DNA of 49,795 nucleotides from Gammaproteobacteria bacterium (GTDB lineage Bacteria; Pseudomonadota; Gammaproteobacteria; Xanthomonadales; Xanthomonadaceae): positions 1-49,795 of the forward strand of contig JANXRY010000124.1 in the NCBI GenBank assembly GCA_025356635.1. The letters run 5' to 3'. Below, in pieces: positions 1 through 49,795 of the stretch. The notes below the pieces were generated by a model. It did not search any database. It had not been told where the DNA came from and was given only the letters and a program-made list of their open reading frames with translations. The position numbers and the translations under genes are program-made. Numbering within the stretch: the first letter of the stretch is position 1; the number at the start of each line of letters is the position of its first letter.

Positions 1-161
1 TCACTGGCGACCGCGCGCGGGTTATGTTTACCTTGGCGGCAAGTGGTGGTGCAGGCGGCTGGATGCCCGATCGCGCACAGGTCTACGACGTGGATACCGG
101 CTGGCGGCTCGACGGCGATGATTGGAAGCTGATTTCGGCGAGCTGGAAGCCTGAATTGTAG
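1..161 (+). CDS. C-terminal fragment of an unrecognised protein (possibly NTF2/SnoaL-like)
   Basis: The frame is open from the window edge to a TAG at 159-161 and gives about 52 residues ending in DWKLISASWKPEL. Alternating hydrophobic and tryptophan residues (VYDVDTGW, DWKLISASW) resemble the last two beta strands of small NTF2-like lipoproteins, but that is only a resemblance. The stop codon lies inside the left arm of a palindromic element (157-227), so the 3' end of the mRNA would be that hairpin. It converges on acnA. The start and any signal peptide are outside the window. Confidence 0.45.
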   Translation, partial: TGDRARVMFTLAASGGAGGWMPDRAQVYDVDTGWRLDGDDWKLISASWKPEL

Positions 162-227
162 GAGATGCGTAAGCCGCGACCGAGAGGTACCGAAGGGCTC
201 CGTGTCGCGGCTTACGCCGCTCCTGCA
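157..227. repeat. REP-like palindromic element (copy 1)
   Basis: A perfect 14-bp inverted repeat, GCGTAAGCCGCGAC at 167-180 and its complement at 204-217, encloses a 23-nt loop that contains GGTACCG. The outer parts (TGTAGGAG at 157-164, CTCCTGCA at 220-227) extend the pairing with a few mismatches. It lies between two convergent genes, where it could act as a transcript-end stabiliser or terminator. The GTAGGAG...AGCCGCGA signature is like the interspersed REP elements of Xanthomonadales and Pseudomonas. Two related elements occur at 3054-3108 and 41701-41773. Confidence 0.6.
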
Positions 228-236
228 GTGCGAGTC

Positions 237-2972
<2,736 letters not shown>

Positions 2973-3034
2973 GGAGGGCTCCTGGAGCGAATCGGCAGGG
3001 AAATCAGGCGGATAGCACGCGCGCTGAAGTTGCC

Positions 3035-3040
3035 ATTATA
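3035..3040 (-). promoter_or_regulatory. Putative acnA promoter -10 element
   Basis: On the minus strand the hexamer is a consensus TATAAT, followed by GGCAAC. Transcription would begin near 3028 and give a leader of about 55 nt ending in the AGGAG ribosome site of acnA. No good -35 is present. The expected -35 position (about 3058-3063) falls inside the arm of the palindrome at 3054-3108, so a regulator or an activator-dependent promoter is possible. Confidence 0.5.
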
Positions 3041-3053
3041 TCGCATGTCGGCA

Positions 3054-3108
3054 TGGCATAGCCGCGATTCTCGCGCCCTGCGGTACCGTTTCGATCGCGG
3101 CTATGCCA
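3054..3108. repeat. Palindromic element (copy 2) between hflD and acnA
   Basis: A perfect 15-bp inverted repeat (3054-3068 with 3094-3108; core GGCATAGCCGCGAT) flanks a 25-nt loop containing GGTACCG. The AGCCGCGA core and the GGTACCG in the loop match the element at 157-227. It begins 3 nt downstream of the hflD stop and ends about 14 nt upstream of the acnA -10, so it may end the hflD transcript or overlap acnA control. There is no U-run after it on the minus strand, which argues against a classical terminator. Confidence 0.55.
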
Positions 3109-3111
3109 CGC

Positions 3112-5310
<2,199 letters not shown>

Positions 5311-5793
5311 TCAGAGCTCGTCTTTCTTGCCGGTCAGTTCTTCTTCCACGCCATCGGCGGAATTGACGGCGAGTTCGATGGCATCCAGCAGTTGTTCGGC
5401 ATTGGCGTCGGCCGGAATCTTGACCACAAAGACAGCGTAGTTGCGTTGCGACTCCCAGGCACCCAGCTTGGTTTCATGATTCTTGTCCAGAAGCGAATTG
5501 GCGATCAGCGCCGGCATTTCCTCGCTATCGCTCTTGTAACCAGGCGACCAGATTTCACGAATCCTGAGTGTTCCGTAGTCGCTGATCGCAGTCCGTACGT
5601 AGGCCAACTGGGTACGGCCATCATGGACGTTGTAGACGATGTCGAAGTCACCGTCCTTGTCTATGGTGAACTTGATACCCTTGCTCTCGAGCTGCGCCTT
5701 GACCACCGGATCGGCGTTGGTGTCGGCGCGCACTGGACCCGGAACAGACAGGGCCAGGGCGATGGTTGCAGTGGTGAGGACGACCTTGAGCAT
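5311..5793 (-). CDS. Exported hypothetical protein, YbjN-like
   Basis: The product has 160 residues starting MLKVVLTTATIALALSVPG with a Sec signal peptide, likely cut after VRA (about residue 25). The mature part (QLESKGIKFTIDKDGDFDIVYN, later YAVFVVKIP and LLDAIELAVNSADG) has the strand-helix pattern of YbjN-type domains, related to type III chaperone folds; I suggest this but cannot prove it. The ATG at 5791-5793 has AGGGA upstream and follows a divergent spacer shared with clpS. It is adjacent to nudJ with no gap. No catalytic motif is visible. Confidence 0.7.
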   Translation of the reverse strand: MLKVVLTTATIALALSVPGPVRADTNADPVVKAQLESKGIKFTIDKDGDFDIVYNVHDGRTQLAYVRTAISDYGTLRIREIWSPGYKSDSEEMPALIANSLLDKNHETKLGAWESQRNYAVFVVKIPADANAEQLLDAIELAVNSADGVEEELTGKKDEL

Positions 5794-5894
5794 TGCTTTT
5801 CCCTGCCCAGTAGGGCGCCGGCTGGATGCGGCGACATTGTGCGGTGAAACCGCCGGAGCCGTCCATGCTTGCATCCAGCCGCTGCGGCGCCATT

Positions 5895-5900
5895 TATACT
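5895..5900 (+). promoter_or_regulatory. Putative clpS -10 element, leaderless layout
   Basis: TATACT is followed by exactly six bases (GTTGCC) and then the clpS ATG at 5907. Transcription would start at or next to the A of the start codon. There is no Shine-Dalgarno sequence in this gap. The -35 is poor (TTGCAT at 5869-5874 is 20 nt away). Four other genes in the window share this spacing. Confidence 0.5.
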
Positions 5901-5906
5901 GTTGCC

Positions 5907-6233
5907 ATGCCCAAGACTAACCGTCCGGATCGCGAACATGACCATGGCTTGGCGGTGTTGACCGCCAAGCCGGAGGTGGTCCGACCGCCGCTTTACCAGG
6001 TCGTCCTGCTCAACGACGACTTTACGCCTATGGATTTCGTGGTCGAAGTGCTGCAGGTCTTCTTCAGCATGAACCGGGAAAAGGCGACCCAGGTCATGCT
6101 TCACGTGCATACCCGTGGCAAGGGTGTTTGCGGTGTCTACACGCGCGATGTGGCTGAATCCAAGGTAACCCAGGTCAACGAGTTCTCCCGCTTGCACCAG
6201 CACCCGCTGTTGTGCAGCATGGAGAAAGCCTAG
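5907..6233 (+). CDS. clpS: ClpS adaptor of ClpAP protease
   Basis: Recognises N-degrons (Leu, Phe, Tyr, Trp at the N terminus) and hands the proteins to ClpA. The 108 residues contain the hallmark [16 protein letters not shown] (N and D residues that bind the substrate alpha-amino group), [14 protein letters not shown] and the short flexible N terminus. The frame is open further upstream, but [14 protein letters not shown] fits the family start and the promoter-like TATACT ends 6 nt before it. clpA follows after 81 nt. The acting partner for Arg/Lys-type substrates, Aat, lies at 8935-9681. Confidence 0.95.
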
Positions 6234-6314
6234 GCTGGATTTGTCGATCTGGGCTTTCTGATTTGGAAATGGCGGCAGCGCCCCCATATTCGAGCAAACG
6301 TTCCGGAGTACGCC

Positions 6315-8594
6315 ATGTTCAGCAAGGACCTCGAATACAGCATCGGCCAGTGCTACAAGCAGGCCCGCGAAGCCCGCCATGAATTCATGACCGTCGAACA
6401 CTTGTTGCTGGCCTTGCTGGAAAATCCTGCTGCGGTCGCCGTACTCAAGGCCTGCGGCTGCAACCAGCCGCGGCTCGAACAGGGCCTGCGCCAAGTCATT
6501 ACCGACAGCGTGCCGGTCCTGCCTGCCGAAGATACCCGCGACACCCAGCCGACGCTCGGCTTCCAGCGCGTGCTGCAGCGCGCTGTCTACCACGTGCAGT
6601 CTTCCGGCAAGAAAGAAGTGACTGGCGCCAATGTATTGGTGGCGATCTTTGGCGAAAAAGACTCGCATGCCATTTACCTGCTGCAGCAGCAGGACATCGC
6701 CCGGCTCGACGTAGTCAATTACCTCTCGCACGGCATCGCCAAGGTCGGCGACGCCGCCGAATCCAAGCCTGCGGCCGAAGAAAAGCCGGAAGCGGAAAAC
6801 GCCGACGATACCAAGGCCAATCCGCTGCAGGAATTCGCCAGCAACCTCAATGATCTCGCCCGCGAAGGCAAGATCGACCCGCTGGTCGGACGTGAAGAGG
6901 AAGTCGAGCGGACTATCCAGGTGCTCTGCCGTCGGCGCAAGAATAATCCGCTTTACGTCGGCGAATCCGGCGTGGGCAAGACGGCATTGGCCGAAGGCTT
7001 GGCCTGGCGTATCGTCGAAGGCCGTGTGCCGGAAGTGCTGGCCGATGCGGTCATCTTCTCGCTCGACCTGGGTTCGTTGGTTGCCGGCACCAAGTATCGC
7101 GGCGATTTCGAAAAGCGGCTCAAGGCGGTACTCGCGCAACTGAAGAAAGAGCCGCGGACGATCCTGTTCATCGATGAGATTCATACCATCATCGGCGCCG
7201 GTTCGGCGTCGGGGGGCACCATGGATGCCTCCAACCTGATCAAGCCGGCGTTACAGAACGGCGAACTACGTTGCATCGGTTCGACCACGTTCCAGGAATA
7301 TCGCGGTGTGTTCGAGAAAGATCGTGCATTGGCCCGGCGCTTCCAGAAAATCGATGTTGTCGAACCTTCGATCAGCGAGACGGTGGCGATCCTGCACGGT
7401 TTGAAGGCGCGCTATGAGGCGCACCATGAGGTCGAATACAGTTCCGAAGCGATCCAGGCGGCCGTTGACCTTTCGGTCAAGCACATCAACGACCGGCTAT
7501 TGCCGGATAAAGCGATCGACGTCATTGATGAGGCCGGGGCACGCCAGCGCCTGCGTATCGAATCCGAGCGCAAGCACCTGATTGATGTCGAAGAAGTGGA
7601 GCTGATTGTCGCGCGCATGGCGCGGATCCCGCCCAAACAGGTCAGCGCTTCCGACAAGGATGTGCTCAAGAACCTCGAACGCAATCTGAAGATGGTGATT
7701 TTCGGCCAAGAGCCGTCGATCGAGACTCTGGTGTCGGCGATCAAGCTGGCGCGCTCAGGCCTCAGCAATCCCGACAAACCGATCGGCAATTTCCTGTTCG
7801 CCGGCCCCACTGGCGTCGGCAAGACCGAGCTGACCCGGCAGCTTGCGTTGCAACTCGGCATTGAGCTGGTTCGCTTCGACATGTCCGAGTACATGGAATC
7901 GCACTCAGTCAGTCGCTTGATCGGCGCACCACCGGGCTACGTCGGTTTCGACCAGGGCGGCCTGCTGACTGAGAAGATCGTCAAGACACCGCACTGCGTG
8001 CTGTTGCTCGACGAAATCGAGAAAGCGCATCCGGACGTGCTCAACATCCTGCTGCAGATCATGGACCGGGGCGTGCTCACCGACACCAATGGCCGCGAGG
8101 CCAACTTCAAGAACGTGGTGATCGTGATGACCACCAACGCCGGCGCCGCGCAGGCGGCTCGCCGCACCATTGGTTTCGTCGAGCAAAATCATTCGACTGA
8201 CGCGATGGAAGTGATCCGCAAGACGTTCTCGCCGGAATTCCGCAATCGTCTCGACGCGGTGATCCAGTTCCAGGGCCTCGGCTTCGAACACATCCTGCGG
8301 GTTGTCGACAAGTTCCTGATCGAACTCGAAGCACAGTTGCACGACAAACACGTCAGCCTGACGGCGACGCCGGAAGCGCGGCAGTGGCTGGCCGAGCATG
8401 GCTTCGACCCGCAGATGGGCGCGCGGCCAATGGCACGGCTTCTACAGGACCGGATCAAGCGCACCCTGGCCGACGAGCTGCTTTTTGGCAAGCTCGCCAA
8501 CGGCGGCCGTGTTGACGTCGATGTTCGCGATGGCGAACTGGTGGTGGAGTCTCAGACCGAGCCGGAGAAGCTGTTGCCCGCGACAGTCGACTGA
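6315..8594 (+). CDS. clpA: ATP-dependent Clp protease ATP-binding subunit ClpA
   Basis: Hexameric AAA+ unfoldase that feeds ClpP. The 759 residues hold an N-domain (1-150), a charged linker rich in Glu, Lys and Ala (about 150-170), a first AAA module with Walker A GESGVGKT (216-223) and Walker [10 protein letters not shown], and a second with GPTGVGKT (from about 497) and [10 protein letters not shown]. The IGF tripeptide in RRTIGFVEQ is the ClpP-docking loop. GGAG stands 8 nt before the ATG. The order clpS-clpA-infA-aat is conserved in gammaproteobacteria. No ClpP gene is in the window. Confidence 0.97.
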
Positions 8595-8618
8595 GCCGAG
8601 TCAGCCCTGGCCACAACG

Positions 8619-8651
8619 AACAAGCCGCCCATCGGGCGGCTTGTTTTATTT
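8619..8651 (+). terminator. Rho-independent terminator of clpA
   Basis: A perfect 12-bp stem (8619-8630 with 8634-8645, GC-rich GCCGCCC core) with an ATC loop is followed by TTATTT; the T residues of the right arm add to the U-tract. It lies 24 nt after the clpA stop and abuts the infA stop, so it may end both converging transcripts. Confidence 0.85.
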
Positions 8652-8864
8652 CATCCGGTAGGTGATCCGGCCCTTGGTCAGGTCGTAGGGCGTCATCTCG
8701 ACCTTGACCTTGTCGCCGGTCAGGATGCGGATGTAATTCTTGCGCATGCGGCCCGAAATATGGGCGGTGACGACATGGCCGTTCTCGAGTTTCACCCGGA
8801 ATACGGTGTTCGGCAGGGTTTCGAGGATGGTGCCTTCGAATTCTAGGGAATCGTCTTTTGACAT
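8646..8864 (-). CDS. infA: Translation initiation factor IF-1
   Basis: A 72-residue single OB-fold protein, the usual size. [41 protein letters not shown] and the ending GRITYRMK are diagnostic. It binds the ribosomal A site during initiation. The ATG at 8862-8864 is chosen from family length; a longer in-frame extension upstream has no support. GAAG lies upstream as a weak ribosome site. The 70-nt gap to aat downstream of aat's stop shows no obvious -10. Confidence 0.97.
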
Positions 8865-8934
8865 GCGTCGCTTCAGAAGGGTGGGGTGCTGCAAGCCGCG
8901 CATCATGCCATGTCCGGGCGTCAGGCGCAAAAAC

Positions 8935-9667
8935 TCAGGCCAGTTCGGCGGACGCCACGCCCCCGAAGCGCGTGCTCCAGGTTCCTATCGACCCAGGTTC
9001 CCGGGTCAGGCGCGCCACCCGTTCGCAGAAATCACTCCTCGGTATTTCGATGCAGCCCAGCGAGGCGGTATGGGCATTGCCCACCTGTGCGTCGATACAG
9101 GGCCAGCCCCAGGCGTACAGGCGCTGGGCCAACGCGGCCAAGCCAAGCTTGGATGCGCCGGATTCGCTGCTGAACATGCTTTCGCCGAAGAACATCCGCC
9201 CGATCGCGACACCGTAGACGCCACCGACGAGGCGAGCGCCGTCGAACACTTCGATGCTGTGGCCATGGCCGAGCCGGTGCAATTCCACGTAGGCGTCGCG
9301 CATTTCCCGGGTGATCCAGGTGCCGGACTGGCCGGGTCGTGGCGAACTCGCGCAGGCATCGATTACTTGTTCGAAGGCGGTGTCGGCACGTACCGTCCAA
9401 TGCGATTTTTGCAGTTGCCGGCGGAATTTCGAAGACAGGCGGACGCCATCGGTCGTGAAGATCGCACGTGGGTCCGGGCTCCACCACAGCAGCGGCTCGC
9501 CTTCCGAATACCACGGAAATATTCCGTTCCGATAGGCGTTCAGAAGACGTTGCGGACCGAGGTCACCGCCCATGGCGAGCAGGCCATCCGGTTCGCGCAA
9601 AGCCTGCGAGACGGGTGGAAAAGGCGCGTCGGGTTCCGTGCCCAAGAGGGCGATGGTCGGCTGGCGG

Positions 9668-9681
<14 letters not shown>
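8935..9681 (-). CDS. aat: Leucyl/phenylalanyl-tRNA-protein transferase
   Basis: Transfers Leu or Phe from aminoacyl-tRNA to the N terminus of proteins starting with Arg or Lys, creating N-degrons read by ClpS. Family motifs are present: [50 protein letters not shown] and LGCIEIPR. The start is most likely GTG at 9679-9681 ([14 protein letters not shown]), giving 248 residues; the longer frame upstream reads through the neighbouring gene and is not family-like. It overlaps the upstream gene by 14 nt, so translation is likely coupled. Confidence 0.93.
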
Positions 9682-14205
<4,524 letters not shown>

Positions 14206-14207
14206 CC

Positions 14208-14831
14208 ATGAAAATCCTCCTGAAATCATTGCTGGTCCTGGCCGCATTGTCGGTCTCCACGTTGGCTTTGGCGAACGGGCGCGAGCAGTTGGCCGGCTTC
14301 ACGAAAAACCTCAAGGGGTTGGATGGCCGTTTCGAACAGCGCGTCTACGATCCCAACGGCCGCCAGACCGAAGTAGCGACTGGGAGCGTTCGCCTGTCGG
14401 CGCCGCGCCAGTTCCGCTGGGAATACCAGCCGCCGTCGGCACAACTGATCGTCGCCGATGGCGACCGTATCTGGATTTACGACGCAGACCTCGAACAAGT
14501 CACGGTGCGCAATCAGAACTCCGCCGAGCAGGCGAGCCCGCTCGCGCTACTGATCGATCCGGTCGAACTCGATCGTCAATACAAGGTTGTCGAAGCTGGC
14601 AAAGCCGATGGCATGGAGTGGTTGGAACTGACGCCGAAGAAACCGGATGATGCGCCTTTCCTCAAGGCCCGCCTGGGCTTCGGGCCGCAAGGCCTGGCGC
14701 GCATGGAATTGAACGACACACTGGGCCAGCGAACCGTGCTGGCGTTTTCCGCCTGGACGCGCAATCCCGCATTTGCCAAGAACCTGTTCCGATTCGTGCC
14801 GCCGCCGGGCGTGGATGTGGTCGGCGATTGA
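14208..14831 (+). CDS. lolA: Outer-membrane lipoprotein carrier protein LolA
   Basis: Periplasmic chaperone that carries lipoproteins from LolCDE to LolB. The 207 residues begin with a signal peptide (MKILLKSLLVLAALSVSTLALA) and show the family motifs LDGRFEQ, FRWEYQPPSAQLIVADGDRIWIYD and FRFVPPPGVDVV. The ATG at 14208 is 2 nt after the ftsK stop; a TTG at 14202 overlapping that stop would add only two residues. The ftsK-lolA-rarA order is a classic gammaproteobacterial arrangement. Confidence 0.95.
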   Translation: MKILLKSLLVLAALSVSTLALANGREQLAGFTKNLKGLDGRFEQRVYDPNGRQTEVATGSVRLSAPRQFRWEYQPPSAQLIVADGDRIWIYDADLEQVTVRNQNSAEQASPLALLIDPVELDRQYKVVEAGKADGMEWLELTPKKPDDAPFLKARLGFGPQGLARMELNDTLGQRTVLAFSAWTRNPAFAKNLFRFVPPPGVDVVGD

Positions 14832-14836
14832 CCGGC

Positions 14837-14842
14837 TACAAT
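14837..14842 (+). promoter_or_regulatory. Putative rarA -10 element, leaderless layout
   Basis: TACAAT is followed by six bases (TGGCCG) and then a GTG at 14849 in the rarA frame. This supports GTG 14849 rather than the TTG 14828 as the start when rarA is transcribed from its own promoter. No convincing -35 is present. Confidence 0.45.
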
Positions 14843-14848
14843 TGGCCG

Positions 14849-16192
14849 GTGCGCAAACCCAAGACCGCTGCCGATTCCCTGCTTCAGGCGCCCGACGCCC
14901 TGAAGCCACTCGCTGAGCGGATGCGTCCGCAGACACTCGACGAGATGGTCGGCCAGCGCCGCCTGCTGGCACCGGACAGTGCCTTGCGCCGTGCGGTCGA
15001 ATCCGGTCACGTGCATTCGATGATCCTCTGGGGGCCGCCTGGTTGCGGCAAGACCACACTAGCCTTGCTGTTGGCGAAATATTCCGAAGCGAAATTCCAC
15101 GCGATTTCCGCCGTGCTTTCCGGCTTGCCGGAAGTGCGCGTGGTGCTGGCCGAAGCCGAAGCGCGCTTCGTCGCCGGTGGCCGGACCGTGCTGTTCGTGG
15201 ACGAAGTGCATCGCTTCAACAAGGCCCAACAGGATGCCTTCCTGCCGCACATCGAGCGCGGCTCGATCCTGTTCGTCGGCGCGACCACGGAGAACCCTTC
15301 GTTCGAATTGAACTCGGCACTGCTGTCGCGTTGCCGCGTACACGTGATGGAGGCGGTCGGCAGCGAGGACATCGTCGCCACGCTCAAGCGTGCGCTTTCG
15401 GACGACATCCGCGGCCTGGGCGCATTGTCGATTCGCGTGGGCGACGCCGATTTGGCCTTGATCGCGCAAGCCGCCGACGGCGATGTCCGCCGTGGCCTGA
15501 CCTTGCTCGAAATCGCCGCTGAACTGGCGGCCGACGAAGGCGGCGAAATCACCGCGACCACGTTGGCGCAGGTGCTCGCGGATCGCACCCGTCGCTTTGA
15601 CAAGCAGGGCGAGCAGTTCTATGACCAGATCTCGGCCCTGCACAAGTCGGTGCGCAGTTCCAATCCTGATGCGGCGCTGTACTGGCTGACGCGCATGCTC
15701 GACGGCGGTTGCGATCCGATCTACCTGGCGCGGCGCATGACCCGCATGGCGGTCGAGGATGTCGGGCTCGCCGATCCGCGTGCGCTGCAGATGGCGATCG
15801 AAGCCTGGGAAACCTACGATCGGCTCGGCAGCCCTGAAGGCGAGTTGGCATTGGCGCAACTGGTGATTTATCTCGCCAGCTGCGCCAAGTCGAATGCTGG
15901 CTACAAGGCCTTCGGCGCTGCCAAACGCGACGTCCGCGAATATGGGACGCAGGAAGTGCCGATGCACCTGCGTAACGCGCCAACCAAGTTGATGAAGGAA
16001 CTCGGCTACGGCACGGGTTACCAATACGATCACGATGTTGAAGGCGGCGTCGCACTCGACCAGACCGCCTTCCCGGACGCCATGGGCGAGCGGGTTTACT
16101 ACCAGCCGATGGAGCGGGGCCTGGAAATCAAACTCAAGGAAAAGCTCGACAGCTTGCGCGCCGCGCGAAAAAAAGCGAGAAAGAAGCCATGA
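14849..16192 (+). CDS. rarA: Replication-associated recombination protein A (RarA/MgsA)
   Basis: AAA+ ATPase related to clamp loaders that acts at stalled forks. With the GTG start the protein has 447 residues. PLAERMRPQTLDEMVGQ, Walker A GPPGCGKTTLA, Walker B LFVDEVHRFNKAQQDAFLP, sensor 1 GATTENPSFELN and the C-terminal YHLRNAPTKLMKELGYGTGYQYDHD-like tail are all recognisable. A TTG at 14828 overlapping the lolA TGA would add seven residues and remains possible when read from lolA mRNA. The stop overlaps crcB (ATGA). Confidence 0.94.
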   Translation: MRKPKTAADSLLQAPDALKPLAERMRPQTLDEMVGQRRLLAPDSALRRAVESGHVHSMILWGPPGCGKTTLALLLAKYSEAKFHAISAVLSGLPEVRVVLAEAEARFVAGGRTVLFVDEVHRFNKAQQDAFLPHIERGSILFVGATTENPSFELNSALLSRCRVHVMEAVGSEDIVATLKRALSDDIRGLGALSIRVGDADLALIAQAADGDVRRGLTLLEIAAELAADEGGEITATTLAQVLADRTRRFDKQGEQFYDQISALHKSVRSSNPDAALYWLTRMLDGGCDPIYLARRMTRMAVEDVGLADPRALQMAIEAWETYDRLGSPEGELALAQLVIYLASCAKSNAGYKAFGAAKRDVREYGTQEVPMHLRNAPTKLMKELGYGTGYQYDHDVEGGVALDQTAFPDAMGERVYYQPMERGLEIKLKEKLDSLRAARKKARKKP

Positions 16193-16575
16193 ACTGGAAC
16201 CTGCTCGGCTTGGTCATGGCTGGTGGCGCGCTCGGCTCCGCCGGGCGCTACCTGATCGGACACTACGCGCTCATGCACTGGGGCAACCGGCTCCCCTGGG
16301 GCACCTTGGCCGCCAACCTCATCGGCGCATTCGTGGCCGGATTCCTCATGGTCTGGCTGGAGGGGCGCGGGCCAAGTGCCCTGTACTGGCGGGCTTTCCT
16401 GATGGTCGGCATGCTCGGCGGACTGACAACGTTTTCCGCGCTGATGGTGGAGTCGCTTATCAGCTCACGCTCCAGCCGGCCCGACATCATGCTGGCTTAC
16501 CTGGCGCTTTCAGTCTTCGGTGGATTGGCTCTGGTCTGGCTGGGCGCACGTCTTGGTGACCTGTTGCGCGCTTGA
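16189..16575 (+). CDS. crcB: Fluoride ion channel CrcB/Fluc
   Basis: A 128-residue protein with four membrane helices. GGALGSAGRYL, PWGTLAANLIGAFVAGF and GMLGGLTTFSAL are diagnostic for dual-topology fluoride exporters; the GGLTTFS motif includes the central Na+ site and pore threonines. The start overlaps the rarA stop by 4 nt. No fluoride riboswitch precedes it because it begins inside rarA, so expression is presumably constitutive with rarA. Confidence 0.95.
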   Translation: MNWNLLGLVMAGGALGSAGRYLIGHYALMHWGNRLPWGTLAANLIGAFVAGFLMVWLEGRGPSALYWRAFLMVGMLGGLTTFSALMVESLISSRSSRPDIMLAYLALSVFGGLALVWLGARLGDLLRA

Positions 16576-16584
16576 TCGCTCGGG

Positions 16585-16613
16585 TTGCATAGGCCACGGC
16601 CTGGGTCTAGCCT
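16585..16613 (+). promoter_or_regulatory. Putative promoter for the 16645 membrane protein
   Basis: TTGCAT (16585-16590) and TAGCCT (16608-16613) are separated by 17 bp. Transcription would start near 16620 and give a short leader with the AGGGGAG ribosome site. Both hexamers are imperfect. Confidence 0.35.
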
Positions 16614-16644
16614 CTGTCCACCATCCGTAAGGGGAGCTAGTTTC

Positions 16645-17211
16645 ATGAGAACCATCATGGCCGGCCTGGTCGGCGGCATCGTGTTTTTCTTCTGGGGCGC
16701 GGCTGCGCACATGCTGCTGCCGATTGGCACGATGGGCATGAAAATGCCGGGTGAGCAACAGGCGACACTGGCGGCGATCGCCGCGACTACCCACGGTCCG
16801 GGCGTCTACGTGTATCCGAGCATCGCCCCAGAAAAATGGAACGACGACGCCGCCGTCAAGGCGTTCAATGAGGCCAACAAGGACAGCGCCTACGCGTTCG
16901 TTGTTTATCAGCCGGGCGGCAACCCGGCCCATGCGGACATGACGCCAAACCTGGAAAAGCAACTCGCCTCGGATCTGTTGTCCGCCTTGATTGTTGCCTT
17001 CGTTCTGGCGCTGGGCACGTTTGGGTTCGCCAAACGGGTGTTCATCGCCACCGCACTGGGCGCGTTTTCCGCCTTGACCGTCAGCGTCCCGTACTGGAAC
17101 TGGTACCTGTTCCCGCTCGATTTCACCATCGGTAGCGTCATGGAGCAGGTGCTTGGCTGGATGCTCGCCGGCATCTTCATCGCCTTGGTGCTTGGTCGCC
17201 GACAACGCTGA
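16645..17211 (+). CDS. Hypothetical membrane protein
   Basis: A 188-residue protein starting MRTIMAGLVGGIVFFFWGAA, with one N-terminal membrane helix, a soluble stretch of about 80 residues (EKWNDDAAVKAF, SAYAFVVYQPGG) and three further helices (about 110-185). I do not recognise a named family. It begins with a strong AGGGGAG site 9 nt before ATG 16645. It has its own gap on both sides, so it is probably monocistronic or co-read with serS. The pattern of a periplasmic insert between helices suggests an envelope protein of unknown function. Confidence 0.75.
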   Translation: MRTIMAGLVGGIVFFFWGAAAHMLLPIGTMGMKMPGEQQATLAAIAATTHGPGVYVYPSIAPEKWNDDAAVKAFNEANKDSAYAFVVYQPGGNPAHADMTPNLEKQLASDLLSALIVAFVLALGTFGFAKRVFIATALGAFSALTVSVPYWNWYLFPLDFTIGSVMEQVLGWMLAGIFIALVLGRRQR

Positions 17212-17228
17212 TCCGGAATTCATTGCGA

Positions 17229-18562
<1,334 letters not shown>

Positions 18563-18572
18563 AGCCCTGTGA

Positions 18573-19151
18573 TCAGGCGGCTTCCGCCAGAACGACCGGA
18601 ATCGCCGCGCGCGCCTTCGCCATGCCCTCGGCGCGATGCTCTGGTGAGTAGGCCAGGCCTTCGGCAGTAACGAATTCGATGTCGGTGATGCCAAGGAAGC
18701 CGAATACCTGGCGCAGGTAGGGCTCAACGAAATCGCTCGGCGCACCCGAATGGATACCGCCGCGAGTGCTGGCAATGATTACTTTCTTGCCTCCGGCCAG
18801 GCCCTGCGGCCCGCTCTCGGTGTAGCGGAAGGTTCGACCGGCGACGGCGATGCGATCGATCCACGCCTTGAGCGTCGACGGCACTGAAAAGTTGTACATC
18901 GGCGCACCGATCACGATGACATCGGCAGCCAAAAACTCTTCCATCACGCGTTCGGATTCGACGGCGGCAACGGGGTCGGTCTTTGCCAGTGCCGTGCCAT
19001 CCAGATGGGGAAGGGGATTGCTGTCCAGATCGCGATGCAGGTATTGCAGGCTTGGCCTGGCGTCCTGCCAGCGTGCGACGATGCTCGCGCTCAGCTCGCG
19101 ACTGGCTGAATTCTGGCAGAGGATGCTGGAATCAAGGTGGAGAAGTTTCAT
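18573..19151 (-). CDS. azoR: FMN-dependent NADH:quinone/azo reductase AzoR
   Basis: A 192-residue flavodoxin-like homodimer enzyme reducing quinones and azo compounds with two electrons. MKLLHLDSSI, GAPMYNFSVPSTLKAWIDRI and FRYTESGPQGL match the AzoR family (FMN phosphate and isoalloxazine loops). GGGAG lies before ATG 19149-19151. It is divergent from a LysR gene with a 135-nt AT-rich spacer, the usual layout for an azoR controlled by its neighbour. Confidence 0.92.
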   Translation of the reverse strand: MKLLHLDSSILCQNSASRELSASIVARWQDARPSLQYLHRDLDSNPLPHLDGTALAKTDPVAAVESERVMEEFLAADVIVIGAPMYNFSVPSTLKAWIDRIAVAGRTFRYTESGPQGLAGGKKVIIASTRGGIHSGAPSDFVEPYLRQVFGFLGITDIEFVTAEGLAYSPEHRAEGMAKARAAIPVVLAEAA

Positions 19152-19286
19152 TTGGAACTCCCAAGGTGCGCCGAGTGGCTCGGCTTGGGGTACACCATAG
19201 GCGTTGCAATAATGACATTAAATAGGTATTTTTGTAACTTATCGTTCTAATTATGTCGATTACAAGCAGGAATCCAGGGAATCGCG

Positions 19287-20357
<1,071 letters not shown>

Positions 20358-20369
20358 AGGTAGCCTCAT

Positions 20370-20399
20370 ATTGTAATGGTCGGGTCGGGGCTCAGGCAA
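20370..20399 (-). promoter_or_regulatory. tRNA-Pro promoter
   Basis: On the minus strand TTGCCT (20394-20399) and TACAAT (20370-20375) are spaced by 18 bp. The tRNA 5' end lies 12 nt beyond the -10, leaving a very short 5' leader for RNase P. Both hexamers are good matches to sigma-70 sites. Confidence 0.6.
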
Positions 20400-20439
20400 G
20401 CTGGATTGGCCAGTCACGACGTTGGCGGCTGCGCCCGGC

Positions 20440-20445
20440 TAAAAT
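20440..20445 (+). promoter_or_regulatory. Putative hisS -10 element
   Basis: TAAAAT followed by GCCGGC would start transcription near 20452 and leave a leader of about 19 nt containing GAGGAG before the TTG start. The -35 region is not recognisable. Confidence 0.45.
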
Positions 20446-20470
20446 GCCGGCTTACTGAGGAGTTTCGGTC

Positions 20471-21847
20471 TTGATCAAGCCCCGCACCCCACCTGGCGTC
20501 ATGGAACTGCTGCCCCGCGACCAGATCGCATTTGCGCGAATGCTCGATGTCGTCCGCCGGAATTTCGAGCGCTTTGGCTTCGTGCCGGTGGAAACACCGG
20601 TTTTCGAGTTGTCGGACGTGCTGCTGACCAAGACCGGCGGTGAGACCGAGCGCCAGGTCTATTTCGTGCAATCCACGGGTGCCTTGGAGAAATCCGGCGA
20701 TGGCTTGCCGGAACTGGCTTTGCGTTTCGATCTCACCGTGCCGCTGGCGCGCTATGTCGCCGAACACGAGCACGAACTCGCATTCCCGTTCCGTCGCTAC
20801 CAGATCCAGCGCGTCTATCGCGGCGAACGCGCGCAGCGCGGCCGTTTTCGCGAGTTCTACCAATGCGACATCGACGTGATCGGCAAGGACGCGCTCAGTA
20901 TCCGCTACGACGCCGAAATGCCGGCAGTCATCCATGCCGTTTTCACCGAGCTAGGTATCGGTGAGTTCACCATCCAGTTGAACAACCGCAAGCTGCTGCG
21001 CGGATTTTTCGAAGACATCGGCATCGCCGATGGCGAACGCCAGGCGCTGGTATTGCGCGAAATCGACAAGCTCGACAAACGCGGCGCCGATGCGGTGCGC
21101 GACACCTTGATGGGCGAAGGATTCGCACTCGATGCCGACGCCGTGTCCAAGATTCTGGCCTTCGTGCAGGTCCGCTCGACCTCTCACGCCAATGCGCTTG
21201 CGCACCTCGAGCAATTGCACGGCCGTGACGCCCTCGCGCAGGGCGTGGCCGAGCTGCGCGAAGTGCTCGAATTATTGCGTGCTTACGGCGTTCCGGAAAA
21301 GAACTACGCGCTGAATTTTTCCATTGCCCGCGGCTTGGATTACTACACCGGTACCGTTTACGAAACCACGCTTGACGCCTCGCCGCAGATCGGTTCGATC
21401 TGTTCGGGCGGACGTTATGAAAATCTCGCCAGCAGCTACACCAAGTCGAAGTTGCCTGGCGTCGGCATCTCGATCGGTGCGACCCGATTGTTCTGGCAGT
21501 TGCGCGAAGCGGGCCTGATTTCCGCAGCCGATAGTTCGGTCGAGGTTCTGGTTGGCCTGATGGACGATGCGCGCCTGCCGGATTCGCTGGCGATTGCGTG
21601 CCAGTTGCGCGCTGCCGGTATCTGCACCGAAGTGCAGCTTGAAGCGAAGAAGCTCGCCAAACAATTCCAGTACGCAGACCGTGCCGGGATTCGATATATG
21701 GTGCTGATCGGCGAAGACGAAGCGGCGCGAATGGTGGTTACGGTGAAAGACCTGCGGCGCCAGGAACAATTCGAAGTGCCGCGTGCCGAGCTTGCCGCGT
21801 CCTTGAAGGTAGAACTCGAACAGCAGCGCGCGCTGCAAGGACACTGA
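20471..21847 (+). CDS. hisS: Histidyl-tRNA synthetase
   Basis: Class II synthetase, 458 residues. Visible motifs are [30 protein letters not shown] (motif 2 area), [19 protein letters not shown], the histidine-A motif [13 protein letters not shown] and [12 protein letters not shown]. It starts with TTG at 20471, supported by GAGGAG 10 nt upstream and by family alignment; no ATG is near. The eukaryote-like domain order (long core, C-terminal anticodon domain from about 370) is normal. hutH begins 1 nt after its stop. Confidence 0.95.
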
Positions 21848-21848
21848 C

Positions 21849-23744
21849 ATGAAGCCAATCCACCTCGATGGTGTTTCGTTGACTCGCGAGCAAGTGGTCG
21901 CCGTGGCCTTCGGTGCTTCCATTGAGCTCGATGTTGGCCAATTGCAGCAAGTCCAGCGCGCGGCCGATTTCCTCGCCGAGCAGGTACGTTTGCAAGAACC
22001 TATTTACGGCGTGTCGACTGGTTTTGGTAGCAATGCCGATAAACTCCTTGGCACGTGGCGGCAACGCGATGGCCTGCCTGGCGCCGTGGCCCGCGACGAC
22101 AGTTTGTTGGATGAGTTGCAGCGCAATTTGATCGTCACGCATGCAGTTTGCGTTGGCGAACCATTTCCTGCGGATGTGGTGCGCGCCATGCTGGTCATCC
22201 GCATCAATACCTTGATGCGCGGGCACTCCGGAATCCGTGTGCAGACCTTGCAAGCGCTCACCGCCCTGCTCAATGCCGGCGTTGTGCCAGTGGTTCCGAA
22301 GCTCGGCTCGGTCGGTGCCAGCGGCGATCTGGCACCGCTGTCGCACCTGGCCATCGTTTTGCTCGGAGGCGGCGAAGCGTTTTACCAGGGCGAACGCCTG
22401 ACCGGTGCCGAAGCCTTGCGCCGTGCCGGGTTGACCGCCGTCACGCTCTCGCACAAGGAAGGCCTGGCGCTGAACAACGGCACAGCGCAAATGCTGGCCA
22501 CCGGCGTTCTGGCGATCGCGCGTCTGGAAGAATTGCTCGACACCGCCGACCTTGCTGCTGCGATGACGCTCGATGCTTTTGCCGGCCGCATGCGCGCCTT
22601 CGATGAGCATGTCCACGCGTTACGGCCGCATCCCGGACAAGTGGCGTCAGCGGCGAACTTACGTCGCTTGCTGGCCGGATCGACGTTGTCGAACATCGAC
22701 TATCACCTGGTGCCGCGCTTCCGTTCCTGGGCGCCCGAGAGCTGGGCGAATTCTGCGCAACAAGCGCTCGCCTTCGATATCGGCTGGGACTGGGTGCCAC
22801 TAACGCAGCGGCACGGTCGCGAGCGTTTTTACCAGCGCTTCCAGCCTTTTCGCGGCGGCAAGAAGCATCAACCGCAGGACAGTTATTCGTTGCGCTGCAT
22901 TCCGCAAGTTCACGGCGCGGTACGCGATGCCCTGGACCAGGCGCGGCGGGTGTTCGACATCGAACTGAATTCGGTTACCGACAATCCGCTGTTGTTCCCG
23001 GACATGATCGGTGCCCGCCACATCGAGGACCAGGTCGTTTCCGCCGGACACTTCCACGGCATGCCGCTGGCGCTGGCGATGAGCTATCTGAAAGCGGCGA
23101 TTCCGGTGCTGGCCTCGATCTCGGAACGGCGCTTGAACAAACTAGTTGATCCGGCCACCAGCGATGGCCTACCGCCGTTCCTGATCGGTAATGAAGATGG
23201 TACCGAGAGCGGTTTCATGATCGTGCAATACACCGCCGCTGCCATCGTCAACGATCTGGCCAGTCGCGCGCATCCGGCCTCGGTCTATTCGATCCCGACC
23301 AGCGCCAATGCCGAGGATCATGTTTCGATGGGCGCCAACGAAGCTCGTCATGTACTCGACATGACCGCCGACCTGGCACGCGTGCTCGGGCTTGAACTGT
23401 ATACCGCCGCGCAGGCGCTCGATTATCGCCGCGACATGATCAATGCCGCGCGCGAACTGGCGGGTAATGGCGATGCCGAAGACCTGGCGACAAAAATCCA
23501 TGGTGCACCCGCGCCCGACTCGCGGGATCGTGCCGTGTTCCTGGTCGAGGTCGAGTCATTGCGCGTGGCTCTGGCCCAGTCCGGAGAATTCCAGCCTGGT
23601 CATGCAGTACAGGCGGCATGGCAACGTATGCGCGAAGACATCCCGTTCATGGCTAGCGATCGCGCGATGGACGTCGACGTTGGCCGAGCCGTGGCCTTGG
23701 TCGAACAAGGCGAGTTGCTCAGCGCGGCGCGCGCCGCGCTCTGA
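21849..23744 (+). CDS. hutH: Histidine/aromatic ammonia-lyase family protein with an insertion
   Basis: Carries the MIO-forming ASG triad (residues 157-159 in GSVGASGDLAPLSH), Tyr53 and His98, NGT near 210 and the QDSYSLR substrate and catalytic block (343-349), all as in HutH. It has 631 residues against about 510 for HutH. Some 64 residues (279-342) stand where P. putida HutH has about 15, and the C terminus is also longer. At the position of HutH Glu414 it has Asp (Asp469). It is 1 nt from hisS, not in a hut operon. Histidine is the likeliest substrate, but a phenylalanine or tyrosine lyase cannot be excluded. Confidence 0.75.
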   Translation: MKPIHLDGVSLTREQVVAVAFGASIELDVGQLQQVQRAADFLAEQVRLQEPIYGVSTGFGSNADKLLGTWRQRDGLPGAVARDDSLLDELQRNLIVTHAVCVGEPFPADVVRAMLVIRINTLMRGHSGIRVQTLQALTALLNAGVVPVVPKLGSVGASGDLAPLSHLAIVLLGGGEAFYQGERLTGAEALRRAGLTAVTLSHKEGLALNNGTAQMLATGVLAIARLEELLDTADLAAAMTLDAFAGRMRAFDEHVHALRPHPGQVASAANLRRLLAGSTLSNIDYHLVPRFRSWAPESWANSAQQALAFDIGWDWVPLTQRHGRERFYQRFQPFRGGKKHQPQDSYSLRCIPQVHGAVRDALDQARRVFDIELNSVTDNPLLFPDMIGARHIEDQVVSAGHFHGMPLALAMSYLKAAIPVLASISERRLNKLVDPATSDGLPPFLIGNEDGTESGFMIVQYTAAAIVNDLASRAHPASVYSIPTSANAEDHVSMGANEARHVLDMTADLARVLGLELYTAAQALDYRRDMINAARELAGNGDAEDLATKIHGAPAPDSRDRAVFLVEVESLRVALAQSGEFQPGHAVQAAWQRMREDIPFMASDRAMDVDVGRAVALVEQGELLSAARAAL

Positions 23745-25586
23745 TCACGAAGCAGTCAGGGAAGCGACGCAGACACGGTCGCGGCCGGCATCCTTCGCAC
23801 TGTAGAGGGCATCGTCGGCCAGGTGCAGCACTTCATCCGGGCTGATGCCATGGCCAGCAGGGAGGGTAAACGCGCCGATGCTGGCAGTCATGGTGATCTT
23901 GCGGCTGGAGAAATGCACTGGAATGGCGCCGATCTGTCGCCGTATCCGCTCGGCAACTTCAAGGGCGCGGTCTTCGCCCGCGCCGGGTAGCACGACCACG
24001 AATTCTTCGCCACCGAAGCGGGCAATCAGCGCGCTTTCGGGGGCAAGGCAATCGTTGAGACTGCGCGCAAGCGCACGCAGGCACTCGTCGCCGGCCAGGT
24101 GCCCGAAGGTATCGTTGACCTTCTTGAAGTGGTCCAGGTCGATCAACAACAGGCTGAGCGGCTGCCTTGTCTCGTGCGCGTGCGCCAGCATCTGTTCGAA
24201 CATTTCCCGGAAATGCCGGCGGTTGAACAGGCCTGTCAACACGTCTCGGCGACTGGATTCTCGCAGCCGCGAATTGGCCTCGGCCAATTGTTCCAACGCC
24301 GAACTGAGTTCGGATGTGCGCCGGGAAACGCTACGCTCCAACTGTTCGTTAGCTTCGCGAACCTGCAGCTCGGTCAAGACGCGCTGGTCGGCGTGCCGGT
24401 AGGCGAGGGCGTAGGACAACAGCACCATTTCCACTGCGGAACCGATCTGGATGCCGAATTCGGTCAGGAAGTTCTTGTCCAGCAATCCGAACGAGACCGA
24501 GGCGTACATCGCCGTGCCGACCAGCAACATCGTCCAGGCTGCCAGGAATAATCGTGCTGGAAGGTAGCCAAGCCGGATGCAATGGAATGACTGCAGCAAC
24601 ACCGCGAGTACGCTGGGGAACACGGCATAGGTAGCGAGCATGACCGGCATGCGGTAACCCGACCACAGCGAGACCAGCCCGACCAGCGCATAGAACAGGA
24701 TGAATCCGCGCGCGATTTTGTCGCCGAGTGGCCAGCTCTCGCGCAGTTGCAGGAACACCCGGGTGAATTGATGCATCGCCATCTGCGCCAGACACATGGT
24801 CAGCGGGATTGCGTGGTTGGCCAACCATGGCGATTGTGGCCACAGGTATTCAAAGGCCAACCCATTCAGGCAAAACAGCACGAGACCGAAACCCGCCAGG
24901 TGGCACAAGTACCAGAAATGGCTGCTGTCGCGCAGCGATAGCCATAGCACCAGGTTATAGAAGAACAGCGCCAGCAAGATGCCGTTGTATAGGCCGATTC
25001 CGATCTGGACGTCGCGTTCCATCTCGGCGAATGCGCCAAACGTATAGATGGACAACGGTACCTGCATCGAGCTTTCGCTTTGCACCCGAACCAGCAGTTC
25101 GACTTCGGTGCTCTGCGGTAGGTCGAGCCAGAAGTTGGGCTGGCGATAGCGGATCGCGCGCGCGGAGAACGGTAGTTTGTCACCCGACGCCAAGTGGTCA
25201 ATGCGCCCGTCCGGGTAGCGCATGTAGACGTCAATGTTGTCCAACAGCGAGTATTCGAGCAGCAGCAACCAGCGCTGTTCGCTGTTGCCCTGATTGAACA
25301 GGCGGGTATGCAGCCAGAACGCACCGGTTCGAAAACCAAAGGTGGCGGCAGCGCGTGGCAAGGGGCGGAATTGGCCGGAATTGGCCAATTCGAACATGCT
25401 GGTTGCGTCGGCGGCGCCGTCGGCATCCACGTGATAGCTGACGCGCGGCGACAGGTCGAGATGCGAGGTTCCCGTGCCGATAGTGACCCGGGAATGCTGG
25501 GCCCACGCTGTGCCCTGGCCAAAGCAAGCCATGACAAAAAGAGTCAGGAGCAGACCCCGGGTTAGCTTCATTGCGACGTGCAGCAT
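23745..25586 (-). CDS. Membrane diguanylate cyclase (7TMR-DISM + GGDEF)
   Basis: The product has 613 residues: a signal peptide (LLLTLFVMACFGQGTAWA), a periplasmic 7TMR-DISMED2 domain (about 40-170), seven membrane helices (about 185-395), a coiled coil (about 405-450) and a GGDEF domain (about 455-605) with the active-site RFGGEEF. It should make cyclic-di-GMP in response to a periplasmic ligand, perhaps a sugar. The usual inhibitory RxxD just before the active site is missing (PESA there). GAGGT precedes ATG 25584-25586. Its stop directly abuts that of hutH on the opposite strand. Confidence 0.9.
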   Translation of the reverse strand: MLHVAMKLTRGLLLTLFVMACFGQGTAWAQHSRVTIGTGTSHLDLSPRVSYHVDADGAADATSMFELANSGQFRPLPRAAATFGFRTGAFWLHTRLFNQGNSEQRWLLLLEYSLLDNIDVYMRYPDGRIDHLASGDKLPFSARAIRYRQPNFWLDLPQSTEVELLVRVQSESSMQVPLSIYTFGAFAEMERDVQIGIGLYNGILLALFFYNLVLWLSLRDSSHFWYLCHLAGFGLVLFCLNGLAFEYLWPQSPWLANHAIPLTMCLAQMAMHQFTRVFLQLRESWPLGDKIARGFILFYALVGLVSLWSGYRMPVMLATYAVFPSVLAVLLQSFHCIRLGYLPARLFLAAWTMLLVGTAMYASVSFGLLDKNFLTEFGIQIGSAVEMVLLSYALAYRHADQRVLTELQVREANEQLERSVSRRTSELSSALEQLAEANSRLRESSRRDVLTGLFNRRHFREMFEQMLAHAHETRQPLSLLLIDLDHFKKVNDTFGHLAGDECLRALARSLNDCLAPESALIARFGGEEFVVVLPGAGEDRALEVAERIRRQIGAIPVHFSSRKITMTASIGAFTLPAGHGISPDEVLHLADDALYSAKDAGRDRVCVASLTAS

Positions 25587-25660
25587 CCCCTCACCTCTGT
25601 GCCCACCTTAACGGTGCCGCCCCGGCTTGGCTATCTTGCCTGTTCATGAAAATTAATAAC

Positions 25661-25689
25661 TTGCCATCGTAATAATACGCTGTTACATT
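25661..25689 (+). promoter_or_regulatory. his operon promoter with overlapping palindrome
   Basis: TTGCCA (25661-25666) and TACATT (25684-25689) are 17 bp apart, and the start codon of the first gene follows after 6 nt, so the mRNA would be leaderless. The half-sites GTAATA (25669-25674) and TGTTAC (25681-25686), one mismatch apart as inverted repeats, overlap spacer and -10 and could bind the TrpR-like product of the first gene. No histidine-rich leader peptide or attenuator fits in the space. Confidence 0.6.
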
Positions 25690-25695
25690 GGCGCA

Positions 25696-26010
25696 ATGAA
25701 ACGACGTGAATCTGAAGCCACTGACGGCGCACAGGCGGGCCTGGCCGAATTGCTGGCTGCCATACTTGCCCTGCGAACGCCCGCTGAATTGCAGGCCTTC
25801 CTCGAAGATCTGTGCACTCCTGCCGAGCTGGAGGCCTTCGCCGATCGCTGGCGGGTGGTGCCGTTGCTGATCGAGCACATTCCCTACCGGGAAATTCACG
25901 ACCGCACCAGCGTGAGCGTAACCACGATCGGCCGGATTGCGCGCTGTCTGGGGCTGGGTGCCGGTGGCTACCGGATCGCTGCCGAACGTGTGCTGGCGGC
26001 CAAGCCATGA
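25696..26010 (+). CDS. TrpR/YerC/YecD-family DNA-binding protein, probable his regulator
   Basis: A 104-residue all-helical protein of the TrpR superfamily: [22 protein letters not shown] then the helix-turn-helix [26 protein letters not shown]. TrpR binds operator DNA with tryptophan; what this subfamily senses is not established. It is the first gene of the his operon and its stop overlaps the hisG start (ATGA). A repressor of histidine synthesis is the natural inference. The longer alternative frame from 25812 belongs to hisG. The start has no Shine-Dalgarno sequence. Confidence 0.88.
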
Positions 26011-26906
26011 GAACGCATGACCGGCTGCGCGTCGCCATCCAGAAATCGGGACGATTATCCGATCCGGCCCGCGATCTGTTGAGTCGAGCAGGCCTGAGCT
26101 TTCGCGAAAGCCGAGACCGACTGTTCTGTTACGGGGAGTCATTGCCCATCGATCTGCTACTGGTCCGTGACGACGATATTCCCGGCCTGATCGCCGAAGG
26201 CGTCTGTGATCTGGGCGTGGTGGGACGCAACGTGGTCGATGAACAGGCCGCCGAACGCGAAGTGCTTGGCTTGGACACCGCCTATGCAGTGCTCAATTCC
26301 TTGGGATTCGGTCGATGCCGCTTGTCTATCGCCGTTCCCGCCGAATGGGATTGGACCGGCACTGATCGCCTTGCCGGGACCCGAATCGCTACCAGTTATC
26401 CGCATCTTCTGAATCGCTGGTTGCGCGACCGGAACCTGTCTGCCGAGGCCGTGGTGTTATCGGGATCGGTCGAAATCGCACCGCGCCTGGGTAAGGCCGA
26501 ATCCATCTGCGACCTGGTCTCCAGTGGCGCGACCTTGCAGGCCAATCAGCTGAAGGAAGTTGCCGTCGTACTCGAAAGCGAGGCTGTGCTGATCGGGCCG
26601 TTGAAGCCATTCACGGACGCGCGCGCCGAACTGGCAGCCTTGTTGCTGCGCCGCCTCGATGGCGTACTCAGCGTCCGTGCCAGCAAGTTGTTGTTGTTTC
26701 AGGCGCATCGGAGCGCCTTGCCTGAAATCATGAAGTTGCTGCCCGATGCGGAGCCGCCAACGGTGACCACCATTGAAGGCCATCAGGACAATGTTTCGCT
26801 ACAGGCATTGTGCCGAAGCACGATGACCTGGCAACGGCTGGAGGACATCAAACGCGCAGGTGCCAGCGGCTTGCTGGTCTTGCCCGTGGAGCAGATGCTG
26901 GCATGA
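26007..26906 (+). CDS. hisG: ATP phosphoribosyltransferase (long form)
   Basis: First step of histidine synthesis: ATP plus PRPP. The 299 residues equal the long HisG with a C-terminal regulatory domain (about 225-299) for feedback inhibition by histidine, so no HisZ is needed. [36 protein letters not shown] and [10 protein letters not shown] are family motifs, the last close to the PRPP site. Overlaps both neighbours by 4 nt. Confidence 0.95.
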
Positions 26907-28201
26907 AGCGCATTGACTGGGCCTTGGCCGGCGAGGACGAAAAGACGCTGGCTTTGCAGCGACCACTTCGCGCTCTTCAACCCGAAATCCAAGCGCTGGT
27001 GCGCCGGATTGTGGAGCAGGTGCGCGCCGATGGCGATGCCTGCTTGCGCGCACTGAGCCGGCGTTTCGACAAGGTTGAGCTGGACGCGTTCGCGGTGAGT
27101 CCGGGTGAATTCGAGCAGGCAGCGCGCGAGGTTCCGGAAGCGCTGCAGGCGGCGATGCGCGAGGCGCACGGCCGGATTTCCCGCTGGCATGGCGCCGGCA
27201 TGACGGCAGATTTCGAACTTGAAACGGCGCCTGGCGTTCTCTGTGGCCGGGTGCAGCGCGGTATTGGCAGAGTAGGTCTGTATGTACCAGCCGGTTCTGC
27301 GCCGCTGCCCTCGACTGCGCTGATGTTGGGCGTGCCCGCGGCAATGGCGGGTTGTCGCGAGATTGTCCTGTGCACACCGCCGCGTACGGATGGACGCGGC
27401 GATCCCTCGGTGCTGTTTGCGGCACAGTTATGCGGTATCCAGCGTGTCTTCAAACTGGGCGGTGCCCAGGCGATCGCCGCGATGGCGTTCGGTACCGAGT
27501 CGGTGCCAGCCTGCGACAAATTGTTCGGCCCTGGCAATGCCTATGTCGCGCTGGCAAAACAATGGGTGTCGGCAATGCCCGATGGCCCGGCGATCGATTT
27601 GCCGGCGGGGCCGTCGGAGTTACTGGTGATCGCCGATGCCGGCGCGAATGCGCAATTCATTGCTGCCGATCTGCTCTCGCAAGCGGAACACGGCGTTGAT
27701 TCGCAGGTACTGCTGCTGACTGATTGCGAGCCGCTGATCGAACGCGTACAAGCGGAAATAGAACGCCAGCTCACCGGGTTGGCGCGTGCGCAGATTTGCC
27801 GGGCCTCGCTCGAACATGCCCGCCTGCTAGTTGTGGCCGATCTCGGGCAAGCGTTCGAGATCAGTAACCGTTACGCACCCGAGCACTTGATCCTCGCCCT
27901 GCGTGAACCGCTGCGCTGGTTTGAATGCGTACACGCCGCCGGATCGGTTTTTCTCGGCGATCATACGCCCGAATCCTTGGGCGATTATTGTTCCGGCACC
28001 AATCACGTCCTGCCGACCGATGGCGCCGCGCACGCCTGGAGCGGTTTGTCGGTGGCCAGTTTCCAGACCAGCATCAGCCTGCAGTCAGTGACGCCTGCCG
28101 GTCTGGCGGAAATCGGGCCGTGTGCCGTTGCCTTGGCGCGCGCGGAAGGGCTGGAAGCGCATGCGCAAGCCGTACTCAGGCGACTCGCGGTGGCGCCATG
28201 A
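26903..28201 (+). CDS. hisD: Histidinol dehydrogenase
   Basis: Last two steps, histidinol to histidine with two NAD+. The 432 residues contain [47 protein letters not shown], the Zn-ligand region DLLSQAEHG and the C-terminal [14 protein letters not shown]. The ATG at 26903 overlaps the hisG stop. The long upstream frame lies inside hisG and is discarded. Confidence 0.96.
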
Positions 28202-29277
28202 GCGACGCGCTGGATTTCCTGCGCCCCGACTTGCGCGACTTTGCCGGCTACAACTCGGCGCGGCGTACGAAAACAAACGGAACGGTGTGGTTGAACGCCA
28301 ATGAATCACCACTGCCATCATTGGCAGACCAGGGCCAGCAATGGCATCGCTACCCGGAGCCGCAACCAGCGCAACTTCGTGCGCGAATGGCCGAACTCTA
28401 TGGCGTCCACCCGGAGCAACTGCTGGTAACACGCGGCAGCGACGAAGGCATCGATTTGCTGGTGCGTGCCTTCTGCCGGGCCGGGCGTGACGGTGTCTTG
28501 GTCGCACCGCCGTGTTTCGGCATGTATGCGGTGGCGGCCCGAATCCAGAATACGCCGCTGCTGGAAGCAGCATTGCGTGATTGCGATGGCGAATGGCAGC
28601 TCGATCCGCCGGCCTTGTTGGAGACAGTCGTTGGCCATGCTGCTCGGGTCGTGTTCCTGTGTTCGCCCGCCAATCCCACTGGACAGGCTTTGTCGCTGGA
28701 ACAGATCAGATCCCTGGCGCAGGCGCTGGATGGCCGTGCGTTGCTGGTCATTGACGAGGCGTATATCGAATTCAGCGCTATCGCCAGCGCCGCATGTTTG
28801 TTGCCGGAGTTTTCGCAGCTGGTAGTGTTGCGCACCTTGTCGAAGGCGCATGCGCTGGCGGGCGCACGCATCGGCGCGGTGCTCGCTGCACCGGAATTGA
28901 TCGCCATGCTCGGCAACATCAGTGCACCGTATCCAATCGCCGCTCCTTCCGCTGCCTTGGCACTGGCCGCGTTGTCGCAACCCGTGCTTGAGCTTTCCCG
29001 GCAACGGGTAGTGGCGACAATCCGCGAACGCAACGCGATGGCATCGGCACTGGCGAAGCTTGCCGGTGTGCGACGGGTTTATGGCTCCGAAGGAAATTTC
29101 CTGCTTGTCCGTTTCAACGACAGAGCCTTGGCCTATCAGCAACTGCTTTCGGCAGGAGTGGTGGTGCGCGATGTTAGCGCCATGCCCGGCCTTGCCGACG
29201 CACTGCGCATCACCATTGGTACGCCCGGGGATAATCTCGCCGTGCTCAAGGCCCTGCAGGCGGAGCGCGTTGTATGA
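28198..29277 (+). CDS. hisC: Histidinol-phosphate aminotransferase
   Basis: PLP enzyme of 359 residues, fold type I. The lysine that binds PLP is in [48 protein letters not shown] and [11 protein letters not shown] are standard. Alternate frames upstream come from hisD. It overlaps hisD and hisB by 4 nt each. Confidence 0.96.
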
Positions 29278-30245
29278 GTAAGATCCTGTTCATCGACCGC
29301 GATGGCGTGCTCGTTGCGTCGGCCAACGACGAGCCCATCGAACTGACGGCGGGAGTGATCCCGGGACTGTTGAAGCTGCGCGATGCCGGCTTCGAGTTCG
29401 TGCTGATGCCGACCAGGGATGGCGCCGGCCCGTCCGGTGCGAACCGGCAACACGTGCTGCGTCTGCTGGCGAGTCAGGGCATCCAGTTCCGGCCTGGAAA
29501 TGCGGCGTTTACCGACTACCTGCGTGATCGCAACATCGACCTGTCGGGCAGCGCCATGATTGGCGATCGTGAAGCCGACATGCAGTTTGCCGACAACCTC
29601 GGCGTTCGTGGCTTCCGGTTTTGCGCCGAACACTACGACTGGCCGGCTATAGCGCACACTCTGGTTGATGCGCCACGCACCGCCCGCATCGAACGGACGA
29701 CCCGGGAAACCCGCGTCCGCGTCGAGCTTGATCTGGATCGTTCGGCCGACCCGGTCATCGCCACCGGCTTGGGCTTCTTCGATCACATGCTCGAGCAGTT
29801 GGCAAAGCACGCCGGTGTCGCTTTGTCGGTCACCTGCGCCGGCGACTTGCAGATCGACGAGCACCACACGGTTGAAGACTGCGCCTTGGCGCTGGGCTCA
29901 GCCTTGCGCGAGGCATTGGGCGACAAGCGCGGTCTGTCCCGGTATGGCTTCACCTTGCCGATGGACGAGAGTCTTGCCAGAGCCGCAGTCGATTTTTCCG
30001 GGCGCGCCTGTTTTATTTTCGAAGGGCGCTTCCCGCGCGAGCGGGTGGGCGATCTGCCCACCGAACTGGTCGCGCATTTTTTTCGTTCGCTATGCGACAC
30101 GGCGGGATTGAACCTGCATCTGACCGTACAGGGCGACAACGCCCACCATATGGTCGAGGCCTGTTTCAAGGTAGTGGCGCGTGCACTTCGTCAGGCGATG
30201 CGTCGCGAAGGCATCGAATTGCCCAGCACCAAGGGCGTATTATGA
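29274..30245 (+). CDS. hisB: HisB: imidazoleglycerol-phosphate dehydratase with an eroded histidinol-phosphatase half
   Basis: The 323 residues are a fusion. Residues from about 140 on are a normal dehydratase ([30 protein letters not shown] metal histidines; ends PSTKGVL). Residues 1-138 are a HAD phosphatase with motif I FIDRDG (D8, D10), motif II T47 and motif IV IGDREAD (D98). E. coli HisB (355 residues) has, between motifs II and IV, a Zn loop with Cys93, His95, Cys101, Cys103 and the motif III Lys105; here that stretch (about 72-82) is deleted, with no Cys and no RKP. The phosphatase may be slow or inactive. The dehydratase should work. Confidence 0.93.
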
Positions 30246-30838
30246 CCGCCAAGGTCGTGCTGCTCGACTCCGGCGGCGCCAATCTGGGTTCAGTACAAGC
30301 CGCCTTTGCCCGGCTTGGCGTCGAGGCTCCGGTCACGGCCAATGTCGCCGCGATCCGGGCCGCGACCCACGTTGTCTTGCCGGGTGTTGGTGCAGCAGCG
30401 GTGACGATGGCGCGTCTGCATGAGAACGGCCTGAACCTGATATTGCCGACGCTTGCCCAGCCACTGCTCGGTATTTGCGTTGGCATGCAGGTGATGTACG
30501 AATACTCCGAGGAAGGCGACACGTGCTGTCTCGGCTTGCTGCCTGGCAATATCCGCCGATTGCCGGGGGGCGAGGGCGCACGCGTGCCGCATATGGGCTG
30601 GAATCGCCTGCGGCCGATCACTTCCCATCCGCTCCTCAACGGCCTCGACGATGCCTGGATGTATTTCGTCCACGGCTATGCGGCCAGCGTGGGCGGACAA
30701 ACACTGGCCAGCTGCGAGCATGGTGAGCCGTTCACTGCCGTGGTCGGTAGCGGGCGCAGGTTCGGCGTACAGTTTCACCCGGAGCGCTCTGGTGCCGCTG
30801 GCGCGCATTTGTTGAAGAACTTCCTGGCGCTGCGATGA
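30242..30838 (+). CDS. hisH: Imidazole glycerol phosphate synthase, glutaminase subunit HisH
   Basis: Class I glutamine amidotransferase of 198 residues that feeds ammonia to HisF. The triad is Cys79 in LGICVGMQ plus His and Glu in QFHPERS near residue 180. PGVGAA and PHMGWNRL are typical. The ATG overlaps hisB (ATGA); its stop overlaps hisA in the same way. Confidence 0.95.
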
Positions 30839-31569
30839 ATTGGACGATCTATCCAGCGATTGATGTCCGCGACGGTCGCGTCGTGCGCCTGGCGCAGGGC
30901 GACTACGGCCGGCAGACCGAATACGATGAATCACCATCGGAACTGGCCAAGCACTATCGGGAAGCCGGCGCCACCTGGCTGCATCTGGTGGATCTCGATG
31001 CCGCTCTTTCGGGTGGCTATTCGTTATGCCCTTTGCTTGAGCGAATCAAGGCCGAGACCGGCCTGAAAGTTCAGACCGGAGGCGGGCTTCGATCGGAGTC
31101 AGACATCGAACGCTTGCTGAAGACGGGCGCCGATCGGGTCGTTGTCGGTACGGTTGCTGTGCGTGAGCCGGACAGGGTATCGCGTTGGTTGCATCGATTC
31201 GGCCCGGACAAACTCGCCGTGGCCCTCGATACCCGCCAGGATGCCAGTGGTCGCTGGCGCCTGCCGGTGAAGGGCTGGACGGAAGATTCGCCCCGCACGC
31301 TTGGCGATCTGCTCCAGACCTACGATGGGCATGGTCTGCGGCATGTGCTGTGTACCGATATCGCCCGCGACGGAATGTTGGGCGGATTCAATTTCGGTCT
31401 CTACGAACGTTTGCTCCTGCGCTGGCCCGGCTTGTTGCTGCAGGCCTCCGGTGGCGGCGCCGAGCTCGATGAATTGCGCGCCTTGCGCGAGTTTGGCGTG
31501 GCTGGTGCCGTGCTCGGCCGTGCCTTGCTCGAAGAGCGGTTCACGTTGCCGGAGGCACTGGCATGCTGA
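30835..31569 (+). CDS. hisA: ProFAR isomerase HisA
   Basis: A TIM-barrel isomerase, 244 residues, acting before HisHF. The general acid and base Asp residues are in [14 protein letters not shown] and [24 protein letters not shown] and [14 protein letters not shown] are the two phosphate-binding halves. It overlaps hisF by 7 nt. Confidence 0.95.
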
Positions 31570-32339
31570 GCCGACGGATCATCCCATGCCTGGACGTGCG
31601 CGACGGCCAAGTCGTGAAGGGCGTTGGCTTTCGCGATCACGTGGTGATCGGTGGAATCGTCGAGCTTGCCCTGCGTTATCGCGACGAAGGCGCCGATGAA
31701 CTCGTTTTCTACGACATCACCGCCAGCCCAGAGGGGCGTTCGGTGGATCGCGCCTGGGTGCAGTCCATATCCGACCAGATCGACATCCCCTTTTGCGTGG
31801 CGGGCGGCATTCGTTCGGTCGTGGAAGCACGCTCCGTGCTCAATGCCGGCGCCGACAAGATCTCGGTGAATTCGCCGGCGCTGGAGCGGCCTGCGCTGAT
31901 CGCCGAACTCGCCGAAGCTTTCGGTGAGCAATGCGTGGTGGTCGGCATCGACAGCCTGCGCGATGCCGATGGCGAATGGCGGGTTCGGCAATACACCGGA
32001 GATCCAGGCAAGACTCGTTCGCTGGCATGTCGCACGCTCGATTGGGTCGAAGAAGTGCAAGCGCTTGGTGCGGGCGAGATCGTGCTCAATTGCATGGCGG
32101 CCGATGGTGTTCGCAGCGGATACGACATAGAACAACTGCTGGCCGTCCGCAAGGTTTGTCGGGTGCCCTTGGTTGCTTCCGGTGGCGCCGGGAAACGCGA
32201 GCATTTCGCGGAAGTTTTTCGCAACGCGGACGTCGATGCCGCCCTTGCGGCCAGTATTTTCCACTCGGGAGAACTGCCGATACCCGTGCTGAAAAACTAT
32301 CTTCGCGAGCAGGCAATCGAGGTGCGCGATGTCGCCTGA
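31563..32339 (+). CDS. hisF: Imidazole glycerol phosphate synthase, cyclase subunit HisF
   Basis: TIM-barrel of 258 residues, partner of His[61 protein letters not shown] and [17 protein letters not shown] are hallmarks. The stop lies 11 nt into hisIE. Confidence 0.97.
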
Positions 32340-32931
32340 AACGCAGGCATTGCTGGCCTGGGACAAACAGGGCGGGTTGCTTCCGGCGGTGGTCCAGGAG
32401 GCATCGAGCGGCCGCGTGCTCATGCTTGGCTACATGAACCGGGAAGCGTTGGTCGTCACTCAGACGTCTCATTACGTGACGTTTTTCAGTCGCAGCCGGC
32501 AGCGCCTCTGGACCAAGGGCGAAACCAGCGGCAACCGTCTGGAACTGGTCTCGATCGAGGCCGATTGCGATGGCGACAGCTTGCTGGTTCAGGCACGGCC
32601 GCAAGGTCCGACCTGCCACACGGGGCGGGCCAGTTGCTTCGTTGAAGCGCCGGCGAATTTCCTGGGCGAACTCGATGCCTTGGTGGCCGAACGCGAGCGC
32701 TTGCGCCCGGAAGGCAGCTATACCAGTGGCCTGTTCGCGGCCGGAGTGAAACGGATTGCCCAGAAGGTCGGCGAGGAGGGCGTCGAAACCAGCCTGGCCG
32801 CCGTTGTGGAAGACGATGCCGCATTGCTAAGGGAAGCGGCAGACCTGATCTTCCATCTGGTTGTGCTGCTGCGTGCGCGTGGGCTTTCGATCAACGATGC
32901 CCTACAGGTGCTGGAGCAGCGACAGCGCTGA
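32329..32931 (+). CDS. hisI: Bifunctional phosphoribosyl-AMP cyclohydrolase / PR-ATP pyrophosphohydrolase
   Basis: Second and third steps of the pathway fused in 200 residues. The HisI half has [24 protein letters not shown] and [12 protein letters not shown] (Zn cysteines). The HisE half begins near residue 110 and has [15 protein letters not shown] and [17 protein letters not shown]. Last gene of the operon, converging on the C13 peptidase with a 10-nt gap. Confidence 0.96.
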
Positions 32932-32941
32932 TCTGCAACGA

Positions 32942-34366
32942 TCAGTTCGCCAGCGTCTTTACGACAGGGTGGAACGCCAATGCGGTTCCGGGCGTCAGGC
33001 TTTTGCGCCATTCCTGCAAATGCGCGCCTATTTCACTGCCAACCGCCATTTGCGGCACCGAAGGTGTCTGGCCCTGGGCCAGTTCCCATTCGCGAACCTT
33101 GTGGCTGGCCAATGAAAAGGCTTGCTCGAAGTCGGTGGTCTGGTTCAGTGCCTCGGTGAGGAAGGCTTTGCCAAACCAGGTGATATCCGAATCCGCGCCG
33201 CAGCCGAACGACGTGCGGTCGCTGCGCGCGGAGGTAATCACCAGTGTGTGCGGATCACGCAACGCATCGACGAAGCCGCCCGAATAGCAAGCTGATACCA
33301 CTACGACGCGCCAACGGATTTTCGCTTCGTCCAGCGCCGCGCGAAGGTCCTGCGGATCGATCTGATCGAGCGCCAAGGGTTGCATGCCGACATAGAGTTG
33401 GTGGTTTTCGCTGCCGTGGCTGGTCAGGAACAGCAGCAGGATGTCTTGGTCGCCATCCATCTTCGAACCGATACCGGCGAGTGTACCGCGCAGATTGGAC
33501 AAGGTCGCCAGCGGTTCGCTATCTAGGGTATCCGGGCTGTTCACCAAGGGCAGCGTGCGGCCGACCGCGCCAAAGCGCTGGGCCATCAATTCATCGAAGA
33601 AATCGACCTCATTACGAAATACCGATTCGCTGCCATCGCCGGCGAAGCCCAGCGCATACAGATCAATCCGCCCCGGCGTCTGGGCGCGCAAGCCTGCGAG
33701 GCGTTGTTGTACCAGCGCCGGTTGTTGGTAGATCAGCGCCTCCGGGTCGAAGCTGGGCAGTGCCGGTTCGCTATCTGCCTTTTCGGCGACCGCCTCGTCC
33801 TGCTGGTCGTCCGGCGGATACCAGAGCCAGGCTGTTTGCCGCCAGATCCACGGGTCGGCGAGCATGGCGGCGAGCAGCAGCACCGAAAAAAACCTGCGCA
33901 CGAAACCGGCATCGCGGGCCAGAAAGCCGACGGCGCGCAACAGGACGGTGAAAACGCCAAAGCTCAGTAATATCCACCAGGCATCGAGTTGCAGTTCCTC
34001 GGCATCCACCAGCCAGATCGGTAACTGCACTGCCAGCGCCATCCAGGCGATGCCCACCAGCACCACGATGCTCGCCAAGGTCAGCCACAACGCCGGTCGT
34101 TTCAAGGTCCAGGCTGCCAACCATGCGGCCATGAGGACGCACAAGAAATAACTGGCCTGCTGATGCAGGCCATTCGTGTAGAAATGCGCGGGCGGGTCGG
34201 TGTTGCGGAAGTCCTGCAAGGCAGAAATTGCCAAGGCGAAGGCGCAGGCAAACAGGAAACTTCCGAAACCGACTAGGACGACGGGCGAACGTGGTCGTCG
34301 CCAAAACGTCAGGGACAGCGACTGGCGCATGACTTCGTTCAACTTCCGTGCGGCGCTCATGGGCAT
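32942..34366 (-). CDS. Membrane-anchored C13-family (legumain/caspase-like) cysteine peptidase
   Basis: The product has 474 residues. The N-terminal 180 hold about five membrane segments (near 30-50, 72-90, 95-120, 130-150, 158-175); the rest is a soluble caspase-fold domain. Catalytic His317 in LLFLTSHGS and Cys360 in VVVSACYSGGF match the peptidase C13 pattern. The substrate is not predictable; family members range from legumain to GPI-transamidase. The start may be ATG 34364 or the ATG two codons on. It starts 3 nt after the mtnC stop, the last gene of mtnB-mtnD-mtnC, so it is probably in that operon. Confidence 0.85.
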   Translation of the reverse strand: MPMSAARKLNEVMRQSLSLTFWRRPRSPVVLVGFGSFLFACAFALAISALQDFRNTDPPAHFYTNGLHQQASYFLCVLMAAWLAAWTLKRPALWLTLASIVVLVGIAWMALAVQLPIWLVDAEELQLDAWWILLSFGVFTVLLRAVGFLARDAGFVRRFFSVLLLAAMLADPWIWRQTAWLWYPPDDQQDEAVAEKADSEPALPSFDPEALIYQQPALVQQRLAGLRAQTPGRIDLYALGFAGDGSESVFRNEVDFFDELMAQRFGAVGRTLPLVNSPDTLDSEPLATLSNLRGTLAGIGSKMDGDQDILLLFLTSHGSENHQLYVGMQPLALDQIDPQDLRAALDEAKIRWRVVVVSACYSGGFVDALRDPHTLVITSARSDRTSFGCGADSDITWFGKAFLTEALNQTTDFEQAFSLASHKVREWELAQGQTPSVPQMAVGSEIGAHLQEWRKSLTPGTALAFHPVVKTLAN

Positions 34367-34369
34367 GGA

Positions 34370-35077
34370 TCAGGGCTCGATGGCGGCGAAAGTTTCCACC
34401 CGCCGATGGTCATGCGTTGATTCGCCAAGTCGTGGCTGCGGGTAATCCTCGCGTCGATCCACCAGCGCCGTGTCCATGCCGGCATCGTGGGCGGCATCGA
34501 GTTCTTCGATCACGTCGGAAAGAAACAACACTTCGCCAGCCGGCCGATTCACTGCAGTACAGATATGACGGTAGCTGGCAGCATCGCGCTTGCCACCAAC
34601 TTCGGTATCGAACCAGCCGGAAAACAGCGGCCGCAAATCGCCGGCATTGGTATGGCCGAACAGCAATTTCTGCGCCGGCACCGAGCCCGACGAATACACA
34701 TAGAGCGGATGCCCGGCGGCATGCCAGCGGGCAAGGCCAAGCGCTGCGTCGGGATAGATATGCGCCGTGAAGTCGGCGCTGGAATAGCCGGCTTCCCAGA
34801 TCATGCCTTGCAGGGCTTTCAGTGCGGTGTGCTTGCGGTCGGCGTCAATCCAGCCTTGCAGCACTTCGATCAGCATCTCGTCATCGCAAACGCCGCCGGC
34901 ATCCACCGCTGCCGCATCCAGCCAGTGGCGAACTTCCGGGGCGTGTCGCCGGGCGCGGACGAAAGCGGGTAGGGCACGGCGCGCGTAGGGAAACAGCACG
35001 TCCTTCACGAATGAAATCGAACTGGTGGTGCCTTCGATGTCGGTGACGATGGCGCGTGGGCCCGACTTGCTGGTCAC
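34370..35077 (-). CDS. mtnC: Enolase-phosphatase E1 (MtnC)
   Basis: HAD enzyme of 235 residues in methionine salvage; enolises and dephosphorylates 2,3-diketo-5-methylthiopentyl-1-phosphate. [22 protein letters not shown] carries the nucleophile Asp and the family-specific Glu; [16 protein letters not shown] and [12 protein letters not shown] (motif IV) follow. The start is GTG at 35075-35077, overlapping the mtnD stop. A longer upstream frame inside mtnD is discarded. Confidence 0.94.
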
Positions 35078-35631
35078 GCGGCGTCCCGGGGGTCGAAGCG
35101 CGGAAAACGTTGGGCGATGTCGGTGCCGGTGAAATGGCCGACCCAACCATCGGGCTGGGTGAAAAAACGGATGGCGATGAAATACGGTTCCGGGCCCATG
35201 TCGAACCAATGCTTGGTGCGGTCGGGAACGCCGATCAGATCGCCTTGTTCGCACAGGATTTCGTAGACGAAATCATGGCTGTGCAAGGTGAACAGGCCGG
35301 CGCCGGCGACGAAGAACCTCACTTCGTCTTCCTCGTGGTAGTGCTCGTCGAGGAACTTGGCGCGCATCGCCTCGCGAGTCGGGTTGTCCGGCGCGATGCT
35401 GACCACGTCCACGGTCTTGAAGCCGTTCTCGGCGACCAGTCGATCGATATCGGAACGATAGGCGGCCAGCACTGTTTCGGAGGCGGCACCCGGCGCAAGC
35501 GGCGCATTCGCCTGCCACTGTTCGAAGCGCACGCCGATGTCGGCAAGTTGGCGTGCAATCTCGGCCTGGTCGGACGTGGTGATCAGAACCAGGGACGGAT
35601 CGTCGTGAGGAAATATCCGCAGTCGACTCAT
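35074..35631 (-). CDS. mtnD: Acireductone dioxygenase
   Basis: Cupin of 185 residues that oxidises acireductone to the keto acid precursor of methionine (Fe form) or to CO and methylthiopropionate (Ni form). The ligands are in [12 protein letters not shown] (two His and one Glu) and TKHWFDMG (His). Its ends overlap mtnB and mtnC by 4 nt. Confidence 0.95.
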
Positions 35632-36263
35632 CGAAGTAACTTCCTCATCTCCAGCTCGCAGCTCAGCAGGAACTCGAAGGCGTCCAAATGCCGGCGTGCT
35701 TCGGTCATGTCCTCACCCCAGGCATACAGGCCGTGGCCCTCGATCAGGTAACCGCAGAGGGGGGCGGCGTCGAGCAGGACATCCACTTGCGCTGCGAGGG
35801 TCGGCATGTGCTGGCTATTGGGCAGTACCGGCACGTCCATCGTGGTGGCATGGGTCGATTGACCGCGAAAAGCCTTGATCAGCTCGTAGTCCTCGAAGCG
35901 CACGTGGCCGGCGCCTGCGTACAGCCGCGATGCCAGCGTCTGGTTCAGCGAATGAGTGTGCAGCACGCACCCGACCTCGGGGAACCGCTTGTACAGCTGG
36001 GTGTGCAGCAAGGTCTCGGCCGAAGGGCGGTGGCTGGAACCGACCGCCTGTCCGTTCCAATCCACGACCATGACGTCGGCCACGCCGAGCCGACCCTTGT
36101 CGCGACCCGAGACGGTGATCGCGGCGTGCTGACCGTCCAGGCGCATGGAAAAATTGCCGCCGGTGGCAGGCGTCCAGCCTAGCGCCGCCAGTTCCCGGGT
36201 TGTGGCCACGATTTCGGCGGCGCGGGCTTGGAGCAGGGCGGGGTCGAAGGTCAGCGACGTCAT
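35628..36263 (-). CDS. mtnB: Methylthioribulose-1-phosphate dehydratase
   Basis: Class II aldolase-fold enzyme, 211 residues, dehydrating MTRu-1-P. Zn-binding histidines are in VLHTHSLNQ and the third in [28 protein letters not shown] is the family N terminus. First gene of mtnBDC-C13 peptidase. mtnA and mtnK are not in the window. The ATG follows TAAACT with exactly 6 nt, the leaderless layout. Confidence 0.94.
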
Positions 36264-36269
36264 GCCGAC

Positions 36270-36275
36270 AGTTTA
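36270..36275 (-). promoter_or_regulatory. Putative mtnBDC -10 element, leaderless layout
   Basis: On the minus strand TAAACT, six bases GTCGGC, then the mtnB ATG (36261-36263). No Shine-Dalgarno sequence fits between. The -35 is weak. Confidence 0.5.
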
Positions 36276-36338
36276 GCGAATGGCGCCCGGCATCGCAGGA
36301 TCTTGATCCTCGTCAACCCGGCATTCACACGACCGGGC

Positions 36339-36344
36339 TACACT
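36339..36344 (+). promoter_or_regulatory. Putative HiPIP -10 element
   Basis: TACACT followed by GCCGGC, then a leader of about 20 nt containing TGGAG before ATG 36371. The -35 is not recognisable. Confidence 0.4.
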
Positions 36345-36370
36345 GCCGGCAGTCCACTGGAGTAGCTGTC

Positions 36371-36685
36371 ATGACCGAGCCCACCCCGTCCCGCCGCCGT
36401 TTCCTGATCCAGGCTGCCGTTGCCGCGACTGCGATCCCCTTGCTGGCCCGGTTGGCCGGCCAGCCGGCAATGGCAGCCGCGAAGAACCTGACGGCCGACA
36501 ATCCTCAGGCCAAAGCACTGGGCTATGTCGAAAACGCGGCCACCACCAAGAACGCCGCATTCAAACCTGGCAGTGCCTGCGCCAATTGCCAGTTCTTCAC
36601 CGCCGCCACCGGTGCTTGCGCGATTTTCCCCGGCTACACGGTTTCGCCGAAGGGCTGGTGCTCGGCCTGGGCCAAGAAAGCCTAG
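36371..36685 (+). CDS. High-potential iron-sulfur protein (HiPIP), Tat-exported
   Basis: A small periplasmic electron carrier with one [4Fe-4S] cluster (3+/2+). The 104 residues start with a Tat signal (SRRRFLIQAAVAATAIPLLA, cut near AMAA) and contain four cysteines in CANCQFF, GACAIF and GWCSAW, with the aromatic cluster cavity typical of the family. The frame opens further upstream, but the twin-arginine at residues 8-9 supports ATG 36371. It may donate electrons to cytochrome oxidase or a photosynthetic-type chain; partner unknown. It stands alone before rmuC. Confidence 0.93.
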   Translation: MTEPTPSRRRFLIQAAVAATAIPLLARLAGQPAMAAAKNLTADNPQAKALGYVENAATTKNAAFKPGSACANCQFFTAATGACAIFPGYTVSPKGWCSAWAKKA

Positions 36686-36712
36686 TCTCAGCCGCTGCGA
36701 CGACCCGGACCG

Positions 36713-36718
36713 TAGAAT
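36713..36718 (+). promoter_or_regulatory. Putative rmuC -10 element, leaderless layout
   Basis: TAGAAT, then GGCAGG (6 nt), then ATG 36725. The AGG touching the start codon is too close to be a ribosome site. The -35 is weak. Confidence 0.45.
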
Positions 36719-36724
36719 GGCAGG

Positions 36725-38008
36725 ATGGAAATCCTGCTGATCGTTCTCATCGTCCTGGTCCTCGCGGCCATCGTCCTGCTGGTACTGCTCTGGCGTCGCG
36801 ATTCAACGGCCAGGCTCGCGCTCGGGTTGGAGTCGAGTCTGACCTTGTTGCGCGCCGATCTTGATCGCGTCGAGCGCAACGTCCGCGAGGAACAGCGCAC
36901 CGGGCGCAATGATTCGCGCGAGGAAACCGCCGCCGGCCTGCAACGCTTCGGCGAGTCCATGCAGGCGCGTCTGGAAAAACTCAATGAAACCACCGAACGG
37001 CGGCTCGGCGATGTCCGCTTGACGCTGGACGGCAGACTCAAGGACATCCAGGCCGACAACGCCGCCAAGCTCGAGCAGATGCGCCAGACCGTGGACGAAA
37101 AGCTCCAGGCCACGTTGGAAACGCGCCTGGGCGAATCGTTCAAGCAGGTGTCGGAGCGGCTCGAAGAGGTGCACAAGGGGCTGGGCGAAATGCGTTTGCT
37201 GGCGACCGGCGTTGGCGATCTGAAGCGCGTGCTGGGCAACGTGAAAACGCGCGGCATCTTCGGTGAAGTGGCACTGGCGGGCATCCTCGAACAAGTGATG
37301 ACGGCCGAGCAATACACCGCCAACGTCGCCACCATTCCCGGTTCCAGCGAGCGTGTCGAGTTCGCGATCCGACTGCCTGGTGCGCTCGACCAGCCCGACA
37401 TCCCGCTGTGGCTGCCCATCGACGCCAAGTTCCCACGCGAGGATTACGAGCGCTTGCTCGATGCCCAGGAGCGCGCCGACGCAGATGCCGCTACGGTCGC
37501 TGGTCAGGCCTTGGAGCGACGCATCCGCGACGAGGCGAAGACCATCGCGCTGAAATACGTGTCGCCGCCGCACACCACCGATTTCGCCATCATGTTCCTC
37601 CCCACCGAGGGCCTGTACGCTGAAGTCTTGCGCCGACCAGGCATCGTCGAGGCGTTGCAGCGCGACCACCGCGTCGTCGTCGCCGGCCCGACGACCTTGT
37701 CGGCGATTCTGAATTCATTGCGCATGGGCTTCCGCACCTTAGCCATCGAGCAGCGCTCCAGCGAGGTCTGGCAGGTGCTGGGAGCGGTCAAGACCGAGTT
37801 CGGCAAGTTCGCCGATGTGTTGGCCAAAACCAAGAAGAAGCTCGACGAAGCAGCGAATGTCATCGACAGCGCCGGTGTCCGGACCCGGGCGATCGAGCGG
37901 AGGCTGCGTAGCGTCGAAGCCGCTAGCGACGGTGACAGCCAGCGCCTGCTCGGCGACGCGGCCGGCTTGCCCGACGAAGATTCCGAAAACGAAAACGGCG
38001 CGGAATAA
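36725..38008 (+). CDS. rmuC: DNA recombination protein RmuC
   Basis: Membrane-anchored nuclease-like protein of 427 residues that limits DNA inversion and acts in recombination. It has an N-terminal membrane helix (EILLIVLIVLVLAAIVLLVL), a long coiled coil (about 30-160) and the RmuC domain with GNVKTRGIFGEVALAGILEQ, LPIDAKFPREDYERLL and FLPTEGLYAEV. The stop codon lies in the loop of the hairpin that ends the transcript. Confidence 0.95.
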   Translation: MEILLIVLIVLVLAAIVLLVLLWRRDSTARLALGLESSLTLLRADLDRVERNVREEQRTGRNDSREETAAGLQRFGESMQARLEKLNETTERRLGDVRLTLDGRLKDIQADNAAKLEQMRQTVDEKLQATLETRLGESFKQVSERLEEVHKGLGEMRLLATGVGDLKRVLGNVKTRGIFGEVALAGILEQVMTAEQYTANVATIPGSSERVEFAIRLPGALDQPDIPLWLPIDAKFPREDYERLLDAQERADADAATVAGQALERRIRDEAKTIALKYVSPPHTTDFAIMFLPTEGLYAEVLRRPGIVEALQRDHRVVVAGPTTLSAILNSLRMGFRTLAIEQRSSEVWQVLGAVKTEFGKFADVLAKTKKKLDEAANVIDSAGVRTRAIERRLRSVEAASDGDSQRLLGDAAGLPDEDSENENGAE

Positions 38009-38020
38009 TCCGCGCCGTTT
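37993..38020. terminator. Bidirectional terminator between rmuC and the APC gene
   Basis: A perfect 12-bp stem (37993-38004 with 38009-38020; GGCGCGG core) with ATAA loop. On the minus strand it is followed by a T-rich run (TTTTCGTTTTC), so it suits the APC transcript well; on the plus strand the arm gives only three T. The rmuC TAA (38006-38008) starts in the loop. Confidence 0.7.
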
Positions 38021-38051
38021 CCGACTAGTGACCGACGATCAGAATAGGCTG

Positions 38052-39548
38052 TTAACCGTTGCCGTCCGGCGCGACATTTCCGGGCCTCATGTAGCTCTTT
38101 CTATAACCATAGAGGTAATAGAAGATCAGGCCAATTCCGCCCCAGATGGGGAATACCAGTTTGGCGGTAGTCGGTAGGTAGAAAAACAACACGATACAGC
38201 CGATAGCCGAAAGCGGACCGACGATCCATACGAATGGAGTTTTGAATGGGCGCGGACGATCCGGATCGCTTCGGCGAAGCATCATCACCGCCACAGACAC
38301 CACCAGAAACGCGAACAGCGTGCCTGAGTTCGAGATGTCCGCGAGCTTACCAACCGGCAGGAAAGCTGCACCGATCATCACGCCGAGGCCGGTCATCATG
38401 GTTACTACGTGGGGCGTGTTGTACTTGGGGTGAACCTTGCTCAAGGCGTTTGGCAACAGGCCGTCTCTCGACATCACGAAGAAAATTCGTGTCTGACCGA
38501 AGATCATCGTGAGAATGACCGAGGGAAGCGCGAGGAACGCGGCCAGACCAAGCAAGTTACCCACGGTGGAGTGGCCAGTCGAACGCAAAACGTGGGCCAG
38601 TGCTTCGCCGGAACACACAAGCGGCTGCGTGCCGCTTGCGGCGAGTACCGTGCAACGCGCAGTCAGTTCAGCTGACCCAGGTGAAAGTACTGAGCCATCG
38701 GCAGCAAAAACAGGATTTGCGCCAAAAGAACCGATTGCACCTGCCGCCACAAGCAGATAAAAAACGGTGCAAATCAACAAAGAACCAATTAGTGCAATCG
38801 GGATGTTGCGTTGTGGATTCTTGGTTTCTTCAGCGGCAGTCGATACGGCATCAAACCCCACGAACGCGAAGAATATGGATGCAGCGGCACCGATGATGCC
38901 TGTGGTACCTAGTGGAGCAAACGGGTGAAAATTGGCGTCGTTAATAGCCGGGACCGCCAAGATGATGAACGCGGTCAATGCGACGACCTTGATGACCACG
39001 AGAACTGCATTGAACGTTGCGCTTTCTTTTGTGCCACGCACTAACAACAGTGTAACAAACAGCCCGATCAGCACGGCCGGAATATTGATGTAACCACCGT
39101 CGGACCAGCCATTTGCAAGCGTCGCTGGTATTTCAATGCCGAGACTGTGTTTGAACAGGCCCACCGCATATTTCGACCAGCCTACGCAGACAGCGCTCGC
39201 AGCGACTGCATATTCGAGTATCAGCGCCCAGCCCACGAGCCAAGCGATGAATTCGCCAAGAACCGCGTAAGAATACGTATAGGCAGATCCGGACACGGGC
39301 ACCATCGCTGCAAGCTCCGCGTAGCACAGTGCGGCAACTGCACAAACGAACCCCGCAATGACGAAGGACACCATCATGCCAGGGCCTGCTTTCTGGGCTG
39401 CCTCGGCAGTGAGCACGAATATACCGGTGCCGATGATGGCACCGATGCCCAGCATGGTCAGTTGAAAAGCACCGAGTTGTCGTTTGAGAGACTTCTTCTC
39501 GGCAGTCTGCAAAATCTGGTCAAGTGGTTTAACGCGCCAGAACAACAT
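38052..39548 (-). CDS. APC-superfamily amino acid permease (CAT-like)
   Basis: A 498-residue protein with about 12 membrane helices; GIGAIIGTGIFVLTAEAA and FVGFDAVSTAAEETKNPQRNIP are APC hallmarks (unwound helix 1 and the helix 6 site). The long loop near 280-320 with two Cys is CAT-like. Probable amino acid uptake; substrate not predictable. The gene is clearly AT-richer than its neighbours: 38761-38820 has 25 G+C of 60 and 39001-39060 has 26 of 60, against 41 of 60 for 37441-37500 in rmuC. AGGGG lies before ATG 39546-39548. Confidence 0.9.
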   Translation of the reverse strand: MLFWRVKPLDQILQTAEKKSLKRQLGAFQLTMLGIGAIIGTGIFVLTAEAAQKAGPGMMVSFVIAGFVCAVAALCYAELAAMVPVSGSAYTYSYAVLGEFIAWLVGWALILEYAVAASAVCVGWSKYAVGLFKHSLGIEIPATLANGWSDGGYINIPAVLIGLFVTLLLVRGTKESATFNAVLVVIKVVALTAFIILAVPAINDANFHPFAPLGTTGIIGAAASIFFAFVGFDAVSTAAEETKNPQRNIPIALIGSLLICTVFYLLVAAGAIGSFGANPVFAADGSVLSPGSAELTARCTVLAASGTQPLVCSGEALAHVLRSTGHSTVGNLLGLAAFLALPSVILTMIFGQTRIFFVMSRDGLLPNALSKVHPKYNTPHVVTMMTGLGVMIGAAFLPVGKLADISNSGTLFAFLVVSVAVMMLRRSDPDRPRPFKTPFVWIVGPLSAIGCIVLFFYLPTTAKLVFPIWGGIGLIFYYLYGYRKSYMRPGNVAPDGNG

Positions 39549-39724
39549 ATGGCATCCCCTGGGTTGTGGTTATAGTCAGTACGCCGGCGAACGCTGAGCA
39601 AGCCGCGCGTTACCTTAGCCTGCGTGGCCCGGTGGCACAAGCCGCTGTGCGGGGGCGACCTGGACGCTATCCTTTTCAAGCGAGCGGGACTGCAATCGTG
39701 CGGCTACCGAGAGGATTCCTGTCG

Positions 39725-40285
39725 ATGAAGCCCATAACTATGGCCCAGGCACAGGTATTGGCCCTGCTTGCCCTCGTCGATGCGGACCGCGTCTGGGACC
39801 GCTCCGTCCTGGCGGAATTCCGGGACTTCGCCCGCTGCCATCCGGATTGCTGCGAACGCACATGCCGGGTCGGTCATTTCACCGGATCGGCCTGGCTGGT
39901 CTCGGGAGATGGTCGGAGGGTACTGCTGACGCATCACCGGAAACTGGACCGCTGGCTGCAACTAGGTGGGCATGCCGATGGTAGTGGCGACCTCGCCGAG
40001 GTGGCGCTACGCGAGGCCGAGGAAGAGTCGGGCTTGTCCGGGCTGTCGGTGGAACGCGAAGTGTTCGACCTGGACCGCCACCTGATTCCGGCGCGGAAAG
40101 ATGAGCCCGAACACTGGCACTACGACATGCGCTTCGTCGTACGCGTCGGTCCGTCGGAAGACTTCGTGGTCGGCCCGGAATCGCACGACCTGGCCTGGCG
40201 ACTGGTGTCCGAACTCGTCGACGATCAACACGCCGACGAGTCGGTGCGGCGCATGGCGCGCAAATGGCTCAGGCGCGCCCGTTGA
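39725..40285 (+). CDS. Nudix hydrolase
   Basis: A 186-residue Nudix protein with the box [24 protein letters not shown]. The catalytic REAEEESG half is intact, but Gly stands where the Nudix consensus has the first Glu. HTGSAW-like lead-in and [10 protein letters not shown] are similar to a group of Nudix enzymes near efpL. Substrate unknown. ATG 39725 is chosen because the open frame further upstream is not family-like. Its 3' end overlaps that of efpL by 17 nt on the other strand. Confidence 0.8.
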
Positions 40286-40832
40286 ATTCGCCGGTCAGCG
40301 TGCTGACGGTGATCTTCTCGCCGTTGCAGATGTATTCCGGAACCTGGATCTCGATGCCGGTATTCAGGCGCGCCGGCTTCGGGCGCTTGGTGGCGGTGCC
40401 ACCCTTGAGTTCCGGCGGCGTCTCGACCACTTCCAGAACCACGCTCGGCGGCAGCTGCAACGCGACCGGAAGGTCCTCGATGATCTGGATGTAGCAACCG
40501 GCGAGGCCCTCGGTGATGTAGCCGGCGGCATCGCCGACGACATTGGCGTCGAGCATGTACTGCGTGTAGTCCTCGTTGTCCATGAACACGAAGGCGTCGC
40601 CATCCTTGTACGAGAACGTCGCCTCGCGCCGGCTCAGTTCGACTTCCTTCAACTCGTCGTCGGCGCGCAGGCTCAGGTCGAACTTGGTTCCGCCCGGCAC
40701 GCTGTACATGATGAAACGGAAGGTCACATTGCCGCTGCGACCTTGCGCGGCGCTGCGTTCGATGTCGCGCACCTGGTAGACGGTGTTGTTGTGTTCGACG
40801 ACGTTGCCTTTCTTGATCTCTGCGGCTTTCAT
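40269..40832 (-). CDS. yeiP: Elongation factor P-like protein EfpL (YeiP)
   Basis: Three-domain EF-P paralogue of 187 residues that relieves ribosome stalling. [40 protein letters not shown] and [18 protein letters not shown] are family motifs. The domain I tip (SAAQGRSGN) has Arg where EF-P has the modified Lys34, so no EpmA/EarP-type modification is expected. It has a strong GGTGGAG site before ATG 40830-40832. A perfect hairpin lies just upstream of that site. Confidence 0.93.
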
Positions 40833-40845
40833 ATTTGATTCTCCA

Positions 40846-40867
40846 CCTCTCCCGTTGACGGGAGAGG
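40846..40867. repeat. Hairpin upstream of efpL, common CCTCTCCC/GGGAGAGG type
   Basis: A perfect 10-bp inverted repeat with a 2-nt loop, followed on the plus strand by GCGGGGTGAGGG. This arrangement (CCTCTCCC...GGGAGAGG...GGGGTGAGGG) is like a very widespread proteobacterial repeat. On the minus strand the right arm abuts the efpL ribosome site, so it may sequester it or end the upstream gene. Confidence 0.55.
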
Positions 40868-40882
40868 GCGGGGTGAGGGTGG

Positions 40883-41653
40883 TTATTTTGGTGCGAGGCG
40901 CACGGCGCCATCGAGGCGGATGGTTTCGCCATTGAGGTAGCGGTTGCCGAGGATGAAGGCGATGGTGTCGGCGAATTCTTCCGGCCGCCCCAGCCGCGAT
41001 GGGAACGGGATCGAGGCACTTAGCGATTGCTGCACGGCTTCGGACATGCCGTCGACCATCGGCGTCCAGAAGATGCCCGGGGCAACGGTCATCACCCGGA
41101 TGCCGAAGCGCGCCAGTTCGCGCGCCATCGGCAGGGTCATGGCGACCACGCCGCCTTTCGACGCGGAATAGGCGGCCTGGCCGATCTGGCCTTCGTAGGC
41201 CGCGACCGAGGCGGTATTGATGATCACGCCGCGCTCGCCGTCGTCGCCGGCATCGTTGTGCTGCATCAGGTTGGCGGCGGCCTTGGCGATGTTGAAACTT
41301 CCAACCAGGTTGACCATTACCGTCGTCGAGAATTGCTTCAGCGGCATTGGCGCCTCGCGGCCGAGCACGCGGCCGGCGCCGAGGATGCCGGCGCAGTTGA
41401 TCGCGGTGTTCAGGCCGCCAAGGGCTTCCTTCGCTGCGGCGACGTTGGCCTCGACGCCGGCTTCGTCGGAAACATCGGTGCGGAAGTAAAGCGCGTTGCC
41501 GACGCCGAGTTCGGCGACGGCTTCGGCGCCCTTGTCGTCGTTGATGTCGAACAGGGCGACCTTGCCGCCGTGGGCGACGATGTGCCGGGCGACGGCCAGA
41601 CCGAGGCCGGAAGCGCCGCCGGTGACGATGGCGCGGACGTTGCTGAGTTGCAT
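40883..41653 (-). CDS. Short-chain dehydrogenase, 3-hydroxyacyl-CoA dehydrogenase type 2-like
   Basis: An SDR of 256 residues: NAD-binding [15 protein letters not shown], catalytic YSASKGG (Tyr-x3-Lys) with the preceding Ser in [11 protein letters not shown], and the end [14 protein letters not shown]. The whole pattern matches HSD17B10-like 3-hydroxyacyl-CoA dehydrogenases, which act on branched and short acyl-CoA. It lies downstream of the liu genes. A TAAAAT at 41682-41687 upstream could give it its own promoter. Confidence 0.88.
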
Positions 41654-41681
41654 GGGATATAACCGTGCTGGAAAACCGACA

Positions 41682-41687
41682 TTTTAG
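41682..41687 (-). promoter_or_regulatory. Putative SDR -10 element
   Basis: On the minus strand TAAAAT followed by GTCGGT would start transcription near 41675, leaving a leader of about 22 nt. It sits next to the palindromic repeat 41701-41773. Confidence 0.4.
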
Positions 41688-41700
41688 CGCATGAGCCTCG

Positions 41701-41773
41701 GTGGGAGGGGTTCAGCCACGACGTCGTTGGCGGCGCTAAGTCGGGGCCGAACCCCTTGCACAAGAGGCCCCTA
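41701..41773. repeat. REP-like palindromic element (copy 3)
   Basis: GTGGGAGGGGTTCAGCC at 41701-41717 pairs through AGGGGTTCAGCC (41706-41717) with GGCCGAACCCCT (41745-41756), one G-T wobble. The loop contains the perfect palindrome ACGACGTCGT (41718-41727), and the element ends with GGCCCCTAC. The AGCCACGAC core resembles copies 1 and 2 (AGCCGCGA). The GNAT stop lies at its end. Confidence 0.5.
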
Positions 41774-42256
41774 CAAATCCAGCAGGTAGAAGGAATCGCA
41801 ACCGCCGTGGCCGGTGGCGCCCATCGAGCAGGAAATGCGCTTGAATCCACTACGCTCGTACAGGCGCATGGCCGCGTCCATGCCGCTCAACGTTTCCAGA
41901 TAGCACTTCGTGAAACCGATGTCGCGCGCGGCGTCCAGGCAACGCTGCATCATTGCTGCGCCCGCGCCCTGGCCGCGCAGCGCCGGCAGGAAATACATCT
42001 TGCGCAGTTCGCAGACATTCGGGTCTCCGCCGACCAGCGGCGCCACGCCGCCGCCGCCCATCACCACGCCGTCCGACACCACGACGAAATAGGCGCAACG
42101 AGGCTCGGAATAGGCCTTGGACATCCAGTCCACTTCCGGATCGTTGATCGCGAAGCCGTCGCCGGTCGCGCCGAATTCCGGCATCACGGTACGAATCACA
42201 GTGGCCATGGTGGCGTCGTCGCGCGGCTCTATGGGTCGTATCGTGAACGCAGTCAT
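41771..42256 (-). CDS. GNAT-family N-acetyltransferase
   Basis: A 161-residue acyltransferase: IRPIEPRDDATMATVIR, YFLPALRGQGAGAAMMQRCLDAA (acetyl-CoA loop) and YERSGFKRI. Substrate not predictable. It overlaps the mvaB-like gene by 4 nt and is probably the last gene of the liu operon. The stop sits in the REP-like element. Confidence 0.88.
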   Translation of the reverse strand: MTAFTIRPIEPRDDATMATVIRTVMPEFGATGDGFAINDPEVDWMSKAYSEPRCAYFVVVSDGVVMGGGGVAPLVGGDPNVCELRKMYFLPALRGQGAGAAMMQRCLDAARDIGFTKCYLETLSGMDAAMRLYERSGFKRISCSMGATGHGGCDSFYLLDL

Positions 42257-43149
42257 GATTGCTTGCTCGCAAGATTGACCCGACTGCCGCTGGGGCGACC
42301 GAGCAGGGTGGAAAGCCAGCGTCCGGTCGCGACCAGAGCATCAAGATTCACGCCGGTAGGCATTCCCATGCCTTCGAGCATGTAGACCACGTCTTCGCTG
42401 GCGACATTTCCGCTGGCGCCGGGCGCATACGGGCAGCCGCCAGTGCCGGAGACCGCGGCATCGACCACACGCACGCCTTCTTCGAGGCAGGCCAGGATAT
42501 TGGCCAAGGCCTGGCCGCGGGTGTCGTGGAAATGCACTGCCTGCGCGCTCATCGGAATTTCAGTGGCGACCGCTTTCAGCATCGCCCGCGCCTTGCCCGG
42601 CGTGCCGATGCCGATGGTGTCGCCGAGCGAGATTTCGTAGCAACCGAGTTCGTGCAAGCGCTTGGCCACGCGCACGACATCGGCCAGCGGCACTTCGCCC
42701 TGGTAGGGACAACCCAGTACCGTTGAAACATAGCCGCGCACTTTCACGCCATCGGCGCAGGCGCGCTCGATTACCGGCAGGAAACGCTCGATGCTCTCGT
42801 CTATGCCGGCATTGATGTTCTTGCGGTTGAACGCTTCCGAAGCGGCGGTGAACACCGCGATTTCATCTGCACCAACCGCGCGGGCGCGCTCATAACCTTG
42901 CAGGTTCGGTACCAGCACGGGATAGGCGACCCCCGGCTTGCGCTGCAGTCCGGAAAAAACTTCGCTGGCATCAGCCAGTTGCGGCACCCACTTCGGACTG
43001 ACGAAGCTGGTCGCTTCGATAGACGGCAAGCCAGTCTCGGCCAGCCGTTCGATCAATTCTATTTTCTGCGCGGCTGGCAGGATCGTTTTTTCGTTCTGCA
43101 AGCCATCGCGTGGGCCGACTTCGACGATGCGAACGTGCTCGGCCATCAT
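42253..43149 (-). CDS. liuE: Hydroxymethylglutaryl-CoA lyase
   Basis: Cleaves HMG-CoA to acetoacetate and acetyl-CoA at the end of leucine breakdown. The 298 residues hold EVGPRDGLQNEK and HFHDTRGQALAN (metal ligands) and the catalytic-Cys loop GTGGCPYAPGASGNVASED. Two adjacent ATG codons (43147-43149 and 43144-43146) are possible; the first overlaps the lipoprotein stop. Also called mvaB. Confidence 0.96.
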   Translation of the reverse strand: MMAEHVRIVEVGPRDGLQNEKTILPAAQKIELIERLAETGLPSIEATSFVSPKWVPQLADASEVFSGLQRKPGVAYPVLVPNLQGYERARAVGADEIAVFTAASEAFNRKNINAGIDESIERFLPVIERACADGVKVRGYVSTVLGCPYQGEVPLADVVRVAKRLHELGCYEISLGDTIGIGTPGKARAMLKAVATEIPMSAQAVHFHDTRGQALANILACLEEGVRVVDAAVSGTGGCPYAPGASGNVASEDVVYMLEGMGMPTGVNLDALVATGRWLSTLLGRPSGSRVNLASKQS

Positions 43150-43715
43150 TTCTTTCCGGATGCGACGCGTTGAAAGCGGGCCGGCTCGCCGGTGAAAAAA
43201 CCTGGCTCGCGGAGTGCTTTGGTATCGATCGGCGCAAGCAATCGGTTCGCCAATACGCCGTCGTAGCGGCGAACCTCGCCATTGATTTTATTGTCGATGA
43301 TCCGGTGGGACACAGCGCGGTTGTCCGGCATTTCCAGGGTCAAAGAGTTCTCGGTCAGCAAGTAGCGAAGGACAAAAAAATCACCGGCCGGCGGCAGCTG
43401 CTTGGCATCGAAGCGTTTTGCGGCCCAAGCGGCATCGACCCAGAGATAATGGGCGTCGCCATCGACACCCAGATGCGCTTGCACTGGTTCGCCTTCGTTA
43501 CGCACGCCATTGTCGTGGTCAATGAAGAGCACTCGACAGGATGCGTCGATGCGAAGCTCGACGTCGTCGGTTTTTTTTTCTTCTGATCCCGGGGCAGTCC
43601 AGTGTCCGGCCAGCGCGGAGTCGCATGCGATTTCCGCCACTGGAGGCGCCTGGAAACTGGTGGATTCACAGGCGGCCAGTAATAAACAGCTTGCGACTAT
43701 GCACAGGGTTTTCAT
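43146..43715 (-). CDS. Predicted lipoprotein inserted in the liu operon
   Basis: A 189-residue protein with a lipobox (CLLLAAC, Cys15). The mature part has a DSALAGHWTAPG start and a C-terminal RYDGVLANRLLAPIDTKAL stretch, possibly beta-rich. No known domain is obvious. It overlaps liuD and liuE by 4 nt each, so it is translated as part of the leucine-degradation operon. A +2 residue of Glu after Cys does not suggest retention in the inner membrane. Confidence 0.75.
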   Translation of the reverse strand: MKTLCIVASCLLLAACESTSFQAPPVAEIACDSALAGHWTAPGSEEKKTDDVELRIDASCRVLFIDHDNGVRNEGEPVQAHLGVDGDAHYLWVDAAWAAKRFDAKQLPPAGDFFVLRYLLTENSLTLEMPDNRAVSHRIIDNKINGEVRRYDGVLANRLLAPIDTKALREPGFFTGEPARFQRVASGKK

Positions 43716-45712
43716 GCGTCCTCCAATCGAACCAGCACGGCATCGGCTTCAACGAAATCCCCGACTTTTGCCTGTACTGCCGCAATGCGGCCAGCGCACG
43801 GCGCCTTCAGGCTCAATTCCATTTTCATGGCTTCCATCACGCCAAGTTCTTGGCCGGCGCAAACAATATCGCCAACACCCACCTTCAAGAGCACAACGCG
43901 CCCAGGCATTGGCGCCAACAGGCGGTTGCCGCCAGCGTTGACGCCGATATTTTCGGCTTGGTAGACCGGAACGCGTGAGAACGTCCAGCGGCGGTCGCCA
44001 TCGTGCAGGAATACATGCGCAGCATCGACCTGGCAGCGCCAGCGGCGAGCTTCGCCATCAAGGCGCGCGGTGAAGTGGCCTGCTTCCAGGTGTGCTCCTT
44101 CGATCTTGAATATGGCGCCGTCGGTTTCGATGCGGTAGTCGCCACCCGCGCCATGGGCAGTGAGTAACTGTCGCTGCTGCCGCCACCCCAACGACAACAC
44201 GCGCTGGCCGGCATGGCCCAGGCGCCAGCCATCGGAAATCGCCCAGGGCGAATGTGGGTCGTTGGTCCTGCGTGCCTGTGCCCGAACCTTGCGCTCGTCA
44301 TGCAATAGACAGGCGCATGCGGCGGCGGCGAGGACATCAGCGCCGGGCGGCGTTGCCGGAGGAAACACCTCGGCGAAATGAGCGTCCAGGAAACTGGTGT
44401 CGATGCGGCCTTCGGTCACCGAGGGATGCCGGATCAGACGCTCGAGGAATTCGACATTCGATTTCGGACCGACTACTTCGCAATCGGCCAACGCCTCGCG
44501 CAATCGCGCCAGGGCGCGCGTGCGGTCCTGATCGTGCACGACGAGTTTTGCGATCATCGGGTCGTAGAAGATCGTGACGACGTCGCCTTCGACCACGCCG
44601 GTATCGATGCGCGTTCCTGCATCGGTTTTCGGAAAGCGCAGGCGTTCGAGGCGGCCCGAGCCCGGCAAGAAACCGTTCTCGGCATCTTCGGCATACAAAC
44701 GAACTTCGATAGCGTGGCCGTGTTGGCGGATGTCTTCCTGTGCCAGTGGCAATGGTTCGCCGGCGGCGACACGCAACTGCCATTCGACCAGGTCCAGCCC
44801 GGTCACCATTTCGGTCACCGGATGCTCCACCTGCAATCGGGTGTTGATCTCCATGAAGTAAAAACCGCCATCGCTGCCAACGATGAATTCCACTGTGCCG
44901 GCGTTGCGATAGTCGATTGCGCGTGCTGCTTGCACGGCGGCCGCGCCCATGCGTTCGCGCATGGTTGGCGTGAGCAAGGGCGAGGGCGATTCTTCCAGTA
45001 CTTTCTGGTAACGACGCTGCGCCGAACATTCGCGCTCGCCCAGATGGATCGCGTGGCCGTGATCGTCGGCGAAGACCTGGATCTCGATATGTCGCGGCTG
45101 TTCAAGGTAACGTTCCAGGAGCACGCGATCGCGGCCGAAGGCACTGGCCGCTTCGCGCCGGCAAGATTCCAGCGCCGCGGCGAATTCGCCTGCCGTACGG
45201 ACGATGCGCATGCCCTTGCCGCCGCCACCATGTGCGGCCTTGATCATCACGGGGTAACCGATGCGATCGGCTTCGGATTGCAGTTGCGTTGCGTCCTGGT
45301 TTTCGCCGGTATAGCCGGGCACGACCGGTACACCCGCTGCCGCCATGAGATCTTTCGCACCGGCCTTGCTGCCCATCTTGCGCATCGAGGCGCCGGGAGG
45401 GCCAATGAAAGTCAGGCCTGCCGCTGCCACTGCATCGGCGAAATCGGCGTTCTCGGACAGGAACCCGTAACCAGGATGGATGGCTTGCGCGCCTGAACGC
45501 AACGCCGCCGCGATGATGATATCGCTGCGCAAGTAACTGTCCTGGGGGCGCGAACCACCGATTGGCCAGGCTTCGTCGGCCAAACGCACGTGTTGCGCGC
45601 TGGCGTCGGCTTCGGAATAAACAGCGACCGTACGAATGCCGAAACGGCGACAGGTGCGGATGACGCGGCAGGCGATTTCGCCGCGATTGGCGATCAGGAT
45701 CTTGTCGAACAT
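43712..45712 (-). CDS. liuD: 3-methylcrotonyl-CoA carboxylase biotin-containing alpha subunit
   Basis: A 666-residue biotin carboxylase/BCCP fusion. FDKILIANRGEIACRVIRTC, the ATP grasp GGGGKGMRIV, ECSAQRRYQKVLEESPS and EINTRLQVEHPVTEMVTG are standard; the biotin lysine is in EAMKMELS (about residue 630). Context with liuC, liuE and the carboxyltransferase liuB makes methylcrotonyl-CoA the probable substrate rather than propionyl- or geranyl-CoA. Its ATG shares one base with the liuC stop (TGATG). Confidence 0.93.
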   Translation of the reverse strand: MFDKILIANRGEIACRVIRTCRRFGIRTVAVYSEADASAQHVRLADEAWPIGGSRPQDSYLRSDIIIAAALRSGAQAIHPGYGFLSENADFADAVAAAGLTFIGPPGASMRKMGSKAGAKDLMAAAGVPVVPGYTGENQDATQLQSEADRIGYPVMIKAAHGGGGKGMRIVRTAGEFAAALESCRREAASAFGRDRVLLERYLEQPRHIEIQVFADDHGHAIHLGERECSAQRRYQKVLEESPSPLLTPTMRERMGAAAVQAARAIDYRNAGTVEFIVGSDGGFYFMEINTRLQVEHPVTEMVTGLDLVEWQLRVAAGEPLPLAQEDIRQHGHAIEVRLYAEDAENGFLPGSGRLERLRFPKTDAGTRIDTGVVEGDVVTIFYDPMIAKLVVHDQDRTRALARLREALADCEVVGPKSNVEFLERLIRHPSVTEGRIDTSFLDAHFAEVFPPATPPGADVLAAAACACLLHDERKVRAQARRTNDPHSPWAISDGWRLGHAGQRVLSLGWRQQRQLLTAHGAGGDYRIETDGAIFKIEGAHLEAGHFTARLDGEARRWRCQVDAAHVFLHDGDRRWTFSRVPVYQAENIGVNAGGNRLLAPMPGRVVLLKVGVGDIVCAGQELGVMEAMKMELSLKAPCAGRIAAVQAKVGDFVEADAVLVRLEDA

Positions 45713-46512
45713 CAGTGGCCTACCCAGTGCGGCGCACGCTTATCGAAAAAGGCGGATAGGCCTTCCTGGCCTTCGTTCGACACACGCAAACGGGCGATCA
45801 GTGCGGCATTTTCTTCGTCGATGCGTTGCATCGATTCAGCGGTCATGCCGGCCATGCGCAGCGCCAGGCGCTTGGCTTCGCCCTGCGCCGATGGACCACC
45901 TTTGCCCAACCAATGCAGGCACCGCTCCACGGCTTCGTCGAGTTGAGCTGGTTCTACGCACTGGTGCAACAGGCCGATGCGCTCGGCTTCGCGGGCATCG
46001 AATACTTCCGCACCCACGAACATCCTACGCGCGTGGCGCAGGCCGATCGCTGCGATCACATAAGGCGAAATCACGGCAGGAACCAGCCCGAGTTTGACCT
46101 CGCTGAGCGAGAATTTCGCGCCGTCCACGCCGATGGCGAGATCGCAGCAGGCGATCAGACCGACGCCGCCGCCATAAGCCGAGCCATTGACGCGGGCGAG
46201 GGTGGGTTTGGACAAGAAATTCAGGGTCCGCATCAGTGTCGCCAGGCGCAGCGAGTCGGCGCGGTTGTCTTCTTCACTGGCGCTGGCCATACGCCGCATC
46301 CAGTTCAGATCGGCGCCGGCCGAGAAGGTGGTGCCAGCGCCGGTCAGAACCACGGCGCGAACCCCGGGCTCGGCATCGAGTGCGAGCAAGGTCTCCGTCA
46401 GCTCCAGGATCAGCCCGTCATCGAAAGCGTTATGGACCTCGGGACGCTGCAAGGCGACCTGGGCCGTAGTTCCGTGGTGTTCGATCCGCAGGGAGGTCGA
46501 GGCTGGGGGCAT
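45712..46512 (-). CDS. liuC: Methylglutaconyl-CoA hydratase
   Basis: Crotonase of 266 residues. The oxyanion-hole segments FSAGADLNWM and SAYGGGVGLIACCDLAIG and the FSLSEVKLGLVPAVISPYV block match enoyl-CoA hydratases of the LiuC type. It hydrates methylglutaconyl-CoA between LiuBD and LiuE. It starts next to the iron-operon control region (118 nt divergent spacer). No good -10 with the six-base spacing is seen here. Confidence 0.92.
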   Translation of the reverse strand: MPPASTSLRIEHHGTTAQVALQRPEVHNAFDDGLILELTETLLALDAEPGVRAVVLTGAGTTFSAGADLNWMRRMASASEEDNRADSLRLATLMRTLNFLSKPTLARVNGSAYGGGVGLIACCDLAIGVDGAKFSLSEVKLGLVPAVISPYVIAAIGLRHARRMFVGAEVFDAREAERIGLLHQCVEPAQLDEAVERCLHWLGKGGPSAQGEAKRLALRMAGMTAESMQRIDEENAALIARLRVSNEGQEGLSAFFDKRAPHWVGH

Positions 46513-46566
46513 GGCAGTACATAACGAGGCAGGGCTTGAATCTTAACTGGGATGCGGGAAAGGGGC

Positions 46567-46598
46567 TTGCATTATAAATACGAATCGTTATCATTACG
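46567..46598 (+). promoter_or_regulatory. Iron-operon promoter with putative Fur box
   Basis: TTGCAT (46567-46572), 16-bp spacer, TATCAT (46589-46594) form a promoter. The 19-mer at 46580-46598 (ACGAATCGTTATCATTACG) matches the Fur consensus at 12 of 19 positions, with an intact TTATCATTA half, and covers the -10. This predicts repression by Fe-Fur of the FTR1 operon. It lies in the 118-nt spacer divergent to liuC. Confidence 0.5.
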
Positions 46599-46630
46599 AA
46601 CAAGCCAGTCACTCATGCCTTGGTAAAAAC

Positions 46631-47470
46631 ATGATTCCCAATCTAATCATTGTATTCCGAGAGGTTCTTGAGGCTGCCCTCATTATCAGTATCGTGGCGG
46701 CCGCGACCCGTGGTGTGACTGGCCGGGCGCTGTGGATCGGTTCCGGGCTCGTGCTGGGCCTGATCGGCGCCTTGGCAGTAGCCGGATCTGCCGAGGCTCT
46801 CGCTGGTGCAATGAGCGGCATGGGCCAGGAATGGTTCAATGCCATCGTCTTGCTGGCCGCAGTGGTCATGATTGGCTGGCATGTTGTCTGGATGGCGCGG
46901 CACGGGAAGCAGCTCGCCCTGCACATGAAGGCGGTCGGGGGGGCGGTGTCCGGAGGCCAGCGGCCGATGACTGCCTTGCTGGTCGTGGTAGCACTGGCGG
47001 TACTGCGCGAAGGCTCGGAAGTGGTGTTGTTCGGCTACGGGCTGTACGCCGGCGGTTCGTCAATGAATGATTTGCTGATTGGGGGCGGGCTCGGTGTGCT
47101 GCTTGGTGTGTTGGTCGGATTCGCACTCTATTTCGGCTTGCTGAAAATCCCGATGCGCCATTTCTTCGGAGCCACCAACGGCTTGTTGGTATTGGTTGCC
47201 GCAGGCTTGGCCAGCAGCGCCGCCGGTTTCCTGGTGCAGGCCGATGTTCTGCCAGCGTTGGCAAATCCGCTCTGGGATAGCAGCTGGTTGCTTGGCGACG
47301 AGTCCCTCCTGGGCCGTACCTTGCATGTTCTGATTGGTTACACCGCCCAGCCCTGCGGAATGCAGATGGTGTTCTACGCCGCCACGGTCGCTTTGCTAGT
47401 AGTAGGCATGCGCATGTTCCGGCTTCCTGCGCCAGCGATGGCCGCGCCTGCACCCTCATTCTCAGTCTGA
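46631..47470 (+). CDS. FTR1-family high-affinity iron permease
   Basis: A 279-residue membrane protein with about seven helices. It has both REXXE-type iron motifs, REVLE (residues 10-14) and REGSE (126-130), which bind Fe3+ during transport. Bacterial members (EfeU, FetM) use a partner protein that oxidises or presents iron; here the cupredoxin-like gene 12 nt downstream is the candidate. Ribosome-site similarity before ATG 46631 is weak. No EfeO or EfeB gene is present. Confidence 0.92.
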   Translation: MIPNLIIVFREVLEAALIISIVAAATRGVTGRALWIGSGLVLGLIGALAVAGSAEALAGAMSGMGQEWFNAIVLLAAVVMIGWHVVWMARHGKQLALHMKAVGGAVSGGQRPMTALLVVVALAVLREGSEVVLFGYGLYAGGSSMNDLLIGGGLGVLLGVLVGFALYFGLLKIPMRHFFGATNGLLVLVAAGLASSAAGFLVQADVLPALANPLWDSSWLLGDESLLGRTLHVLIGYTAQPCGMQMVFYAATVALLVVGMRMFRLPAPAMAAPAPSFSV

Positions 47471-47482
47471 CCGGAGCCATCG

Positions 47483-47803
47483 ATGCGTTTATTGGTGATT
47501 CTTGTCTTGTGTCTGTTGTCGGCCACCGCCTGGGCCGGCATTCCCGAGGTCAGGCTGAACATTCGCAACCATCGCTACGTTCCCGTCGAGTTGGTGATCC
47601 CGGCCAATACCAAGGTGAAACTTCTGGTGGTCAACGAAGACGCCACGCCCGAAGAATTCGAGAGCCATGCACTCAACCGCGAAAAACTCGTCACCGGCAA
47701 CGCCACCATCACCGTCTACATCGGTCCGCTGAAACCGGGGCGGTATCCGTTTTTTGGCGATTTCCATCAGGACACGGCGCAAGGCGCCTTGATCGTCCGC
47801 TAA
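47483..47803 (+). CDS. Periplasmic cupredoxin-like protein
   Basis: A 106-residue protein with a signal peptide (LLVILVLCLLSATAWA) and one cupredoxin-like beta domain: FESHALNREKL, GPLKPGRYPFFGDFHQD, ALIVR. The mature part has no cysteine, so a type 1 copper site is not expected; conserved Asp, Glu and His (NEDATPEEFESH, GDFHQD) suggest an iron or other metal site like the small domain of EfeO. It has GGAG before ATG 47483. It probably delivers iron to the FTR1 permease. Confidence 0.75.
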   Translation: MRLLVILVLCLLSATAWAGIPEVRLNIRNHRYVPVELVIPANTKVKLLVVNEDATPEEFESHALNREKLVTGNATITVYIGPLKPGRYPFFGDFHQDTAQGALIVR

Positions 47804-47830
47804 CCAGAATCAACATCTCGAAGGGATTTC

Positions 47831-48568
47831 ATGATGCGCAAGAATTTCCTGGCGCAAGCCATTTCTTTGTCATTTGTCGCGTGTTCGCCGCTGGCTATGG
47901 CTGGTCCGGCCGATACCGTCTACTCTCCGGTGGTCGAACAGGGCGAGACCGAATTCGAACTGCGTGGCGGTTATCGCGATTTCAGCGGTGGCCCGAGCGA
48001 GCATGCCTTCGTGTTCGATGTCGGTTATGGCGTGACGCAATGGTGGCGCACCGAACTCGTGCTGGAGTATTCGTCCGAGGGCGGCAATCCGGGCAAGCTC
48101 GAAGCCTGGGAATGGGAAAACGTTTTCGTGCTCACCGAGCAAGGCAAATACTGGGCCGATGTCGGCCTGTTTGCCGAATACGAACATGGTTTTGCGGCCG
48201 GCCCGGATGTACTCAAGATCGGCCCGATGCTCCAGAAAGACATCGCCGGTACCGTCGCCAACCTCAACTTGTTGTTCAAGCACGAAGTCGGTATCGGCGC
48301 CAGCGATGCGACCGAACTGGACTACACTTGGCAGGTGAAGTGGCTGGGCAAGCCGGCGCTCGAGTGGGGCGTGCAGGGCATCGGCGGGTTGGGCGAACTC
48401 GGCCATCTCGGTCGCGACGACAGCCACAGCATCGGACCGGCCCTGTTCGGTATGCAGCAACTCGCGGACGGCAACAAGGTCTCGTACAACGCCGCCGTGT
48501 TGGCCGGATTGAACCCGGCTGCGCCGGACGTTACCGTGCGATTTCAGGTCGAGTACGAAATGTACTGA
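47831..48568 (+). CDS. Predicted outer-membrane beta-barrel protein of the iron operon
   Basis: A 245-residue protein with a signal peptide ending at AMAG and many alternating aromatic/Gly strands (TEFELRGGYRDF, FVFDVGYGVTQWWRTELVLEYS, FAEYEHGF), ending VRFQVEYEMY with the C-terminal aromatic typical of outer-membrane barrels. Function unknown; being last after FTR1 and the cupredoxin, it may let iron cross the outer membrane. GGGAA-type site (AAGGGA) before ATG 47831. Its 3' end meets liuB after 16 nt. Confidence 0.72.
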   Translation: MMRKNFLAQAISLSFVACSPLAMAGPADTVYSPVVEQGETEFELRGGYRDFSGGPSEHAFVFDVGYGVTQWWRTELVLEYSSEGGNPGKLEAWEWENVFVLTEQGKYWADVGLFAEYEHGFAAGPDVLKIGPMLQKDIAGTVANLNLLFKHEVGIGASDATELDYTWQVKWLGKPALEWGVQGIGGLGELGHLGRDDSHSIGPALFGMQQLADGNKVSYNAAVLAGLNPAAPDVTVRFQVEYEMY

Positions 48569-48584
48569 CGCGTTGGTGAAATAG

Positions 48585-49795
48585 TTACATCCGGAACACG
48601 CCGAAATTCGACTTCACAAGCGGAGCATTCAAACTCGCGGAAATGGCCAGGCCGAGCACGCGCCGGGTATCGGCCGGGTCGATGACGCCGTCGTCCCAGA
48701 GCCGGGCGGTGGCGTAGTAGGGGTTGCCCTGCTTTTCGTACTGGTCGCGGATCGGCGTCTTGAAAGCTTCTTCCTCGTCCGCACTCCAGGATTTCCCCGA
48801 CGCTTCGATGCCGTCACGCTTGACCGTCGCCAACACGCTCGCCGCCTGCTCGCCGCCCATCACGCTGATCCGCGCGTTCGGCCACATCCACAGGAAGCGC
48901 GCGCCGTAGGCACGGCCGCACATCGCGTAGTTGCCTGCGCCGAAACTGCCGCCGATCACCACGGTGAATTTCGGCACGTGCGAACAGGCCACAGCGGTGA
49001 CCATCTTCGCGCCGTCCTTGGCGATGCCCGCGTTCTCGTATTTCTTGCCGACCATGAAGCCAGTGATGTTCTGCAGGAACACCAGCGGGATGTCACGCTG
49101 GTTGCACAGCTCAATGAAATGCGCGCCCTTGAGCGCAGATTCGGCGAAGAGTATGCCGTTGTTGGCGACGATGCCAACCGGGTAACCGTGGATATGCGCG
49201 AAGCCGGTGACCAATGTCTTCCCGTACCGTTGCTTGAACTCTTGAAACTCGCTTGCATCGACCAGGCGGGCGATGATCTCGCGGACGTCGTAGGGGCGGC
49301 GCGTATCACTGGGCACGATGCCGTAGAGCTCGTCGGCAGCGTAGACCGGTTCGCGCGGCTCGGCCAAGGCCAGTGGTATCGGTTTCTGGCGATTGAGGTG
49401 GGCGAGGATGTCGCGGGCGATCTGCAAAGCATGGGCATCATTTTCCGCGAAATGATCCGCCACGCCGGAGACGGAAGTGTGCACGTCAGCGCCGCCGAGC
49501 GATTCGGCATCCACCACCTCGCCGGTCGCGGCTTTCACCAGCGGCGGCCCGCCCAGAAAGATCGTGCCCTGGTCCTTGACGATGATCGATTCGTCGCACA
49601 TCGCCGGCACGTAGGCGCCGCCGGCGGTGCAACTGCCCATGACAACCGCGATCTGCGGAATGCCTTCGCCACTCATCCGCGCCTGGTTGTAGAAGATCCG
49701 GCCGAAATGTTCCCGGTCCGGGAACACTTCATCTTGCAGTGGCAGGAAAGCGCCACCGGAATCGACCAGGTAGACGCAGGGCAGGCGGTTTTCGC
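48585..49795 (-). CDS. liuB: 3-methylcrotonyl-CoA carboxylase carboxyltransferase beta subunit, partial
   Basis: About 403 residues of the C-terminal part; the frame stays open to the window end (its last visible part reads [18 protein letters not shown]), so the first ATG seen at 49725-49727 is internal. Carboxyltransferase motifs: [33 protein letters not shown] and [18 protein letters not shown]. It pairs with LiuD. It is separated from liuC by the iron operon, which lies on the other strand. Confidence 0.95.

Follow-up and report, generated by a model that had tools for sequence, protein, structure and literature searches.

An eroded phosphatase half in the fused HisB of a Xanthomonadaceae draft genome and a HisN-like candidate substitute

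The His Operon of the Window

The window analyzed here, a stretch of 49,795 nucleotides forming one contig (C110) of a gammaproteobacterial assembly assigned to the Xanthomonadaceae, carries a complete his operon, hisG-D-C-B-H-A-F-IE, at positions 26004-32931 of the forward strand. The genome behind the window is a 2.51 Mb draft of 126 contigs, 97.4% complete and 2.65% contaminated, which we infer to be metagenome-assembled. Within the operon, hisG and hisD occupy 26004..28201 (+; NCBIfam assignments) and are followed by hisC (28198..29277, +), the stop of which overlaps the start of hisB in an ATGA (29274-29277). The hisB frame itself (29274..30245, +; 323 aa) encodes a fused histidinol-phosphatase / imidazoleglycerol-phosphate dehydratase, and the remainder of the operon, hisH, hisA, hisF and hisIE, extends over 30242..32931 (+). 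All seven his genes besides hisB exceed the curated cut-off of at least one NCBIfam model each, and because the operon is complete, hydrolysis of histidinol phosphate is a step that the cell should need. Beyond the 3′ end of the operon, on the opposite strand (32942-34366, −), lies a gene for a 474 aa membrane protein that by reading has a caspase-like look (peptidase C13/C14 type).

In its operon position, fusion order, HAD motifs I and IV, dehydratase half and modelled fold, the window HisB resembles the gammaproteobacterial bifunctional HisB, or His(NB), for which the HAD half is represented by structures 2fpr/2fps. In contrast to those proteins, it lacks the motif II Thr/Ser and Asn, the motif III Lys, strand 3 and the loop, and it falls below the curated cut-offs of the bifunctional model NF003937 (394.1 bits against 443) and of TIGR01261 (83.8 bits against 140). 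TIGR01656 gives 42.9 bits with the protein and 26.3 bits in a genome search (cut-off 84.15), while hisB of 15 other genomes of the genus, the control available for this one among the curated-model scores, reaches 115.9-133.8 bits. The dehydratase (IGPD) half (29682..30242, +) is intact: it matches PF00475 with 204.5 bits (cut-off 27), and the window hisB stands above the cut-offs of the two dehydratase-only models, NF002111 and NF002114.

Damage Confined to the HAD Half

The HAD phosphatase half of the window HisB (residues 1-136; 29274..29681, +) is eroded by alignment and in a structure model. Our comparison set comprised 197 hisB loci with 172 distinct sequences, the window's included, and in the 171 others the HAD half measures 165-183 aa (median 169), against 136 aa here. 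Aligned to L001, an intact and closely related protein, the window HisB shows three gaps and no more, all in frame: six residues are absent after residue 23 (junction at 29342..29343), seven after residue 60 (29453..29454) and 17 after residue 72 (29489..29490), the last removing strand 3 along with what used to be the metal loop, as far as motif III. Outside the gaps, the two proteins are identical at 83/135 aligned residues of the HAD half and 135/188 of the dehydratase half.

A preliminary description of this DNA had stated that motifs I and IV remain, and both are read directly in the protein: FIDRDG at residues 6-11 (29289..29306, +), with D8 and D10, and IGDREAD at residues 96-102 (29559..29579, +), with its Asp pair. 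The motif II region (29409..29423, +) reads PTRDG in place of the (T/S)NQDG of relatives, so that Pro stands in the Thr/Ser column and Thr in the Asn column, where 170 of the 172 proteins have T or S followed by N. At motif III, the column of the Lys holds Arg73 by alignment; an equally good reading makes this residue the counterpart of the Arg found after F in the FREVL of relatives. Taken as a seven-residue catalytic signature (the two motif I Asp, the motif II Thr/Ser and Asn, the motif III Lys and the two motif IV Asp), the window HisB has DDPTRDD and 170/172 proteins have DD(T/S)NKDD. The other exception, with GESSLDD, is the HisB of Pinirhizobacter soli (L036; NZ_JADZLQ010000001.1, 6001-7053), in which motif I has become FLGREG, replacing both the nucleophile and the acid Asp, and the motif III Lys is Leu.

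The loss of a Zn loop together with the motif III Lys, as originally proposed, holds for the loop and the Lys, given the 17-residue gap and the Arg in the Lys column. It holds less well for the zinc site, the Cys-His-Cys-Cys ligands being whole in just 28/172 HisBs and the window HisB having no loop to carry them. With so few carriers, the ligands do not define the HisB family, and their absence is ordinary in this group while deletion of the loop is unusual; near relatives of the window HisB have the loop with the Cys/His ligands gone. Judged from these sequences, the zinc site was evidently lost earlier, before the decay of the HAD half, and for the same count of 28/172 we rejected zinc-site loss as the key event. 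The string QFRPGNAAF had been described as running directly into DYLRDRN; the stretch is indeed contiguous, with one Thr between the two strings. The suggestion that a motif III lysine might be supplied from elsewhere found no backing in the sequence, since the HAD half contains only K3 and K34, neither near motif III in sequence.

Among columns at least 95% conserved in all other HisBs, the window protein keeps 25/39 in the HAD half and 79/79 in the dehydratase half. P. soli HisB keeps 28/38 and 79/79, respectively, and the next lowest protein after these two keeps 35/38 of the conserved HAD columns. The defect is thus a real and rare observation. The P. soli protein is alike in combining an eroded HAD half with an intact dehydratase half and a TIGR02067-type gene in the genome, and differs in that it has lost the nucleophile and shows no large gap, whereas the window HisB is gapped and keeps motif I.

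That the defect is an assembly artefact is extremely improbable, even though it is known from one draft genome and the species has no other assembly that we could find. Three separate in-frame gaps combined with substitutions at conserved sites argue against it, tblastn with three relatives recovered no sizeable remnants of the missing HAD sequence in other frames, and the GC content of the HAD half (62.7%) equals that of its surroundings. The same absence of sizeable other-frame remnants led us to reject the idea that the stretch went missing through a frameshift or a break in the assembly.

A further reading takes the organism to be a histidine auxotroph at step 8 of the pathway, with the state of the HAD half an early sign of pathway loss. 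hisB was undetected in 4 of 27 genomes of the genus (G160, G158, G161 and G165), three of which are just 74-85% complete, G160 being given as 99% complete. Against this, the window's other his genes are complete and readily recognised, and none of the 79 conserved columns of the dehydratase half has been lost; we regard auxotrophy as very improbable.

Evolutionary Tempo and Modelled Structure

Terminal branch lengths for the HAD and IGPD halves were compared on one fixed topology of the 172 HisBs, a fast tree calculated without support values. The window HisB has terminal branches of 0.65 (HAD) and 0.39 (IGPD), and P. soli HisB of 0.80 and 0.18; against medians of 0.11 and 0.13, these are the two largest HAD-over-IGPD excesses of the 172. 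Both halves of the window HisB evolve above the median rate, and the window lineage is therefore fast in general as well. In the tree the window HisB is placed with intact proteins (L001, L070, L113, L117 and L131) and P. soli HisB among intact proteins of the Luteibacter group, and since each sits among intact proteins, the two erosions look independent. One of these neighbors, L070 (JAENWE010000523.1), is filed under Vicinamibacteria, yet its hisB is 63% identical to that of the window and groups with the relatives of the window HisB; its contig is probably mis-binned.

In an AlphaFold model of the window HisB, core strand 3 is absent and strand 2 is shortened within an overall HAD fold, a fold match to be anticipated, since HisB relatives went into building the model. 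The pLDDT is 84.7, compared with 93.8 for the intact L001 (both models from the same 42 sequences). Alignment and modelling had both been proposed at the outset as checks on the HAD half, and both show losses there.

The HAD half could nonetheless still be a histidinol phosphatase, with the Asp residues of motifs I and IV acting, Arg73 taking the place of the Lys, and Thr47 filling the motif II role after a shift of one position. Some HAD enzymes can use Arg in place of the motif III Lys, and the surviving motif I and IV aspartates and a possible Arg-for-Lys exchange can weaken the explanation that we favor. Continued activity is however hard to square with the loss of 14/39 conserved columns against 0/79 in the dehydratase half, with the deletion of strand 3 and of the whole approach to motif III, and with the excess of change in the HAD half over the dehydratase half; we consider it quite unlikely. 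Taken together, the sequence comparisons strongly suggest that the HAD half of the window HisB is dead.

A HisN-Like Candidate in the Same Genome

If the HAD half is dead, another histidinol phosphatase should exist in the cell, as the preliminary description had anticipated while suggesting a genome search for HisN-type or PHP-type enzymes. The PHP side of that search gave one match to PF02811, in a 746 aa open frame; counterparts in relatives are mostly ~1150-1260 aa, a size suggestive of DNA polymerase III alpha. TIGR01656 gave two partial matches, hisB and one weak other. By PHP or TIGR01656 there was thus no clear second histidinol phosphatase candidate in the window's genome, and as that genome is 97.4% complete, another phosphatase could be missed.

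The HisN side of the search was productive. PF00459 finds three proteins in the window's genome; of the 18 further genus members covered, 15 have two (the exceptions are G157 with one, G128 with three and G149 with four matches, two of them apparently fragments of a single gene). Two of the three in the window's genome carry SuhB and CysQ motifs, respectively, and both lack motif 5. The third IMPase, P0002, is encoded on contig C21 (3576-4355, minus strand) and scores 274.3 bits with TIGR02067, 0.9 below the curated cut-off of 275.15, for which reason we call it HisN-like. Its PDB matches are 4n81 (E 3.4e-69) and 5eq7 (6.8e-63), with weaker matches to 5yht, 'Histidinol-phosphatase' (1.5e-34), and to SuhB (6.9e-24). 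P0002 carries the six HolPase motifs as the available portion of PMC5516325 describes them, with Thr at the moderately conserved motif 4 Arg (Arg95). Its motif 5, RFGGDCYIY, compares with RFGGDCYAY in Dietzia HisN, which according to the same portion of that paper complements a C. glutamicum delta-hisN strain (PMC5516325), and the motif-5 type of P0002 is common to the confirmed HolPases covered there. P0002 thereby resembles IMPase-type HisN (TIGR02067; C. glutamicum, Dietzia, Zymomonas; plant HISN7) in its six motifs and its confirmed motif-5 type, as far as the consulted part of the source goes, and differs in its position just under the cut-off and in that the nearest relatives found for it lie in eutBC clusters.

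No counterpart of P0002 was found in the 26 other genomes of the genus, in which the best-scoring matches reach at most 96.9 bits (motifs were inspected in some of them); for scale, the SuhB-type protein of the window's genome scores 82.2 bits. This search covered 27 genus genomes in all, of which 19 have a completeness of 90% or more and a contamination of 5% or less. A tree joins P0002 to two genes named hisN on Rhizobiaceae plasmids (support 99; 58-63% identity).

Contamination as the source of P0002 is not supported, C21 linking the gene to a truB-rpsO-pnp array in genus-type order with a single full copy of pnp. Identity to the pnp of C21 is 80-91% in 24 other genomes of the genus, where G168 has an additional piece at 74%, and 99.7-100% in G165; in G158 pnp was not found. 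A separate mismatch concerns the G165 locus (L188, G165:C140), where PNPase is 99.7% identical to that of the window's genome (L149) and the adjoining TruB only 80%, a discordance that, judged from the identities, would reflect either recombination or chimerism of the contig.

Gene Context of the P0002 Clade

On C21, P0002 is divergent from a choline/ethanolamine-kinase-like gene, after which comes an FAD oxidase-like gene truncated where the contig stops (best NCBIfam match ThiO, 117.9 bits, below its cut-off). Phospholipase, transporter and eutB genes are absent from this 6.3 kb contig. The Rhizobiaceae plasmid relatives of P0002 (L303 and L304) are flanked on one side by a choline kinase or phosphotransferase family gene and on the other by eutB-eutC. 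Among HisN-like genes of the order, 26 of which were found, the six neighborhoods examined (L305-L310) all place the gene between a gene for phosphocholine-specific phospholipase C (PC-PLC) and an aminoethylphosphonate-type transporter, together with a DeoR regulator and, in two of the six, eutB. PC-PLC was identified by TIGR03396 in P. soli and as 56-58% identical homologues in the others; in P. soli the hisN-like gene adjoins PC-PLC and phnS2, with phnU2 and eutB near. The native substrate of the P0002 clade may, by this context, be an amino-alcohol phosphate. Histidinol phosphate is itself an amino-alcohol phosphate, chemically a substituted phosphoethanolamine, and P0002 may be a candidate amino-alcohol-phosphate phosphatase that also covers it.

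The same context bears on an alternative in which the HAD half is dead, an enzyme other than P0002 (a promiscuous HAD enzyme, or a SerB- or SuhB-like one) takes histidinol phosphate, and P0002 is catabolic only. Amino-alcohol phosphate catabolism is what the gene context of the clade indicates, and choline-kinase-like and FAD oxidase-like genes adjoin P0002 on C21, both as this alternative would have it. On the other hand, P0002 shows the published HolPase motifs and shares its motif-5 type with confirmed HolPases, within the part of the publication at hand, whereas the SuhB- and CysQ-type proteins of the same genome have no motif 5, and besides hisB the genome offers one weak partial TIGR01656 match. 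We judge this alternative unlikely, and P0002 is still ranked first as the substitute because histidinol phosphate also belongs to the amino-alcohol phosphates.

Distribution of HisN-Like Genes

Of 14 genomes used as controls, just three (Caulobacter, Synechococcus and C. glutamicum) have TIGR02067 matches at E 1e-50, and matches at E 1e-74 or better occur in 27 of 398 genomes of the order, the window's included (G428 and G215 being the same genome place). All 26 others have hisB, and 25 of them keep an intact HAD half, P. soli being the exception; in two of the 26 (G140 and G478) motif 5 deviates, reading RYGGECYAM. A second HisN-like group, scoring 205-244 bits and mostly with motif 5 of the RGYGDF.HY type, is common where the HAD half is intact. 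The P. soli genome contains a TIGR02067 gene of 307.4 bits and a weaker second one of 217.6 bits that belongs to this 205-244 bit group.

Since most TIGR02067-positive genomes keep intact HAD halves, a spare phosphatase permits decay of the HAD half and does not force it. The chance that both eroded HisBs fall in TIGR02067-positive genomes is p ~0.004, calculated as (26/397)^2 for two cases only and ignoring kinship, and this value no longer applies once the 205-244 bit group is also taken to be HisN. Given the two cases, the neglected kinship and the dependence on the definition of HisN, we rejected co-occurrence as proof of replacement.

Interpretation and Implications

Our preferred explanation, to which we assign a probability of roughly 0.62, is that the HAD half is a decayed phosphatase kept by fusion, that P0002 hydrolyses histidinol phosphate in trans, and that the gain of P0002 freed the HAD half. 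By this account the HAD half would no longer make histidinol. It would persist because it is fused in frame, as the hisB frame itself establishes, to a dehydratase half that the cell still needs, and the overlap of the hisB start with the hisC stop, if the observed ATGA couples the two genes, may also help to retain it. Histidinol phosphate would be hydrolysed in trans, most likely by P0002, which may have been gained horizontally from an alphaproteobacterium-like source; with this gain the HAD half would have become redundant and free to erode.

A broader version of the same idea, which we offer tentatively and hold to be possible though doubtful, extends to the clade as a whole. P0002-type IMPases from ethanolamine, phosphocholine and aminoethylphosphonate clusters would cover step 8 of histidine synthesis and would have displaced the HAD half of HisB at least twice, in the window lineage and in P. 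soli, leaving a non-catalytic remnant that shrinks and that fusion and start-codon coupling make undroppable. Among the literature titles searched, a scope outside which most subscription journals fell, we found none that dealt with degeneration of the HAD half of HisB or with a role of the P0002 clade as amino-alcohol phosphatases.

The role of HisN orthologs in Xanthomonadaceae that also have bifunctional HisB was left open in the portion of the earlier work available here (PMC5516325). A broken-looking HAD half and a visible HisN-like candidate in one genome make that question, as posed there, testable. The case is also a caution for annotation, since the label 'bifunctional HisB' may misstate one activity, and so may the label 'histidinol-phosphatase'. 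If our explanation is true, the window HisB would be a case of domain loss frozen half-way by gene fusion.
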